Positions 1 through 64,000 of a stretch of DNA of 64,000 bases are shown piece by piece. The position numbers and the translations under genes are program-made. Source of the stretch: Propionispora vibrioides (lineage in GTDB: Bacteria; Bacillota; Negativicutes; Propionisporales; Propionisporaceae); the NCBI RefSeq assembly GCF_900110485.1, contig NZ_FODY01000004.1:62001-126000 (forward strand). Reading direction: 5' to 3'. The first letter of the stretch is position 1; each line of letters begins with the position of its first letter. The notes under the pieces were generated by a model, which saw nothing but the letters and a program-made list of their open reading frames with translations, did not search any database and was not told where the DNA came from.

Positions 1-540
1 ACCGCCGACCGGCAGCTTGACGGTCATGGTATAACCGTACCAACTACCCCAGACCGCACCACAGGCAATGAGCAGCACCGATACATGAGCCAGCAGAATA
101 CCCCAGCTGCCGGCAATTCCCTTATCGGCGCAAAGCTGCCTGACCGGACCGGCAGCCTGGCATTTCAGCCGCATGTTCTGGCGGCGCAGAAAGTACCCAC
201 ACCGTTCCGCCACCTCAGCCTGGGAAGCGGTAACCGACACCCGGTAGCCGCCCGGCAGCTGCTCCAGCCGCTCCGGCGCTGCCGCCGGCGGCCCGTCCCA
301 GATCAGCCTGCGCCAGGCAGGCAGCCGGCGCAGGCTGCAACATACCAGATTCAGGCATAACAGTCCCAGCAGTCCGCTATACCAGCCACTCCGGTAAATA
401 GCAGGCAGTGCCGTGCCGGCAGCCATTGCCCCGATTAACAGCAACAGCAGCAGCAGTCCCAGCCGCATAGATCCCATAAACAGCCAGAGCTGTTTCCATT
501 CCCAGTTTCTCCGATCATTCATCACCGTCCGGTATGACAT
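1..540 (-). CDS. ResB-like cytochrome c biogenesis protein (partial, C-terminus outside window)
   Basis: The minus strand is open from an ATG at 540 to the window edge (180 codons). A GAGGTG ribosome site lies just upstream of the ATG. The N-terminus has the ResB/Ccs1 look: a short polar start, the motif GSMRLGLLL leading into a hydrophobic helix (about residues 23-45), a second helix after IYRSGWYSG, a polar region, then a third helix starting at SWGILLAHVSVLL. ResB proteins work with CcsA/ResC to move and attach heme to apocytochrome c outside the cytoplasmic membrane. The missing C-terminal part should contain the soluble domain and last helix. The family call rests on the membrane pattern and the H in AHVSVLL; a different membrane protein is possible. 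Confidence 0.72.
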   Translation of the reverse strand, partial: MSYRTVMNDRRNWEWKQLWLFMGSMRLGLLLLLLLIGAMAAGTALPAIYRSGWYSGLLGLLCLNLVCCSLRRLPAWRRLIWDGPPAAAPERLEQLPGGYRVSVTASQAEVAERCGYFLRRQNMRLKCQAAGPVRQLCADKGIAGSWGILLAHVSVLLIACGAVWGSWYGYTMTVKLPVGG

Positions 541-593
541 AGCGCACCTCTTATTGTTACGATTTACTTCCCTGTTAGTATTTAATTTTTTCC

Positions 594-626
594 AATAAAA
601 AATGCTTTGACATAGCGTCAAAGCAT
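594..626 (-). terminator. Rho-independent terminator after the deacetylase gene
   Basis: A perfect 10-bp stem (ATGCTTTGAC with GTCAAAGCAT) and 5-nt loop at 602-626 is followed on the minus strand by a run of six T. It lies 15 bases past the stop of the deacetylase gene at 642 and closes the operon that starts near 5458. Confidence 0.85.
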
Positions 627-641
627 CAGAATTTCTATATT

Positions 642-1403
642 TTATAGTCCCAGTTTGGTAAACACAATGGCTCGCCAGAGCCGCAGTTTGAATTCCCACA
701 GGCCCCACCGGGAGTTGGGAATGTATACCCGTTTGAGCGCATAGGGCTTGTCCCCGCCCCGGTTCAGACCGGCTTCTCCCGTGCAGGCGCCGGCATAACC
801 GGCCTCTTTCAGCAGCTTTTCCGTTTCTGCCGTATAGCCGCCAAAGGGATAGGCAAGAAACTCCACCGGCCGGCCGATATGCTGCTCCAGTACCGCCTTA
901 GACTCAGTAATTTCCTTACGCTGTTCATCCGGACTCAGTGTATCCAGTTGCACATGGTTGGCAGTATGGGAGCCGATCTCCATCCCCCGCCGCTGCATCT
1001 CCAGGATTTGAGGCCACGACAGATAACCCGGATACTGTTCCACATAGCCGCTGACGACAAAGACCGTGCCTTTCATCCCATGGCGCTCCAGTAAGGGTAA
1101 CGCTTCGGTATAGTTATTGTCATAGCCGTCGTCAAAGGTAATAACCACCGGTTTGGCCGGCAAAACTCCCTGGCCGGCCGCAGCGGCGGCATATTCTTTC
1201 ATCGATATGGTCGTATAACCTTCATCGGCCAGGTATTGAAGCTGTTTATCAAATTCAGCCGGCGCTACCGCATAGGGCGAAGTATCCTCACAGATTTTAT
1301 GGTATTCCAGAATCAGCGTCCCCTGGGCAGGATACAGCAGCCAGACAAGGCCTGCCACTACTAGCGCCGCCGCCCATATAGCCAGTTTATTTGTGCGTTT
1401 CAT
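642..1403 (-). CDS. polysaccharide deacetylase (NodB domain), membrane-anchored
   Basis: A NodB-type carbohydrate esterase 4 enzyme that should remove acetyl groups from an extracytoplasmic N-acetylated polymer. Visible motifs: ITFDDGYDNNY (metal and catalytic Asp), SHTANH (the H-x3-H metal site) and LAYPFGGY. An N-terminal hydrophobic helix follows KRTNK, giving a signal anchor. The ATG at 1403 is chosen over the one at 1436 because GGAGG sits 5 bases upstream and the protein then starts directly with the signal. The start overlaps the end of whiA by 17 bases, so it is the last gene of the rapZ-yvcK-whiA operon. Substrate unknown. A paralogue lies at 37787. Confidence 0.9.
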   Translation of the reverse strand: MKRTNKLAIWAAALVVAGLVWLLYPAQGTLILEYHKICEDTSPYAVAPAEFDKQLQYLADEGYTTISMKEYAAAAAGQGVLPAKPVVITFDDGYDNNYTEALPLLERHGMKGTVFVVSGYVEQYPGYLSWPQILEMQRRGMEIGSHTANHVQLDTLSPDEQRKEITESKAVLEQHIGRPVEFLAYPFGGYTAETEKLLKEAGYAGACTGEAGLNRGGDKPYALKRVYIPNSRWGLWEFKLRLWRAIVFTKLGL

Positions 1404-2349
1404 GATTTCCTCCGGTTTCCAAACACTCCCTAGCAATCTCTTCCAGCTTCCGCAGCCGGTGATTAATGCCCGATTTACCTACCTGGCCACCCATAATCGC
1501 CACCAACTCCTGCAGGGTGGCGTCAGGATGCTCCAGGCGGACTTCGGCCATTTCGCGTAAACCGCGGGGCAGTTTGGCCAGACCGATAGCCTGGTCAATA
1601 CGCCTAATATTTTCCACCTGCCGGACGGCGGCATTGACGGTTTTCTGCAAATTGGCCGTTTCACAGTTAACCAGCCGGTTTACCTGATTACGCATGTCTT
1701 TTACCACCCGGACATTTTCAAAGGCCAGCAGGGCATTGTGGGCACCGACAATTCGCAGCAGCGAAGTGATAGCATCGCCGTCCTTTAAGTAGACAATATG
1801 ATCGTTCTTCCGTTCGGTCAGGCGCACCGGCAGATGGAAATTCTTCATCAGCCGGACCAGCGTTTTGGCAAAGTCCAGATTGCCCGTAACCAGCTCCAGG
1901 TGGTAATCGCCCTCCGGCTTATTCACCGAGCCGCCCCCTAAAAAAGCGCCGCGCAGATAAGCCCGGCGGCAGCAGGATTTACGCAGCAGGCCGATGTCGC
2001 GGCCCACATTGAGATTGTCGCCGCGCATAATGCCCAGCGCCGCTAAGAGCTCGGTCACAACCGGCGACGGAACTACCTTAAGCAGATAGGAATTATTTTT
2101 TTTCAGCCGGCGGCCGCGGGTAACCGTCACCTCGGTCTTTACGTTAAAGCCGCTTTTGATCAAGGTCAACACCTTGCGGGCCACCGCCGCATTTTCGGTC
2201 GTAAAAGTAATGCCAAGATTGCTGTTGCCGCCAATCAGCATGGTGCCGCCCATCCGCATCAGGGAAGCCAGCTCGGCAATGTGGCAGCAGTTTTCCTCGC
2301 CGGCGATCCGGGCCAGCTCGTTTTTTACTTCACTAGAAAAAGAAGACAC
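1387..2349 (-). CDS. whiA: sporulation/cell division regulator WhiA
   Basis: WhiA is a DNA-binding protein with a degenerate LAGLIDADG homing-endonuclease fold at the N-terminus and a C-terminal helix-turn-helix. It is linked to division and sporulation in Gram-positives. The 320-residue product has the family start SFSSEVKNELARI, the RRAYLRGAFLGGGSVNKPE segment in the middle and the C-terminal HTH (LEHPDATLQELVAIMGGQVGKSGINHRLRKL). The start codon is GTG at 2349. It is 16 bases downstream of yvcK and overlaps the deacetylase gene. The gene order rapZ-yvcK-whiA is the standard Firmicute one, which makes the identification firm. Confidence 0.97.
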   Translation of the reverse strand: MSSFSSEVKNELARIAGEENCCHIAELASLMRMGGTMLIGGNSNLGITFTTENAAVARKVLTLIKSGFNVKTEVTVTRGRRLKKNNSYLLKVVPSPVVTELLAALGIMRGDNLNVGRDIGLLRKSCCRRAYLRGAFLGGGSVNKPEGDYHLELVTGNLDFAKTLVRLMKNFHLPVRLTERKNDHIVYLKDGDAITSLLRIVGAHNALLAFENVRVVKDMRNQVNRLVNCETANLQKTVNAAVRQVENIRRIDQAIGLAKLPRGLREMAEVRLEHPDATLQELVAIMGGQVGKSGINHRLRKLEEIARECLETGGNHETHK

Positions 2350-2365
2350 CTACCGTCACACCTGC

Positions 2366-3730
2366 CTAATCATCCAAATCTTTTAACTCCTTGATATTTT
2401 CCCCGATCAGATAGTAATCTAAGAGCCGCATCCGCTCCGAATTGACGGTCAGCTTATACACCATGGAAATAATCGCCCGCGACAGTTTCAGCGGGTCATG
2501 GCGCACCAAATTGGTTTCACTGATAATGTTGGCTTTCAGCACCTTAATCCCCATCGCCTCGATCGCCTCGGCATCGACAACCACCGGGAAGGCTCCCTGG
2601 CTGGCATAAACTTCCCGCAGGGCCGGCGCCACTTCCTGGGAATTGACCACCACATAGTCAATAACGCCGGGTCCGACATGGTCGAGTAACGCCCGCACAT
2701 GATCGGCCGCTGAGTATCCGTCGGTTTCCCCTGGCTGCGTCATAACATTGCAGATGTATATTTTAACCGCCGGCGTTTTACGCAGCGCCTCGGCGATTCC
2801 ATGAACCAGGAGATTGGGCAGTACGCTGGTATACAGGCTGCCGGGACCCAAAAGCACGGCGTCGGCCTCGCGCAACGCCTCCAGTGCCCCCTCTACCGGT
2901 TCGGCATCCTCCGGATTGATAAAAATCCGCCTGATTTTCTTGCCGGCCAGCGGAATCTGCGATTCGCCCTCCACAATACTGCCGTCCTCCATCTCGGCTT
3001 TCAAGCGGACGGTCTGCACCGAGGCGGGCAGCACCTTGCCGCGCACGGCCAGAACCTTACTCGACTCCTTTAAGGCCTGTTCCACATCGCCCAGTACTTC
3101 GGTCATCGCGGCGATGAACAAATTGCCAAAGCTGTGTCCCGCCAGACTGCCGTCACCGCCGAAGCGGTGCTGGAACAGTTTTTCCATCAACGGTTCGGTA
3201 TCAGCCAGCGCCACCAGGCAATTGCGCAAATCACCCGGTGGAATCATCCCCAAATCCTCCCGCAGCCGCCCCGAAGAGCCGCCGTCGTCAGCGACGGTCA
3301 CAATAGCCGTAATGTTGCTGGTCACGCTTTTAATACCGCGCAGCAGCACCGATAACCCCGTGCCGCCGCCGATGACCGTAATGGTCGGGCCCTTGTTTAG
3401 CTTGCGTTTCTGAAAGATAATTTCCACCAGCCGGTCAGGGCCGTCGGGAATGAGCACACTGATGACCGAATGAATAATCTGACGCGTGGCCAACGTCATA
3501 ATCGTCAGCCCCAGCGCAATAATCGCTATGCCGGCGATAGTGGTCACGGCATAGTAATATTTTCCCGTCGTCAGGTACACCATCCGGAAAATGGCTTCTT
3601 CCACCGTACCCACATATTTATAGTTAAACACAATGGCCAAACCGATGCTCGCCGCAATAACGCCCAGGGAGAACAGCAGCAGCCAGCGTTTCAATTTCAT
3701 ACCAGGGTACAACCACTTCAAAAAATGCAT
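2366..3730 (-). CDS. yvcK: YvcK/GlmR-type UDP-GlcNAc-binding metabolic regulator with membrane N-terminus
   Basis: A YvcK (GlmR, formerly gluconeogenesis factor) family protein, which controls carbon flow into cell-wall precursors and binds UDP-sugars. The core begins at residue 117 with VIGGGTGLSVLLRG, followed by TVADDGGSSGRLR and GDLRNCLVAL. At 454 residues it is longer than the ~320-residue Bacillus protein. The extra ~110 residues contain two hydrophobic helices (about 17-35 and 60-82), so this form is probably membrane tethered. GAGGTG precedes the ATG by about 10 bases. It lies between rapZ and whiA, 34 bases after rapZ. Confidence 0.95.
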   Translation of the reverse strand: MHFLKWLYPGMKLKRWLLLFSLGVIAASIGLAIVFNYKYVGTVEEAIFRMVYLTTGKYYYAVTTIAGIAIIALGLTIMTLATRQIIHSVISVLIPDGPDRLVEIIFQKRKLNKGPTITVIGGGTGLSVLLRGIKSVTSNITAIVTVADDGGSSGRLREDLGMIPPGDLRNCLVALADTEPLMEKLFQHRFGGDGSLAGHSFGNLFIAAMTEVLGDVEQALKESSKVLAVRGKVLPASVQTVRLKAEMEDGSIVEGESQIPLAGKKIRRIFINPEDAEPVEGALEALREADAVLLGPGSLYTSVLPNLLVHGIAEALRKTPAVKIYICNVMTQPGETDGYSAADHVRALLDHVGPGVIDYVVVNSQEVAPALREVYASQGAFPVVVDAEAIEAMGIKVLKANIISETNLVRHDPLKLSRAIISMVYKLTVNSERMRLLDYYLIGENIKELKDLDD

Positions 3731-3764
3731 AATTGCATTACACCTCTGCTTTTAATCGCATACT

Positions 3765-4682
3765 TCAGCCATCTTTATCAGGTGGCCCGGCATATGACTC
3801 ATTATGCTCCTCCACCTCGTTCTTCTGCACATCGCGATGCTCGATATTCACCTTATACCCCTTGCTCCGGAGGTTTTCATAAATCTTGTGGGCCACAAAC
3901 ACCGAACGGTGCATTCCACCGGTACAGCCAATAGCAATCACCAGATTATTTTTTCCCTCCTGGATATAGTTAGGTACCAGAAACTCCAGCAAAGCAGACA
4001 GTTTTTCCATAAACTGCTGTGTAATCGGCCATTTCCAGATATATTCGCCCACCATTTCCACCGTGCCACTCTTGCGGCGCAGCGATTCCACATAGAATGG
4101 ATTGGGCAGGAACCGCACGTCAAACATCATATCGGCATCCAGCGGCATCCCATGCTTAAAGCCGAAGGACACTACGGTGATCGACATCCGCTCCTGAGCA
4201 CACTCGCAGGCAAACAGCGAAATCACCTTGTCACGCAGCTGAGCCGTCGTCGTCACCGAAGTATCGATAATATGATTGGCCCGGCCCCGCACCGACTCCA
4301 CTTTCTCCCGCTCACTGGCAATGCCGGCGCTGATGCGGCCATGCGGTGCCATGGGGTGCCGCCGCCGGCTTTCCTTGTAGCGGCGGATCAGAGTTTCATC
4401 AGAAGCCTCCAAAAATAAAATCTCATATACGTAACCCTGGGTTTCCATCTCCTCCAGCACCTGGATCAGGGTGCCGAAAAATTCACGGCCCCGGATATCC
4501 ACTACCAGCGCCACTTTATTAACCTGGCCCGCCGACTGGGTGCACAGTTCGGCAAACTTGGGGATCAGCGCCGGCGGCAGATTATCCACACAAAAATAGC
4601 CGATATCTTCCATAGTACGGACGACCTGTGTCTTACCCGCCCCGGACATGCCTGTAATAATGACTAAACGGACATCTTGCAT
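3765..4682 (-). CDS. rapZ: RNase adapter protein RapZ
   Basis: A RapZ/YvcJ family P-loop nucleotide-binding protein (305 residues). In enterobacteria it binds glucosamine-6-phosphate and directs RNase E to small RNAs; in Firmicutes the role is less clear. The P-loop GMSGAGKT is at residues 11-18, followed by DIGYFCVDNLPP. The C-terminal domain carries the family GCTGGMHRSV motif, which forms a sugar-phosphate pocket in RapZ structures. The start is supported by AGAGGTG five bases upstream. The gene is 44 bases downstream of the PHP gene and 34 bases before yvcK, so co-transcription is likely. Confidence 0.96.
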   Translation of the reverse strand: MQDVRLVIITGMSGAGKTQVVRTMEDIGYFCVDNLPPALIPKFAELCTQSAGQVNKVALVVDIRGREFFGTLIQVLEEMETQGYVYEILFLEASDETLIRRYKESRRRHPMAPHGRISAGIASEREKVESVRGRANHIIDTSVTTTAQLRDKVISLFACECAQERMSITVVSFGFKHGMPLDADMMFDVRFLPNPFYVESLRRKSGTVEMVGEYIWKWPITQQFMEKLSALLEFLVPNYIQEGKNNLVIAIGCTGGMHRSVFVAHKIYENLRSKGYKVNIEHRDVQKNEVEEHNESYAGPPDKDG

Positions 4683-4726
4683 GCTATCACCTCTTTCAAA
4701 CCTAATGACTCCTGCCGCCCGGTATT

Positions 4727-5458
4727 CTAGACCACCGGATTCAGGCGATTGGTGCGCCGGTTGAGATGGGCAAGGAGTTTTTCAACCGACGAATTCAACA
4801 TGGCATCCGGTGCCACATCGTTTTCAGCCAAGAGCTGGAGCGCCTCGCTGAAATCACCAATATGCAGGGCAAAATGACTGTCGGTGCCGACAATCATCTT
4901 AGCGCCGTACTGCTTCGCCAGTTGAATGATCCGGCCGCAGTAGGGACGGCTTCCCTTGCGGGAGCGCACCAGCGAACTGTTGTTGACCTCCAGAGCGACA
5001 TCATACTCCACAGCGGCCTTAACTACGGCTTCGGCATCAATTTGCAACGCCGGATTGCCAGGATGCACGATGACATCCACCCAGGGATTTTTGATGGTAT
5101 TAATCAACATCGCCGTATTTTCCTCCACCGTACCGGCCGTAAAGCTTTCACTGTGGAAACCGGCCATAACGACATCCAGTTTGGATAAGCGTTCGTCCGG
5201 CAGGTCCAGACTGCCGTTCTGGTCAATGATATTGGCTTCAATGCCTCTTAATACCCGTACACCGTACAAAACTTCCGGCAGGGCAACAAGATTGGCAAAA
5301 TGGTATTCATGCGGTCCGCCCGGCATATTGGGTCCGTGGTCGGTAATACCGATCAGCGCCAGTCTCCTGTCGGCCGCCGCCTTGGCGTTTTCCAGCACCG
5401 TGCTGTAGGCATGACCGCTGGCTACGGTATGAATATGCAAATCTGCAACAAGACACAT
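4727..5458 (-). CDS. PHP-domain phosphoesterase (YcdX-like)
   Basis: A polymerase and histidinol phosphatase (PHP) fold enzyme. The N-terminal DLHIHTVASGHAYST gives the first metal ligands, with ITDHGPNM, VIVHPGNPA, EVNNSS and GTDSHFALHIG following in the order expected for the trinuclear metal site of the YcdX subgroup. The substrate is unknown. Length about 243 residues, normal for the subgroup. The ATG at 5458 is preferred over the one at 5485 because AAAGGAGG lies 8 bases upstream of it. Probably the first gene of the operon leading into rapZ-yvcK-whiA. Confidence 0.9.
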   Translation of the reverse strand: MCLVADLHIHTVASGHAYSTVLENAKAAADRRLALIGITDHGPNMPGGPHEYHFANLVALPEVLYGVRVLRGIEANIIDQNGSLDLPDERLSKLDVVMAGFHSESFTAGTVEENTAMLINTIKNPWVDVIVHPGNPALQIDAEAVVKAAVEYDVALEVNNSSLVRSRKGSRPYCGRIIQLAKQYGAKMIVGTDSHFALHIGDFSEALQLLAENDVAPDAMLNSSVEKLLAHLNRRTNRLNPVV

Positions 5459-5519
5459 AAGCTTCTCCTCCTTTAAAACACACATTAGACCACCAGACAG
5501 CCGGCGGCCTTTTATAACG

Positions 5520-5546
5520 GACAGGACCTGTGGGGCAGGACCTGTC
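5520..5546. repeat. imperfect inverted repeat upstream of the PHP gene
   Basis: Two arms GACAGGACCTG and CAGGACCTGTC flank a TGGGG spacer; they pair at 10 of 11 positions with one central A-A mismatch. There is no T-run behind it on either strand, so it is not an obvious terminator. Its place about 60 bases upstream of the PHP start, near a TTATAAAA stretch, would fit an operator. Function unknown. Confidence 0.4.
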
Positions 5547-5622
5547 GTAACCTGCCAATAAAAGCTATCTACAATTATAGGGCAAAGTATCTAAAAATGC
5601 AAAGAAACGCCGTCGCGCTTTG

Positions 5623-5682
5623 GAAAAAGCCCGAAGAAAATAGCCGGTACTTGCCCGGCTTGCTTCCGGTCCGTACCAGCTA
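5623..5682 (-). terminator. probable terminator after the HAD phosphatase gene
   Basis: Arms TAGCCGGTAC (5641-5650) and GTACCAGCTA (5673-5682) pair over 10 bases with one G-T pair. On the minus strand they are followed by TTTTC and then a second T-run. The hairpin begins 12 bases past the stop at 5695. The long loop makes this a moderate call. Confidence 0.5.
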
Positions 5683-5694
5683 TTATTAGGTCGT

Positions 5695-6507
5695 CTAGCG
5701 GCCCAGGACATATTTTTCAATCGCCTCGGCCACGCCGTCCTCGTCATGACCCCGCGTGACCGCCTGCGCCGCCGCTTTCACTGTCTCAGAAGCATTGCCC
5801 ATGGCCACACCCAGTCCGGCATACTCAATCATGTCCAGATCGTTCTGCGAATCACCGACAGCCATGACCGCATCCCGCCCGATTTGCAGCTTGTTAGCCA
5901 GGAAATCCAGCGCCCAGCCTTTGTTCACGCCTAGGCAGGTCATTTCCAGATAGTGCGGTTTGGATATGGCCATACTCAGCCGTTCGCCAAAACCATCCTG
6001 CAGCAGTTGCCGCCGGATTGCCTGAATGGTCTCCGGCTCGGCAATGGTCAGCATTTTGCTGGCTTCCCCCGGCACCGAATACAGCCCGTCTCCTACTACT
6101 TCAGCTTTGACGCCGGCCGTCTCCTCATAGAGGCGGACCCGCTCATTGCGCTCCTTCACATACAGCGTATCGCCAATATGCAGCTGAAGATACCAGCCAT
6201 TGGCACGAAACAGCGCCAGCACCTCGTCCATCACCGGCCGCGGTACCGGCCGGCTGGACAGCACCTCACCGGACAGACTGGACTTGATCAGCGCGCCGTT
6301 ATAAGTAATAATCGGCACATCCAGCCCCAACTGTTGAGCGTACGGCAGGGCCGAAACATGCATCCGGCCGGTAGCCACTGTCACCATGACCCCCTGTGCC
6401 ACGGCATCCTGTATGGCCTGCCTGGTCCGCGGCGAAATGATCCGCTTCGAGTCCAGCAGCGTATCGTCCAAATCCAAAGCGACTAATTTAATCTTCATCA
6501 TGATCAT
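5695..6507 (-). CDS. Cof-type HAD-IIB family sugar phosphatase
   Basis: A haloacid dehalogenase superfamily hydrolase of the Cof/IIB group, which usually dephosphorylates sugar phosphates or flavin precursors in the cytoplasm. Motif I is LDLDDTLLDS (residues 11-20), motif II VTVATGR, and the acidic motif IV is VGDSQNDLDMIEYAG followed by GVAMGNA. Length 270 residues is typical. The first ATG overlaps the stop of the upstream membrane-protein gene in an ATGA junction, suggesting translational coupling. ATG codons at 6501 and 6498 are equally possible starts because AAAGG fits them. Substrate not predictable. Confidence 0.92.
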   Translation of the reverse strand: MIMMKIKLVALDLDDTLLDSKRIISPRTRQAIQDAVAQGVMVTVATGRMHVSALPYAQQLGLDVPIITYNGALIKSSLSGEVLSSRPVPRPVMDEVLALFRANGWYLQLHIGDTLYVKERNERVRLYEETAGVKAEVVGDGLYSVPGEASKMLTIAEPETIQAIRRQLLQDGFGERLSMAISKPHYLEMTCLGVNKGWALDFLANKLQIGRDAVMAVGDSQNDLDMIEYAGLGVAMGNASETVKAAAQAVTRGHDEDGVAEAIEKYVLGR

Positions 6508-6887
6508 CCTTTCCTCGCCGGCTCCACCCGTTCGGCTTGCAACTTTTTATCCCGAATGGTTCTGGACAGCAGCGAACTGCCTAACGACAGAATAAAAATC
6601 CCCAGCCCCACCAGTGGCAAACTGGAAATTTCAAAGCCGGGCAAAATATAGACAACTAAGCCCAGACCGGCCAGATTTAAGCAGAAAGTAGCCGGCAGCA
6701 GCTTTTGCCAGTGCCAAACCGGCCCGGTTGGAAACAACAAGGTTCTCAGTAAGCCATTAGCCATTCCCAGTGCCAAAGCCGCCAGCAGCATCCCGCCGAG
6801 AGTGTCGACAAAAATACCGGCCAGATGGCTCAACATAAGGTAAATCAGCAGTGCGTTCATAACTGTTCGCAGCAAAAAACCGCTCAT
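6504..6887 (-). CDS. small four-helix membrane protein, phage holin family 4 / YvlD-like
   Basis: A 127-residue protein made almost wholly of four hydrophobic helices with short loops, matching the YvlD/Phage_holin_4_2 group of chromosomal membrane proteins. The family name is historical and does not imply a prophage. Typical signs are NGLLRTLLFPTG after helix 2 and a final helix ending in basic residues (SRTIRDKKLQ). The start at 6887 is chosen because GGGGAGG lies 6 bases upstream; the longer reading from a GTG at 6929 would add a non-hydrophobic tail. It sits between the ogt-like gene and the HAD gene and overlaps the latter. Confidence 0.8.
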   Translation of the reverse strand: MSGFLLRTVMNALLIYLMLSHLAGIFVDTLGGMLLAALALGMANGLLRTLLFPTGPVWHWQKLLPATFCLNLAGLGLVVYILPGFEISSLPLVGLGIFILSLGSSLLSRTIRDKKLQAERVEPARKG

Positions 6888-6968
6888 GACCATCCTCCCC
6901 ACCGGAAACCGAGTAAACTGCAAAACCACTGCAATCCCCTTTAATTTTCTCGTAACCGCAGTAGTTCA

Positions 6969-7532
6969 TTAACTCCATTTATTATATCCTGCCAACTGGC
7001 TGAAAACCAGTTTATTTTCCCTTCGGAAGAGCGGTGTCTCATCAGGCGACTCCAGCAAGAGCAAAGCCTGTTTTAATTCCAAACCGCCGCCAAAGCCGGT
7101 TAACCCGCCATGACTGCCGATGACTCGGTGGCAGGGCACTACAATAGGCGTACGGTTGATATGCAGGGCGCCGCCGGCGGCCCGGACAGCCTTCGGCGAG
7201 CCTGCCGCCTCAGCAGCCTGCCGGTAGGTACGGGTTTCCCCATAGGGAATGGTAGCCGTATACGACAAAATAGCCTTCTGAAACGGCGTATAACCGCTCC
7301 AGTCGACAGGCACGGTGAACTCTACGGGAAAGCCCTGCCAGTAGAGCTTCAACTCCTGCTGTAGCTGGCCGGTATAGGGATGCGGTTCCTCGCCCCGTTC
7401 TCCTTTGCAGTTATCTATCGACAAAATAGCCGTTTCCTGATCCGGCTTAGGAAAACTCAGCTCATACAGGCCTTTTGCCGACCAGACCGCCGCCATCCAA
7501 CCCCAGGCTGTTTCTAGTAAATCATACTGCAT
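6969..7532 (-). CDS. ogt: methylated-DNA-[protein]-cysteine S-methyltransferase
   Basis: A suicide DNA repair protein that transfers the alkyl group from O6-alkylguanine (and O4-alkylthymine) to its own cysteine. The active-site motif is VVPCHRVIGS with Cys134. It is preceded by the conserved VRAAGGALHINRTP and followed by LTGFGGGLELKQALL, the full C-terminal DNA-binding signature. At 187 residues it carries the usual N-terminal ribonuclease-like domain. GGAG lies 9 bases before the ATG. It is first in a three-gene run with the membrane protein and HAD gene, and is divergent from the DUF3231-like gene at 7706. Confidence 0.95.
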   Translation of the reverse strand: MQYDLLETAWGWMAAVWSAKGLYELSFPKPDQETAILSIDNCKGERGEEPHPYTGQLQQELKLYWQGFPVEFTVPVDWSGYTPFQKAILSYTATIPYGETRTYRQAAEAAGSPKAVRAAGGALHINRTPIVVPCHRVIGSHGGLTGFGGGLELKQALLLLESPDETPLFRRENKLVFSQLAGYNKWS

Positions 7533-7595
7533 GTCTTTCCACTCCGTTTCACTTATTTATTAAAAAATTTTCGCCATATTGATTTTTAAATCCTC

Positions 7596-7630
7596 TTTCA
7601 TGCATGAAAATATCCGATTGGTTCATGCTA
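7596..7630 (+). promoter_or_regulatory. palindrome and possible forespore-type promoter upstream of the DUF3231-like gene
   Basis: TTTCATGCATGAAA (7596-7609) is a perfect 14-bp palindrome, and its half TTCATGC recurs at 7622. TGCATG (7601) and CATGCTA (7624) are 17 bases apart, resembling sigma-F/sigma-G promoters (TGNATA and CATNNTA types). This reading depends on the gene being sporulation-linked. A plain operator in the divergent ogt/DUF3231 interval is the alternative. Confidence 0.35.
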
Positions 7631-7705
7631 TAAGTAAAGCCGCATTACAGCCCATTATACAAAATCGCCCTGTGGCCGGGCAAAATTTATCTGGGAGGTC
7701 TGAAT

Positions 7706-8245
7706 ATGTCTTTGCTCGATAAAGTCAACGCAGAAACCCGCAATCTCGTCAACATGTTCTTTGACAAGGAGCCGCTCAACTATTTAGAAGCTGCCAGCCT
7801 GTACGGGGTCGTCGCCCAGGGCCGGCTCAACATCTCCATACTGGAAATCATGTATAATCACGCCCAGGATTCCGAGTTAAAGGCGTTGATAAAAGAAGCT
7901 CTTGAGTATGACACGGACAACTTAATCGAACAGTCGGAGGAACTGCTGGAGGAAAACGGTGCCGCCCTGCCCACCTTAAGCTTTACTAGACGGGCGCTCC
8001 ATAAATCGCCGCTGGACATTCCTCAGGACGCAAGGGCCACCGACCGGGAAATCGCCCTCTATCTGGCAACCCTCGCCAAAGCATCACAAACGGCACTGTT
8101 GGGGGCCCTGCACCAGTCGTACCAACTCGAAGTGGCTCTCCTCTACCGCGAGAAACTGGATGCCGGTCTGGACTGGGATTACCGGTTGCTGCAGCTGGCC
8201 CTGGACCGCGGTTGGCTGCCCCACCTGTCCAAGATCACGCATTAA
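7706..8245 (+). CDS. DUF3231-like ferritin-fold helical protein
   Basis: A 179-residue, almost all-helical soluble protein. The pattern (NHAQDSELKALIKEALEYD, then LLEENGAALPTLSF, and a C-terminal RGWLPHL) resembles one repeat of DUF3231/CotF-like four-helix bundles found mainly in spore formers, where some are spore-coat associated. No catalytic residues can be named. GGGAGGTC lies 5 bases before the ATG. It is one of only three plus-strand genes in the window and stands alone between a divergent neighbour and a terminator. Family assignment is from pattern only. Confidence 0.6.
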   Translation: MSLLDKVNAETRNLVNMFFDKEPLNYLEAASLYGVVAQGRLNISILEIMYNHAQDSELKALIKEALEYDTDNLIEQSEELLEENGAALPTLSFTRRALHKSPLDIPQDARATDREIALYLATLAKASQTALLGALHQSYQLEVALLYREKLDAGLDWDYRLLQLALDRGWLPHLSKITH

Positions 8246-8279
8246 AAAATTGCCGCTCCTGCTGGAGCGGCAATTTTTA
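8244..8279. terminator. bidirectional terminator
   Basis: The stem ATTGCCGCTCC with GGAGCGGCAAT and a 4-nt loop is flanked by five A on the left and five T on the right. It can end both the DUF3231-like gene (stop 8245, plus) and the rubredoxin gene (stop 8290, minus). Confidence 0.88.
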
Positions 8280-8289
8280 TCGTATGTAT

Positions 8290-8448
8290 TTATTGCTGTT
8301 CGAACTGATCCTTGCCCACGCCACAGAGGGGGCAAACCCAATCGTCCGGAATGTCTTCAAAACGAGTTCCCGGCGCAATGCCGCCGTCCGGATCGCCTAC
8401 CTCTTCATCATACACATAATTACATACTGTACATACCCATTTTGCCAT
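8290..8448 (-). CDS. rubredoxin
   Basis: A 52-residue electron carrier with one iron held by four cysteines: CTVCNYVYD near the N-terminus and CPLCGVGKD near the C-terminus, with the family [23 protein letters not shown] core. In anaerobes it feeds electrons to oxygen and peroxide reductases. The start at 8448 is chosen because AAGGGGA lies 8 bases upstream and rubredoxins begin near M-x-K-W-x-C. Single gene; it has its own terminator. Confidence 0.97.
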
Positions 8449-8551
8449 CGTAAACATCCCCTTCTCAATTTTATATAGGAGCACAAACCGCAGTTCCCGG
8501 CCAAGCCGGTCACCGCAGCGCGCCTGCTACCATCTAAGGGCGTCCCGTTCC

Positions 8552-9325
8552 TTACCAGTTTCGGCTGGAACCGCCGCCGCCGCCCGAGCCGCCGCCAAAT
8601 CCGCCGCGGCCACCCGGACCGCCACCACCACCGCCGCCGCGGAACCGCAGCAGCGACAACAGCAGCCAGGTAATGCTGCCGCCCAGAAACACCCAGTCGA
8701 AGATAAACAGCAGCAGCAGCAAGCCTGCCGCCACGGCTTTCATCCACCAGGGCAGTGCCGCCCAGGCAGAGTCCTGGTGTACGGCGCCGCTCTTAGTCAC
8801 CCCTTTGCTGCCAGTAGGAAGCTCCAGGCCGTATTCGGCGGCCGTAACACTGGCCAATGCCAGATAGCCATTCAAAATTCCCTTATCATAGTCCTGCTGG
8901 CGAAAAAAAGGCAGCATGTATTCATCCTGAATCCGCCCGGTTTTCGCATCAGGCAGGGCCCCTTCCAGGCCATAGCCCACTTCGATTCTCGCTTTGCGAT
9001 CCTCGGTGGCAACCACAAGGACGACGCCGTTGTTTCGTTCCTTATCGCCTACGCCCCACTGGCGCAGTATAGCCAGTCCATATTCCTCCGGCGCGGCGTC
9101 ACCAAAGCTCTTCACCGTCACCGCCATCAGTTTGGCCGTGGTCTTTTCCTGCAGGTAGCTCCCGACCTCGTTAATGCGGTTTTTGGTAGCGCTGCTCAAC
9201 ACCCCGGCGTTATCCTGCACATATACATTGTTCGCGGGAGCAGGCGGTATCTGTGGCTGTGCCCAGGCTACGGCCGCGATGACCAGCCAAGCACTCGCCA
9301 ACAGACAAGCCAGCCATTTTTTCAT
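8552..9325 (-). CDS. TPM domain protein (YgcG-like) with glycine-rich tail
   Basis: A 257-residue exported protein: signal peptide (KKWLACLLASAWLVIAAVAWAQ), TPM domain (about residues 25-145, with VYVQDNAGVLSS and VLVVATEDRKARIEVGYGLEG), a linker, a hydrophobic helix near residue 195 and a C-terminal tail that is mostly glycine before a final SSRNW. This is the standard YgcG architecture; the domain (also called repair_PSII) is linked to membrane protein quality control. Start 9325 has GGAGG 7 bases upstream and places the signal peptide at the N-terminus. It is 106 bases downstream of lemA, and LemA-TPM pairs are common. Confidence 0.9.
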   Translation of the reverse strand: MKKWLACLLASAWLVIAAVAWAQPQIPPAPANNVYVQDNAGVLSSATKNRINEVGSYLQEKTTAKLMAVTVKSFGDAAPEEYGLAILRQWGVGDKERNNGVVLVVATEDRKARIEVGYGLEGALPDAKTGRIQDEYMLPFFRQQDYDKGILNGYLALASVTAAEYGLELPTGSKGVTKSGAVHQDSAWAALPWWMKAVAAGLLLLLFIFDWVFLGGSITWLLLSLLRFRGGGGGGGPGGRGGFGGGSGGGGGSSRNW

Positions 9326-9431
9326 AAAAATCCTCCGCTTTCGCGCTAGTACTCCACCAACCTTGAAAATAGAAGCTGACAAAATTTTTCCCCGTCATCA
9401 TCTTTATGCGTCAAAGTTGGCAGAGTACTCG

Positions 9432-9986
9432 CTAAAACTGAACCGAAGGCACCTGTTTCGCTCCTTCTTCCACCTTAAAATATTCCTTGGGACCAAAACC
9501 GATGATGCCGGCAAAAATACTGGTCGGCAACGACCGGATTTTTACATTGTACACTTGCACCGCGTCGTTATAATCCTTGCGGGCCACTGCAATCCGGTTC
9601 TCCGTGCCGCTCAGTTCGTCCTGCAGGGCGAGAAAATTCCGGTCAGCCTTTAGATTCGGATAATTTTCGGCAACAACCAACAGACGGCTTAAAGCACTAT
9701 TGACCTCGGCATCGGCCTGCGCCTTGGCAGCAGGTCCCTGCGCCCCGGCCAGTTTGGCCCTGGCGTCAGCCACAGCCTGAATGGCGGCCTGTTCATGGGC
9801 GGCATAGCCTTTGACCGTATTTACCAAGTTGGGAATCAAATCGGTCCGCCGTTGTAACTGGTTATCAATCTGACTCCATTTCCCGTTAACCTGCTCATTT
9901 AAACTGATCAGGCCGTTATAAGCACTCACGCCCCAGACAACCACCAAGGCAATGACTACAAGTACAATCCATCCTGCTTTATTCAT
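9432..9986 (-). CDS. LemA family membrane protein
   Basis: A 184-residue LemA protein: an N-terminal membrane helix (GWIVLVVIALVVVWGVSAYN) then a long helical bundle with NGKWSQIDNQLQRRTDLIPNLVNTVKGYAAHE, the family signature, and a C-terminal FGPKEYFKVEEGAKQVP. The role is unknown beyond frequent pairing with TPM/YgcG proteins, as here. The GGGAGG element is 16 bases from the ATG, longer than usual, but an in-frame TGA upstream excludes other starts except an ATT directly before it. Confidence 0.93.
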   Translation of the reverse strand: MNKAGWIVLVVIALVVVWGVSAYNGLISLNEQVNGKWSQIDNQLQRRTDLIPNLVNTVKGYAAHEQAAIQAVADARAKLAGAQGPAAKAQADAEVNSALSRLLVVAENYPNLKADRNFLALQDELSGTENRIAVARKDYNDAVQVYNVKIRSLPTSIFAGIIGFGPKEYFKVEEGAKQVPSVQF

Positions 9987-10095
9987 AATGCGGTAAAGTC
10001 AACCTCCCTTTTTCCAATGTTTCCTTTGCCTCTCTATTTTACTACTATTTCAGCCCGATTGACAATGCTTAACCGATTCTGCCACCGCTACCGGC

Positions 10096-10262
10096 TACCC
10101 TCTCAGTCCTAATCACTGAAATAGGGCCGGCTATTTTCCGTAAACCGCCGCATTGCCGTCCCGCAGCCTACTACAACCGGCAGAGTCTTCCGCCGCCTCG
10201 GGTTACGAAAATCTCCCACCATCAATTCCACCGGGTTAAGGCCGGACCGGTACCAGTACTAG
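10096..10262. repeat. possible decayed copy of the 34039/38776 repeat element
   Basis: TACCCTCTCAGTCCTAA followed by ACTG, AATA and CGGCTATTTTCCG lines up in order with the left end of the element at 34039 (TACCTTGTCAATCCTAA ... CGGCTATTTTTCG). About 165 bases further on, GGGTTAAGG ... GGTACCAGTACTA resembles its right end. The middle is not convincing, so this is tentative. Confidence 0.35.
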
Positions 10263-10811
10263 TGTATCCCGCCTGCCGATCGCTATGCGGCCGGAACCGC
10301 GTGGCTTTCGCCGCTGCTTTTCTCCCCGGCCGGCAAGCGGCAATCAGTAGAGCTACAGGACAAAAAGGGAAGCGGGAGAACAGTCTCCCGCTTCCCGAAA
10401 AGAGCCCGCCATGATCTGCGCGCCGGTCGATGGCAATCGCTACACACCTATACGCAATCTTTCGACCGCGCACAAGCATTTTGCCACTGCCACCGGCCTT
10501 TGCCCGACCGCCCGGAATACCTGCCGAGCCTGCCGCAATCGCCAAACTGCGACAGACCCTTCGTAACGGTCGTCCCGGTGACCCTCCGGCACCCCGGACG
10601 ATCTTGACTCGACCGCCAGCCATCCCTTTCGACCCCGCGACAACAGTTGGGCTGCCGCACAGCCTTACGGAACCGCTGACGATCTTCCCGCCGACTGCTG
10701 CCGAACCGCCAGACCCGACAGCAATCTTTGGCCGAACCGTGCCGAGCTTCCTTTGAAACCCGGCACCGCTCTTGGCTCGACCATGACGAACCCCTTTCAC
10801 TACTAGTATGG
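10263..10811. other. GC-rich interval of unknown function between lemA and uvrC
   Basis: The 925 bases from 9987 to 10911 hold no convincing gene. The section 10400-10800 is markedly GC-rich and made of loosely repeated units (AAGATTGC and AAGATCGTC recur on the minus strand), with stop-poor frames on both strands. A TACTAGT motif occurs at both ends (10257 and 10801). A strong minus-strand terminator at 10367-10396 and an extended -10 motif at 10826-10834 bracket it, so a minus-strand transcript of about 450 nt is possible. It could be a non-coding RNA, a low-complexity protein or a decayed repeat. Confidence 0.4.
10362..10396 (-). terminator. strong Rho-independent terminator in the lemA-uvrC interval
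   Basis: GGGAAGCGGGAGA (10367-10379) and TCTCCCGCTTCCC (10384-10396) form a perfect 13-bp stem with a 4-nt loop, followed on the minus strand by five T. It is 516 bases past the uvrC stop, which is far for a uvrC terminator, so it may serve a separate transcript. Confidence 0.85.
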
Positions 10812-10825
10812 CTTAATTTAGAGTT

Positions 10826-10834
10826 ATCATACCA
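10826..10834 (-). promoter_or_regulatory. extended -10 promoter-like motif
   Basis: The minus strand reads TGGTATGAT, an extended -10 element (TG-n-TATGAT). No good -35 is visible. A transcript from here would run toward the terminator at 10396. Confidence 0.3.
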
Positions 10835-10911
10835 GTGCCTTTAGTGCCCGCTTCGTTAAAATAAGAGCCATTATTTCTTCCAGCTTGCCTCGATACACGC
10901 TAGACCCTTTC

Positions 10912-12726
10912 TTACAGCTTCGGCGCCGCCGGATCACGGCGGAAAAAAGCATAGACCGCCTCCGCCGCCGGCCGGGTCATGCCCGGTGCAGCCGCCAGCT
11001 CTTCCACCGCGGCCTGTTTGATCTTGGCCAGACTGCCGAATTCCTGCCACAGCGCCTTGCGGCGTTTCTCCCCGATACCCGGAATGTGATCAAGTACCGA
11101 CACCATGTTCCGCTTCGACCGTAATTTCCGGTGATAGGTGATGGCAAAGCGATGGGCTTCATCCCGGATGCGCTGCACTAAATAGAGCGACTGGGAGTGG
11201 CGCGGCAAAATCAGCGGTTCGCTCATCCCTTCCCGGAAAATATGCTCAAACTCCTTGGCCAAACCGACCACCATCACGTCATGCAGACCGGCGCCGCGGA
11301 TAATCTCCAGAGCCGAACTGAGCTGCCCCTTGCCGCCGTCAATGATGATGAGGTCGGGCAAGGGAGCGCTGCCGTCCCTGTAGCGTCGTCCTACCACTTC
11401 CTGCATGGATTTGAAATCGTCCGGCTTGCCTTCCACTGTACGCAGCTTAAACCGCCGGTAGTCCTCCTTCTTGGGCAGGCCGCCTTCGAAAACGACCATG
11501 GACGCCACCGTTTCCGCTCCCTGAATGTGGGAAATGTCGAAGCATTCGATACGCTCCGGCAGACCGTCCATCGCCAGATAGCGGCCCAATTCACGAACGG
11601 CACCCTCGGTGCGGTCGGCCTGATCCTGAATTTTAAGCGCCTGCTCATTAAGCACCAGCAAGGCATTGCCTGCCGCCATCTGAACCAGATCCTTCTTCGT
11701 ACCCCGCTTAGGCACCTCCAGCCATACTTTGCCACCCCGCAGACCGCTCAGCCACTCAGTCAACAGTTCCTGTTCGGCCAGTTCCAGCGGCAGCAGGATT
11801 TCGCGGGGAATAAAAGTAGACTGACTGTAATACTGCTTGAGAAAAGCCGTCAACAAATCGGCATCCTCTTCCTCCTCGCCGCCGCTGAGCAGAAAATGAT
11901 CGCGGCCCACCATTTTGCCGCTGCGAATAAAGAAGACCTGGACACAGATACCGGCGGCCGACCGGGCCAGTCCCACCGCATCCTGGTCACCGGCGCCTGT
12001 TACGATATTTTGTTTTTCCGTAATTTTCTCCACCGCCTGCAACTGGTCACGCAACCGGGCGGCCTGCTCAAACTCCAGATTTTCCGCGGCCTGATCCATT
12101 TTCCGGCGCAGGCTTTTTACCATATCCTCGCTGCGCCCCTCCAGGAACAGGCAAACTGCCTTGATCATATCGCCGTACTCGGCCTCATTCACCTTGCCGG
12201 CGCAGGGCGCCAGACAGCGTTTGATATGATATTGCAGACAGGGACGCGGCGCATCCAAGCGCCGGCAGGTCCGCAGCGGAAACAGCCGTTTCAAAAGCTT
12301 CAGCGTTTCGTGCACCGCTCCCGCATTGGTATAAGGACCGAAATAGCGGGCGCCGTCTTTAACCACCTTCCGGGTGGCATACACTCTGGGAAATGGTTCG
12401 TTCAAAGTGACCTTAATATAAGGGAAACTTTTGTCGTCCCGCAGGCTGATATTATATTTAGGACGATGTTTTTTGATCAGATTGCATTCTAAAATAAGCG
12501 CCTCCATCTCGGAAGCGGTTACAATATATTCTAAGTCGGCAATACGGGCCACCATGGACCGCACTTTCGGCGAATGGTTGCGGCTGGATTGAAAATAGGA
12601 GCGGACCCGGTTTTTCAGTACCACCGCTTTGCCGACATAAATAATCTTTCCCTGGGCGTCCTTCATCAGATAAACGCCCGGCTGATCAGGCAAATGGGCC
12701 AACTTTTCCGTTAAATCTGTATGCAT
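10912..12726 (-). CDS. uvrC: excinuclease ABC subunit UvrC
   Basis: The nuclease subunit of nucleotide excision repair; it cuts on both sides of a lesion marked by UvrA and UvrB. The 604-residue protein has all parts in order: GIY-YIG nuclease (PGVYLMKDAQGKIIYVGKA), a cysteine cluster (CRRLDAPRPCLQYHIKRCLAPC), the UVR motif (VKSLRRKMDQAAENLEFEQAARLRDQL), the RNase H-like C-terminal nuclease (IECFDISHIQG, IIDGGKGQLS) and helix-hairpin-helix repeats (LDHIPGIGEKRRKALW). GGGGAGG lies 5 bases before the ATG. It is a single gene, apart from uvrA/uvrB but only 4 kb away. Confidence 0.98.
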   Translation of the reverse strand: MHTDLTEKLAHLPDQPGVYLMKDAQGKIIYVGKAVVLKNRVRSYFQSSRNHSPKVRSMVARIADLEYIVTASEMEALILECNLIKKHRPKYNISLRDDKSFPYIKVTLNEPFPRVYATRKVVKDGARYFGPYTNAGAVHETLKLLKRLFPLRTCRRLDAPRPCLQYHIKRCLAPCAGKVNEAEYGDMIKAVCLFLEGRSEDMVKSLRRKMDQAAENLEFEQAARLRDQLQAVEKITEKQNIVTGAGDQDAVGLARSAAGICVQVFFIRSGKMVGRDHFLLSGGEEEEDADLLTAFLKQYYSQSTFIPREILLPLELAEQELLTEWLSGLRGGKVWLEVPKRGTKKDLVQMAAGNALLVLNEQALKIQDQADRTEGAVRELGRYLAMDGLPERIECFDISHIQGAETVASMVVFEGGLPKKEDYRRFKLRTVEGKPDDFKSMQEVVGRRYRDGSAPLPDLIIIDGGKGQLSSALEIIRGAGLHDVMVVGLAKEFEHIFREGMSEPLILPRHSQSLYLVQRIRDEAHRFAITYHRKLRSKRNMVSVLDHIPGIGEKRRKALWQEFGSLAKIKQAAVEELAAAPGMTRPAAEAVYAFFRRDPAAPKL

Positions 12727-12780
12727 GTATTCCTCCCCGGCAGGGACTGAGTCATTCGCACCGCTGCCGCCTGTATTGTC

Positions 12781-12809
12781 ATTGTACCAGCAAATGCCGT
12801 GTTTTGCCA
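12781..12809 (-). promoter_or_regulatory. probable uvrC promoter
   Basis: The minus strand reads TGGCAA, 17 bases, TACAAT, and a TGG before the -10 gives an extended -10. It lies about 55 bases upstream of the uvrC ATG. No clear LexA site is seen here. Confidence 0.5.
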
Positions 12810-12869
12810 GTTGCTCGCCCTCTATATAAAATTATCCCATAAGTTCATTGTATACATGTGTAAAACTGC

Positions 12870-12898
12870 TTGTATAAATGCCGCTAATCATCTATAAT
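12870..12898 (+). promoter_or_regulatory. accC promoter
   Basis: TTGTAT (12870-12875), a 17-base spacer and TATAAT (12893-12898) form a strong sigma-A promoter, 71 bases upstream of the accC ATG. The leader contains a small GGTTG/CAACC hairpin of unknown meaning. Confidence 0.8.
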
Positions 12899-12969
12899 GT
12901 CTCCGTTAGAGTCTGGTTGCGAATGTAACAACCGGGCATACTAAGACTGCAAATGGGAGGTCTATACCG

Positions 12970-14307
12970 ATGTTCAAGCGTGTATTAATTGCCAATCGCG
13001 GTGAAATCGCGATACGAATCATCCGGGCCTGCCAGGAGCTGGGAGTTGAAACAGTCGCTGTCTATTCCAGTGCAGATGCCGATGCGGTACATGTGAAGCT
13101 GGCAGATCAGGCCATCAATATTGGCCCGGCCGATGCCACCCGCAGTTATCTCAATATGGCCGCTATTTTAGATGCGGCTCAACTGGCCGAAGTAGACGCC
13201 ATTCACCCCGGTTATGGCTTTTTATCGGAAAATGCCGACTTTGCCGAAGCTGTCATCAAAGCCGGCTTTGTGTTTGTCGGTCCCCGTCCGGAAACTATCC
13301 GCAAAGTGGGCAACAAGGATGCGGCCCGCGAGCTGATGAAACAGGCTGGCTTGCCGATGGCCCTTGGCAGCGACCCTGTCAACAGCCTGGAAGAGGCAGT
13401 CAGCACGGCAGCCAAAATCGGCTATCCCATCATTATCAAGCCGATTGCCGGCGGCGGCGGCAAATCCATGTTCGTGGCTCAAAATGAAGCGGATATCCAC
13501 ACGGCGGCGCTTAAAATTGATTTTACCACAGCCGGCTTTTATTTAGAAAAATATATCGCCAACGCCCGCCATATCGAAGTTCAGATCGTGGCCGACAACT
13601 ACGGCGACGTCATTCATCTGGGAGAACGGGAATGCTCCATTCAGCGGCGCAATCAGAAAATCCTGGAAGAAGCGCCTTCCTGCGTCATTACGCCGGAAAT
13701 GCGTCAAAAAGTGAGTGCCTTGGCCATCCGGGCAGCTAAAAGCGCCAATTATACCAACATTGGTACTGTGGAATTCCTAATGGACAAAAACACCTGCGAA
13801 TTTTATTTCATGGAAATCAATCCCCGCATTCAGGTGGAACACGCCATTACTGAAATCACCACCGGCGTCGACCTGGTGAAGACGCAGCTACGCATCGCCT
13901 CCGGCGATCCGCTGCCCATCCGTCAGGAATACATGAAGTTTAACTGTCATGCCATTGAATGCCGGATCAACGCGGAAGACCCTGATAATTCCTTCTTGCC
14001 TTCGCCTGGTGAAATCACTTTTTATCATCAGCCCGGCGGTCCCAATGTCCGGGTGGACGACGGCGTCTGCACCGGCTCAATTGTCCAGCCGTACTATGAT
14101 TCGATGATCGCCAAGATCATTACCTGCGGTCGCACCCGGGGCGACGCCATTAAGACCATGCGGCGGGCCTTGTCCGAATTCCGGATTGTCGGCGTGAAAA
14201 CCACCATTGATTTTCACCGGAAGCTGCTGGATAATCCCTACTTCTGTAGCGGCGATATTGACACCCAGTTTATCGCCAAGCGGATGACGCCTTCCTCCGA
14301 AGATTAA
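12970..14307 (+). CDS. accC: biotin carboxylase (acetyl-CoA carboxylase-type, orphan)
   Basis: ATP-grasp biotin carboxylase of 445 residues, which carboxylates biotin on a carrier protein using ATP and bicarbonate. Order of parts: N-terminal IANRGEIAIRIIRACQELG, HPGYGFLSEN, glycine-rich ATP loop KPIAGGGGKSM, GERECSIQRRNQKILEEAPS, the catalytic EINPRIQVEH region and the C-terminal HAIECRINAEDP and VQPYYDSMIAKI. The loop reads GGGGKSM where most enzymes have GGGGRGM, and ITE replaces VTE, so it is a divergent member. No accB, carboxyltransferase or pyruvate carboxylase gene is adjacent. Which carboxylase complex it serves is open. Own promoter and terminator; GGGAGG precedes the ATG. Confidence 0.93.
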   Translation: MFKRVLIANRGEIAIRIIRACQELGVETVAVYSSADADAVHVKLADQAINIGPADATRSYLNMAAILDAAQLAEVDAIHPGYGFLSENADFAEAVIKAGFVFVGPRPETIRKVGNKDAARELMKQAGLPMALGSDPVNSLEEAVSTAAKIGYPIIIKPIAGGGGKSMFVAQNEADIHTAALKIDFTTAGFYLEKYIANARHIEVQIVADNYGDVIHLGERECSIQRRNQKILEEAPSCVITPEMRQKVSALAIRAAKSANYTNIGTVEFLMDKNTCEFYFMEINPRIQVEHAITEITTGVDLVKTQLRIASGDPLPIRQEYMKFNCHAIECRINAEDPDNSFLPSPGEITFYHQPGGPNVRVDDGVCTGSIVQPYYDSMIAKIITCGRTRGDAIKTMRRALSEFRIVGVKTTIDFHRKLLDNPYFCSGDIDTQFIAKRMTPSSED

Positions 14308-14316
14308 TATAAGCCA

Positions 14317-14353
14317 ACGCAGGCAAGCTATCCCAGCTTGCCTGCGTTTTTTT
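14317..14353 (+). terminator. accC terminator
   Basis: ACGCAGGCAAGCT and AGCTTGCCTGCGT form a perfect 13-bp stem with a 5-nt loop followed by seven T, starting 9 bases past the accC stop. Confidence 0.95.
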
Positions 14354-14605
14354 GCGTCTATATCACAATTTATTTCGGTCTTCCGTTCTCCCCATTGGCC
14401 TTTTCCGGAAAAAGACGGTCCGCAGGATGCCGGAAGAGTCAGCTTCCGTTAAGAAATCCGCCTGTGCCCTTTGGGTAACTGTTTGAGCAAAGCGAGTTTC
14501 GGATTTTAGGAAGTTGACTCTTCCGGCAAGTCTTTTGGAGGCAGGCCTAGCCCTTTTGGTCCTTTTGGGGCAATGCCAAAAGGACATCAGTTCTGTCGCC
14601 ACATA
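14354..14605. repeat. palindrome-rich intergenic element between accC and uvrA
   Basis: This interval folds into large hairpins. GCCGGAAGAGTCAGCTTCC (14429-14447) pairs with 14509-14527 over 19 bases with one mismatch, and AAATCCG (14454) with CGGATTT (14500) continues the helix around a 39-nt loop. GTCCTTTTGG (14559) pairs with CCAAAAGGAC (14576). It is followed by a plus-strand terminator at 14606. An 85-codon minus-strand frame crosses it but looks like a by-product of the palindromes. A repeated intergenic element or a small structured RNA both fit. Confidence 0.55.
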
Positions 14606-14650
14606 AACAGGCTGTTCCAAATGAAGTCATTTGGAACAGCCTGTTTTTTT
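14606..14650 (+). terminator. strong terminator at the uvrA 3-prime end
   Basis: A 19-bp stem (arms 14606-14624 and 14627-14645, core GGCTGTTCCAAATGA) is followed on the plus strand by seven T. On the minus strand only TTTATG follows, though the A-run makes weak bidirectional use for uvrA possible. Because accC already has a terminator, a plus-strand transcript from the interval before it is implied. Confidence 0.8.
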
Positions 14651-17495
14651 ATGCCTGCCGATCCTCTCTGATGCCCCGTTCCAGTACCGGTGCCAGAAAC
14701 TGTCCGGTATAGGATGTCGCTGTGGCGGCAATATCCTCCGGCGTTCCCTTGGCGACAATAGTACCGCCGCCGGAACCGCCCTCCGGCCCCAGGTCAATCA
14801 GATAATCGGCCGTTTTAATCACGTCCAGATTGTGTTCAATCACCACCACACTGTCACCGCCATCCACCAGGCGCTGCAGCACCTCCAGCAGCCGGTGAAT
14901 ATCAGCCGTGTGCAGACCGGTAGTCGGCTCGTCAAGAATATACAGCGTCTTGCCGGTGCTGCGGCGGGCCAGTTCGGTAGCCAGTTTGACCCGCTGGGCC
15001 TCGCCGCCGCTCAGCGTGGTAGCCGGCTGTCCCAACTGAATATAGCCTAAACCGACATCCTGCAGAATTTGCAGTTTGCGATGGATTTTCGGGATGTTTT
15101 TAAAAAACTCCACCGCTTCGTCAACCACCATATCCAGCACCTGAGCAATGCTTTTGCCCTTGTACTTGACCTCCAGCGTTTCCCGGTTATAACGCGCCCC
15201 TTTGCACACTTCACAGGGAACATAAACGTCAGGCAGAAAATGCATTTCAATCTTAATAATTCCGTCGCCGCGGCAGGCCTCGCATCGCCCGCCTTTTACG
15301 TTGAAGCTGAAGCGGCCCGGCTTGTAGCCGCGTACCTTGGCTTCCGGCGTCTGGCTGAACACGTCGCGGATCACGTCAAACAGGCTGGTATAGGTCGCCG
15401 GATTAGAGCGCGGCGTCCGCCCGATCGGCGACTGGTCGATATCAATGATTTTATCAATATGCTCAATACCACGAATTTCGTTATGCTCGCCCGGGCGCTG
15501 GCGGCTGCCGCCATACAGCCGGGAAGCCAGCCCTTTATATAAAATTTCATTAACCAGCGTACTCTTGCCTGACCCGGAAACACCGGTTACGGCGGTAAAC
15601 ACACCCAGAGGAAACTTGACGTTGATCTTTTTCAGGTTATTTTCCCTGGCGCCGATTACTTCCAGCCACTTGCCGTTAGGCTTGCGCCGTACAGCCGGTA
15701 CGGGAATATATTTGGCGCCGCTCAGGTACTGGCCGGTTACCGAATCCCGGCAGGCTTTAATCTCTTCCACCGTACCCTGGGCGATGATCTGCCCGCCACC
15801 GGAGCCGGCGGCCGGACCGATATCGACAATATGGTCGGCGGCATACATGGTATCTTCGTCATGCTCAACCACCAGCAGGGTATTGCCTACATCCCTTAAA
15901 TGCTTGAGCGTGGCCAGCAGCCGGTTATTATCCCGCTGATGCAGTCCGATACTGGGCTCGTCCAGAATATAGAGTACCCCGACCAGGCCGGAGCCGATCT
16001 GGGTCGCCAGGCGAATACGCTGCGCCTCGCCGCCGCTTAACGTCCCGGCCGCCCGATCCAGCGTCAGATAATCAAGACCCACATTGACTAAAAAGCCCAG
16101 CCGGGCATTAATTTCCTTCAGGATCTGACGGGCAATCGTCATTTCCCGTTCTGTCAGCACCAAACCGGCAAAAAAATCCCGGCATTCGACGATGGTCAGC
16201 CGAGTCACTTCATAAATATTCTTGCCGCCCACCCGGACAGCCAGCGTTTCCGGCTTGAGCCGCGCTCCTTTACAGGTCGGGCACGGCTTGGAGCTCATAT
16301 ACTCCTCAATGTCTTCCTTTGACCAATCGGAAGCTGTCTCCCGGTAACGGCGGTTTAAGAGGGGAATGACTCCTTCAAAAGGCAGATGGTAACGCTTGGT
16401 CTCGCCGTACATATTCTCATAGGTGAAAGTGAACTTCTCCTCCTGAGACCCATTCATGATCAGTTGCTTCAACTCTTCACTTAAACTGTCCCAGGTACTG
16501 TACAGCGAAGCGCCGTAGTGAGTAAGCACGGCTTCCAACTGACACATAAAATAGGAATTCAGGTTTTTGCTCAGCGCCGCGATCGCGCCGTCAATAAACG
16601 CCTTGCTGCCGTCGGGAATGACCAGCGACGGGTCGATTTCCATGTTATTGCCCAAGCCGGTGCAATCAGGGCAAGCGCCGAAGGGGTTGTTAAAGGAAAA
16701 CATGCGGGGCGCAATTTCCGGCAGACTGATACCACAGTCCACGCAGGCAAAGTTCTGGCTGAACGTCACTTCCCTGTCACCCACCAAGTCAACCAACACC
16801 ACACCTTTGCCCAGTTGCAGCGCCGTTTCCAGTGAGTCGGCCATACGCTGGCCGATTCCGTCGCGTACCACCAGGCGGTCAATTACCACTTCAATGGTAT
16901 GTTTCTTATTCTTTTCCAGCGTGATTTCGTCGGTCACATCCTGTACCTGACCGTCGATCCTCACCCGGACATAGCCGTTTTTCCGGATATCGTCGAGAAT
17001 TTTTTGATGCTCGCCCTTTTTGCCACGCACTACGGGAGCCATAACAATCAGCTTGGTTCCCTCCGGCAGCGCGGTCAGTTGATCGACCATCTGCTCCACC
17101 GTCTGCTGACTGATAGCCTGGCCGCATTTGGGACAATGGGGCCGGCCGGCCCGGGCAAACAACAGCCGCAGATAGTCGTAGATTTCGGTAACCGTCCCCA
17201 CGGTGGAACGGGGGTTGCGGCTGGTGGTCTTCTGGTCAATGGAAATGGCCGGCGACAATCCTTCAATGTAGTCCACATCCGGCTTGTCCATCTGCCCGAG
17301 AAACTGACGGGCATAGGACGACAAGGACTCGACATAGCGCCGCTGTCCTTCGGCATAAATGGTATCAAAGGCCAGCGAGGACTTGCCGGACCCGCTCAGG
17401 CCGGTAATCACCACCAGTTGATCCCGTGGCAATTCAATATCAATATTTTTTAAATTGTGCTGTCTCGCACCTTTTATGATAATCTTTTCCTTCAC
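14649..17495 (-). CDS. uvrA: excinuclease ABC subunit UvrA
   Basis: The damage-recognition ATPase of nucleotide excision repair. The 948 residues contain two ABC ATPase modules: Walker [16 protein letters not shown] near the N-terminus and [15 protein letters not shown] near residue 630, signatures [14 protein letters not shown] and [14 protein letters not shown], and D-loops [10 protein letters not shown] and [10 protein letters not shown]. Zinc-binding cysteine groups are visible (CPKCGQ; CVDCG and [14 protein letters not shown] and CEVCKGAR). The start codon is GTG at 17495 with GGAAGG upstream. It follows uvrB by 127 bases and is probably co-transcribed with it. Confidence 0.98.
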
Positions 17496-17622
17496 TTTCG
17501 CATTCCTTCCCTGTATTTGATCAATCCGCCGGAAACCACTGATTAATTCACCCTATGCAACCTGACAGATCTTTTTCCGTCTGGCCCACAGGCTCATGTA
17601 ATCAGCGGTTTTCCTGTGATCG

Positions 17623-19680
17623 TTATTTTGCTTTCTTCCGGCTTACCGGCTTAGGCTGCCCGGCCCGTTCCTTCAACTCGACAATCATGTCGCGCAGTTC
17701 GGCGGCGCGTTCGAACTCCAGCTTCTTGGAGGCTTCGCGCATCTCCTTTTCCAGCTTGCCGACCAGTTCCAGCATCTCTTTTTTATTTAAGTTGCCAATC
17801 CGGTCGGTCTTGTATTCCGCCGGCAATTCGGCTACCTTAGTGGTCTCAATCAGATCTTTAACCCGTTTTTGCACCGTCTGGGGCGTAATGCCGTACATCG
17901 TATTATACTGCTCCTGAATATCGCGGCGGCGGTTGGTCTCGGCAATGGCCCGCCGCATGGAATCGGTAATCCGGTCGGCATAAAGAATAACCTTGCCGTT
18001 GACATTGCGGGCCGCCCGACCGATCGTCTGGATCAGCGAGGTCTCGGACCGCAAAAAGCCTTCCTTGTCGGCATCCAGAATGGTGACCAGAGACACCTCG
18101 GGCATATCCAGACCTTCCCGCAGCAGATTGATGCCAATCAGCACATCAAATACACCGGCCCGTAGGTCCCGGATAATCTCGCCCCGTTCAATGGTAGCAA
18201 TGTCGGAATGCAAATACCGCACCCGGATACCGGTTTCCTTTAAAAATTCCGTCAAATCCTCCGCCATTTTCTTGGTCAGCGTGGTAATCAGCACCCGCTC
18301 ATTGGCAGCGGCCCGCAGCTTGATCTCGCCCAGCAGATCGTCCATCTGCCCTTTGATCGGACGGACCTCAATCTCCGGATCGACCAGGCCGGTAGGCCGG
18401 ATAACCTGCTGCGCCACCTGGCTGGCCTCTTCCATTTCATAAGCGGCCGGGGTGGCCGATACATACACAATCTGACGAATCCGTTCTTCAAACTCGTTAA
18501 ATTGCAGCGGCCGGTTGTCAAAAGCCGACGGCAGGCGGAAGCCATTTTCCACCAGCGATTGTTTGCGGGATCGGTCACCGGCATACATCGCCCTGAGCTG
18601 TGGCAGCGTCACATGGGACTCATCAATGACGATCAGGAAATCGTCGGGGAAAAAGTCAATCAGTGTGAACGGTGATTCGCCCGGTTTACGGCCAGTCAAA
18701 TGGCGGGAATAATTTTCGATGCCTGAACAATAGCCCATTTCCTGCATCATTTCCAGGTCGTAATTGGTCCGCTGCTCCAGGCGCTGCGCTTCCAGCAGTT
18801 TGCCCTGCGCCCTAAACAAGGCCAGTTGCCCGGCCAGTTCGGCTTCAATATCCCCCATGGCCCGTTGCATGGTTTCACGGGAAGTAACATAGTGAGAAGC
18901 CGGATAGATGGCAATATGCTTACGTTCGGCCAGCACCTCACCGGTGAGGGTGTCAATTTCCAGAATACGCTCCACCTCGTCGCCGAACAGTTCAACACGG
19001 ATAGCCTTCTCACCGTAGGCGGCAGGAAAAATCTCAATGACATCACCCCGGACACGAAACTTGCCGCGGACAAAATTAATATCGTTCCGTTCATACTGGA
19101 TGTCTACCAGCTTGCGTAAAATATCATCACGGTCCCGGATTTGCCCCTGGCGCAACGACAGCACCAGATCACGGTATTCATCGGGCGAACCTAAACCATA
19201 AATGCAGGACACGCTGGCCACAATAATGACGTCCCGCCGCTCAAACAGCGAGCTGGTAGCCGAATGGCGCAGCTTGTCGATCTCATCATTGATCGAAGCA
19301 TCCTTCTCAATGTAGGTGTCAGTGTGGGCAATGTAGGCTTCGGGCTGGTAGTAGTCGTAGTAACTGACAAAATACTCCACCGCATTGTTGGGGAAAAATT
19401 CCTTAAACTCGCTGGCAAGCTGAGCCGCCAGTGTCTTATTATGGGCAATCACCAAAGTCGGCTTCTGTACCTTTTCAATCACCTGAGCAATAGTAAAAGT
19501 CTTCCCGGTACCGGTCGCCCCTAACAGGACCTGCGTCCGGTCACCCCGTTCAATCCCCTTCACCAGGGCCGCGATCGCCCCCGGCTGATCGCCGGTCGGC
19601 TGAAAGGGAGCCTCAATTTTAAAGGGAATACCGCCTTCAGTATCTATGGTGGGTTTATTCAATTTAGGGACTATGGCCAT
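17623..19680 (-). CDS. uvrB: excinuclease ABC subunit UvrB
   Basis: The helicase-like DNA damage-verifying subunit that links UvrA to UvrC. Visible: [15 protein letters not shown], Walker [12 protein letters not shown], the beta-hairpin region [15 protein letters not shown] (helicase motif II), the C-terminal helicase half ([22 protein letters not shown]) and a terminal UVR motif ([24 protein letters not shown]). The start at 19680 is chosen because AAGGA lies 8 bases upstream; the reading from a TTG at 19698 adds six residues without support. A LexA-box-like site overlaps its promoter. Confidence 0.98.
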
Positions 19681-19720
19681 AGTAATCATCCTTAACAAGC
19701 ATTAATATCAATTAACAATT

Positions 19721-19748
19721 ATTATATCACGCATCGAACAAACTTTCT
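19721..19748 (-). promoter_or_regulatory. uvrB promoter with LexA-box-like operator
   Basis: The -10 on the minus strand is TGATATAAT (extended -10; TATAAT at 19721-19726). In the -35 zone, 19735-19748 reads CGAACAAACTTTCT on the plus strand, matching the Gram-positive SOS box CGAACRNRYGTTYC at 12 of 14 positions. uvrB is an SOS gene in many Firmicutes, so LexA control is likely. Confidence 0.6.
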
Positions 19749-19896
19749 ATACAGCCGCGGTAATAAGATAACAAGAACCGCTCCACCTTATCCTCTCTTT
19801 CACTAAAAAATAGAAAATAATCCATTTTGGTCTATGCCTCCCTGCCAGCTAAACAGCTTCTTGCTGGCTCAATCGCCGAAATGCTCCCGTCTATGC

Positions 19897-19930
19897 CAAA
19901 AGCGGCGGAACAGGTCCGCCGCTTTTTTTA
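19897..19930. terminator. terminator after the S41 protease gene
   Basis: AGCGGCGGA (19901) and TCCGCCGCT (19915) form a 9-bp stem with a 5-nt loop. Seven T follow on the plus strand and TTTT on the minus strand. It starts right at the stop codon of the S41 gene at 19928. Confidence 0.75.
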
Positions 19931-21070
19931 TAGCTTGCTTTTAATAATTTCCAAAGCCTTATCCAGTTGAATATCGGTAGTTACCGGCTGATTCTGCGGC
20001 AATTCCACCTTCACGTCGGGCTCAATGCCGATCCCGTTAATCGAGCGGTCATTGGGCGTCAGGTACTTGGCAATAGTCAGCTTGATCGCTCCGCCGTTCA
20101 GGCGCATCAGCGTCTGCACCGAACCTTTGCCGTAAGTCTTGGTTCCGACCAACGTACCGGCTCCCGTATCCTGAATGGCCCCGGCAACAATCTCCGAGGC
20201 GCTGGCGCTGCCACCATTAACCAGCACGACTGTCGGATACTTTACGGCCGCCAGATCAGACTGGTGCGTCTCACGGTTCCCCTGACGGTCAACAACCGAC
20301 ACGACCGGTCCTTTGGGCACAAACTTGGAAGCCACTTTCACGCTTTCCTCCAACAACCCACCCGGATTATCCCGCAAATCGAGAACAATGGCCTTCATGC
20401 CCTGTTGCTCCAGTTCCTGATACTTCTGCACAAAGTCGTTGCCCGTATTTTCATTAAACATGGAAATACGGATGTACCCAATCTGTCCCGGCAGCATTTT
20501 CCCGGCCACCGTCTTAATCTGGATACTGGACCGGGTTACAGTATAATCCAGCACCGGCTCGGCGCCCCGCTTGATGGACAGGACAATTTGCGAACCTTCC
20601 GGCCCTCTGATCTTATTGACCGCTTCATCCAGCAGCATATCTTTCGTGTCCTGCCCGTCAATTTTAACAATCTGGTCGCCGCTCTTAATGCCGGCCTGAT
20701 CCCCCGGCGTTCCTTCAATCGGCGATACAACCATCAACTGTTTATCCTTCATGCCGACCACAATACCTACGCCGCCGAAGGAACCTTCCGTTTCAATCAT
20801 AAATTCCTTATACATTTTGGGATCCATGTAAATGGAATGGGGATCTCCCAGCGAACCGACCATCCCCTTGATGGCGCCGGCCACCAGGGTATCGGTTCCC
20901 GTCTCTTCCACATACCGGCTTTTGATAATTTGCATGGCATGAAATATCTGCCAGGTACCGGCCAGATCCGCTGCATTAACATTCAGCAGATACAAATACC
21001 CTCCGGTGGTTGCAAAAAAGGTCAATACGACCAATAATACGGCTCCCGCAATCGTCTTACGCCGACTCAA
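19928..21070 (-). CDS. C-terminal processing protease, S41 family (CtpA-like)
   Basis: An exported serine protease with an N-terminal membrane helix (TIAGAVLLVVLTFFATTGGYLYLL), a PDZ domain (about residues 90-175; GVGIVVGMKDKQLMVVSP and GIKSGDQIVKIDG) and the S41 catalytic core: LDLRDNPGGLLEESVKVA, the nucleophile in GGSASASEIVAGAIQDTG and the catalytic lysine in GTKTYGKGSVQ. These enzymes process or degrade envelope proteins. The TTG at 21070 is chosen as start because GAGGTG lies 7 bases before it and the protein then begins SRRKTIAG; a further upstream TTG at 21085 lacks a ribosome site. 144 bases downstream of the M23 gene. Confidence 0.92.
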   Translation of the reverse strand: MSRRKTIAGAVLLVVLTFFATTGGYLYLLNVNAADLAGTWQIFHAMQIIKSRYVEETGTDTLVAGAIKGMVGSLGDPHSIYMDPKMYKEFMIETEGSFGGVGIVVGMKDKQLMVVSPIEGTPGDQAGIKSGDQIVKIDGQDTKDMLLDEAVNKIRGPEGSQIVLSIKRGAEPVLDYTVTRSSIQIKTVAGKMLPGQIGYIRISMFNENTGNDFVQKYQELEQQGMKAIVLDLRDNPGGLLEESVKVASKFVPKGPVVSVVDRQGNRETHQSDLAAVKYPTVVLVNGGSASASEIVAGAIQDTGAGTLVGTKTYGKGSVQTLMRLNGGAIKLTIAKYLTPNDRSINGIGIEPDVKVELPQNQPVTTDIQLDKALEIIKSKL

Positions 21071-21214
21071 ATACCAACACCTCAATTCGCATCAAGGAAA
21101 GTTCGAGACCGGCCCCTTGCTACAAGGTACAACAGCCCCGAACTTTCATGTAAACAATCTTATGCACAATGCAATAAAAATATACGTCCCAACCGTCTGC
21201 TCAACGCATAGGTA

Positions 21215-22348
21215 TTACGGCAGATAACTCATCGGGTCAACAGGACTGCCGTTTTCCCGCACTTCAAAGTGCAGGTGCGGCCCGGTGGCATAACCGGTGG
21301 CGCCTACCCGGGAGATAGCCTGTCCCTTGCTGACGCGCTGTCCTTCACTCACCAACAGCTCGGAATTATGACCATACAAGGTGGAAACGCCACCGCCATG
21401 GTCGATAACAACCGCCTTGCCATAGCCGCCCATCCAATCGGCGAAAATTACCACGCCACTGTCGGCCGCTACGACCGTGTCACCATAGTCGGCGCCGATA
21501 TCAATGCCGCTATGATAGCGGGCAGTGCCGAAAATCGGATGCGTCCGCCAGCCAAAAGGCGAAGTAATCGGTCCGCTGGCCGGCCACATCAAAGCCCCTG
21601 ATCCACCAGCCGAACCGGCATTGCCTGGCTGGATGCGACGAATCATCTGCTCAATCTGACGGGAATTTTCCTGCAGTTCCTGGTAAGCGCTTTCCGCCTG
21701 ATCCCGTTCACTGATGGCGCTGTCCAGCGTTTTCTGCTGCTCCTGCTTGCGAGCGCTAATTAAAGCTTTCTTTTCCTCCGCCGCTTTTTTCAAGTCCACA
21801 ATGTTCGCACGGTCGGTTTCCAGTTCCGCCTTCTTAGCCAGGATCAGCTCACGTTCGGCCTTCACCTTATTGACCAGATCAACATCCTGGCGGGCCACTC
21901 GCTTCAAAATGTCCATCCGGGTCACAAAATCATTAAAATCATTGGCACCAAACAATACATCCAGATAATTAACCTGACCGTTTTTATAAATGTCGCGCAT
22001 TCTTTTATTCAAAACTTGGCTGCGATCGGCCAGATCATCCTCGGCCTTAGCCAAAATCTCACCATTTACTTCGATCTTTTTTTCCGTTGCCTCTAATTGG
22101 TCCTGAATGGCCGAATACTCTTTCTGTGCCACATCGAGATCGCCCTGTATCGAACGAAGCCTTTCCGATACACTGTTAACTTGGGTTTGTGCTCTGGCAG
22201 CCCGTTCCTTTTGCTGCTGCATCTGCTGCTGCATGCTTTGCAATTCCTGCTGCTTCTGCTCCAGTTCGTCAGCCAGAGCCGGCATAACGGCAAGAACGGC
22301 TACAAGCAATACCAGCAGCACTGCCAGATAACGGCGAATGGTCACCAT
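21215..22348 (-). CDS. M23 murein hydrolase / EnvC-like factor with coiled coil
   Basis: A 377-residue exported protein: signal peptide (YLAVLLVLLVAVLAVMPALA), a long coiled coil (about residues 25-235, with LEQKQQELQSMQQQMQQQ), then a C-terminal LytM/M23 domain with the zinc ligands H-x3-D in HSGIDIGAD and HLHFEVRENG. All zinc-binding positions appear present, so it may be an active endopeptidase rather than a pure activator. In many bacteria the coiled-coil M23 partner is controlled by FtsEX, and here ftsX lies 90 bases upstream in the same direction. GGGAGGG precedes the ATG. Confidence 0.93.
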   Translation of the reverse strand: MVTIRRYLAVLLVLLVAVLAVMPALADELEQKQQELQSMQQQMQQQKERAARAQTQVNSVSERLRSIQGDLDVAQKEYSAIQDQLEATEKKIEVNGEILAKAEDDLADRSQVLNKRMRDIYKNGQVNYLDVLFGANDFNDFVTRMDILKRVARQDVDLVNKVKAERELILAKKAELETDRANIVDLKKAAEEKKALISARKQEQQKTLDSAISERDQAESAYQELQENSRQIEQMIRRIQPGNAGSAGGSGALMWPASGPITSPFGWRTHPIFGTARYHSGIDIGADYGDTVVAADSGVVIFADWMGGYGKAVVIDHGGGVSTLYGHNSELLVSEGQRVSKGQAISRVGATGYATGPHLHFEVRENGSPVDPMSYLP

Positions 22349-22438
22349 GAAATCCCTCCCGCACGATTAGTACCGTGGCCGGATTAGAAGCTAGGTTCGC
22401 TTAAGAACCTAACGCTACTGTTTAACCCGGCCAAATGA

Positions 22439-23326
22439 CTACACTTTCATAAACTTCTTCAGTGAGATGGTACTGCCTAAGGCCCCGATTACCGCTCCCA
22501 CTATCAGCAGGAAGAGGCTGATGTGATTGATAAACGGATATTGGGGAATGACCGGCAAAAACGCCAGTGACTGATAGATTTGCGATACCAGGGCGCCGTA
22601 GGTTTGACTGAGGAGCAATACCGCCACCAGAGCACCGCCGAAGCCCAGAATCATTCCTTCAATTAAAAACGGCCAGCGGATAAACCAGTCGGTAGCACCG
22701 ACATATTTCATAATGCCGATTTCCTTGCGCCGGGCAAACACGGTAATCCTGATTGTATTGGAAATAATAAACAAGGCGGCCAGCGCCAAAAAAACAATTA
22801 AAATGACGCCCAGCACCCGGATCATCCGCGCCAGATTAAACACCTGCTCGACGACTTCCTGACCGAATTTGGCATTTTCCACGCCTTTTAACTTGGCAAT
22901 GGCCTGGGCCGCCGGCTTCACCTGTTCGGGCTTGTCCACTTTGACCTCAAACGCATCAGGCAGCGGATTGCTGTCGCCCAAGGCGCTTAGCATACCCTGC
23001 TGATCTCCCAGCCGCTGTTTAAACCGTTCCAGCGCTTCATCCTTGCTGACAAACAGCACCTGGGAAACCCCCGGAATTTTCGTGATGCGTGTCCCTGTTT
23101 CCCTGATTTCCAGATCGTTCAAGCCATCCTCCAGATAGACGGAGATTTCCACCTGTGACTCCAGCGCGGACGCCATATGGCTGAGATTGAGTACCATGAC
23201 CAGAAACATACCCAGAATCAGCAGTGACAAGGCCACCGTGCTGATCGAGGCAAAACTCATCAGCCCGTTCCGGCGCAGCGATATCACAGCCTCACGGATA
23301 AAATACTCCATTGTCCTAATCTTCAT
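22439..23326 (-). CDS. ftsX: cell division ABC transporter permease FtsX
   Basis: The membrane half of the FtsEX complex, which uses ATP to switch on cell wall hydrolases at the division or sporulation site. Pattern: short basic N-terminus (MEYFIREAVISLRRNGLMS), helix 1, an extracytoplasmic loop (VEISVYLEDGLND through VVEQVFNLARMI), then three further helices with the family segment RITVFARRKEIGIMKYVGAT. The start at 23326 overlaps ftsE by 11 bases and has GGGGG about 9 bases upstream; longer readings only run back into ftsE. Confidence 0.95.
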   Translation of the reverse strand: MKIRTMEYFIREAVISLRRNGLMSFASISTVALSLLILGMFLVMVLNLSHMASALESQVEISVYLEDGLNDLEIRETGTRITKIPGVSQVLFVSKDEALERFKQRLGDQQGMLSALGDSNPLPDAFEVKVDKPEQVKPAAQAIAKLKGVENAKFGQEVVEQVFNLARMIRVLGVILIVFLALAALFIISNTIRITVFARRKEIGIMKYVGATDWFIRWPFLIEGMILGFGGALVAVLLLSQTYGALVSQIYQSLAFLPVIPQYPFINHISLFLLIVGAVIGALGSTISLKKFMKV

Positions 23327-24002
23327 AGCCGTATACCCCCTTGGCTTCATCACGGACAATACGGCTCTTTTCAATGGCAATGACCCGCTTGCGCATGCCG
23401 TCAACCACCGTTTTATCGTGGGTGGCCATCACAATGGTCGTGCCGTTCTGATTAATCCGGTCAAAGATTTTCATAATTTCCCAGGATGTCTCCGGATCCA
23501 GATTTCCCGTAGGTTCATCGGCAATCACAATAACGGGATTGTTCACTATTGCCCGGGCAATAGCGATGCGCTGTTGCTCACCGCCCGACATTTGCGTCGG
23601 ATAATGGCGTGCCTTCTGGCGTAAACCGACAAGGTCCAGCACATGGGGAACCCGTTTTTGAATTTCCCGGTGAGAACTCTCCACCACCTGCATGGCAAAA
23701 GCCACGTTCTCATAGGCAGTCCGATTCGGCAACAGGCGGTAATCCTGAAACACAATGCCAAGGCCGCGCCGTAAGTAGGGTACTTCCTGCGGCTCCAGGT
23801 CGCCGACATTCCGTCCGTTGACAACCAGATCGCCCTGGGTGGGAAGCTCTTCCCGGAAAACCAGTTTAATAAAGGTGGATTTGCCTGCCCCGCTGGGCCC
23901 GACGACAAACACGAACTCGCCTTTGTCAATCTGTACATTAATATCTGAGAGGGCGACAGAACCGTTGCTGTACACTTTGGAAACACCGTTCATTTGTATC
24001 AA
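23316..24002 (-). CDS. ftsE: cell division ATP-binding protein FtsE
   Basis: The ABC ATPase of FtsEX. Walker A is GPSGAGKS (residues 35-42), with Q-loop VFQDYRLL, signature MSGGEQQRIAIARA, Walker B VIVIADEPTGNLD and H-loop ATHD. The start is taken as TTG at 24002, which gives IQMNGVSKVYSNG as in other FtsE proteins, preceded by GGAAGGGGGAG. An open frame continues 65 codons further upstream but has no family similarity, so the longer version is rejected. Overlaps ftsX; about 228 residues, normal. Confidence 0.95.
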   Translation of the reverse strand: MIQMNGVSKVYSNGSVALSDINVQIDKGEFVFVVGPSGAGKSTFIKLVFREELPTQGDLVVNGRNVGDLEPQEVPYLRRGLGIVFQDYRLLPNRTAYENVAFAMQVVESSHREIQKRVPHVLDLVGLRQKARHYPTQMSGGEQQRIAIARAIVNNPVIVIADEPTGNLDPETSWEIMKIFDRINQNGTTIVMATHDKTVVDGMRKRVIAIEKSRIVRDEAKGVYGYED

Positions 24003-24337
24003 TAGCCACTCCCCCTTCCTCCTGAAAAACGCTTCGCAAAAAAGCGTCGAATTTGCCCACACTGTTCTAATGATTTGACGCTTTTGGTAAAAAACCTTCT
24101 TTTCCTGTAGCATTTGCAGATATTTCCTGGTAATATCCTGCAGCTTATCCACATCCCGGGGACGGTTCCCGTGAGGTGTTTCTCCCAGGCTCTTCAAGCC
24201 GCCTGAGAGAAACCCAAAATCTTACAAGCTTATGTCTGTTGCTGGTGCCGGGACGTTCCCGGCAAGATAATTTTCCAGAATGTGCAGCGCACTACAGTTC
24301 TTGCCTAATTTGAAAAAAGCCCTTGACCAGGTTCGGC
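24003..24337. other. palindrome-rich leader between the M50 gene and ftsE
   Basis: No gene is supported in these 335 bases. Three hairpins lie in a row: TGCCGGGA/TCCCGGCA (24246-24264), GTTTCTCCCAGGC pairing with GCCTGAGAGAAAC (24178-24213), and GGGGACGGTTCCCG (about 24158-24171). The GGGAACCGTCCCC type sequence looks like REP sequences linked to IS200-like transposases in other Firmicutes, but no transposase is nearby. A 60-codon frame at 24222-24404 has no ribosome site. It may be the ftsEX leader. Confidence 0.4.
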
Positions 24338-25075
24338 CTATTTCAGCAGACCGGCAATATACAGTGTCATCACGCCCAACACCGTCAAAAGCCCCAAATA
24401 CCAAAGCAGCACCAGAAACCGCTGACCTGGCGGCATGTCATAATAATAACCGGCCGTTTCACTTTTCCAAAGCCGGATTAAGGATACGATAAAAATGAGC
24501 AGCAGGAAAAAATTCTGGGTATAAAGAAACAAGCTGCCCACAGTGATGCTGCCAAGCCACCACATGAAGGGGGAAATGGCAGCAGCAATGCGTCCGCCAT
24601 CCAACGGATCACAGGGAATAAGGTTGAACAAATTGAGCAGGCAAGCCGTATAGGCCATCACCAGCATAAGTGTGCTGTCAGTCCAGAAGTAAATGGCCAG
24701 ACAAACGAGCGCGCTCAGCGTTCCCGCCGCCGGCCCGCCAATTGCAATATTAGCTTCCATCTTAGCCGTCTGCGGCCGTTGTTTCAGACTGATGACCGCG
24801 CCAATAAAAGGAATAAACAGGGGATTGGATACCCTGAGTCCCACAATTTTTGATGCCAGCAAATGACCCCATTCATGGACAAACAATAGTAGGACAAAGC
24901 CCGCGGCAAATTCCAGGCCAAAGGCCGCCGCATAGGCAATCAGCGAGACCAGCATGGAAAGGGCCATCCCGGTCAGCGAACCAAATTTGACGACAGCCGC
25001 CAGGCTGATTACAGCTACCGCCATCCGCCGGATCATACGGCGGCCGACATATACCACCGTACCCCATGGTCTCAC
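24338..25075 (-). CDS. M50 family site-2-type metalloprotease homologue
   Basis: An integral membrane metalloprotease of about 245 residues. The zinc motif HEWGH sits in a hydrophobic helix (LLLFVHEWGHLLASK) and the second metal motif is NLIPCDPLDGGR, both in the expected membrane context. IPFIGAVISLKQRP is typical of the short YUP8/SpoIVFB-like branch. Substrate unknown. The start is the GTG at 25075, with GGGAGGGG 5 bases upstream. The ATG at 25141 lies inside the terminator of the upstream YitT gene, which argues against the longer form. Confidence 0.88.
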   Translation of the reverse strand: MRPWGTVVYVGRRMIRRMAVAVISLAAVVKFGSLTGMALSMLVSLIAYAAAFGLEFAAGFVLLLFVHEWGHLLASKIVGLRVSNPLFIPFIGAVISLKQRPQTAKMEANIAIGGPAAGTLSALVCLAIYFWTDSTLMLVMAYTACLLNLFNLIPCDPLDGGRIAAAISPFMWWLGSITVGSLFLYTQNFFLLLIFIVSLIRLWKSETAGYYYDMPPGQRFLVLLWYLGLLTVLGVMTLYIAGLLK

Positions 25076-25117
25076 GTCTTCCCCTCCCGCAGCATCCTGT
25101 ACATTGAGGCACAGGCA

Positions 25118-25161
25118 TAAAAAAACGCCCTCTATATGCATATGCAGCAGAGTGGCGTTTT
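25118..25161 (-). terminator. terminator after the YitT gene
   Basis: AAAACGCC-ACTCT and AGAG-GGCGTTTT pair around a loop with ATATGCATAT, followed on the minus strand by TTTTTTTAT. It begins at the stop codon of the gene ending at 25160. Confidence 0.82.
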
Positions 25162-25993
25162 ATTTGCTAAATCCCTCACCAAGCACCTCATGGGCGTCGG
25201 CTACAATCACAAAGGCTTTTTCATCAAGTTGGGACACCAGTTGCTTTAGCTGTGTAACCTCTCTGGTGCTGACTACGCACATGACCATTTCACCGGCCTG
25301 TTTGGTATAGCCGCCGCGGGCCGAAAACAGCGTGACGCCGCGGGACAAGTCGGCCAAAATGGCGTCCGCTATCGTTTCCGGTATGGTCGTCACGATCAGA
25401 AACACCTTAGCGGAACTGGGGCCTTCCTGGATCAGATCAATAAGTTTGCTTGTTACAAACAGGGAAATCAAAGCGTATAGCGACAGTTCGGCACTTTTAA
25501 ACACAATGCCGGCGGACGCAATGACGAAAAAATCCACCATCATCAGGGCCTGACCAATCGGAATAGAAAAAAGTTTATTAATAATAGCCGCAATCTGATC
25601 GGTCCCAGCCGTTGTACCCTGCGAGCGAAAAACAATCCCCAGCCCCAAACCGCTGATAACACCGCCATATAAGGCACTGAGCAGCAAGTCATGGGTCAAG
25701 GCCGGAATATAGGGAGCGCTAACGTCGATAGACAAGGCCAGAATCACAGCGCCCAGCAATGTGTTCACGCCAAAACGTGGCCCCAGCACCTTTAGACTGA
25801 TGAGCAGTAAAGGCACATCGAAGGCGATCATGGTCAATCCAACCGGCACGCCCAGCAGATGATGCAGCACAGTGGCTAACCCGCTGACACCGCCTGCCGC
25901 GATCTTGTTGGGAATCAAAAACATATTCAGCCCTAAGGCGGTAATAGCCGCCCCCACGACAATCCCCAGATAGTTTAGTAACGCTCTGTTCAT
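25160..25993 (-). CDS. YitT family membrane protein
   Basis: A 277-residue YitT/YczE-type protein: five to six hydrophobic helices in the first ~200 residues (LNMFLIPNKIAAGGVSGLATVLHH, then GLGLGIVFRSQGTTAGTDQIAAIINK, the family core) and a soluble C-terminal DUF2179 domain (LSRGVTLFSARGGYTKQAGEMVMCVV). Function is not established in the family; transport of small molecules has been suggested. It starts 4 bases after the csaB stop, so it is probably translated from the csaB transcript. Confidence 0.92.
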   Translation of the reverse strand: MNRALLNYLGIVVGAAITALGLNMFLIPNKIAAGGVSGLATVLHHLLGVPVGLTMIAFDVPLLLISLKVLGPRFGVNTLLGAVILALSIDVSAPYIPALTHDLLLSALYGGVISGLGLGIVFRSQGTTAGTDQIAAIINKLFSIPIGQALMMVDFFVIASAGIVFKSAELSLYALISLFVTSKLIDLIQEGPSSAKVFLIVTTIPETIADAILADLSRGVTLFSARGGYTKQAGEMVMCVVSTREVTQLKQLVSQLDEKAFVIVADAHEVLGEGFSK

Positions 25994-25997
25994 CTTC

Positions 25998-27107
25998 CTA
26001 CCTCTGTCGTTTACCGATTAACTCCAACGCCAGTTCCGCACTACGGAAGGCTTTTTCATGGAGCCCATTCATTCGCTCTTCCCAAGGCCGGTTAGGACGC
26101 TGTCTTTCCGCCCACAGTTCCCTCACCGTAGCTATTAGTGTCTCCACTGTAATGGATTTTAATGTGCCTACCGGTTGTTCACCCAGACATTCCAAAAAAC
26201 GGTCGATTTTCGGATCATAGGAGATGCCCGCCAGGGGCACATGCATAACGGCAGCAAAGATCAGCGCATGCAGCCGGATACCGATCAGCATATCCAGATT
26301 GCCAACCAGTGACAGTAATTCATATGTGGTATATTCTTCGGTCAGAACATGAACTTCCCTGGTAGTGCGTTCCACGATTTTTTTTGCTGCGGCAAAGTCC
26401 TCCGGGCACTGCATGGGAATAAACACCACCCGGGCCCCGAATTGCTCGACAATCGCGTCGGCCGCCTTGGCCATCACCGTCTTGTAGTGCTCCCAGTCCT
26501 TCCACTCCCGGACTGAAAGGCCAATGAGCGGCGCCGCTCCCTCCAGATTATGTTTGCGCAAAATAGCCCGGCCGATTTCCCGGTCTACCGGGTGCATAGC
26601 CAGCACCGGATCGGCGGTAACATGCACCGGCGGCCGGGTTACCTTAAGGCGCCGCAATTCTTCGCGGGACCCCTCATCCCGTACGGTAATCATATCAACC
26701 ATGTTGCCGATATAGCGCATAGCCGCCTGGGCCAGCCGGCCGCGAACCGGGCCGATCCCCTGGGCATAGAGCATAACCGGCGTATTCAGCTTTTTGGCCA
26801 GCATCATAATACTCAAATAGTAATATAGACTGCGATCACTGGTCACATCCTGCAGCAGACTGCCTCCACCGCTAATCAACAGATCGCTGTTGGCCAGCAC
26901 GCGAATGATTTCGGGATAGTTCAAGCGATATACCGATTCTACGCCATGCCGCTGCCGGGTGTCGGCAGGATTGCCGGAAAGGACAATGATGTTCATAGCC
27001 GGGTCAAGCTCGGTCAATGCTTCAATCATCGCCGCCAGCATGGCTTCATCGCCGGCATTGGCAAAGCCGTAATAACCGGATATAACAATCTGACGCACCT
27101 TACTCAT
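25998..27107 (-). CDS. csaB: polysaccharide pyruvyl transferase CsaB
   Basis: Transfers pyruvate from phosphoenolpyruvate to a cell-wall polysaccharide, creating the ketal recognised by S-layer homology domains. The 369-residue protein starts QIVISGYYGFANAGDEAMLAAMIEAL and carries ISGGGSLLQD, LYAQGIGPVRG, FIPMQCPED and GIRLHALIFAA, the usual CsaB signature set. The ATG at 27107 is used; it overlaps the end of the DUF5693 gene by 8 bases. DUF5693 next to csaB is a common Firmicute arrangement. Confidence 0.95.
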   Translation of the reverse strand: MSKVRQIVISGYYGFANAGDEAMLAAMIEALTELDPAMNIIVLSGNPADTRQRHGVESVYRLNYPEIIRVLANSDLLISGGGSLLQDVTSDRSLYYYLSIMMLAKKLNTPVMLYAQGIGPVRGRLAQAAMRYIGNMVDMITVRDEGSREELRRLKVTRPPVHVTADPVLAMHPVDREIGRAILRKHNLEGAAPLIGLSVREWKDWEHYKTVMAKAADAIVEQFGARVVFIPMQCPEDFAAAKKIVERTTREVHVLTEEYTTYELLSLVGNLDMLIGIRLHALIFAAVMHVPLAGISYDPKIDRFLECLGEQPVGTLKSITVETLIATVRELWAERQRPNRPWEERMNGLHEKAFRSAELALELIGKRQR

Positions 27108-29160
27108 GTCCCGCAGGTCTCCTTCCCAGCACAAACAGCAGATAGTGAAGGACCTGTACGCCGATTAAGGCGGCGATCCCGCAGACAATTCCCATAAACA
27201 AACCATCCAGTCCCCGGATAAAGGACATGAAAATGGGCGTCCGCATATGAGCGAAGGTTTCAGCCAATGAGCCCTGGCCAATGGTGGCCACTACGACAAG
27301 AGAATAGCGCAGCGTCGACGGCCAACGCCGGCAAAAAGCCATGAGCAGCAAGTAAAAGGCCGGATGGCCAATCACAAATTCCTTGCCCCGCGGCCGGGCA
27401 TACATGACCTGCTCCAAAAAGTAGCGTAGCTTCAATTCCAGTGCCGATACCGGTACGCCGGCCGTATGGCCCGACCGTCCGATATACACCCAGGCGGCAA
27501 TCGCCACAAAGGCCGCTCCCAGTAAGGTTTTTAAATAGACAGGGTAGTTCAGTACTTTGCTGATTTGCCGTCCGATGCCGGCCCGGTCCAGCGGCAGTTG
27601 CTCTTCAAACAGGCTGTACCGGGTCAGGTACACCCAGGTAATCAACACTAACGGCGCCACGAAAATCAGCTTAACGCCCCGGAAAATCTCCATTTCCAAT
27701 AAAAAGCGGACATCGGCCAGCACAGCACCGACAAACAGACCGCCCATAATGGATAGCAGCACGGTTACAGTCAGACCCACCGTTCCCAGTACCAGCATGC
27801 GGCCCAGCCCTGTTTTAGAACCCAGACTCTCGTTGGCTCGCCACCGGTCAAGCTGCCAAGTCATGGACAGCACAGGGAATAAAATGGCGCTCATAGTGGC
27901 CGTAGCCTGGCGGATCAACGTGCCACCGCCAGCCAGTACCGGCAGGCTCAATCCAATGGTAAGCAACGCCAGCAGCAAATATTGATACCGCGGCTTAAAA
28001 GGATAAACCAAAGTTAAAAACAGTACCCCGGCCGCCGTCGTGCCGAAAATCACCAACGCTAACAGCAACGCTGACGGGAAGTAAGGGGGGAAATAAGTAG
28101 CCGGCCCGATGGTAAAGCTGTTTTCCAGCAAGGCATCCCTGACACCGGCAACATAGTCCAGATTGGTTTCCACCAGTGTCTTACCCAGCTCCGGCTTTTC
28201 ATAATTTCGCAGCAGATTGACCCGGATATTGCGCTCCTGGTCGGTCAATACCCAGCGGTGGATGGCTTCGTCCGGTTTTAACTTGGGCTGTTCGTCCTTG
28301 GGAATGACATATACCCGGGCTGACCGGTAGTGATTGGCGGCAGCCAACGGCAACAACCCGTCCTGTTTTAGAAACTGCAGCTGCAGCGGATGCTCAATCA
28401 TGTCCAGCGTAAGCTGCTGTTCCTGCATCCGTTTTACCGTATGGGGCAGAAGATCCGGATAGCCCAGTACCTCATCGCCGACAAACATGAGCGAACTGAC
28501 GCCGGGAATGTCCCGGAGACGGTCAAAAACGGCATCGACGTCGTCTTCCGTCACCTTATTATAGTTAGTAGGCCGGGCCACAACATAAAACCCATAGCCG
28601 GCCGCTTCTTTCATTTCGGCAGTCGACAGGCCTAAGTTCCACTTTTCCAGTTTTTCAAAGCTGGCTTTGACAGCTAGTACCGGGGCAGTGCCCTCTTCCA
28701 GCACAACAACCCGCTCCGGGCTCAGCCGGCGCAGGAGGTCACTCTTCACCTCGGCAAAGGTCAGGGGATCCTGACCCACAATGTACACATCCTCCGGTAA
28801 AATACGTCCCGCCTCAATAAAGTTCCGCCAGCGCGGATCATTCATCGAGCCCGTCCGGTACTGCTGGAGCAGTTGAGAGCCGGGCACAGCCAGGATTTTA
28901 CCGCTTTTATTCAGCTTTTCCAGCGTGGTCTCGTATACGGCCAGCGAGGTAATCCCCGCATCCTTGAACTGGTGCATCAGCTCCGGCACAGGAACGCCTT
29001 CGATTTGCGCCAGCCCGGTAATATCCTCATAATCCATGACCAGCTCAACCCGCGAGTTGTTCTCCTCCAGGCCGTGACGCTGCCAGCCGATGGCCAGTGC
29101 TGCCAGGAAGCCGACAGCTATGCATAAAATAAGTAGTTTATTATATCTGTATTCCGTCAA
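27100..29160 (-). CDS. DUF5693 family polytopic membrane protein
   Basis: A protein of about 686 residues. After one N-terminal helix (LLILCIAVGFLAALAIGW) comes a ~330-residue extracytoplasmic domain, then about eight hydrophobic helices from residue ~355 to the end. The extracytoplasmic start (RVELVMDYEDITGLA ... LMHQFKDAGITSLAVYETTLEKL) is the DUF5693 pattern. Function unknown, but it regularly neighbours csaB, so a role in cell-wall polymer attachment or export is plausible. The start is probably the TTG at 29160, with GGTGGAG 6 bases upstream; a TTG at 29181 is possible. Confidence 0.85.
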   Translation of the reverse strand: MTEYRYNKLLILCIAVGFLAALAIGWQRHGLEENNSRVELVMDYEDITGLAQIEGVPVPELMHQFKDAGITSLAVYETTLEKLNKSGKILAVPGSQLLQQYRTGSMNDPRWRNFIEAGRILPEDVYIVGQDPLTFAEVKSDLLRRLSPERVVVLEEGTAPVLAVKASFEKLEKWNLGLSTAEMKEAAGYGFYVVARPTNYNKVTEDDVDAVFDRLRDIPGVSSLMFVGDEVLGYPDLLPHTVKRMQEQQLTLDMIEHPLQLQFLKQDGLLPLAAANHYRSARVYVIPKDEQPKLKPDEAIHRWVLTDQERNIRVNLLRNYEKPELGKTLVETNLDYVAGVRDALLENSFTIGPATYFPPYFPSALLLALVIFGTTAAGVLFLTLVYPFKPRYQYLLLALLTIGLSLPVLAGGGTLIRQATATMSAILFPVLSMTWQLDRWRANESLGSKTGLGRMLVLGTVGLTVTVLLSIMGGLFVGAVLADVRFLLEMEIFRGVKLIFVAPLVLITWVYLTRYSLFEEQLPLDRAGIGRQISKVLNYPVYLKTLLGAAFVAIAAWVYIGRSGHTAGVPVSALELKLRYFLEQVMYARPRGKEFVIGHPAFYLLLMAFCRRWPSTLRYSLVVVATIGQGSLAETFAHMRTPIFMSFIRGLDGLFMGIVCGIAALIGVQVLHYLLFVLGRRPAGHE

Positions 29161-29238
29161 CAATCTCTCCACCTTTATCAAATAACTCCAAAAGAAACAT
29201 AATATAAAATTCGTCTCCTGTCCAGGGGAACCCTCCTG

Positions 29239-29279
29239 CAGTACCTTGTCAGTCTTAATCCGTGCCGATAAGGTTCTAG
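29239..29279. repeat. 41-bp remnant of the MITE-like element
   Basis: CAGTACCTTGTCAGTCTTAAT at the left and GATAAGGTTCTAG at the right are the two ends of the element found in full at 34039 and 38776, with only a few bases between. The right end overlaps the stop codon (29276-29278) of the DUF2993 gene, so the element may have supplied or shifted that stop. Confidence 0.65.
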
Positions 29280-29971
29280 CGAGGGCGATTATCCGTGTGG
29301 AGAGTCACTTTGCCATGCTCCATAACAATATCACGGACACCGACATTGAAGGGAAGCTTCTTTAAATCCACCAGCGGAATTTCCGCCAATACCGCACCGC
29401 CTAGGTTTCCAACCAGGTTGTTATTGAGTAAAAACCGTTCGGTAACAAACTTAATTTTCTGTCCGTCTCCGACAATTTTTCCATCCAGGGTGATGGCCAG
29501 GCTGGCAAAGCCGCCGATGGAAAAGCTGCTGCTTACCTGGACTTTTTCCGGCGTGATGGTAACAACGGCATTTTTTATGCCTTTAACCGATTGATTCAGA
29601 TAGGCGGCCAGTTCTTCTGCCGTAATCACTGCCGACAGGTCGACCGTTCCCACCGATTGCAGCACGACCGCCCGGCGGCTCACCAGCGCCTCCATGTCCA
29701 GCCGCACATCGGTCAGTACAGCATGCAGCTCGCTAAAGGTTAGCTTGTCGGTTTTCGCCTGAACCGCATCCAGCGTAATTGTATCAAATCCGCCGCCCAG
29801 CATCAAGAGTGCCGGCCGTCGTTCTAAACGGGCCACCACCTGGCTGCTGTTAAGTACATCCATCAGGCCGTGCGAAACCGCCTGGGATAAAAGAGAAGGC
29901 AACAGCCATTCACCGGTCACAGCCAGCACCAGCAAAAGGCTCAGAATTATCGCTGCAAGGCGCTTGGACAT
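29276..29971 (-). CDS. DUF2993 (LmeA-like) exported lipid-binding protein
   Basis: A 231-residue protein with an N-terminal signal or anchor (LAAIILSLLLVLAVTGEWLLP) and a beta-rich domain: AVSHGLMDVLNSSQVVARLERRPALLMLGGGFDTITLDA, VLTDVRLDMEAL and ELAAYLNQSVKGIKNAVVTITPEKVQV. This is the DUF2993/LmeA pattern; LmeA in mycobacteria binds phospholipids in the periplasm. ATG at 29971 is preferred to a TTG at 29977, with AAGGGGG about 9 bases upstream. The C-terminal residues are coded by the edge of a repeat remnant, so the natural end may once have been different. Confidence 0.8.
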   Translation of the reverse strand: MSKRLAAIILSLLLVLAVTGEWLLPSLLSQAVSHGLMDVLNSSQVVARLERRPALLMLGGGFDTITLDAVQAKTDKLTFSELHAVLTDVRLDMEALVSRRAVVLQSVGTVDLSAVITAEELAAYLNQSVKGIKNAVVTITPEKVQVSSSFSIGGFASLAITLDGKIVGDGQKIKFVTERFLLNNNLVGNLGGAVLAEIPLVDLKKLPFNVGVRDIVMEHGKVTLHTDNRPR

Positions 29972-29995
29972 AGACAAAAGCCCCCTTGTTATTCT

Positions 29996-31094
29996 TTACA
30001 AACCGCTCCGTAAATACGCTTCAATAAACAAATCCAGCTCGCCGTCCATGACAGCCTGGGTATTGCCTGTTTCCGTATTAGTCCGGTGGTCTTTCACCAG
30101 ATTATAAGGATGGAACACATAGGATCTGATCTGGCTGCCCCATTCGATCGCCTGGTATTCGCCACCCAGTTCCGCTTTCTTAACGCTCTGCTTTTGCCGT
30201 TCCAGCTCAAACAGCTTAGCCCGCAAGAGGCGCATACACTGTTCGCGGTTCTGGATCTGGGACCGTTCGCTTTGGCACTGCACGACAACCCCTGTCGGCA
30301 AATGAGTCATCCGGACGGCCGAGTCGGTTTTATTGATGTGCTGGCCACCGGCACCGCCGGCCCGGAAGGTATCCACCCGCAGATCGACCGGATTGATGTT
30401 GATTTCTACCGTATCGTCCACTTCCGGCATGACATCGGCAGCAGCGAACGAAGTATGGCGGCGGCCGCTGGCATCAAACGGCGAGATCCGTACCAGCCGG
30501 TGCACGCCCTTTTCGGCTTTCAAATAACCATAGGCGTTGCGGCCGGAAATCAGCAGCGTAACGCTTTTAACCCCCGCTTCATCGCCGGCCAGAAAATCCA
30601 TAGTTTCCACTTTGTAGCCATTCTTCTCGGCCCAACGCACATACATTCTGAGCAGCATCTGCACCCAGTCCTGGGCCTCGGTGCCACCCGCTCCGGCATG
30701 GAGTGTCAAAATGGCATTGTTGCCGTCATATTCACCGGACAGCATCAGGGAAAGCTCCAAATGTTCAATATCACGATTCAGCGCTTTGATTGTCTCTACC
30801 ACATCGGGATAGACACTTTCGTCCTGTTCCTCCATGCCCAGCTGCCATAAAACCGACATGTCGCTATAACGGCTTTGCAAGTTCTCATACTGCCCCACGC
30901 TGTCTTTCAGGCCAGTCAATTGCTGCATGACCGTCTGGGCCTTTTCCGGCGTATCCCAAAAACCGGGAGCGCTGATCTGATTCTCCAGTTCGGCAATCCG
31001 GTCCTGTTTACCGGCTACGTCAAAGAGAAGCCCTCATTTCATCCAGTTTCTTGCCTAAATCCTGTATCTGTACCCGTAAATCTTCCAATAGCAA
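29996..31094 (-). CDS. prfB: peptide chain release factor 2 (programmed +1 frameshift)
   Basis: RF2 ends translation at UGA and UAA. The gene is split: a 24-codon first frame starting at TTG 31094 (LEDLRVQIQDLGKKLDEMRASL) ends at CTT TGA C (31019-31025). A +1 shift then continues as DVAGKQDRIAELENQISAPGFW into the long frame, giving 365 residues. The stop-recognition tripeptide SPF is in RISPFDASGRR and the peptidyl-tRNA hydrolysis motif is GGAGGQHINK. The first frame has GGAG 10 bases before the TTG. The next gene upstream is secA, as in most Firmicutes. Confidence 0.97.
31019..31025 (-). promoter_or_regulatory. RF2 autoregulatory frameshift site
   Basis: The minus strand reads CTT TGA C at codons 24-25, preceded by AGGGCTTCT, whose AGGG can act as the internal Shine-Dalgarno that promotes the shift. 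When RF2 is scarce the UGA is not recognised, the ribosome slips +1 and full RF2 is made. Confidence 0.95.
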
Positions 31095-31270
31095 GTTATC
31101 TCAACTCCTGTAGCGCCTGCCGGGCAAGCCGGGCAGGGCCGCTAATAATAATTTATGTTTTTCGGCAACTCCGTTTAAAAGCGGCACAACCGCCTTTCCC
31201 CGCAAACGGGAAAAGACGGGCGGCAGCGCAGACTCCCACTACAGTTAAGTGGGAGCTTTTCGTTTAGCGG

Positions 31271-33805
31271 TTATTTACCGCAGCATTTTTTATATTTTTT
31301 GCCTGAACCGCAGGGGCACAGATCATTGCGTCCCACAGCGTCCTTAACAGCCTGCGGTTCATGGCCGGCCGATTCACCGGCTGACTCACCGGCCGATTTT
31401 ACAGCCGAGATTTCTTCGTGGCTTTCATGAGCCTGCTGCAGATGGTCCTCCGGCTGGGTGACAATATTCACGCGATAGATGTATTTCACAATATCCTCCT
31501 GGATATTATCAATCATCTGCTGGAACATATCATAGGCCTCAATCTTATATTCGATCAGCGGATCGCGCTGGCCGTAAGCCCTGAGTCCGATACCCTCACG
31601 CAGCATATCCATGGCGTCCAGGTGCTCCATCCACTTGCTGTCCACCACTTTCAGCATGACCACTTTTTCCAGTTCCCGCATGTTGTCTTCGCCAAACAGG
31701 GCTTCCCGGGCATTGTAGGCATCGGTGGCTGTTTTGAGCAGTTCTTCCCGCAGCTCATCCCGGCTAAACTTGGCGAGATGTTCTTCCGTCAGAGTTCCCG
31801 GCGGGGCAAACAGACCTTCCATATATTCAATCAACCCGACATAGTCCCATTCTTCCGGGAAAAGCTTCTCGTCGGCATATAGCTCCATGCCCCGGTCGGC
31901 CAGCTTCTCAATCATGTGGAAAATATTTTCCCGCATGTTTTCACCGGTCAGAATCGAACGGCGCTGACCATAAATCACTTCGCGCTGCTGATTCATGACA
32001 TCGTCATATTCGAGCACATGTTTCCGGATATCGAAGTTGCGGCCTTCCACTTTCTTCTGGGCCTGCTCAATCGATCTGGTGATCAGCGAATGCTCAATGG
32101 GCTCATCCTCTTCCATACCAAGCTTATCCATGATACCGGCGATGTTATCGGCCCCGAACAACCGCATCAGATCGTCCTCTAAGGACAGGTAGAAGCGGGA
32201 TGAGCCGGGGTCGCCCTGACGACCGGCCCGGCCGCGGAGCTGATTATCAATGCGTCGGCTTTCATGGCGCTCAGTACCGATAATATGTAGGCCGCCCAGC
32301 TCGGGAACGCCCTCACCCAGCACGATATCGGTACCGCGGCCGGCCATATTGGTGGCGATGGTCACGGCATTGCGCTGTCCGGCCTGGACAATGATCTGCG
32401 CTTCCAGCTCATGATATTTGGCATTCAGCACATTATGGATGATGCCACGCCGCTTAAGCTGCTGGCTTAAGTCCTCCGATTGCTCAATGGAGGTGGTGCC
32501 GACCAGCACCGGCTGTCCTTTCGCGTTCAATTGGGCGATTTCTTCAATAACGGCCTTATACTTGGCCCGTTTCGTTTTATAGATCACATCCGGCAAATCC
32601 TGCCGGCTGACCGGCTTATTAGTCGGAATAACCAGCACATCCAGCCGGTAAATCTTACGGAACTCAGTTTCCTCCGTCTTGGCCGTACCGGTCATGCCGG
32701 CCAGCTTTTCATACATACGGAAGTAGTTCTGGAAGGTAATCGAGGCCAGCGTCTGACTTTCCCGCTCGATTTTCACGCCCTCCTTGGCCTCAATGGCCTG
32801 GTGCAGCCCGTCGGAGTAACGGCGGCCGAACATAAGCCGTCCGGTAAATTCGTCAACAATGACCACTTCCCCGTCCTTGACCACATAATCGCGGTCCCGC
32901 TTCATCAAGCCGTGAGCCTTCAGGGCCTGGTTGAAATGGTGGGAGTATTCAATGTTTTCACTTTCATACATATTTTTAATGTTTAACAGCTTTTCCGCCT
33001 TGGCAATACCGCTTTCGGTCGGCGCCACAGTATGGGCCTTTTCGTCAACAGTGTAATCTTCCGTTTCCTTTAATTTAGGCACTACCTTGGCCAGCACATA
33101 GTAAAGGTCGGTGGATTTTTCCCCCGGTCCGGAAATAATCAGCGGCGTCCGCGCCTCATCGACCAAAATGCTGTCCACTTCGTCGACAATGGCGTAATGG
33201 AGCGGCCGCTGTACCATTTGATCGGCATGGATAACCATGTTGTCCCGCAAATAGTCGAAACCGAATTCATTATTGGTACCATAGGTAATATCGGCGGCAT
33301 AGGCAGCACGGCGCTGGGCAAAATCCAGTCCATGCACGATGAGTCCCACCGACAGTCCCAGGAAATTATAGACCTTGGCCATCCACTCGCTGTCGCGGCG
33401 GGCCAGATAATCATTGACCGTAACAACATGAACACCCTTACCGGTCAGCGCGTTTAAATACACCGGCAGCGTAGCCACCAGCGTCTTGCCTTCACCGGTA
33501 CGCATTTCAGCGATGTTACCGCCATGAAGCGTAATGCCGCCCAACAGCTGGACGTCGAAATGACGCATACCCAATACCCGGCGGGACGCTTCCCGCACTA
33601 CGGCAAAGGCTTCTGGCAGCAGATCGTCCAGGCTCTCGCCATCTTCCAGGCGCCGTTTGAATTCGCCGGTTTTCGCCGACAGTGAGGAATCACTCAGGCT
33701 CTGCAGCCCGGTTTCCAAACCATTGACCTGCTCCACATATTTCGTCATACGCTTAATTTCTCTTTCGTTATCATCACCAAAGATATTCTTAAGAAACTTA
33801 AACAA
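31271..33805 (-). CDS. secA: preprotein translocase ATPase SecA
   Basis: The motor of Sec protein export. The 844 residues show the order expected: [26 protein letters not shown], Walker [34 protein letters not shown], the helicase C-terminal half ([33 protein letters not shown]), the scaffold and wing domains and a C-terminal zinc tail [16 protein letters not shown] that binds SecB or ribosomes. The linker before the tail contains a small SAGE repeat. A strong promoter is 106 bases upstream. It is followed after 176 bases by prfB. Confidence 0.98.
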
Positions 33806-33910
33806 TTATTACCAGCTCCTTATACAGCGCTTCCCTTATCTTTTTATGACAGTGGCAGTGATTTGTTCATTGCCATAGTGCGTCTATTATACAATACACG
33901 CTATTATAAA

Positions 33911-33939
33911 ATTTTACCAGACTATTGACACTCTGTCAA
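33911..33939 (-). promoter_or_regulatory. secA promoter
   Basis: On the minus strand TTGACA (33934-33939), a 17-base spacer and TAAAAT (33911-33916) form a near-consensus sigma-A promoter. The -35 lies in a TTGACA-GAGTGTCAA inverted repeat. Confidence 0.8.
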
Positions 33940-34038
33940 AAACAGACTGGCTGTTTTCTATCCATTAATTTATTTTTTCTAATAAACCTCATGCTTATTA
34001 TATACCGCTATAGGCCATCCGATGAAAATAATTTAGCC

Positions 34039-34200
34039 TAGTACCTTGTCAATCCTAAAACTGTAAGAATAATGGCGCGGCTATTTTTCGCGAGACAAGG
34101 CGGAGGAAGGGGGCATAACGTTAGTATGCCGACTGACGACAACGAAGGCTTGCAGAAAATAGACCGTCAGTATTCACAGATTAGGGTTGATAAGGTACTA
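34039..34200. mobile_element. MITE-like element, copy 1 (162 bp)
   Basis: The ends are inverted repeats: TAGTACCTTGTCAATCCTAA on the left and TAGTACCTTATCAACCCTAA as reverse complement of the right, 18 of 20 identical. The element is flanked by or ends in TA, as for TA-targeting transposons (IS630/Tc1 type). Inside are a GGCATA/TATGCC hairpin and the core GACTGACGACAACGAAG, which is identical in the second copy at 38776. No protein is encoded. It lies between the secA promoter and the hydrogenase cytochrome gene. Confidence 0.85.
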
Positions 34201-34283
34201 ATGTTTATTGGTAAACTACAGCTTTACAGACAAGCCCTAACAATAAGAAAGGCAGCTTAGCTATCGCTAAACCGCCAGGAAGA

Positions 34284-34982
34284 TTAGGCTCCCTTTTCCA
34301 TGGGTTCCTCTGTAGTTTTGCCCGTTACCCGTTCGATTTTGTGAGCCACCCACAGAGGATTGTGGTGTTTCACTTCAGAAAGCGGCTGGGTCCCGTCGCC
34401 AAACATAGCTTTAAATTCGCCCTGATTGTAGATGCCCAGAAACATATGCCCCACCAGGCAGGCCGTCATTGCCAACCCGATCCACAGATGACCGAATTCG
34501 ACCCAATAGACAAACAGCTTGGGAAAAAAGGGAATAAACGAGTACAGCAGCCAGCCGCTAGCCGTCAGGAAGGCACCACCGACCAGCATAATTACTCCCA
34601 TCAACTTCTGACCCGAATTCAGCTTATCCATCGGCATCACCGGTACTTCCCGGCCGAGTAGAATTTTGTGAAGATAGCCGCCACCAATTTTCAGCCACTC
34701 CAGATCATGACGGCTCCAGGACAAGACCAGCCGAAAAAAGGCCACAATGCGGTCAAAACCGGTAAACATAAACGTAAAGGCCGATATAGTCAGAATGGCC
34801 GCACTGACAATATGAATCCGCATGGCCAAATTGACAAATTCCTCACTGCCGGGCTTCTGCCAGATAATCAGGCCGGTTATGGCTGCCGGCAAAAAACCGA
34901 TCACCAGACCCCAGTGAAACAGCCGCGACGGCCAGCGATGTTTTAATACCCGGGCATGTTCTTCCTTATGATGGTTCACCAC
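34284..34982 (-). CDS. hydrogenase-linked cytochrome b (FdnI/FDH-gamma type)
   Basis: A 232-residue membrane protein with four to five helices and histidines placed as in the diheme cytochrome b subunits of formate dehydrogenase and hydrogenase: HRWPSRLFHWGLV, MRIHIVSAAIL, HLWIGLAMTACLVGHMFLGIYN. It would take electrons from the exported hydrogenase subunits and pass them to the quinone pool. It lies 9 bases downstream of the hydrogenase small-subunit gene, the last gene of the three-gene operon. Confidence 0.9.
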   Translation of the reverse strand: MVNHHKEEHARVLKHRWPSRLFHWGLVIGFLPAAITGLIIWQKPGSEEFVNLAMRIHIVSAAILTISAFTFMFTGFDRIVAFFRLVLSWSRHDLEWLKIGGGYLHKILLGREVPVMPMDKLNSGQKLMGVIMLVGGAFLTASGWLLYSFIPFFPKLFVYWVEFGHLWIGLAMTACLVGHMFLGIYNQGEFKAMFGDGTQPLSEVKHHNPLWVAHKIERVTGKTTEEPMEKGA

Positions 34983-34991
34983 ACTTCCCCC

Positions 34992-35303
34992 CTATACCAA
35001 TTTAGCCCGGTCAATATACCGGGTATGAAAGAGTTCTTCCGCTAAAGGCCCCAGCGGCTTACCGGCAAACTTGTCATACATATTGGTCAGCGCCTGGTTG
35101 TTATGGCTTTGCCGTACCTTGGCCTTTACATCATCCTTATACAGTCCCTGGGTGCGCAGTTTGATATATTTGCTCCGGTCCTGCACCAAATCGGTGACCA
35201 CATAGGCACCGCTCCACAGAAATGCACTGGCCACACCGGTGGCGGCCAGAAACTCCCGCCGCGTTATTTTTACCGTTTTTTCCACATAATCATACCGTGC
35301 CAT
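34992..35303 (-). CDS. [FeFe]-hydrogenase small subunit with Tat signal
   Basis: A 103-residue protein with a twin-arginine signal, ITRREFLAATG (Arg15-Arg16), then a hydrophobic stretch, followed by the Fe_hyd_SSU pattern (KYIKLRTQGLYKDDVKAKVRQSHNNQALTNMYDKFAGKPLGPLAEELFHTRYI). In Desulfovibrio-type periplasmic hydrogenases this subunit wraps around the catalytic one and carries the only export signal, so the pair crosses the membrane together. It is 21 bases downstream of the large-subunit gene. Confidence 0.93.
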   Translation of the reverse strand: MARYDYVEKTVKITRREFLAATGVASAFLWSGAYVVTDLVQDRSKYIKLRTQGLYKDDVKAKVRQSHNNQALTNMYDKFAGKPLGPLAEELFHTRYIDRAKLV

Positions 35304-35324
35304 CGTAACACCTTCTCCTTCAGC

Positions 35325-36584
35325 TTAGGTCCAGGGCAACAAGGCCCGATACTTGTCTATCCAGGAAGTTCCCATCGGGTTGATCGGCTGTCCGCCGCCA
35401 TTGATGCAACCGCCGGGACAGTTCATAACCTCAATGAAATGGTAAGGCGAGGTTCCCGCCGCCACCGCCTCGGCAACCGGCCGAAGATTAGCTTTGATAC
35501 CATGGACGACAGCTACCTTAAGATGGATGTCCTTGCCGGTCTTGGCATCAGTCAGTACCACTTCCGCCTCCTTGACGCCCTGCAGGCCGCGGACCGGCGT
35601 ATACTCCAGATTGGTCATTTCCTTGCCGGTAATAACAAAGGAGGCGGTCCGTAGTGCCGCCTCCATAACGCCCCCGGTCACACCAAATATAGCACCTGCG
35701 CCGCTATACTGTGCCAGGGGATTATCTTCATCGGACCACTCTGTTATTGCCGCGAAGTCAATATGCAATTTACGGAACAACCGTGCCAAATCCCTTGTTG
35801 TCAGTACGGTATCAACATCGGGATATTCTGAAGTGGCGCCTTGTGTTTGCCAATAGTCGGCGGCACTGTGAAATTCCGGACGGGATGCTTCGAATTTTTT
35901 CGCCGTACAGGGCATGATGCCTACTACATACATGTTATCAGGTTTAACCTGCCAGATATCTCTGGCCCCGTAGGTTTTGGCGACCGCCCCGGCCATCATC
36001 AGCGGTGATTTGGCTGACGAAAGGTGCGGTAAGATTTCAGGATAATTCAGTTCGGTAAACCGCACCCAGGCCGGACAACAGGAGGTAAACTGGGGCAGCG
36101 GCCCCAAGGGATGCTCCGACGGTTCGCCCAGTACCTGTTGGCGAATCTTGGCCACCAGTTCCATGCCTTCTTCCATGATGGTGTTATCGGCAGCGAAGTT
36201 GGTGTCAATCACTTTGAAGCCGGCCTGTTTCATAGCGCCATAAAGTTTCTCCGTCGCCAGTGTGCCGGGAGGCATTCCGAATTCCTCACCGATAGCCACT
36301 CTGACCGACGGCGCATTGGAGGCCACCACTGTCACCGCCGGGTCCCTCAGCTTGGCGATGACCGTATCTACCGGGTCCACCAGATCCTGGATGGCCCCGA
36401 AGGGACAGTTGATCAAACATTGTCCACAGGAAATACAGGTTTCATTATTGACATGATGCGTCGTGCCGTACTTACCCTCAATGGAATTGGTCGGGCAAAA
36501 CTGCTTGCACGAATCGCATCCCTTACATTTTTTACGGTCAATCTGAATGATCTCCGTATGTTCACTTTTCTGAAATCCAGTCAC
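35325..36584 (-). CDS. [FeFe]-hydrogenase large (catalytic) subunit, exported type
   Basis: The 419-residue catalytic subunit. Two [4Fe-4S] ferredoxin clusters are at the N-terminus (CKGCDSCKQFCP and CISCGQCLINCP). The H-cluster ligands follow in order: TSCCPAWVRF, MPCTAKKFEA and MNCPGGCINGGGQP, with all four cysteines present. It lacks its own signal and should be exported with the Tat-tagged small subunit encoded next. Start GTG at 36584 has GGGGGG 7 bases upstream. With the cytochrome b gene the operon encodes a quinone-linked, most likely H2-uptake, enzyme on the outer face of the membrane. No maturation genes (hydEFG) are in the window. Confidence 0.96.
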   Translation of the reverse strand: MTGFQKSEHTEIIQIDRKKCKGCDSCKQFCPTNSIEGKYGTTHHVNNETCISCGQCLINCPFGAIQDLVDPVDTVIAKLRDPAVTVVASNAPSVRVAIGEEFGMPPGTLATEKLYGAMKQAGFKVIDTNFAADNTIMEEGMELVAKIRQQVLGEPSEHPLGPLPQFTSCCPAWVRFTELNYPEILPHLSSAKSPLMMAGAVAKTYGARDIWQVKPDNMYVVGIMPCTAKKFEASRPEFHSAADYWQTQGATSEYPDVDTVLTTRDLARLFRKLHIDFAAITEWSDEDNPLAQYSGAGAIFGVTGGVMEAALRTASFVITGKEMTNLEYTPVRGLQGVKEAEVVLTDAKTGKDIHLKVAVVHGIKANLRPVAEAVAAGTSPYHFIEVMNCPGGCINGGGQPINPMGTSWIDKYRALLPWT

Positions 36585-36619
36585 TGGCAGGCCCCCCGTT
36601 TAAATACATCCAAATTTGG

Positions 36620-36720
36620 CTATACTAGTATAGAATTGTATTATTGCGACCCGTTTTCCATATTGTAAAAACAAAATTTTGAATACAATATACACACATG
36701 TATTTTATCACAATTTGACG
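36620..36720. promoter_or_regulatory. divergent control region of the hydrogenase operon
   Basis: Contains a perfect 14-bp palindrome CTATACTAGTATAG (36620-36633) and, nearer the plus-strand gene, ATACACACATGTAT and TTGTGATAAAATACA (minus strand), which resembles one half of a Rex-type site (TTGTGA). The sequence is very AT-rich. No confident -35/-10 pair was fixed. Redox control is an inference. Confidence 0.4.
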
Positions 36721-36760
36721 CACCCAATAAAGAAAAAAATGCATAAAGGTGGTCTGTTTT

Positions 36761-36991
36761 ATGAAAAAATTGGAGATGATCGGTCAGTTGGCGGATTTGA
36801 AAGAAATAGACTATAAAAACACTCTGTCCATCTCTGTCCTGCTGGAGCTGCTGATCGAAAAGAACCTAATCACCCGCCAGGACTTCGCCCAGAAGGCCCG
36901 GGAGCTGGAAGCCGCAACTTTGGCGGAAATCATTTTATCCCGCCGCAGTCAAACACCGGTAACCAGCAGTCCGTCACCGCTAAATCCTTAG
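36761..36991 (+). CDS. small protein of unknown function divergent from the hydrogenase
   Basis: A 76-residue protein (start ATG at 36761, AGGTGG 8 bases upstream). The centre is helical with a hydrophobic heptad look: TLSISVLLELLIEKNLITRQDFAQKARELEAATLAEIILSRR, resembling the short helix-loop 'leucine-x-x-leucine ... LIT..E/DF' pattern of small regulatory or chaperone helices. The tail is rich in Ser, Thr and Pro. No family recognised. It is divergent from the hydrogenase genes and has its own terminator, so it is probably real. Confidence 0.6.
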   Translation: MKKLEMIGQLADLKEIDYKNTLSISVLLELLIEKNLITRQDFAQKARELEAATLAEIILSRRSQTPVTSSPSPLNP

Positions 36992-37062
36992 GGCGTGTTT
37001 TTCAATAGGTGAACGACTAAAAAAATTTGCAAATTATCTGATAATTCCATAATAAACGCGAT

Positions 37063-37106
37063 AAATCCCCGCCGGTTCCGAGTGGAACTGACGGGGATTT
37101 TTTATA
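37063..37106 (+). terminator. terminator of the small plus-strand gene
   Basis: AAATCCCCG-CCGGTTCC and GGAACTGACGGGGATTT form a long stem (one G-T pair and one mismatch) with a GAGT loop, followed by six T on the plus strand. On the minus strand ATTTATC follows, so it may also serve hpf weakly. Confidence 0.88.
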
Positions 37107-37163
37107 CTACCAGAAGGTACAGTCTCTTCCAATAATATGATTCAGTTGAGAACTGCTGATTTC

Positions 37164-37703
37164 TTAGAATTCCGGCTCAATCAAGCCGTATCTTCCGTCC
37201 TTGCGGCGGTAGATAACGTTGACTTCCTCGGTCTGCGCATTGCTGAACACATAGAAGTCGTGATTAATCAGATTCATCTGCAGAATGGCTTCTTCCACAT
37301 TCATCGGTTTCACGGCAAAACGTTTGGTTTTCACTACCTTAAGTTCTTCGTGTTCCACCGCGTCCGGTACCGCCGGAGCTGCTGCTGCAAATTCGCCTTT
37401 GAAGATTCCGCCACGCAGTTTGCGGGCCAGTTTAGTTTTATATTTTTCAATTTGTTTTTCTAATTTTTCAATTACCAGATCAATCGAGGCATACATATCG
37501 GCGGTGGCTTCTTCTCCTCTGAGCAACATGCCGTTAATCGGCACGGTCACTTCCACGATATGACGTCCCTTTTCCACAGTGAGGACAACAGTAATTTCAC
37601 CTAGTGTTTCAAAATACTTCGTCACTTTACCGACACGTTTCGCTACGTACTCTTTTAAGGCCGGCGTAATTTCAATGTTTTTACCTCGTACATTTATTGC
37701 CAT
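37164..37703 (-). CDS. hpf: ribosome hibernation promoting factor, long form
   Basis: A 179-residue long HPF, which joins 70S ribosomes into inactive 100S dimers in stationary phase. The N-terminal domain (MAINVRGKNIEITPALKEYVAKRVGKVTKYF, then DLVIEKLEKQIEKYKTKL) binds the decoding site. A linker leads to the dimerisation domain (VVKTKRFAVKPMNVEEAILQMNLINHDFYVFSNAQTEEVNVIYRRKDGRYGLIEP), the diagnostic C-terminal signature. Single gene; the usual nearby partners comFC and secA are not directly adjacent (secA lies 4 kb to the left). Confidence 0.97.
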   Translation of the reverse strand: MAINVRGKNIEITPALKEYVAKRVGKVTKYFETLGEITVVLTVEKGRHIVEVTVPINGMLLRGEEATADMYASIDLVIEKLEKQIEKYKTKLARKLRGGIFKGEFAAAAPAVPDAVEHEELKVVKTKRFAVKPMNVEEAILQMNLINHDFYVFSNAQTEEVNVIYRRKDGRYGLIEPEF

Positions 37704-37786
37704 TTACCCCATCCCCTTTCCTGAGTCATATAAGTAGTATTCCCCATTGATGGAAAAATTCCTGTCGGAAAACTCTGGATTGCACA

Positions 37787-38593
37787 TTATTTTTGTTGTT
37801 CCTTGGGAAGCTCCTCACTGTAGTCGAATAAGGAGGCTTTAGGCTGGTTGGCAATCAACCGGGCTAGAATGGTGTCAAAATCGGTCGACTTAAAAATAGG
37901 AATGCGTCGCAAAAGGTATAGGTTATCCCGGTCCGGGTGATTCAGCCCGGTCAGTACGGTAAATGCCCCCTGATAGCCGGCCGCCTGAGTCGCCTGGTAT
38001 ACAGGCAGATCGTAAAAACCGCCAGGGTAGGCTAGAAAACCGGCCGGTTGACGGGTTAACCGTTCTATTGTCCGTTTACTGCCGCCCAGTTCCCGGGCCA
38101 GCGACTTTTTGTCCAGTCTGGTCAAGTCAGGATGAGTCATGGTATGAGCGGCGATGTTCCAGCCTTGCTTATTCATGTCACGAATTTGGACGGCAGACAA
38201 GCGGTCAGGCTTGTCAACATTAACGCCAACCATAAACAATACGGCCTGAAAGCCATATTTCTGCAGCAGTGGCGCCGCCTCGGTGTAGTTATCCTCATAG
38301 CCGTCATCGAAGGTAATCAGCAGCGGCTTCTCCGGCAGCTTGACCGGCTGGTGCCGCATATAGGCGTAGAAGGCATCCAGCGAGATGGTGGTAAACCCGG
38401 CAGCTTTCAGCTTTGCCAACTGCTCATCAAACGCGGCAGGCGAAACACCCAGTTCCGGATCCTCGCCGGGCACGCGTTCAATATGATGGTAGAGCAGGAT
38501 AGGAATACCGTTTTGGTACGCTGCCAGAGCCGTACCGGTAAAAAAAATAAGTGCTACACATAACAACAAACCCATTTGCAAAGTTCGCTTCAA
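37787..38593 (-). CDS. polysaccharide deacetylase (NodB domain), exported
   Basis: A 268-residue carbohydrate esterase 4 protein. Signal peptide (RTLQMGLLLCVALIFFTGTALA), then ILLYHHIE, the metal motif ITFDDGYEDNY, AAHTMTHPDL (H-x3-H) and FLAYPGGFY. It is clearly paralogous to the product of 642-1403, sharing the order and spacing of motifs and the SLDAFYAYM/SMKEYAAA segment. The TTG at 38593 is the likely start (GGAG 6 bases upstream; signal follows at once), not the TTG at 38629. An RNA hairpin of ~90 nt lies just upstream of the start. Confidence 0.9.
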   Translation of the reverse strand: MKRTLQMGLLLCVALIFFTGTALAAYQNGIPILLYHHIERVPGEDPELGVSPAAFDEQLAKLKAAGFTTISLDAFYAYMRHQPVKLPEKPLLITFDDGYEDNYTEAAPLLQKYGFQAVLFMVGVNVDKPDRLSAVQIRDMNKQGWNIAAHTMTHPDLTRLDKKSLARELGGSKRTIERLTRQPAGFLAYPGGFYDLPVYQATQAAGYQGAFTVLTGLNHPDRDNLYLLRRIPIFKSTDFDTILARLIANQPKASLFDYSEELPKEQQK

Positions 38594-38649
38594 CAATCTC
38601 TCCAGCTCCTTTATCCGAGTGATCCACAAACTCTAAAGCTACAATATCC

Positions 38650-38742
38650 TTACGGATTTTTTGCCGCAAAGCTCTGGTGTCGTCGGCTTACCGCTATTGA
38701 TAGCCGAGTCTCACCATCTTGCCTTGAGCAAAATCTCCGTAA
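38650..38742 (-). other. long structured leader hairpin upstream of the second deacetylase
   Basis: On the minus strand TTACGGAGATTTTGC and GCAAAAAATCCGTAA pair (14 of 15), enclosing a second helix TGGTG/CACCA and a third TCGGCT/AGCCGA. The element ends about 57 bases before the TTG start. It does not match any riboswitch consensus I can recall. It could be a cis-regulatory leader or a decayed repeat beside the MITE at 38776. Confidence 0.45.
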
Positions 38743-38775
38743 ATTTAACCTGCGCTTTTAAAGTTGGCGAACTAC

Positions 38776-38938
38776 CAGTACTTTATCAGTCTTAATCCAG
38801 TAAATACTGACGGTATATTTTCCCCATCACTTCGTTGTCGTCAGTCAGCATACTCTCGGTATACCTTCTTTCTCCGCCTTGTGCTGCGAAAAATAGCCTG
38901 GCCATTATTCCACCGTTTTTAAGGCTGACAAACTACTA
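38776..38938. mobile_element. MITE-like element, copy 2 (inverted relative to copy 1)
   Basis: Reverse-complemented, this block aligns along its full length with 34039-34200: the ends (TAGTAGTTTGTCAGCCTTAA), GGCTATTTTTCGC, ACAAGGCGGAG, the TATACC hairpin, GACTGACGACAACGAAG, and ATACCGTCAGTATT all recur in order. Length 163 against 162 bases. Lies between the second deacetylase and the cold-shock gene. Confidence 0.85.
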
Positions 38939-38944
38939 GTAAAA

Positions 38945-38978
38945 ATTAATAAACCCGGCATGTAAAAACATGCCGGGT
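38945..38978 (-). terminator. terminator of the cold-shock gene
   Basis: ACCCGGCATG (38953) and CATGCCGGGT (38969) form a perfect 10-bp stem with a TAAAAA loop. The minus strand continues TTATTAATTTTT. It lies 17 bases past the stop at 38996. Confidence 0.88.
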
Positions 38979-38995
38979 ATTGGTTAACAAGAAAA

Positions 38996-39193
38996 TTATG
39001 CTTTAAGAACGTTAGCCGCTTGAGGTCCGCGAGCTCCGTCTACAATATCAAACTCAACTTGTTGACCTTCGGCCAAGGTTTTAAAGCCCTGGTCTTGAAT
39101 AGCAGAAAAATGAACGAAAACGTCGCCGCCATCTTCTCTTTCGATGAAGCCATAGCCTTTTTCTGCACTAAACCATTTAACTTTACCAATCAT
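38996..39193 (-). CDS. cold-shock protein, CspA family
   Basis: A 65-residue single cold-shock domain protein that binds single-stranded RNA and DNA. RNP1 is KGYGFIERE and RNP2 is VFVHFSAI, with the usual [14 protein letters not shown] start and GPQAANV end. AGGAGGAG precedes the ATG. It has a perfect-consensus promoter and its own terminator, so it is a strongly expressed single gene. Such genes often carry regulatory 5-prime leaders, but this one is only about 45 bases. Confidence 0.97.
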
Positions 39194-39243
39194 TGTGAAA
39201 CTCCTCCTAAAATAAACTACAGGTCTCTTTGACCACAGGATGA

Positions 39244-39272
39244 ATTATAACATAGATGGTTATATCTGTCAA
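39244..39272 (-). promoter_or_regulatory. consensus promoter of the cold-shock gene
   Basis: The minus strand reads TTGACA (39267-39272), a 17-base spacer, TATAAT (39244-39249): both hexamers are exact sigma-A consensus. Confidence 0.92.
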
Positions 39273-39307
39273 TAAGCTAGGCCAATAAGGCCAATTTCTT
39301 TCAGAAA

Positions 39308-40030
39308 TTACAAAATCTTCGATAAAAAGGTTTTAGTACGCTCTTCCTTAGCACCGTTAAAAAAGGCCTCCGGCGTGCCTTCTTCCACAATCCGGCCTTC
39401 GTCCATGAAGATAACCCGGTCACCGACTTCACGGGCAAAGCCCATTTCATGGGTAACCACCACCATAGTCATTCCCTCACGGGCCAGCGCCTTCATAACG
39501 TCCAGCACCTCATTGATCATTTCCGGATCCAGCGCCGAGGTCGGCTCGTCGAATAGCATGACCTTCGGGCGCATGGCCAGCGCTCGGGCAATCGCCACCC
39601 GCTGCTGCTGTCCGCCGGAAAGCTGCTCCGGATAGGCATCGGCTTTGTCCGCCAGACCCACTTTAACCAAGAGATCCAGCGCAATTTGCCGGGCATCTTC
39701 TTTGGCCGTCTTACGTACCTTAACCGGCGCCAGCATAATATTTTCCAACACCGTCATATGGGGAAACAGGTTGAAGCGCTGAAACACCATGCCCACTTCT
39801 TCCCGCACCTTGTTGATGTTAGCCTCATTGGTCAAAGGGATTTTATCCACGATAATTTCGCCTTCCGTAGGCTGTTCCAAATAATTAATGCAGCGCAGCA
39901 GCGTGCTTTTACCGGAACCGCTGGGTCCGATAATCACAACCACTTCCCGTTCTTTTACGTGGGCGTCAATGCCCTTTAAAACGTGAAGCTTGCCGAATTT
40001 TTTATGCACCTGTTTAATGTTTATCATCAA
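39308..40030 (-). CDS. polar amino acid ABC transporter ATP-binding protein (GlnQ-like)
   Basis: The cytoplasmic ATPase of a polar amino acid importer, 240 residues. Walker [11 protein letters not shown]-loop [17 protein letters not shown], signature [35 protein letters not shown]-loop [11 protein letters not shown], the GlnQ/HisP family profile. Its start overlaps the permease gene by 17 bases. Works with the permease at 40014 and the binding protein(s) at 40854 and 41824. The amino acid is not predictable with certainty; glutamine, cystine or similar. Confidence 0.95.
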
Positions 40031-40688
40031 TCTTATACCTCCGCTCCAGATAATCCACCAGGCGGGAAATCGTCAGGGTCATAATTAAATAAATAAACGC
40101 CACTGTCAGCCAAATCTCAAACGAACCGTACGTGCGGGCAATAATCAGCTGGCCGCGGCGGGTTAATTCTTCAAAGCCGATTACGGAGACCAGGGAGGAG
40201 TCTTTCAGCATGGCAATAAACTCGTTGCCCAACGGCGGAATAATGCGCTTAAAAGCCTGCGGCAGGATAATGTAACGCATCGTCTGACCCCAGGTCATGC
40301 CCAGCGAGCGACCGGCTTCCATCTGTCCACGGTCGATCGACTGAATACCGGCCCGGAATATTTCCGCCACATAGGCCCCGCTGTTGATACTACAGGCCGT
40401 TATCGCCGCAACAAACGGGTCAATCCGCTGCCCTGCCACGATAGGCAGTGCAAAATAAATAATAAAAATCTGAACCAGTAACGGCGTTCCTCTGATAAAG
40501 TCAACATAAATCAAGGACAACGTCTTGACCGCCCAAATTTTCGACAGACGGGCCATGCCGACAAACATCCCGATGAAAAAACCAAAGCCGACACTGAGCA
40601 GGCTGATCTGCAGCGTTACGCCAGCCCCTAGCAACAGCAGCGGAAAGGAGTTTACCACCAAATTAAAATCAAAATTCATGTTCTCCAC
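40014..40688 (-). CDS. polar amino acid ABC transporter permease (GlnP/HisM-like)
   Basis: A 224-residue inner membrane permease of the His/Glu/Gln/Arg family with about five helices. The EAA loop ([62 protein letters not shown]) is the diagnostic feature. Only one permease gene is present, so it probably acts as a homodimer. It follows the binding-protein gene after a terminator, which should make it less abundant than the binding protein. Confidence 0.95.
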
Positions 40689-40792
40689 CCTTGCTCATCA
40701 ATAATAAAAGTCCGTACTTTATGTACATTCTGCAATAAATTATATACATGTCCGTCAAAATGTGTCAATGCTTTTCTGTCCCTAAAACGCGC

Positions 40793-40823
40793 AAAAAGGC
40801 GCAATGGAAATAATTGCGCCTTT
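40793..40823 (-). terminator. terminator between binding-protein and permease genes
   Basis: AAAGGCGCAAT (40795) and ATTGCGCCTTT (40813) form an 11-bp stem, followed on the minus strand by TT and GCGCG. It separates the binding-protein gene from the downstream permease/ATPase pair and probably allows partial read-through. Confidence 0.75.
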
Positions 40824-40853
40824 GCAATAAACAGCTCGTATTTTTTTCAATGA

Positions 40854-41633
40854 TTACGGTTTTTTACCAAACCATTTTTCATAAATTTTGTCATACTCGC
40901 CATTCTGTTTCAGTTCATCCAACGCTTTGTTGATCTTATCAGCAAGCTCGGTGTTTTTCTTGGACATGGCTATACCATAATCCTCGGCAGTCAGCGGTTC
41001 ACCGACCTGTTGGGCATCCTTGCTGCCGGTTTCTTTCATGAAATAATCATTGACCGGTTTATCATTGATCACAGCATCCACACCGCCGGCTTTTAATTCC
41101 ATAAACGCTTCGGGGGGGGTATTGAATTCACGAACCTGCGCATTTTTTATCTTCTTGGCTTCTTCCGCCCCGGTCGTACCGATCTGAGCGCCAATCTTCT
41201 TACCTTCCAGGTCACCAAAGCCTTTAATTGTATTATTGCCTGTTTTAACCACAACGGTCAAACCGGATTTGTAATACGGTTTGGAGAAATTCACCTTTTG
41301 AGCCCGTTCCTCGGTGATCGTCATACCGGAAACAGCCACGTCGATATTGCCTGCCTCCAAAGCCGGAATCAAACCGTCAAAGCCCATGCTCTGAATTTCC
41401 ACTTCCGCACCCATTTGTTTGCCGATCGCTCTGATCAGGTCCATATCGAAACCTACATAGTCCTTGCTCTTTTCATCCTGAAACTCAAACGGTGCAAAAC
41501 TTGGCTCCGTTCCCACTTTTAAGACAGTAGCCTTGCCTTCGTTGGCCGCCGGCTTCTGTCCGCCGCAGCCAGCGAGACCGAACAGCGCCACCAAAGCAGC
41601 CACGACTAAATATACAATTGTTTTTTTAGACAC
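40854..41633 (-). CDS. amino acid ABC transporter substrate-binding lipoprotein 1
   Basis: A 259-residue family 3 solute-binding protein. Signal with lipobox FGLAGC (Cys at residue 23), then the type II periplasmic-binding fold: LKVGTEPSFAPFEFQD, VGFDMDLIRAIGKQMG, FDGLIPALEAGNIDVAVSGMTITEERAQKVNFSKPYY and the closing DKINKALDELKQNGEYDKIYEKWFG. As a lipoprotein it sits on the outer face of the inner membrane. It is a close paralogue of the product of 41824-42606. Confidence 0.95.
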   Translation of the reverse strand: MSKKTIVYLVVAALVALFGLAGCGGQKPAANEGKATVLKVGTEPSFAPFEFQDEKSKDYVGFDMDLIRAIGKQMGAEVEIQSMGFDGLIPALEAGNIDVAVSGMTITEERAQKVNFSKPYYKSGLTVVVKTGNNTIKGFGDLEGKKIGAQIGTTGAEEAKKIKNAQVREFNTPPEAFMELKAGGVDAVINDKPVNDYFMKETGSKDAQQVGEPLTAEDYGIAMSKKNTELADKINKALDELKQNGEYDKIYEKWFGKKP

Positions 41634-41689
41634 ATTGGTCCCTCCCGTTTCAATATTATGTAGAATTAAACGCTCACCACATAGTTATA

Positions 41690-41718
41690 ATTATACAGGT
41701 TAATGTATATTTAGGCAA
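41690..41718 (-). promoter_or_regulatory. promoter of substrate-binding protein gene 1
   Basis: TTGCCT (41713-41718), 17 bases, TATAAT (41690-41695) on the minus strand, about 57 bases before the ATG. Confidence 0.7.
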
Positions 41719-41784
41719 GACTTTTCCCGCAAAAAGACGCTACTTTTCTCTGTAGAATGGACTTTTCCTTTTTTCTCCTTTAAT

Positions 41785-41812
41785 TAAAAAAAGCCCGGCA
41801 CGTAGCCGGGCT
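41785..41812 (-). terminator. terminator of substrate-binding protein gene 2
   Basis: AGCCCGGC (41792) and GCCGGGCT (41805) form an 8-bp GC-rich stem with a 5-nt loop followed on the minus strand by seven T; 12 bases past the stop at 41824. Confidence 0.9.
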
Positions 41813-41823
41813 CTCTCGAAATA

Positions 41824-42606
41824 TTAGGATTTTGTACCAAACCATTTTTGATAGATTTTATCAAACTCGCCGTTTTTCTTGAGTTCATCAATAGCCTTAT
41901 TGATTTTTTCAGCCAATTCGGTGTTCTTCTTGGCCACGGCAATGCCATAGTCTTCCGAAGTCAGTGGATCACCCACTTGTTTGGCGTCTTTACCGCCGGC
42001 TTCCTTGATGTAATAGTCATTAACCGGCCGGTCATTGATTACGGCATCTACACCGCCGGCTTTCAATTCCATGAACGCTTCAGGCGCCGTATTAAATTCG
42101 CGGATCTGAGCGTCTTTTACCTTCTTAGCTTCGTCAGCACCGGTCGTACCGATTTGTACGGCAATCTTCTTGCCTTCCAGATCTTTAAAGCCTTTGATAG
42201 CACTGTTGTCACTCTTTACAACAATCGTCAACCCTGATTTATAATAGGGTTTGCTGAAATTCACCTTCTGGGCGCGTTCTTCCGTAATGGTCATGGCGGA
42301 AATAGCGGCATCAATATTGCCTGCTTCCAAGGCCGGAATCAAACCGTCAAAGTTCATGCTCTGCACTTCTACCTTGGCTCCAATCTGTTTGCCAATAGCC
42401 TGGATTAATTCCATGTCAAAGCCGACATATTCCTTGCTCTTTTCATCCTGAAACTCAAATGGTGCGTAAGCAGTATCGGAGCCTACCTTTAACACGGTTT
42501 GCTTAGCCGGTTCCGCCGGCTTCTGGCCGCCACAGCCCGCAAGCCCTAAGGCCAGTACGAACATTCCTAACATCAAACCTGCAATCAATTTCTTCGACAA
42601 ATCCAT
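41824..42606 (-). CDS. amino acid ABC transporter substrate-binding lipoprotein 2
   Basis: A 260-residue lipoprotein (lipobox LGLAGC) with the same family 3 binding fold as gene 1. The two agree over nearly the whole mature part, for example FDGLIPALEAGNID, MTITEERAQKVNFSKPYYKSGLT and GFKDLEGKKI/GFGDLEGKKI, so this is a tandem duplication. It has its own promoter and terminator, unlike a simple operon. It may deliver a related amino acid to the same permease or give condition-specific affinity. Confidence 0.95.
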   Translation of the reverse strand: MDLSKKLIAGLMLGMFVLALGLAGCGGQKPAEPAKQTVLKVGSDTAYAPFEFQDEKSKEYVGFDMELIQAIGKQIGAKVEVQSMNFDGLIPALEAGNIDAAISAMTITEERAQKVNFSKPYYKSGLTIVVKSDNSAIKGFKDLEGKKIAVQIGTTGADEAKKVKDAQIREFNTAPEAFMELKAGGVDAVINDRPVNDYYIKEAGGKDAKQVGDPLTSEDYGIAVAKKNTELAEKINKAIDELKKNGEFDKIYQKWFGTKS

Positions 42607-42657
42607 TCCCTCCCCCTAATTAGCGCCCTGTTGCTTGTCACACAAGTGCATACTATG

Positions 42658-42686
42658 ATAATACATTTGTCCGTATTATTACGCAA
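42658..42686 (-). promoter_or_regulatory. promoter of substrate-binding protein gene 2
   Basis: TTGCGT (42681-42686), 17 bases, TATTAT (42658-42663) on the minus strand, about 52 bases before the ATG. Confidence 0.6.
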
Positions 42687-42709
42687 TCACTTTTTACGAA
42701 AAAAATGAA

Positions 42710-42741
42710 TAAACCGGCATTATATTTCGAATACCGGTTTA
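42710..42741. repeat. inverted repeat upstream of substrate-binding protein gene 2
   Basis: TAAACCGG and CCGGTTTA pair around a 16-base AT-rich spacer, just upstream of the -35 of gene 2. No T-run, so it could be an operator. The remaining bases of 42607-42920 hold only the promoter at 42658 and the terminator at 42881. Confidence 0.35.
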
Positions 42742-42880
42742 CAACATTACAACTATCACAAAATCAACTAGGTCAATTTGTTTCTTTCTAACAATTAACC
42801 ATCCATATTTCACCTTCATAATAGAAGATTTTTATAGGACATCGGCAAACACGAATCCCACCGGCTAAAAGCCATAATAT

Positions 42881-42906
42881 AAAAAGCCCGGCTGCTATAG
42901 CCGGGC
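42881..42906 (-). terminator. terminator of the zinc-ribbon gene
   Basis: GCCCGGCT (42886) and AGCCGGGC (42899) form an 8-bp stem with a 5-nt loop followed by five T on the minus strand; 14 bases past the stop at 42921. Confidence 0.88.
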
Positions 42907-42920
42907 GTAATGTCGTTAGA

Positions 42921-43217
42921 TTAATATGATTTCTTTGCGTTAAAGCAATCGCGGCAGTAAATAGGACGATCATTGCGAGGTTTAAACGGTACTTTTGTAG
43001 TTACACCGCATTCTGCACATACGGCTTCATGCATTTCCCGTTGAGCTCCTTGGCTTTCGCCGCCTTCGCGGCTTCTTTTCTTCGCATCGCGGCAATCGCG
43101 GCAACGCGCCGGTTCATTTTCAAACCCTTTTTCTGCATAAAACTCTTGTTCACCGGTCGTAAAGATAAAGTCACACCCACAGTCCTTGCATTTTAGAGTT
43201 TTGTCCTGGAACGCCAT
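42921..43217 (-). CDS. zinc-ribbon protein with four CxxC motifs
   Basis: A 98-residue basic protein with CKDCGC, CRDCRDAKKRS, CAECG and CRDCFNAKK, forming two zinc sites in a pseudo-repeat. This is the small 'zinc-ribbon domain containing' (zf-trcl type) family common in Firmicutes; no activity is known, nucleic acid binding is likely given the charge. Start 43217 has AGGGGA 8 bases upstream; a longer reading to 43316 runs into the structured RNA region and is rejected. Lies 58 bases downstream of the ncRNA candidate. Confidence 0.85.
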   Translation of the reverse strand: MAFQDKTLKCKDCGCDFIFTTGEQEFYAEKGFENEPARCRDCRDAKKRSREGGESQGAQREMHEAVCAECGVTTKVPFKPRNDRPIYCRDCFNAKKSY

Positions 43218-43274
43218 TAGAGATATCCCCTCACCCTTTTGTTTTTTAAAGCCGCACACCTTATGCAGGCTCTG

Positions 43275-43544
43275 TAAAAAGCTCTTGCTTAGCCGACCTG
43301 GTCTTTGACCCCACACTCGCCTGCCGGAAGGTTCGCTACTAGGAATTCAATCCCCTCACTACTACTCCTCTCGGATAAAGCATGAAACGGTGAGAGTGAG
43401 TACTCACCTGCCTCCCAGCTTTCATCCGGCAGGTCTTACCCCTAAGCCGCACCATGCTCAGAGCTTATTTAAACTCCTTACGTGGATCGTTTCGCCTGCG
43501 ACTGGCATCGACTTTCAACCACAGACCTAAGCAAGAGATCTTTA
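43275..43544 (-). ncRNA. structured RNA candidate of ~270 nt (family unknown)
   Basis: The interval 43218-43617 has no credible gene but shows the layout of a structured RNA on the minus strand. There is a good promoter at 43551-43579. The two ends pair (CTAAGCAAGAG at 43527 with CTCTTGCTTAG at 43282, 11 of 11), and the 3-prime arm is followed by TTTTT. Inside, CCTGCCGG pairs with CCGGCAGG, and ATGAAA with TTTCAT around a GGTGAG/CTCACC hairpin; an alternative ACCTGCC/GGCAGGT helix competes. It could be a stand-alone RNA or the leader of the zinc-ribbon gene. I found no SRP, RNase P, tmRNA or T-box signature. The raiA-motif and 6S families should be tested first. Confidence 0.6.
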
Positions 43545-43550
43545 CCTACG

Positions 43551-43579
43551 ATTATAGATTCCATAGCGCAAAAAAGCAA
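43551..43579 (-). promoter_or_regulatory. promoter of the structured RNA
   Basis: TTGCTT (43574-43579), a 17-base spacer and TATAAT (43551-43556) on the minus strand. Transcription would begin near 43544, just before the outer stem of the RNA. Confidence 0.8.
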
Positions 43580-43617
43580 GGGAAAATATTGAATCTAACT
43601 AAATTTTAGGAACATTC

Positions 43618-44742
43618 TTAAAGTTTAGGCAAACTTCCCTTCATGGCAGCACAAACCAGTTGTTCACGCTGAGAACCGTAGGTAACGGCCCTTCCCTGCT
43701 GAGCTGCCCGATAAGCATGCAGGATAATGGCCATGCCTTTTTTACCTTCCGCACCATTAACCAGTGGCTCCCGGCCGGTATGAATGCTGTCGATCATATC
43801 GGCATACAACGGCGCATGGCCCCAGCCATAGACACTCTCAATCTGTTTATTGCACGCAGCCTGCACCTGGGCCAAATCATCCAGTCCATCGGCAAACTGC
43901 CAGACCTTCACCTCATTAAGCGCCGCCCCACCAATCACGACAGTACCTTTTTCTCCCAGCACCGTCAGTGTTTCTTCCAAATTGCGGGGATACACGCAGA
44001 CAGTACCCTCCACATTGCCGATTGCGCCGTTTTGAAAACGGATCTGAATGCTGCCATAATCCTCAGCTTCAATATAGGGGTGAATATAGTTGCCGAGCAT
44101 AGCCTGTATTTCCTGCATATCACCACCCAGCATCCATTGCAGCAGATCAATATTATGGATGCACTGGTTCATCAGACAACCGCCGTCCTGGTCATAAGTT
44201 CCCCGCCAGGGTGCCTGTTCGTAATAGCCTTGGTTGCGGTTCCACAATATCCGGGCATTGCCGGCGATAATCCGGCCAAAACGGCCGGCTTCCACCGCCT
44301 GACGCAGCTTCTGCACCGGCAGATTGAAGCGATTTTGATGGGACACGCAAAGTTTGACGCCTTTCGCGGCAGCAGTGGCAATCATCCTGTCGGCATCAGA
44401 CACCGACAGGGCCATCGGTTTTTCCACAATGACATGCTTGCCTGCTTCCAGGGCGGCTAACGCCTGCTCAGCGTGTTTCCCCGATTCGGTGGCGATCACC
44501 ACCACATCCATCGGACACTCTGCCAACAGTTGCCGATAATCGGTATATACCGCAGGCAAGGCTGGCTGCTTTTCTTCCTGTCGCAGGGCCGTTACATACT
44601 CGCCGGCTTTGTTTTCCGCCCGATCAACCAGTTCGTCACACACCGCGGTCAGTACGGCCTGCAGTTCATTCTTCACCAATGCCTCAATATGCTTGTAAGA
44701 AATCCGGCCACAGCCAACAACGGCAAAGCTTAGCTTTTCCAT
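43618..44742 (-). CDS. Gfo/Idh/MocA oxidoreductase, WbpB-like UDP-sugar 3-dehydrogenase
   Basis: A 374-residue NAD-dependent oxidoreductase: N-terminal Rossmann start FAVVGCGRISYKHIEAL, VIATESGKHAEQALAALEAGKHVIVEKPMALSVSDAD (the conserved EKP lysine), then CVSHQNRF and DQDGGCLMNQCIHNIDLLQWMLG of the catalytic domain. In the WbpA-B-E-D pathway this enzyme oxidises C3 of UDP-GlcNAcA to the 3-keto sugar. The assignment rests on the neighbours: a C6 dehydrogenase, an N-acetyltransferase and an aminotransferase in the same operon. GGAAGG before the ATG; 15 bases after the dehydrogenase gene. Confidence 0.85.
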   Translation of the reverse strand: MEKLSFAVVGCGRISYKHIEALVKNELQAVLTAVCDELVDRAENKAGEYVTALRQEEKQPALPAVYTDYRQLLAECPMDVVVIATESGKHAEQALAALEAGKHVIVEKPMALSVSDADRMIATAAAKGVKLCVSHQNRFNLPVQKLRQAVEAGRFGRIIAGNARILWNRNQGYYEQAPWRGTYDQDGGCLMNQCIHNIDLLQWMLGGDMQEIQAMLGNYIHPYIEAEDYGSIQIRFQNGAIGNVEGTVCVYPRNLEETLTVLGEKGTVVIGGAALNEVKVWQFADGLDDLAQVQAACNKQIESVYGWGHAPLYADMIDSIHTGREPLVNGAEGKKGMAIILHAYRAAQQGRAVTYGSQREQLVCAAMKGSLPKL

Positions 44743-44757
44743 AGTATCCTTCCCATC

Positions 44758-46068
44758 CTATAATCTCTCAATATTGTCCCGTTCCATCACAGCTTTAAAG
44801 GCATTTTTAGTATCAAAGATCAGGGCAGCATGGCTCTGAATGAAGTCATAATCAAAGCCGGTATGCATGGTAGTAAGCAACACCAAATCGGCAGCTTGCA
44901 AATTCTTCGCCGTCAGCTCCGTAGATTGATAGTCTTTCCCTTTGTAAGTAAAGCTGGCAACATAAGGATCGTGATAAACGACATTGGCCCCGTACCGTTC
45001 CAGCAGAGCGATCACATCCAGCGCCGGCGACTGGCGGCAGTCATCAATGTCCTGCTTATAAGCCACACCTAATACCAGAATACGGGCATTCTTTAAAGCC
45101 TTGCCGGAGCGGTTCAGCAGCTTCATGCTACGCTCCAGCACAAATTCCGGCATGTAATTGTTTATTTCTCCCGCCGTTTCGATCAGGCGGGTATGATAGC
45201 CGTATTCCCGGGCCTTCCAGGTCAGATAAAACGGGTCGATCGGTATGCAGTGCCCGCCGACGCCCGGCCCCGGATAAAAGGCCTGAAAGCCGTAGGGTTT
45301 GCTTCTGGCGGCGTCAATGACCTCCCAAACGTCAATCCCCATCTTATGGCAGAGAATAGCCATTTCATTGGCTAAACCGATATTGATATTCCGGTAAGTG
45401 TTTTCCAGAATCTTTTCCATCTCCGCCACGGCCGGACTGGAAACGCGGTGGACTTTCCCTTCCAAAATGCTTTCATAAAGTGCCGCAGCCACTTCGGTGC
45501 AAGCTGGGGTAATCCCGCCAACCACCTTCGGAGTGTTCTTGGTATTATAGAATTGATTGCCCGGATCAACCCGTTCCGGCGAAAAGGCCAGAAAAATATC
45601 CTCCCCGACAATCAACCCGGACTCCTCCAGCAGCGGCTTTACCACTTCCTCCGTCGTACCGGGATAGGTAGTGCTTTCCAGAACAATCAGCATGCCGGGA
45701 TGCAGGTATTCGGCCAAGGCCGCCGTGGACTGCACCACATAGGAAATGTCGGGCTGCTGATAAATATCAAGCGGCGTAGGGACACAAATAGCCACACAAT
45801 CAACTTCCCGGATAAAAGAAAAGTCCCTGGTGGCCTTCAGCTTGCCCGCCTTTACCACCTGGCGCAGCTCATCAGGCACAATATCACCAATATAGTTTTC
45901 GCCCCGGTTGACCATGTCCACTTTCTGGTCCTGTACATCGAAGCCAATGGTAGTATAGCCGGCCTTTGCCTTTTCCACTGCCAACGGCAGTCCTACATAG
46001 CCTAAGCCGATTACCCCTAAATGAGCTGTTTTTTCTTTAATTTTAGTCAATATACTTTGCTTTTTCAT
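44758..46068 (-). CDS. UDP-N-acetyl-hexosamine 6-dehydrogenase (WbpA/WecC family)
   Basis: A 436-residue nucleotide-sugar dehydrogenase that oxidises the C6 alcohol to a uronate with two NAD. N-terminal [55 protein letters not shown], the central [16 protein letters not shown], the catalytic cysteine in [16 protein letters not shown], and the UDP-binding C-terminal domain [20 protein letters not shown]. The ATG at 46068 overlaps the acetyltransferase stop in an ATGA junction; an open frame 86 codons further upstream is only the acetyltransferase gene read in another frame. Confidence 0.93.
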
Positions 46069-46643
46069 ATACTCACTTCTTTCACACAGCCCGCTTCCAG
46101 GTGATATTGTGCACCACAAGCCTGGCAGACTGCCGTTGTTTCTTGAAAGGAAAGTTTTTCGCCACACTGGCAAACCCAGCCTCGCTGCCTGGCCGGATTG
46201 CCAACCAAGAGAGCATAGTCGGGAACATCTTTGGTGACTACCGCACCAGCGCCGATAAAGGCGTACCGTCCGATCCGGTGACCACAGACAATGGTCGCAT
46301 TGGCTCCGATAGAGGCACCGCGGCAAAGCAAAGTTTCCTTATATTCAGCCCTACGACTGACATGACTGCGCGGGTTAATCACATTGGTGAACACACAGGA
46401 AGGCCCGAGGAACACATCATCTTCACAAACCACCCCGGTATACACCGACACATTATTTTGAATCTTTACGTTGTTCCCCAATACGACTTCCGGCGAGATC
46501 ACCACATTCTGTCCAATATTGCAGTTTTCACCAATCACCGAATTAGCCATGACGTGAGTGAAATGCCATATCTTTGTGCCACTGCCGATCCGGCAGGGCT
46601 GATCTACATAGCTGGACTCATGTACAAAATAATTCTGTTCCAT
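46065..46643 (-). CDS. WbpD-like UDP-sugar N-acetyltransferase (left-handed beta-helix)
   Basis: A 192-residue hexapeptide-repeat acetyltransferase: repeated I/V-x-x-x-x turns ([51 protein letters not shown]), the WbpD/WlbB segment [22 protein letters not shown], and [20 protein letters not shown]. In the pathway it acetylates the 3-amino group of UDP-GlcNAc3NA. The C-terminus has an unusual CQCGE and CQACG pair, probably binding zinc. Six bases after the aminotransferase gene. Confidence 0.9.
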
Positions 46644-46648
46644 TCTCT

Positions 46649-47890
46649 TTACCTCTCCGTATAAAATTGTCTAATTGCCGCGATAACGTAGTCTTGCTGC
46701 TCCACTGTCATTTCCGGGAACAAGGGCAGCGCCATCGTCCGCTGACTAAGCCACTCACTGACAGGCAGATCGCCTGGCTTGTAGCCAAGCTTGTACCGCC
46801 CCATTTGGTATACCTTTTGCAGATGCAAAGGAACCGGATAATAAATGCCTGTAGCAATGCCTTTACTTTGTAAAAATGCCGCCAAACCATCCCGTTCCTC
46901 GCAGACAACCACATACAGGTGATATACTGACTCTGCCTGCGGCAAGCTCTGTTGGGGGACGACTTTAGCCAATAGCCCGCAGTCTTCCAACAAGGAAGTA
47001 TAGCGCCGGCTAAGCTGACACCGCCGGTCGTTCCATTGCCGCAGCTTTTCCAGCTTGACAGTCAGAATAGCTGCCTGCAAGGCATCCAACCGGCTATTCA
47101 TTCCGATCAGAAAATTAAAATACTTAGTCGGGTCATAAACGGTAGCGTCCGTCTGATTTTGCCGTTCAAGTCCCAAGTCAACCGTTTCACCCGTTAAAAG
47201 TTCATAGGCCGCTTTACCGCTCATCCCGCTGCCATGTACCCGTAAAGCCCTTACAATCTGGGCCAGCTCCGAATTATTCGTTGTCATCATGCCGCCATCG
47301 CCAAAGGCACCTAAATTCTTGGTGGGATAGAAGGAAAAGGCGGCCGCATCGCCCAAGGAACCGACGGCCTTTACCGTCCCGTCCGCCAGCGTGTAGCTGG
47401 CACCTACCGCCTGACAGGCATCCTCAATCACTTTCAGTTTATGTTGTCGGGCTATTTGCAGAAGCGGTTCCATATCTACAGGCTGACCAAAAATATGTAC
47501 CGGCAAAATGGCTTTTGTCTTGGCTGTTATTTTTTCCGCTACCCGGTTGGTATCCAGGTTAAACGTTTCACGATCCACATCGGCAAAAACGGGGATAGCT
47601 CCTACCCGTGAAATACTCTCGGCTGTGGCAAAAAAGGTAAACGGCGTCGTAATCACTTCATCGCCGGCTCCGATTCCCATCGCTTCCAAGATAAGCACCA
47701 GCGCGTCGGTGCCGCTGTTGCAGGCAATGGCCTGCTCCGTACCGGCCAGACCGGCAAACTGCTGTTCCAGATTTTGCACTTCCTTCCCCATGATAAAAGA
47801 CGTGCTATCCAGCAAGGCCACAATCTTGTCCAGTACCTGCGGTTTAATAGCCTGCGTCTGCTGCTGTAAATCCACTAACGGTATGCGCAT
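46649..47890 (-). CDS. WbpE-like PLP-dependent sugar aminotransferase (DegT family)
   Basis: A 413-residue DegT/DnrJ/EryC1 aminotransferase. Substrate end [56 protein letters not shown], the PLP-lysine in [18 protein letters not shown], and [12 protein letters not shown]. WbpE converts the 3-keto UDP-sugar to the 3-amine with glutamate, as the context predicts. Start at 47890 (AAGGAG about 11 bases upstream) rather than 47935. First of the four-gene operon that ends with the WbpB-like gene. Confidence 0.9.
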
Positions 47891-48024
47891 CTTATCAAAA
47901 GCTCCTTTATTTAACCGGCCCATACTGCCGAGCATTTCCTATTGAGTCATAATTCGACTTTTTTATGGTAATTCCTTGATACCCCCGTTTATTATATCGA
48001 ACAATCTATCCTTCCTGTTAAATG

Positions 48025-48052
48025 GCAAAACCAGGAGCATCACGCTCCCGGT
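48025..48052 (-). terminator. terminator of the GGDEF/EAL gene
   Basis: ACCAGGAGC (48030) and GCTCCCGGT (48044) form a 9-bp stem with one mismatch and a 5-nt loop followed on the minus strand by TTTT; 35 bases past the stop at 48087. Confidence 0.6.
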
Positions 48053-48086
48053 TGGTTGCTGTACATTCCTTTCCTCCGGCTGCCCA

Positions 48087-51020
48087 TCAAATCAGTTCGT
48101 ACACTTTAGCCTGGTCTACGGGTTTGCTGATCAGATACCCCTGCACCTTATCACAGCACAACTGTTTAAGAAATTGCCGTTGCTCCTCGGTTTCCACGCC
48201 TTCAGCCACCACCGTCAACTGCAGCCGGTGAGCCAAGGCTACCATGGTTTCCACAATGGCGGCCTGTTTATTGCTTTCCATAGCACCGGCCAGAAAAGAA
48301 CGGTCAATTTTAATGATATCAATCGGTAACTCCGTTAAGTAATGCAACGAACTATAGCCGGTACCAAAATCGTCCAGTGAAATTTGTACTCCTATCGACC
48401 GTAACGCCCGCAGCTTAGGAATGGCCACAGAAAAGTTCTCAATTAATAGCGTCTCCACAATCTCCAATTCCAAATAACGGCTGGGAAAAGCCGTTTCGGA
48501 TAAAACCAGAGCTACTTGATCAACAAAATCAGCCTGCAGCAGTTCCTTCACCGATACGTTAACCGCCAGGTTAAGCTCCTTTCCATTGTCCAGCAACTCT
48601 TTGCCAAACTGGCAGGCGGCGCGCAGCACCCATTGTCCCATATCGACAATCAGCCCGCTCTCTTCGGCTACCGACATAAACTGATCGGGAAAGGCAAGTC
48701 CCCGTTCAGGATGCTGCCAGCGAACCAGTGCTTCCAGGCCTACCGCCGTACCTGTCACCAAATCAACAATAGGCTGATAGTGAAGTACCAGATGATTGTT
48801 GGCAATTGCCTCGCGCAGACCTTTTTCCATGTATAAGCGGGCCAGCATCTGCTGTTCAAAACGTTCCTGAAACCACTGATAGCAGGATTTCCCCTTCCGC
48901 TTAGCCTGATGGAGAGCGATATCGGCACTTCGCATTAATTTATCAGGCTGATTGCCATCTTGAGGATACAGGGCAATCCCGACACTGGAAGTCACCATAA
49001 AATAGTTATCATCAGCACCAAAAGGCTGATCAATTGCCTGGGTTATCTGCTTGGCCAGCGACTCCACTACGGCGGGTTTCACAATGCCTTTCAGCAAGAT
49101 AATAAATTCATCGCCGCCCAGCCGGGCCACAAAATGCTCCCCGGCAATCACCTGGAGCTGCCGGGCCACATCGACCAGCAGCCGGTCACCTTGCGCATAG
49201 CCGAAGGAATCATTGACCAATTTAAAGTTATCTAAATCAATAAATAAGATGGCCCCTTGAGCTGCTTGCTGCTTTGTCTCAGCCGCCAGTTGCTCCACAA
49301 TAGCCACCCGGTTGGGCAAACCGGTCAAGGAATCATAATAGGCCATATGCTGAATCTGCAATTCCCGCATTTTGTGCTCGGTGATATTGGTGAACGAGCC
49401 CGCCATGCGTACAGCCGTTCCGTTCTCATCAAATAAGGCCTTACCGCGGGCCATAACCCACAAATTCTGCCCCCGTTTGTCCTTAATCCGGTATTCACAA
49501 AGATACACGGCAGTTTGCCCGGCTAGATGCTCCCGTAAGCAGGCATCGGCCTGGGCCAGGTCATTAGGATGAATGCTTTGCCACCATAGCTTAGCCACGT
49601 CCACATCCTCCTCAACCGACCAGGGCAATTGATCCAGCCAGCGTTTGGAGATAACCATCTGATTTGTCCGGATATCCCAGTCCCAAATCGCATCATTGGC
49701 ACCTTCCGTAGCCAAACGATAACGTTCTTCACTTTTCTCAATTTTCTTTTGTTTATCCCACAACTCTTCAAACTGGGCCCGCAGTTCCTCTTCCGTGCTG
49801 GTAAGCTGCTCAAATAAGCCAGCCAGCTCTTCGTTGCTCTTCTTTAGCTCTTCTTCGGCCTGATAGCGTTCTTTTTGCATGACATCCATGGCCTGAGCCA
49901 CTTCACCGATTTCATCCTCCCGTCGCAGAATAACCGACGACAGTGTTGCGATAAAATTACCCTTCTGTAATTCTTTCAAATGAGCCACAATTTCATCCAA
50001 CGGCCTGGTCAGGAAACGGGTAATGAAGGGGATCGTCCAAACCATTAAAATGAGCAACAGCAAAACAGCCAGACTGATATTAATAGCAACCTGCCGATTT
50101 TTAGCCATTAGCTCGGCTTTATCGGTAACGGTCGCCAGCTTCCACCCTGTATCCGGGGAGGTCTGGAAGTGAATGAGCACGTCTCTACCCTGCATGGTTG
50201 TTGCAAAGAACCCCTCCCGGTCTCTGACCAGGCGGTGCCAGTCATAATCCCGGTCTTCCTCACCCAAACGGGTTCCAATATCCAGCTTCGAGATATGCTG
50301 AAAATGCATATCAGGATTAGGATGGGTCAGGATAATTCCGTCTTGAGTAAACAAAAACAATGGGTTTTGATTGTTTTTGTTGGACTCTCCCACAAATTCG
50401 GATAGCTGGGTCAGACTTATGTCAATTCCCATAACTCCAATAAGCTGTCCCTGTTCATTGTTCACGGTCGTGGTGGTGCTAATGATAAAATTGTCACCGA
50501 GAAAAGAAGGATACGGCTCGGAAAGCATAACCTGTCCGGGGTTCTGCAACGCTTGCTTATACCAGGGCCGGTACTTAGGATTATAGCCGGCTTTTCCCAC
50601 TTTCTTTTGAGGCCACTGAAGATACCCGCCATCTTCGGTTCCCAGATAGACATAGGCCACATTCGGATGAGTCCAGGCATAGCGCTCAAATTCGGCAAAA
50701 ATCCGGCTGGCCACCGTCCCATTCGGCTTGTTATAGCCAAGCACGACATCCTCCTGTTTATCGTAAAAAACCGGCAACTCATGCTCCCCCTGTCTTACCA
50801 ATGGGTTCGCAGCAAACATCCGGGCATCCTCTTTCACGCTTTGCAGCATATTTACAATAAATTGATTGGCCTGGTCCACATCCTTGCCGGTAGTCAATTG
50901 CAGCTCATTTTCCAAAGACTTGGTAATATGCAAATAAGTACTGACACCAAAAATCAGTAAGGGTACCAGGGCGATCAGTAAAAAGCTTAAAAATAATTTT
51001 TCCCGTACCGTTTGAAACAT
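48087..51020 (-). CDS. membrane c-di-GMP enzyme: dCache-HAMP-PAS-GGDEF-EAL
   Basis: A 977-residue sensor. Order: N-terminal helix (LFLSFLLIALVPLLIFGVSTYL), a ~270-residue extracytoplasmic double-Cache domain, second helix (INISLAVLLLLILMVWTIPFI), HAMP and a coiled coil (about 330-440), a PAS domain (RYRLATEGANDAIWDWDI), a diguanylate cyclase domain with intact motif RLGGDEFIILL, and a phosphodiesterase domain with ALVRW (in LEALVRW) and LDDFGTGYSSLHYL. All key residues of both output domains are present, so it could make or break c-di-GMP. It lies between the two sugar operons and next to flagellin-linked genes. Confidence 0.95.
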   Translation of the reverse strand: MFQTVREKLFLSFLLIALVPLLIFGVSTYLHITKSLENELQLTTGKDVDQANQFIVNMLQSVKEDARMFAANPLVRQGEHELPVFYDKQEDVVLGYNKPNGTVASRIFAEFERYAWTHPNVAYVYLGTEDGGYLQWPQKKVGKAGYNPKYRPWYKQALQNPGQVMLSEPYPSFLGDNFIISTTTTVNNEQGQLIGVMGIDISLTQLSEFVGESNKNNQNPLFLFTQDGIILTHPNPDMHFQHISKLDIGTRLGEEDRDYDWHRLVRDREGFFATTMQGRDVLIHFQTSPDTGWKLATVTDKAELMAKNRQVAINISLAVLLLLILMVWTIPFITRFLTRPLDEIVAHLKELQKGNFIATLSSVILRREDEIGEVAQAMDVMQKERYQAEEELKKSNEELAGLFEQLTSTEEELRAQFEELWDKQKKIEKSEERYRLATEGANDAIWDWDIRTNQMVISKRWLDQLPWSVEEDVDVAKLWWQSIHPNDLAQADACLREHLAGQTAVYLCEYRIKDKRGQNLWVMARGKALFDENGTAVRMAGSFTNITEHKMRELQIQHMAYYDSLTGLPNRVAIVEQLAAETKQQAAQGAILFIDLDNFKLVNDSFGYAQGDRLLVDVARQLQVIAGEHFVARLGGDEFIILLKGIVKPAVVESLAKQITQAIDQPFGADDNYFMVTSSVGIALYPQDGNQPDKLMRSADIALHQAKRKGKSCYQWFQERFEQQMLARLYMEKGLREAIANNHLVLHYQPIVDLVTGTAVGLEALVRWQHPERGLAFPDQFMSVAEESGLIVDMGQWVLRAACQFGKELLDNGKELNLAVNVSVKELLQADFVDQVALVLSETAFPSRYLELEIVETLLIENFSVAIPKLRALRSIGVQISLDDFGTGYSSLHYLTELPIDIIKIDRSFLAGAMESNKQAAIVETMVALAHRLQLTVVAEGVETEEQRQFLKQLCCDKVQGYLISKPVDQAKVYELI

Positions 51021-51087
51021 AGACTTTCTCCGGTTTCTATCTTCAATAGACTAACTTTTACAAAACTAAAAGGGTACCCTTATAGAA

Positions 51088-52116
51088 TCAGACATTAAAA
51101 TTCTTGCTGCTAGCCATAGCAGATAAATCAGCAATACAACCGCCCCAGGAAAGCCCAACTCCAAATCCGAGCAACATAACTCTTTTCAAAATGGGAAGCT
51201 CTGGTTTACTATGAAGAAATTGATCAATAGCTAGTGGAATAGATGAAGAAACTGTATTGCCACAGTTTTTAGGATCATTCCAATAAAACGAATCCTCCAA
51301 ACCACATTTTTCTTGAAGAAATTTCAGCATAAAGGTATTTGCCTGATGAAAAATATAAAGATCAATATTTTTTTTAGTTAATTGGCTTTTTTCCAAAATC
51401 TTTTCTACAGTATCCGGTACCACTTCTAATGCAAAGTTACTAATTGCCCCACCATTCATAAATAAATGGTAGTTAGTTCTCTGATTTCCAGCCTCGTCCA
51501 CCTGGTTAATTTGAGGTGTCTTAAAAGCAGGATTTCTAACAGCACCAGCAGGAACAATTAAATGTTCCCCACCACCACCATCTGTACCAAACACAAAGGA
51601 ATGTAATCCAGTTTGTACGGTCGGTGCAGTAGAGATAAGTGTAGCTGTTGCACCATCACCAAATAAGGGGCGCACAGTCGAATCTTCCGGATGAATAAAC
51701 TTGCTGTAAGTTTCTGCTGTTAACAATAATACATTCCTAGCTTGATCTGTTTCTATAAGACCTTTAGCAATAGACAAACCATAAATATAGCCTGAACATC
51801 CCAGGTTAAAGTCGAAGGCACCACATTTCTTAGATAATCCTAGCCTATGTTGTAATAGGCAGGCAGTCGTCGGTAAGAAATAGTCAGGTGACTGTGTGCA
51901 CAAAATAATAAAATCGATGTTATCCCTTGAAGTATCTGTCTGGGAAAATAAATTTTCAGCAGCTCTGACAGCCATATCTGATGCGCATTCGTCTATGTTT
52001 GCAATATGTCTCTCATATATCCCGGTTTTTTTTGTTAACCGGCTAATAGGATTGTTAAATTCTATTTTTTCTGGCAAGTAACTCGCTATAGCTTTAATAT
52101 ACGCTTGATTACTCAT
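51088..52116 (-). CDS. 3-oxoacyl-ACP synthase III (FabH/KAS III-like)
   Basis: A 342-residue thiolase-fold enzyme that joins an acyl-CoA to malonyl-ACP. Catalytic triad visible: Cys107 in FNLGCSGYIYG, His in IFHQANTFML, Asn in CGNTVSSSIP. The family start IKAIASYLPEKIEFNN and closing LLGFGVGLSWGGCI fit the Cer/FabH-like branch found in glycan clusters rather than the housekeeping FabH. With the ACP, ketoreductase and acyltransferase genes it would make a short 3-hydroxyacyl group. Last gene of the run; lies 22 bases after the ketoreductase gene. Confidence 0.9.
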   Translation of the reverse strand: MSNQAYIKAIASYLPEKIEFNNPISRLTKKTGIYERHIANIDECASDMAVRAAENLFSQTDTSRDNIDFIILCTQSPDYFLPTTACLLQHRLGLSKKCGAFDFNLGCSGYIYGLSIAKGLIETDQARNVLLLTAETYSKFIHPEDSTVRPLFGDGATATLISTAPTVQTGLHSFVFGTDGGGGEHLIVPAGAVRNPAFKTPQINQVDEAGNQRTNYHLFMNGGAISNFALEVVPDTVEKILEKSQLTKKNIDLYIFHQANTFMLKFLQEKCGLEDSFYWNDPKNCGNTVSSSIPLAIDQFLHSKPELPILKRVMLLGFGVGLSWGGCIADLSAMASSKNFNV

Positions 52117-52138
52117 AATTTATCACACCTTTAGTTAA

Positions 52139-52876
52139 TTAGGCCAAATACCCTCCATCAACTATAAAATCAGCACCAGTAATCCATCGCGCTCGATTAC
52201 TGAGCAGAAATAGTACCAAACCAGAAACATCCTCTGGATTTCCCATACCTAAAAGATAGTTCTCCAATAGATTATCGGAGAGCAAATTTTGTCGCGTCAT
52301 ATCTGTATTAACCAAACCTGGACTCACCGAATTTACCCTATGCCCTCTAGAAGCAATTTCCTTGGCAATAGCTCTAATAGCAGCAGGTGTAGCAGCCTTA
52401 ACAGCCCCATATGCACTTAATCCTCTTTGGCCTCGATAAGCATTAACTGAAGATATTTGCACATGTGATGAGCAGTCTTCCGCATACTTCCTTTTTGTTG
52501 CAAGTTGCAGTACATTAATACCAGCCCAAAAGCTCGTATCCATAATTTTTTTGGCCTGCTCCATATTAAAAGCACGTAGAGGCGTGAAATCTATAATCCC
52601 TGCTGCATGTACGCTGCCGTGAAGTTTGCCATGTTGCGTCACAAAAACATCTATGCACTTTTCTACCCTATCATAGTTAGTAACATCAACAGAATTAATA
52701 CAAATATCTCCAAATATTTCTTCTTGTAATGCTTTTAGTTTCCCCTCATCCCTTGCTAAAGCTAAAATCTTTGCTCCAGCCATCGCTAATTCTTTTGTAA
52801 TTTGCCTGCCAATTCCTGAAGATGCCCCTGTAACAAGAAAATTTTTATTTTTAAAATTAAATATTATTTCGTCCAT
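52139..52876 (-). CDS. short-chain dehydrogenase, probable 3-oxoacyl-ACP reductase
   Basis: A 245-residue SDR: cofactor motif VTGASSGIGRQITKEL, HAAGI, catalytic Ser in QISSVNAYRG and the Y-x3-K pair in SAYGAVKAA, then INGLVN-like NSVSPGLVNTDM and ITGADFIVDGGYL. This is the FabG pattern; NADPH-dependent reduction of the 3-oxoacyl-ACP made by the adjacent KAS III is the natural role. Start ATG at 52876, one base after the ACP stop, so translation is probably coupled. A TTG nine bases earlier is a weaker start. Confidence 0.88.
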   Translation of the reverse strand: MDEIIFNFKNKNFLVTGASSGIGRQITKELAMAGAKILALARDEGKLKALQEEIFGDICINSVDVTNYDRVEKCIDVFVTQHGKLHGSVHAAGIIDFTPLRAFNMEQAKKIMDTSFWAGINVLQLATKRKYAEDCSSHVQISSVNAYRGQRGLSAYGAVKAATPAAIRAIAKEIASRGHRVNSVSPGLVNTDMTRQNLLSDNLLENYLLGMGNPEDVSGLVLFLLSNRARWITGADFIVDGGYLA

Positions 52877-52877
52877 A

Positions 52878-53090
52878 TTATTCAAATACCAATTGTGCTA
52901 AATTATAAACCGTTTTCGCCTGTTTTATTTGAGATACAGTTACCTTTTTATTGTATTGAATATCTACCATAGCAGCAAAACTAACTATGCTAAGAGAATC
53001 CCACTCTTCAATTTCATTAAGCTGCGTTTCCATTTTAATATCCATCTCAGTATCTAAAATACCTACTAGATGGTTTAGAAATTTTTCCAT
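52878..53090 (-). CDS. acyl carrier protein
   Basis: A 70-residue acyl carrier protein of the dedicated type. The phosphopantetheine serine is in EEWDSLSIV (Ser32), with the usual acidic helix around it and a C-terminal TVYNLAQLVFE. It is shorter and less acidic than fatty-acid synthase ACP, as in ACPs that serve one acylation pathway. GGAGG six bases before the ATG. Sits between the acyltransferase gene and the ketoreductase gene. Confidence 0.92.
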   Translation of the reverse strand: MEKFLNHLVGILDTEMDIKMETQLNEIEEWDSLSIVSFAAMVDIQYNKKVTVSQIKQAKTVYNLAQLVFE

Positions 53091-53106
53091 TACATTCCTC
53101 CAAGGA

Positions 53107-53964
53107 TCATTTTATCGCAAATCTACACGGATTACCTATTCCATAAGAGTTTTGCGGCATATTTTTTATAACAACACTTCCTAAACTGACAAAACTCTCT
53201 TTTCCTATTGAAATTTGATTAGAAATAATTGCACCCGGACCGATCCAAACATCATCTCCGACTATACTAGATCCTGCAACAATCACACCCGCAGCCAAAA
53301 GACATCTTCTACCGATTCTGCATGCATGTGCAATATGCACTAAATTATCCAGTTTCGTATTCTCTTCTAACACGGTGTTTTCACCAAAGACACCTTTATC
53401 AATGCAACAATTTGCACCGATTTCCACATTCTTTTTCAATACAACTCCACCGGCATGCTTTACTGAAAGGATACCATTATCACTACGGACGTACTGAAAA
53501 CCCTCTGAACCGATAACACTTCCCGATCGAATAATAACATTATCATCAATAAACACATTTTCTAAAATTGTTACATTGGGCTCAATAACTACATTATTGC
53601 CAATATGAATATTGCGTTCGGCAATATAAGCTTTCGGATAAATTCTACTTGTATCGGCAATAAAAGAGCTGATATCTTTTTGATAAAAAGATGTTTTCTC
53701 AAAAAGATAATTATGTACTTCATAAAACAATTGCTTCGGTTTTTCATTAATAATAAGGCGTAATTTATGATTAAAAGAAGAAGCTAATTCTTTAGTCGTA
53801 ATTAAACAAACAATGTTAGAGCTATTATTAATATCATTTACATATTCTTCTGACTCGCAAAACGATAATAATTCACTTTCCAAGGAAGAAACAAATCCTA
53901 AGTGTGAAAATGATACGTTTCGAGTATACAAACTTTTAAATAAATCAATATCCGAAACTAGCAT
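53107..53964 (-). CDS. LpxD-like N-acyltransferase for a nucleotide sugar
   Basis: A 285-residue protein: a short N-terminal domain (about 1-110, like the uridine-binding domain of LpxD) then a left-handed beta-helix with hexapeptide repeats, including the LpxD hallmark around NLVHIAHACRIG, which holds the catalytic histidine and takes its acyl group from an ACP. It is shorter than true LpxD (about 340), and its neighbours are an ACP, KAS III and ketoreductase, so it more likely N-acylates an amino sugar for a surface glycan. Strongly AT-rich codon use compared with the left part of the window. Confidence 0.85.
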   Translation of the reverse strand: MLVSDIDLFKSLYTRNVSFSHLGFVSSLESELLSFCESEEYVNDINNSSNIVCLITTKELASSFNHKLRLIINEKPKQLFYEVHNYLFEKTSFYQKDISSFIADTSRIYPKAYIAERNIHIGNNVVIEPNVTILENVFIDDNVIIRSGSVIGSEGFQYVRSDNGILSVKHAGGVVLKKNVEIGANCCIDKGVFGENTVLEENTKLDNLVHIAHACRIGRRCLLAAGVIVAGSSIVGDDVWIGPGAIISNQISIGKESFVSLGSVVIKNMPQNSYGIGNPCRFAIK

Positions 53965-54219
53965 ATGCTTTCTATCTCCTCCCTCTTCAAGCTATTCTAA
54001 AATATATATTCGCATAAAAATTAGGTGAAAATATATTCTTAACGTATTTTCCACAGTAAAGTAAGATTCTACATATTAAAAGGCTATTTTTTAAAATTGG
54101 CACCACCATAAGTAAGTTATTCAATCTACAATAATACCACTAATCTCCACTTCTCGATATTTAACATAAATCAACACTTTTTTACATTCCTATAGTTTTA
54201 AAATTGGTTATGGAAAATC

Positions 54220-55272
54220 TTAAAAAGTTAATATTGGTTGAGCAGGAGACCTCGAAATCACAAACTCATTAAAATCCGATCGTGTCATTCCTTGCTTCTT
54301 TGCTTGTGCCATCTTTTCTCCAACCAATAACCCAGCAGTATGCAATAACACTATTGGATATGGTCCTAAATAAGACAATGTCTTTGCCATCCTAAGCGGA
54401 GATAATTCTACCTGTGGATGAATTCGGCACTGATATTTTTTTAGTTCACAAATCTGATTCCATCCAGCAAATTGTACTATTGTTGGCTGTCGTTTCAGCA
54501 GTTTCACCAAACGCCCACCAGAAATTAAACCAGTTTTTCCCAAAACACACTCTCTTTTGACATACTCCGCAACAATAATAACATCCCAGGACTGTCGTTC
54601 AATGTCAGAATAATCTTCAACATCCGTAAAGAGTTGCACCAAAGCACCATTTTGGGACAAAGTTTCTCTAATAGTTAAACCAAAACGATCCGAACTAACT
54701 ATTGCGATTCGATTCCCCAATACTTCAAAACCAGCTTCTAAAATCATTTTAACTGCTAACATTCCACAATATTGAAAAACCCCAACACTGGAGTGAGATT
54801 CATCAGTTCCCATGACCGGTATACCTAACTGAATACAAGCCTCTAAATCAACATCGCCCTCACGATATTCCCATGCTTCACACATATAGGGAACTACAGC
54901 CTGAGCACCAATGAATGAAAGAAGTTGCTTATCCAAAGGTCGAACCATTCCTAGGTTTGTTACAATGTCCGCACCCTTTAATACTGGATCAAATCGATTA
55001 TCAGTAATAATCGGTCTAGGCAATCCCCAAGAGTTAGCAAGTTTATATAGATCATCGGCCAGTTCATTAAACGTTCCATAAGCCGTATCTTGGCCTAAAC
55101 ATATGACTCGCTTAGCGCCCGCAAGCAGTGCAATCAAAGGAGTTACTGCATACAAACCGCTAGCCAGTTCAGTTACAACGGTTAAACCTGTCAAATTAAG
55201 TCCTAATCTCGTAACTGCGGTTTGACAGATACTTTTTAATCTCTGCCCATTAGTGTCTATACTATTATTCAT
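54220..55272 (-). CDS. Rossmann-like protein of unknown function in the glycan cluster
   Basis: A 350-residue soluble protein that I do not recognise. Two alternating beta-alpha halves are visible: TVVTELASGLYAVTPLIALLAGAKRVICLGQD ... GADIVTNLGMVRPLDK, then a hinge with VPYMCEAWEYREGDVDLEACIQLGIPVMGTDESH, and a second nucleotide-binding-like unit NRIAIVSSDRFGLTIRETLSQNGALVQLF. The layout recalls formate/hydroxyacid dehydrogenases or S-adenosylhomocysteine hydrolase-like folds, but the GxGxxG motif is not clear. Its place inside the run between an aminotransferase and acyltransferase genes points to a step in the same sugar pathway. No transmembrane segments. Terminator and promoter were not identified. 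Confidence 0.75.
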   Translation of the reverse strand: MNNSIDTNGQRLKSICQTAVTRLGLNLTGLTVVTELASGLYAVTPLIALLAGAKRVICLGQDTAYGTFNELADDLYKLANSWGLPRPIITDNRFDPVLKGADIVTNLGMVRPLDKQLLSFIGAQAVVPYMCEAWEYREGDVDLEACIQLGIPVMGTDESHSSVGVFQYCGMLAVKMILEAGFEVLGNRIAIVSSDRFGLTIRETLSQNGALVQLFTDVEDYSDIERQSWDVIIVAEYVKRECVLGKTGLISGGRLVKLLKRQPTIVQFAGWNQICELKKYQCRIHPQVELSPLRMAKTLSYLGPYPIVLLHTAGLLVGEKMAQAKKQGMTRSDFNEFVISRSPAQPILTF

Positions 55273-55293
55273 TGCTTTTCATCTTTCGGTAGT

Positions 55294-56406
55294 TTATTTG
55301 AGTATTTCCCTAATCTTTTGAGAAACAAATTGAATATCACGTATCGAATAATCCTGACAATGAGGTAGTGCTAGTCCATGTATATACAATCGCTCAGCAT
55401 TATTCTTTTGATGCATTCGACACATTTCCGAATACTTCTGCTGATAATAAGGTTGGCAATGCACCGCTTGTGCACCAAGACTAGCCTCAATACCCATCTC
55501 TTTTAATCTTGCTATGACACTGCTGCGTTCAACGTGTTGTGGTAATACAACCATAAATGTCTGCCATGCATGACCTACAAGTTCATTAGGAAGCAAAAGT
55601 TCTGTTTTAGCTAGCTCTTGACGATATAACTGCTGTAGCTTACTACGCACTTGCAACCACCCATCGAATTTAACTAACTGAGCTCGCCCCATAGCCGCCT
55701 GAAAATTAGTCAAACGATAATTGAAACCGGGCAATACAAACTCTATTCCTTGCTCTGCTTTTCGCATGCCGTGATTGCGCCAAATGCGTAGCTTGGCAGC
55801 CAGTTCCGCATCATTTGTTACAATCGCACCGCCTTCGCCGGTAGTAATCGCTTTACGTGGATGAAAAGAGAAACAACCCGCTTGACCGAATGTACCAACT
55901 TTTTTCCCCTGATGGGTTGCTCCAAGGCCACAGGCTGCATCCTCAATAACCAATAGATTATGTTTTTTTGCAATAGTCATGATTTCAGTCATATTCGCTG
56001 GACATCCAAATTCATGTACTGGCATAATGGCTTTGACTTTTTCCGTCCCCTGCCAATTATCAATCGCCGCCTGAATATTCTCCGGCGTAATATTGTAGGT
56101 ATGCAAATCGACGTCAACCAAAATTGGACGAGCACCAACCAGTTCGACAACATTCACCGTGGCCGGAAAGGTAAAGTCCGGAACAAGCACAGCATCGCCT
56201 ACCCCAATCCCAAGTGCAACTAACGCTAAATGCAATGCCGCCGTTCCTGACGAGACAATGATGACTTCTTTGCAGTCCAAATAACGCGCCAGTTCCTGCT
56301 CAAATAATTCGCATTCCTCACCATGCACTAATTGCCCACTACGTAATACCCGCTCCACTGCACGGTATTCATCAATGCCAAGGCTTGGGCTTGATAGTTT
56401 AATCAC
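55294..56406 (-). CDS. DegT/DnrJ/EryC1 family sugar aminotransferase
   Basis: A 370-residue PLP enzyme that puts an amino group on a keto nucleotide sugar. SSGTAALHLALVALGIGVGDAVLVPDFTFPATVNVVEL, VIEDAACGLGATHQGKKVG, and the PLP lysine in FSFHPRKAITTGEGG are clear. It is a distant paralogue of the WbpE-like protein. In this cluster it would aminate the product of the 4,6-dehydratase at 57444, giving a 4-amino-4,6-dideoxy sugar. Start GTG at 56406 overlaps the epimerase stop by one base. Confidence 0.92.
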   Translation of the reverse strand: MIKLSSPSLGIDEYRAVERVLRSGQLVHGEECELFEQELARYLDCKEVIIVSSGTAALHLALVALGIGVGDAVLVPDFTFPATVNVVELVGARPILVDVDLHTYNITPENIQAAIDNWQGTEKVKAIMPVHEFGCPANMTEIMTIAKKHNLLVIEDAACGLGATHQGKKVGTFGQAGCFSFHPRKAITTGEGGAIVTNDAELAAKLRIWRNHGMRKAEQGIEFVLPGFNYRLTNFQAAMGRAQLVKFDGWLQVRSKLQQLYRQELAKTELLLPNELVGHAWQTFMVVLPQHVERSSVIARLKEMGIEASLGAQAVHCQPYYQQKYSEMCRMHQKNNAERLYIHGLALPHCQDYSIRDIQFVSQKIREILK

Positions 56407-57407
56407 TATATAGCACCTTCTTTACGAAACATAATTGGCAGTTCCGGCATGTCATTCATATGCTGACAATACCACGCTGCTGTACGCCGTACGCCTTCGT
56501 CCAGATCGATTTTTGCCTGGTAACCGATAAGCTGCTTAGCCTTTTGCACACTGGGAATACGCAGTTCAATGTCGGCGGAGAGGGGATCGCGGAAAACAAT
56601 TTTCGATTTCGAGTCCAAAACTCGACAAACCGCTTGGGCTAAACCGTAGATCGTGGTAACAGCACGGGCATTACCAATATTGAAGGATTCGCCAATAGCT
56701 TTGGGATGCATCAAGGTCAGCAAAATTCCATCTACCATATCATCCACATAGCACCAGGCTCGGATCTGATTGCCGTCACCAAAAATGTAAATATCTTCAT
56801 CATTTAATGCCTTACGAATAAATATCTGAATAGCTCCTTCACCAATCTGTCCCGGTCCATAAATATTAAAAGGTCTTACCGTCACTGTCGGTAGTCCATA
56901 CTGCCGATGGTAGGCATGGGTTAAATGCTCTCCCGCCAATTTGCTAACCGCATAGGTCCAACGAGCTTCTCCGACAGCACCAGTCACAGTTTCACAGCCT
57001 TCATCCACTTTAAAAGCATGAGAGCCAAATACCTCGGAAGTAGAAAAATCCATGAAACGTTCAACATTGCCGGCCTTTCGGGCTGCTTCCAAAATGTTTG
57101 CAGTACCCAACATGTTGACACGCATGGTATTAACCGGATTTTTCACCGTATTGTCAATTCCAGCAATAGCAGCCGCGTGTACTACTATTTGAGCATCTTT
57201 GATTGAGTTTTCCAATAAGGCTAAATCCAATATATCTCCTTTAACTAAGGTTAAATTAGGATGATTGGCATAATCCTTTTCCCCTAATGAATTACGCTCA
57301 AGATTATCATAAGCAATAATTTTATTATCATGAATTAATCTGCCAATTAACGTTGAACCAATAAACCCAGCTCCACCAGTTATGAAGATTCTTTTCCCTT
57401 GAATCAT
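56406..57407 (-). CDS. NAD-dependent epimerase/dehydratase (SDR)
   Basis: A 333-residue extended short-chain dehydrogenase: cofactor motif [40 protein letters not shown] and Y-x3-K in [28 protein letters not shown]. It resembles nucleotide sugar epimerases and dehydratases; the exact product cannot be read from sequence. Distinct from the LegB-like gene next to it, so the pathway may include an epimerisation step or two different sugars. Confidence 0.88.
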
Positions 57408-57443
57408 TTTTCTTCTCCTTGTTTCCTATTGCAGTGTTTACTT

Positions 57444-58436
57444 TTAAATATTGTATTGATCGGACTTATACACACTCAAATTATTCTGCATCCAATCAAT
57501 CGTCTCTCTCAGTCCTTGATCAAGCGAATATTGTGGACACCAATTCGTTAATTGCATCATCTTTTGATTATCAGCCCAAAGTCGATTAACTTCACTTTTT
57601 TCAGGCCTTAACCTTTCTTCATCACAAATAACTTTAACAGAGCAAGCTGTTAACCCAATAATTTTTCCAACTAGGTCACCAATGCTAATCTCTCTATTAG
57701 ATCCAACATTAATCACTTCTCCAATTGTATTTTCACTCTTAGCAATTTCAACAAATCCCGCAACTGTATCTTTTACATAATTGAAGTCTCGTGTAGGCGA
57801 AATTTTTCCTAATTTTAACGTTTTCTTTCCTGAAAGTATTTGTGAGATAATAGTAGGAATAACTGCTCTTGCCGATTGTCTGGGACCATATGTATTAAAT
57901 GGCCGGATAGTTGCCACCGGCAAATTAAAACTTTTATAATAACTTTCTACCATTTTATCAGCACCAATTTTTGACGCAGCATAAGGTGATTGACCTTGCA
58001 ATGGATGTCTTTCATTAATAGGCACGTATAGGGCCGTTCCATAGGTCTCCGAGGTTGATGTGTGAACAATCTTTTCTATACCATTTTCTTTGCAAGCCTC
58101 TAATACGTTTGTAGTTCCTTCAACATTAGTCCTTACGTACGCCATAGGCGATAAATAAGAATAGGGGATGGCAATAAGTGCCGCAAGATGAAACACAACC
58201 TGTTGCCCTTTTATAAATTTATTAATGCAATCATACTCTCTGATATCACCGGTTACTACTTTTAATTGACTTTTAATATCTTTATCAAAGGCATCTATCC
58301 AACCCCAGTTATTAAACGAATTATATTGAACTAATGCAGTTACTTCAGCACCATTCCTCACTAAATCTTCAACCAAATGACTACCAATAAACCCTTCGCC
58401 ACCGGTGACCAAAACCTTTTTTCCTGCCAGCTCCAT
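57444..58436 (-). CDS. LegB-like nucleotide-sugar 4,6-dehydratase
   Basis: A 330-residue SDR with close likeness to the LegB group: VLVTGGEGFIGSHLVEDLVRNG, YNSFNNWGWIDAF, FHLAALIAIPYSYLSPMAYVRTNVEGTTNVLEAC, HTSTSETYGTALYVPINERHPLQGQSPYAASKIGADKMVESYYKSFNLPV and RPFNTYGPRQSARAVIPTII. These enzymes convert a GlcNAc-nucleotide to the 4-keto-6-deoxy form, the first step toward bacillosamine- or legionaminic-type sugars. The later legionaminic genes (legG, legI, legF) are not present, so the end product is probably a 4-amino-4,6-dideoxy sugar. Confidence 0.88.
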   Translation of the reverse strand: MELAGKKVLVTGGEGFIGSHLVEDLVRNGAEVTALVQYNSFNNWGWIDAFDKDIKSQLKVVTGDIREYDCINKFIKGQQVVFHLAALIAIPYSYLSPMAYVRTNVEGTTNVLEACKENGIEKIVHTSTSETYGTALYVPINERHPLQGQSPYAASKIGADKMVESYYKSFNLPVATIRPFNTYGPRQSARAVIPTIISQILSGKKTLKLGKISPTRDFNYVKDTVAGFVEIAKSENTIGEVINVGSNREISIGDLVGKIIGLTACSVKVICDEERLRPEKSEVNRLWADNQKMMQLTNWCPQYSLDQGLRETIDWMQNNLSVYKSDQYNI

Positions 58437-58457
58437 AATTTCACATCCTATAAATTG

Positions 58458-59180
58458 TCATTCATAAACTCCAGGCAGTAATTTACTTTTCATAACTTCA
58501 AATTCCTCTTGCGCTTTGCCATAATCAGCATGAGTACCTAAATCCAGCCAGTAATCTTCAGAAACAAACCCAACTATTTTTTGATTTTCCTGCAATAACT
58601 GCTGTATTAAATCGGGAAAATCCAGCCGTTTACCTGTTGGGATATATTTTAATACTTCTGGCTGAAATACATTAACACCGATACTTACCAAATAGTCCAT
58701 CGTAGGTTTTTCTGTAATTTTTTCTATCTGCATATTACTATTAAGATTTATAACTCCCGAATCAATTTTAACCTTTTTCTTATTGCTCGCAACTGTTATT
58801 AAGCCTTGATTCACTCTATGAAACTCCATTAGATTTTTATAATTTAATGTAGTCAGCGTATCACCATTAATTACAATGAATGGATCGGTAAGATTTTTAA
58901 CCAAGGACAAGGCCCCAACTGTTCCTAAAGGTTCTGATTCCCGAACGAATTCAATATTTGCCCTTACACGCCCTTTTATAGTGGCATTATAATAAGCCTC
59001 TATTAGCTCACCTAGATAACCCAGACTAATGATGATCCGGTCAAACCCATAATAATCAAGTTGTTGAATTATAATATCAATGATCGGCTTATTACCTAAT
59101 GGCACAAGCGGTTTAGGAAAAACAGTACTATAGGGAGCTAGCCTCGTTCCTTTTCCACCAGCTAAAATTATGGCATCCAT
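58458..59180 (-). CDS. sugar-1-phosphate nucleotidyltransferase
   Basis: A 240-residue activating enzyme: MDAIILAGGKGTRLAPYSTVFPKPLVPLGNKPI is the signature of the family, followed by FVINGDTLTTLNY (metal Asp) and EKPTMDYLVSIGVNVF. It couples a sugar phosphate to NTP to supply the activated sugar that the LegB-like enzyme would use. PtmE-like proteins in flagellar glycan clusters have this role, but the nucleotide is not known. Start at 59180 has AAAGGAG 5 bases upstream; the earlier reading to 59201 overlaps the glycosyltransferase stop. Confidence 0.9.
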   Translation of the reverse strand: MDAIILAGGKGTRLAPYSTVFPKPLVPLGNKPIIDIIIQQLDYYGFDRIIISLGYLGELIEAYYNATIKGRVRANIEFVRESEPLGTVGALSLVKNLTDPFIVINGDTLTTLNYKNLMEFHRVNQGLITVASNKKKVKIDSGVINLNSNMQIEKITEKPTMDYLVSIGVNVFQPEVLKYIPTGKRLDFPDLIQQLLQENQKIVGFVSEDYWLDLGTHADYGKAQEEFEVMKSKLLPGVYE

Positions 59181-59190
59181 AAAAGCTCCT

Positions 59191-61587
59191 TTACTTGCCA
59201 AATATTTTTTCTATCTCCATTTTCATACTTTGAATTTCCGTTAAATACCTACTATCTGTTTTTAAACTAGCATCCAGATATTCTTTTACCTTCAAAGCCA
59301 AGGGCTCTGTATAACTTTTAATCTCCTCATCTGAGACACTGATACTTGAGCCATCCCAAGGTTTAAATTCATTAGTATTATAATATCTAAACAAATTCAT
59401 GTAATGAACTGTTATTAGATACAACTTTGTTGCTTGTCGATAAGAATTACCCTTTAATTCCTTCCAAGGGATTTCATCAAAATAAATTTCCTCAGAGAAA
59501 TTTGCAATGATGTATTCTAAAACCGAAATGATTGACTTAACTCTACTTCGTATATCATAGGTCATATTTTTTGCATGATGCCGATAACAAATCATATTTT
59601 TATCTAAATACTTATACTTAAACCCATTTTTAATATAAATTAATGAATTTAAAGTATCGCCTGCTACCCTATTCTCTTTATCATCATACCATGATAAATT
59701 ATTTTTGCGATAGAAACTCATCCTATACAACCCTGCTGTCACAGGTAATACTCCAGATCCACCACGAACAAAAGTATTTTTTACAACCTCATTAATATTA
59801 TATTGTTGATAAGTCCATACTCCTGTAGGTTCTTCAACTTCATTAACAATTTGCAAATTGCCAAATACATAATCTAATTCCAGATTAGAGGATAATTCCT
59901 GCAAAAATTCATTAATTACCTTTGGATTAGCCAAATAATCGTCTGCAGAAAGATAAAGAAGAAATTCTCCACAAGCTTGTTGAATACTTTCTTGTATACT
60001 GAGAACTGCACTACCACTATTCTTCTTATGTACAATACTTCTTACATTGGGATATTTTTGTTCGTATTTTTGAATCAATTCTATTGATCCATCCGTTGAA
60101 CAATCATCAATAATCATAATTTCAATATTGTCGTATGTTTGATCTAAAACGGATTGAATCGCTCGTTTCAAGTGTTGTTTATAATTGTAATTGGTTATCG
60201 CCACTGTAACAAGCGGCTGGGAAATCAAAAAATCTCGAGATTTTTTTTCTTCCTCGAATGATCTTAGAACTCCGTTAATTCTCTCTAATTGCCTTGAATT
60301 ACTATAATTATCAACAATATATTTTCGATATTCTTCCGATTTATAAGAAGCAGTTCTGACCATTTTAACTGCTTCATCTAGTGTATTCCATACATATTGT
60401 TCGTTATATACTTGTTTAGCACCTACAAAGTTATGAATAATAGGCTTTATACCTTTGCACATGCCTTCCATAACGGTTAGATGCTGTCCTTCAAGCAAAC
60501 TTGTCGATAAAATGTAATCTTTATCCTCCAGCCATTCATTAACATCTTTTACACGTCCGGTATAAGAAATATTATTTTCCAGCTTCATTTCCCTGATCAT
60601 TTGCTGAAAATACAAAATATACCGTTGATCCTGGAACTCACCGCAAATATGTAATTTATAACGTGGATCTTTTTGCACAAGTGCATGGATAAAATGAATT
60701 AAAAGCATTGGACCCTTTTTATAGTTGATATAACCAATATAGGCTATGTTAAATCCTCTTTTTCTTTCCCTGAAAACAAATTGTTCTGTATCTACACCTA
60801 CAGGTATTAACACTATCTTATTTTGATCAATATCAATATTTTTAATAACAACATCTCTAATATGTGCTACATCGCAAATCAAAGTGTTTACTGTATTCCA
60901 ATCAACTTGCTGAGGCAAGTCAGTAAAAGCTTCATAGCTATGCAAACGACAAATTATTTTTCTTTCTTTAGCAAGCAGAAGCTTGCTGGCAAAAATAATG
61001 AGTTCATCGCACCATTCAAACCAACAAATATCTGCCTCTAACATTTCAATTTCAATTTGTTTAAAATTAGTAACCACAACTTTTTTCACTTCATAATCCG
61101 AACTTAATCCAACAACGATATTCCCCAGAAAGCTATCCATTCCTGTTTTTACAAAAAAAGCTATCTTTCTTTTATTAACTGCATTTTTATCTATGCTTAT
61201 CTCAGTTATAGGCTGCAAACGACGCAAAACTTTCTCAACAAGTTTTTTTTGCATATGATTAGAAGCAGCATCTTTTGCTTTTAAATAGAATTGCCAAGAT
61301 AATTCCTGACTCTTCTCCATCTCATATATATATCCTAATTGGTAAAGCAAGTCAAAATTATTTTTATCAACGAACAACCCTGTTTCAATTAAGCGCTTAG
61401 CATCATCAATCATATCTCGAGTAAGTAAGCTTGTTGCCTGAACACCATAAATCTCACAATCATCCTGAACAATTGCTATATATTGATTAAAAAGTTGATC
61501 CGCCTTACCATATTCTTTTTTATCAATCAACTGAACAATATTATTTTTAATTTGGGCACGCATATCTTTTATTTCGTCTGACATCAT
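59191..61587 (-). CDS. dual glycosyltransferase (GT4-like plus GT2-like) with TPR-like N-terminus
   Basis: A protein of about 798 residues with three parts. Residues about 1-120 are helical repeats (ADQLFNQYIAIVQDDCEIYGVQ ...). The middle (about 140-450) is a GT-B glycosyltransferase with ICRLHSYEAF, IAYIGYINYKKGP, ICGEFQDQRY, GRVKDVNEWL and SLLEGQHLTVMEG. The C-terminus (about 465-800) is a GT-A family 2 enzyme with TVAITNYNYKQHLKRAIQSVLDQTYDNIEIMIIDDCSTDGS and SADDYL. Start at ATG 61587 is provisional because no good ribosome site is visible. Overlap with the next gene is absent; 10 bases separate it. Confidence 0.88.
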   Translation of the reverse strand: MMSDEIKDMRAQIKNNIVQLIDKKEYGKADQLFNQYIAIVQDDCEIYGVQATSLLTRDMIDDAKRLIETGLFVDKNNFDLLYQLGYIYEMEKSQELSWQFYLKAKDAASNHMQKKLVEKVLRRLQPITEISIDKNAVNKRKIAFFVKTGMDSFLGNIVVGLSSDYEVKKVVVTNFKQIEIEMLEADICWFEWCDELIIFASKLLLAKERKIICRLHSYEAFTDLPQQVDWNTVNTLICDVAHIRDVVIKNIDIDQNKIVLIPVGVDTEQFVFRERKRGFNIAYIGYINYKKGPMLLIHFIHALVQKDPRYKLHICGEFQDQRYILYFQQMIREMKLENNISYTGRVKDVNEWLEDKDYILSTSLLEGQHLTVMEGMCKGIKPIIHNFVGAKQVYNEQYVWNTLDEAVKMVRTASYKSEEYRKYIVDNYSNSRQLERINGVLRSFEEEKKSRDFLISQPLVTVAITNYNYKQHLKRAIQSVLDQTYDNIEIMIIDDCSTDGSIELIQKYEQKYPNVRSIVHKKNSGSAVLSIQESIQQACGEFLLYLSADDYLANPKVINEFLQELSSNLELDYVFGNLQIVNEVEEPTGVWTYQQYNINEVVKNTFVRGGSGVLPVTAGLYRMSFYRKNNLSWYDDKENRVAGDTLNSLIYIKNGFKYKYLDKNMICYRHHAKNMTYDIRSRVKSIISVLEYIIANFSEEIYFDEIPWKELKGNSYRQATKLYLITVHYMNLFRYYNTNEFKPWDGSSISVSDEEIKSYTEPLALKVKEYLDASLKTDSRYLTEIQSMKMEIEKIFGK

Positions 61588-61597
61588 TATCACACTT

Positions 61598-63673
61598 TCA
61601 ACGTTTTATGTTATTCCAATTTAATAAAATCTTCGATTCTAGCAAAACGGATTCAAGGTCATCGGATACTAACGACTTATATTGATTCAAAATATCTTTA
61701 GCCTCACTCATTTTACCAGATTCAATAAGTTGGTTTATAGTTGCCTTTACTTGTTTCTTGTAACCTTCAAACTCCTGTTGTTTTCCACTAGACTCGTTTT
61801 TTATTTCTTTAACCAGCAATTCAACACTACGTTTCATCCCTGGGAAAGCCTGCAGAGCCAATCGTAAATATCTTACATATTCCCTCTGTTGTTTAGAATA
61901 TTTTTGGGCATTATGCATATATAATAAAAACACTTCTTCATCATTTTTTACTTCATAAATCATATTTTCATCTAATATGGGGGGATTGTAAATCATTCGC
62001 AAATAACCAATTCCGTCTTGAAGATATCTTTCAAAGGTTTTCCGATATTGGTCTTCACTCAATCCATCAACTAGCAATGCACAGCGAGCTATAGTTTTGC
62101 CTAGCTTATACTCCTGTATGCTTACCGAATCAGTATATTTAAGCAAATAGCGATATAATACTTCCCCTAGATCATCGTATTGCTTATCAATATATTCCAA
62201 GGCACAAGTAAGCCATATTTCCTTATAATCTTTTATACTTTTTTCCAGAGGATAGTGCCATTTTAATAAATAATACAAAATTCCACTGCAATACACAGGC
62301 AATGTGTCCAGAGTAATCATTGATGCCGCTTGCTGCGTCTTTTCTGTAATATATCCCTCATGGTCCTCGATGATCAAATCACATAGTAAGCCATATTCCT
62401 GCCCAATATTCTGAAACGCCTTGGCTATGCCCAATTTTGCCTGTTCTTCACCTATTTCATTTAACTGCTTCATCAATTGGTCCAGAAAGCCATTCTTCTC
62501 TTCTTCCGCAATCCAAAGGTCATAATGCGACCGCACCCCTTCATAATTATGCACTGCAAGGTATAGATAAGTAATATCTGATATATTTCTTTTTACAAGT
62601 TGCACATCTGTCAACTTTTCAACACAGTCTATCGCTTTTTGATAATCCTGCCGCTCTTTATATAAACGTAGTAAATTACTATACACAATCTGCTGGCATC
62701 CCAATGTATATTCAATAATCGTAACATCTTTCTCTGATTGTTTTTCTCTTTCTATCAACAGATCAAGATATTTCTCATAATAAGCAATAGCCTCATTATG
62801 ATTATTTAAAAGAGCCTGCGATTCTGCATAATAATAATAAACATCTAAATAGCCGTCTTTAATTGATAATGCTTCCCGACAAACTTCCGCGACTTTTTCA
62901 TATAGACTTTCATGTTGATAAACCAGAATTAAATGCAAAAGAACAAACATATAGTTTGGTGTTCGTTTTTCTGGCAGTAGAGAATATGCCTTTTCCGCAT
63001 ATTCTATCGCTTCCTTATAATCGTTGTGCATAGCATAGGTAACAGATAATTGTGTCCAATAGTAAATATTTTCGGGATCCTTTTCAAGTTCTTGCTTTAA
63101 TATTGCGCCGGTCCGCAAGAACTTCCGTTCCATTAGTTCTTTATCGGTTGCCACATAACCATAATGAAGTAAATACACCTCCGGCATGGCCAACGCCTCT
63201 CCCTTAAACTTAGCCTGGTTATGTATGGCTCCCTCAAAATGAAAATATTTATCATTTTTAAACATCCGGAAGCCTACCATGGTAGAATACGCATGGGGAT
63301 CTTCCGTATTTACTATATTTTTGGTGGTAAATGCGACAGTAGCATATTGATTGCGCTTTGGTGATTTTAAGAAATCAATTAAAGGCTGATAATTATGCAA
63401 TTCCTCATCTGCATCTATAATTAAGATCCATTCACTTTTACTGTATTTTATGGTTATGTTACGCATCTCAGAGAAGTTGTTCTGCCAAGGGTGGAAATAT
63501 ACCTGATCTGTAAATCTCTTAGCAATTTCCACTGTACTATCTTCCGACCCTGTATCTACAACAATCAGTTCCGAAGGAAAAGCATCACGCATAGGCTGGA
63601 GACTTTTTAAGCAGCGTTCCAGATTTTTTTCTTCATTTTTTACCATCATACATATACTAAGTCTTGGTTTCAT
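61598..63673 (-). CDS. GT2 glycosyltransferase with long TPR region, flagellin-adjacent
   Basis: A 691-residue protein. The first ~220 residues are a GT-A family 2 glycosyltransferase of the 'SPBc2/TPR' type: LSICMMVKNEEKNLERCLKSLQP, ELIVVDTGSEDSTVEIAKRF, WILIIDADEELHN. The rest is a chain of tetratricopeptide-like helices (YAMHNDYKEAIEYAEKAYSLLPE, YYYYAESQALLNNHNEAIAYYEKYL, and more). Such GT2-TPR proteins glycosylate flagellin or S-layer proteins in Firmicutes. Start ATG 63673 with GGGAGG 8 bases before; it is the first gene after the flagellin terminator. Confidence 0.92.
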   Translation of the reverse strand: MKPRLSICMMVKNEEKNLERCLKSLQPMRDAFPSELIVVDTGSEDSTVEIAKRFTDQVYFHPWQNNFSEMRNITIKYSKSEWILIIDADEELHNYQPLIDFLKSPKRNQYATVAFTTKNIVNTEDPHAYSTMVGFRMFKNDKYFHFEGAIHNQAKFKGEALAMPEVYLLHYGYVATDKELMERKFLRTGAILKQELEKDPENIYYWTQLSVTYAMHNDYKEAIEYAEKAYSLLPEKRTPNYMFVLLHLILVYQHESLYEKVAEVCREALSIKDGYLDVYYYYAESQALLNNHNEAIAYYEKYLDLLIEREKQSEKDVTIIEYTLGCQQIVYSNLLRLYKERQDYQKAIDCVEKLTDVQLVKRNISDITYLYLAVHNYEGVRSHYDLWIAEEEKNGFLDQLMKQLNEIGEEQAKLGIAKAFQNIGQEYGLLCDLIIEDHEGYITEKTQQAASMITLDTLPVYCSGILYYLLKWHYPLEKSIKDYKEIWLTCALEYIDKQYDDLGEVLYRYLLKYTDSVSIQEYKLGKTIARCALLVDGLSEDQYRKTFERYLQDGIGYLRMIYNPPILDENMIYEVKNDEEVFLLYMHNAQKYSKQQREYVRYLRLALQAFPGMKRSVELLVKEIKNESSGKQQEFEGYKKQVKATINQLIESGKMSEAKDILNQYKSLVSDDLESVLLESKILLNWNNIKR

Positions 63674-63769
63674 CAGTAAAGCCTCCCAATTAAACGTGAA
63701 TTGATAATAGCCTTTATACAAAACTACTATATAATTCTCTATACAGACTACAATCCCTTTGCTATCAGA

Positions 63770-63806
63770 TTTAAAAAGAGACTCTGGAAGTTTCCAGAGT
63801 CTCTTT
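63770..63806 (-). terminator. flagellin gene terminator
   Basis: A 15-bp stem (AAAGAGACTCTGGAA with TTCCAGAGTCTCTTT) is followed on the minus strand by T-rich sequence; 15 bases past the flagellin stop at 63821. Confidence 0.92.
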
Positions 63807-63820
63807 TAAGTTGTAACTTC

Positions 63821-64000
63821 TTAACCTTGCAGCAATTGAAGAACTGATTGCGGTTGTTGATTGGCTTTAGCCAGCATGGCCGTAGCAGCCTGTTGCAGGA
63901 TGTTGTTTTTCTGATAAGTCATCATTTCGGAAGACATATCTACATCGCGGATACGAGCTTCGGATGCAGTAATGTTTTCATTTGAAGTATTCAAGTTGTC
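63821..64000 (-). CDS. flagellin (C-terminal part; gene continues beyond the window)
   Basis: The 59 codons visible at the right edge end in the flagellin D0 signature: [24 protein letters not shown], then [32 protein letters not shown] and a TAA stop at 63821. This is the inner-core helix of the filament subunit. The N-terminus and the variable glycosylated middle lie outside the window. The flagellin gene is upstream of, and on the same strand as, the glycosyltransferase run. Confidence 0.97.

Follow-up and report, generated by a model that had tools for sequence, protein, structure and literature searches.

The locus examined here raises the question of which RNA is encoded at positions 43275-43544 of the window (the whole 64,000-nt stretch of Propionispora vibrioides DNA that was analysed), and of how this RNA is related to the small zinc-finger gene (zf) lying directly behind it. 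A preliminary description had left three readings side by side: a raiA-type RNA, a 6S-type RNA or a wholly new class tied to the downstream zinc-ribbon gene. The raiA/ModT RNAs are among the most conserved bacterial RNAs of unexplained biochemical role, and their published synteny has been judged uninformative. The interest of the locus lies in the constant zf partner and in a natural minimal form of the RNA, rather than in the RNA itself.

Identification and Structure of the RNA

The RNA was identified by cmscan as raiA (RF03072), with a match over model positions 1-209 at 43535-43284 on the minus strand (195.1 bits, GA 101.3, E 5e-50). This full-length match, far over the cut-off, bears out the raiA-type reading and removes that of a wholly new class; the identity is near certain, and the RNA is an ordinary member of the known raiA/ModT class. 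The conserved raiA 5' motif was matched once in the window against zero expected, and the conserved motifs GGUCUGUGGUUGAAAGUCGAUGCC and GGGGUCAAAGACCAGGUC of raiA/ModT are both present. The genome (4.4 Mb, 58 contigs) contains the RNA once, and the extra length of the RNA relative to the model comes from 41 nt inserted into a single variable loop; among relatives, the length ranges from 202 to 269 nt. The 6S-type reading fell away, with no RF00013 match in the window, and neither SRP nor any other Rfam family reached its cut-off at the locus. A 6S RNA, or a class unrelated to raiA, would have in its favour size and closed ends only; set against the raiA match, its probability is negligible. 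A phage origin was also rejected, as exact matching of the raiA 5' motif to 2.9 million viral contigs found nothing, and the plasmid matches for the motif were two chromosome-sized records.

The 11-bp pairing between the two ends seen earlier proved exact and corresponds to the closing helix P1 (Table 1). Of the inner helices proposed with it, CCTGCCGG/CCGGCAGG is among the helices that the family model contains, while ATGAAA/TTTCAT falls in the 41-nt insert. Comparison of 29 diverse homologues over P1, pk-1, P5 and the inner CCUGCC/GGCAGG helix showed that 91.1% of cells were paired, with two-sided changes in 21 of the 36 pairs tested. Cells with two-sided changes numbered 178, against 57.6 in shuffles and 25-50 in slid controls, in which the partners were moved by 1-3 columns; the corresponding covariation scores were 0.465, 0.173 and 0.039-0.105. 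Covariation over the structure is strong. The fold z-score was -3.29 on the minus strand, a value that none of 200 shuffles equalled, and -2.50 on the plus strand. Cryo-EM has established the raiA/ModT fold (PMC11751092, PMC12286853, and another study that these cite), and in these structures the RNA folds without protein (PMC11751092, PMC12286853).

The RNA, promoter, P1 and U5 tract all lie on the minus strand. The sigma-A promoter claimed in the preliminary description was recovered as TTGCTT-17-TATAAT (43579-43551), with a predicted transcription start near 43544, and the 5' end of the mature RNA likely lies at about this position, beyond the model match. The promoter is conserved: 102 of 113 homologous loci have an exact TATAAT just 5' of P1, and promoter matches of at least 9/12 were found in 91% of homologous loci versus 10% of shuffles. 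A generic promoter scan with a TTGACA threshold missed the promoter in the window. The run of T reported after the 3' arm is the U5 tract, separated from P1 by a single C; it could be a site of partial termination or 3'-end formation, and it is not kept in every lineage.

Table 1. Features of the raiA-zf locus, in window coordinates.
Feature	Position	Strand	Basis
-35 hexamer TTGCTT	43574..43579	-	Sequence; TTGC-type -35 common in homologous loci
-10 hexamer TATAAT, 17-nt spacer	43551..43556	-	Sequence; conserved before P1
P1 closing helix, 5' arm CTCTTGCTTAG	43527..43537	-	Sequence; P1 covaries across 29 sequences
raiA RNA (RF03072), full length, 41-nt insert	43284..43535	-	cmscan and covariation
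P1 closing helix, 3' arm CTAAGCAAGAG	43282..43292	-	Sequence; P1 covariation
U5 tract just past P1	43276..43280	-	Sequence
66-nt gap from raiA RNA to zf ATG: Shine-Dalgarno, weak hairpin, no intrinsic terminator	43218..43283	-	Scan
zf gene, 98 aa, two treble-clef zinc-binding domains (CxxC..CxxC twice)	42921..43217	-	PF13451, PF23477, TIGR04272
Intrinsic terminator GCCCGGCTATAGCAGCCGGGC TTTTT, 3' of zf	42886..42906	-	Scan; 8 pairs, 7 G-C

The zf Gene and Its Surroundings

The zf protein matched PF13451 (4.7e-23), PF23477 (1.7e-20) and TIGR04272; with both Pfam domains over the cut-off and its CxxC pairs, it belongs to the zf_Tbcl/zf_Tbcl_2 proteins; eight of its cysteines (C10, C13, C39, C42, C67, C70, C88 and C91) are invariant. 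Translation starts at the conserved ATG at 43217, which has its own AGGGG Shine-Dalgarno sequence. The earlier statement that no protein frame explains the element needs one qualification: an open reading frame at 43316-42921 (minus strand) does enter the 3' end of the RNA. This overlap arises only through an upstream GTG, and a protein-coding origin of the feature was rejected. A structure model of the protein was poor from the single sequence and better from a 54-row alignment (pLDDT 84). Searches of the PDB gave no significant relative by sequence and no match at E <= 0.001 by fold.

The weak hairpin in the gap between the RNA and zf lacks a U-run behind it, and, judged from their arrangement, promoter, raiA RNA, zf and terminator would form one compact unit. 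The neighbours of the RNA in the window are an oxidoreductase gene and zf, and neither comFC nor raiA/HPF. Further along the same strand, at 39308-42606, a pair of family-3 solute-binding protein genes, paralogous and side by side, precedes genes for ABC permease and ATPase. A match to the cspA thermoregulator (RF01766) at 38949-39286 (minus strand; 78.8 against a cut-off of 78) spans a cold-shock-like protein gene (39193-38996), and coding similarity may account for it.

Distribution of the RNA-zf Pair

Conservation in relatives was found along with the strong covariation, as the preliminary description had proposed to check: raiA RNA is present in 50 of the 60 genomes of the class (Negativicutes). 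PF13451 positions were compared with raiA positions and the loci were inspected, which showed zf next on the same strand in 36 of these 50 genomes, a count that includes one locus at a contig end with the zf start visible (L027) and one with Ns inside the RNA (L126). The suggested tie to the downstream zinc-ribbon gene is thus conserved across genomes, and the pair was found in 18 of 22 raiA-bearing families, the exceptions being f4, f15, f21 and f25. The spacing from raiA to zf is mostly about 30-50 nt, and usually about 35-50 nt in the Negativicutes pairs, and contains just a Shine-Dalgarno sequence. Among the Negativicutes loci, comFC lies within 1.5 kb upstream of raiA in three and HPF within 1.5 kb downstream in two; both are rare there, and the other neighbours vary.

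In a phylum sample around G060, raiA matches were found in 20 of 199 genomes, a lower bound, as the RNA search scored few candidates per genome. One of these (G140) has its raiA in the same place and of the same length as an already-counted Negativicute (G006) and was set aside. The other 14 full-length loci comprised eight with zf next and three with the order comFC-RNA-HPF, while all five short loci had zf next. A search started from the zf protein sequence alone gave at least 577 relatives, and among the 80 best the majority had raiA directly upstream in the same orientation; these loci belong to Negativicutes and several lineages of Clostridia, in a set (GTDB genomes) that favours sequences close to the query. 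In Clostridia sampled independently from the zf side, only 8 of 40 loci had raiA upstream. The literature covered by the analysis names comFC and raiA as neighbours and does not mention zf; the link may be on record elsewhere.

Terminators Behind the RNA

A terminator-like hairpin within 100 nt past P1 was detected in 14 of 20 raiA RNAs that are not paired with zf but in only 2 of 43 paired ones, both of which fall inside the zf ORF. In shuffles, the proportion was 6% for both groups alike, so that the paired RNAs stand at chance level. As terminators follow most unpaired but hardly any paired raiA RNAs, read-through from raiA into zf is supported, and on this sequence evidence the two are likely co-transcribed.

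Reduced Forms of the RNA

A much shorter form, which we call mini-raiA, was first met in the phylum sample as five matches of 113-120 nt scoring below the Rfam cut-off. It was then traced by blastn to 20 of 22 genomes of one order (that of G107), at 110-121 nt and likewise under the cut-off (loci L152-L173 and L194-L202). Mini-raiA retains the promoter (TTGC..TATAAT), P1, the GGUCUGUGGUUGAAAGUCGAUGCC segment, P3 and one hairpin, likely also pk-1, as GCCGUA/UAYGCGGC or GCCGC/GCGGC, whereas the stretch that joins the pk-loop to the 3' strand of P1 is missing. In all 19 genomes with complete loci, zf lies 32-41 nt downstream, the twentieth (L167) being cut by a contig end. Mini-raiA is probably a reduction, since a full raiA occupies the same place in three other genomes of its class (L203, L204 and L205). 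As the core helices of mini-raiA are nearly invariant in the single order sampled, the case for the core is made by identity with full raiA rather than by covariation.

Other shortened forms were observed. In one genome, an internal deletion leaves a raiA of 105 nt (L127:4611-4507, minus strand) that is still followed by zf; a collapse in the assembly may explain it. Neither this locus nor L126 was used as a mini form, and both are labelled 'mini' in the zf tree. The leaders of L077 and L092 show, about 150 nt before zf, a P1-like CTTGTTCAG/CTGAACAAG pair and GCCGCGGGC but no covariance-model match. The zf tree groups this type with L150, which has a 183-nt raiA, and the leader is possibly a still more reduced raiA.

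Evolution of the zf Subfamily and Its Leaders

In a tree of 151 zf proteins, a subfamily of 130 rows was separated from 21 unlinked paralogues with support 100/96, the alignment being short and the supports rough. Every zf protein linked to raiA or mini-raiA sits in the 130-row subfamily. This subfamily also contains 29 rows without raiA (f11, Selenomonadaceae, Desulfosporosinus, some Oscillospiraceae and others), which either lost the RNA or never had it. In f11 (G013, G030, G039, G046, G051 and G056), no sampled member has raiA, and the five zf copies inspected are of the linked type. Conversely, the RNA is present but no zf is linked to it in f4, f15, f21 and f25; the zf copies inspected in f15 are of the unlinked type, and PF13451 was not found in f25. 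As raiA RNA and zf can separate, the zf protein is not an obligate RNP component. Judged from the tree, the pair seems to be ancestral and to have been lost several times.

A TTGC..TATAAT-like promoter and a leader of 60-120 nt are still present at many zf genes that lack raiA. In Clostridia, some of these leaders, directly before zf on the same strand, are tRNA-like: the Rfam tRNA model matched at L218, L220, L228, L238, L241, L244, L245 and L110 (3906-3974) with 24-33 bits (E 0.0015-0.48 over 4227 families), and L217 and L222 were judged by eye only. ARAGORN called no tRNA at these leaders. Their acceptor stems show, by eye, two-sided changes (GCCC/GGGC, GUCC/GGAC, CUCUC/GAGAG), and in some loci (e.g., L244) a genuine tRNA-Gly(CCC) gene precedes the leader. 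In L209, L211, L215, L216, L226 and L246, full raiA and zf are separated by an additional element of about 110 nt; it carries AAAUCCC, complementary to GGGAUUU at the Shine-Dalgarno sequence, and may be a translation-control leader. Regulation of zf by its own leader is conceivable, and the tRNA-like and 110-nt leaders are leads in this direction.

Possible Functions of the Pair

The reading that we lean towards is that the window encodes a raiA RNA that acts in trans and shares its transcript with a zinc-finger gene, whose protein is its probable functional partner, a role that we infer. The sigma-A promoter would drive a two-member transcription unit of raiA RNA, Shine-Dalgarno sequence, zf and terminator. 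The RNA would fold into a compact P1-P8 structure with both ends sealed in P1 and, by homology with ModT, would act in trans as an abundant stable RNA in P. vibrioides. A fraction of transcripts would cross the 66-nt gap, allowing the small double zinc-finger protein to be made; in paired loci, a read-through like that of the long isoform of ModT would enter zf. The levels of RNA and protein could then rise and fall together through the shared transcript. The conserved pairing is best explained if the protein works with the RNA, be it by binding it, as a partner within an RNP, or by serving the same growth-transition process. Within this hypothesis of partnership, the protein probably contacts the raiA RNA. 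Weighing against a partner role are the families in which RNA and zf occur apart and the cryo-EM structures, in which the RNA folds by itself, and the fold search yielded no lead to RNA binding. The tight, terminator-free pairing with one zf subfamily across many families offers a specific candidate protein, and the half-size mini-raiA that keeps the pairing offers a natural minimal RNA. The broader proposal, that zf is the missing partner of the raiA class (or is cis-controlled) and that mini-raiA, with P1, P3, pk-1 and one hairpin, is the minimal core, is put forward tentatively and is rather doubtful.

The same gene order could have arisen with no joint function, if raiA were purely trans-acting as in C. 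difficile and zf merely exploited its strong promoter, the order persisting because it is inherited and tightly spaced. ModT complements in trans (PMC11706538), RNA and zf part in several families, and many raiA-less zf genes keep a similar promoter and a short leader. However, the pair outlives its reshuffled other neighbours across Negativicutes and Clostridia, and persists though mini-raiA has lost about half of the RNA; we see a passenger gene of this kind as possible but unlikely. Alternatively, raiA could chiefly be a leader, riboswitch-like or protein-binding and autoregulatory, that controls zf. Rfam labels RF03072 'Cis-reg; riboswitch', the spacing to the start codon is 66 nt (elsewhere 30-50 nt) with no terminator, and mini-raiA occurs only in leader position; raiA-less zf genes often have other structured leaders, tRNA-like ones included, and one group has a Shine-Dalgarno-complementary sequence between raiA and zf. 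Against such control in cis stand the terminators that end 14 of 20 unpaired raiA RNAs and the window itself, where no alternative pairing with the Shine-Dalgarno sequence is evident, which makes it improbable as the main role.

Comparison with Known Systems

Ribosomal-protein leader RNAs are lineage-specific structured leaders before small-protein genes, as raiA is before zf. Unlike in those systems, the zf protein is not known to bind RNA; raiA is also found free-standing, and the likeness is that of a leader without mimicry of a known target. OLE RNA with OapA is likewise a large structured bacterial RNA with a protein partner (PMC11706538), binding of raiA by zf being putative, although the likeness of OLE to raiA is not one of sequence or structure.

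The closest system is raiA/ModT itself, with which the window RNA shares the core motifs, P1, pk-1, the CCUGCC/GGCAGG helix, the sigma-A promoter, the intergenic position and the single copy, differing in the insert of its variable loop and in being followed by zf without a terminator. ModT has been described as abundant, stable and trans-acting, and tied to growth transition and sporulation, as reported for clostridia; besides a short isoform, a longer one arises by reading on to a downstream terminator (PMC11706538). Downstream of C. difficile ModT lies a PTS antiterminator gene (PMC11706538), whereas zf takes this place in the window. The top neighbours published for raiA, as cited in PMC11706538, are comFC (74%) and HPF (66%). 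These neighbours are common without being obligatory, and the assignment of the window RNA to raiA/ModT does not depend on them. The order comFC-raiA RNA-HPF was recovered in the Clostridia loci L137, L139 and L149 and in the actinomycete L247, so the locus method can detect the published synteny. In Negativicutes, by contrast, this order is rare and the RNA-zf pair dominates.
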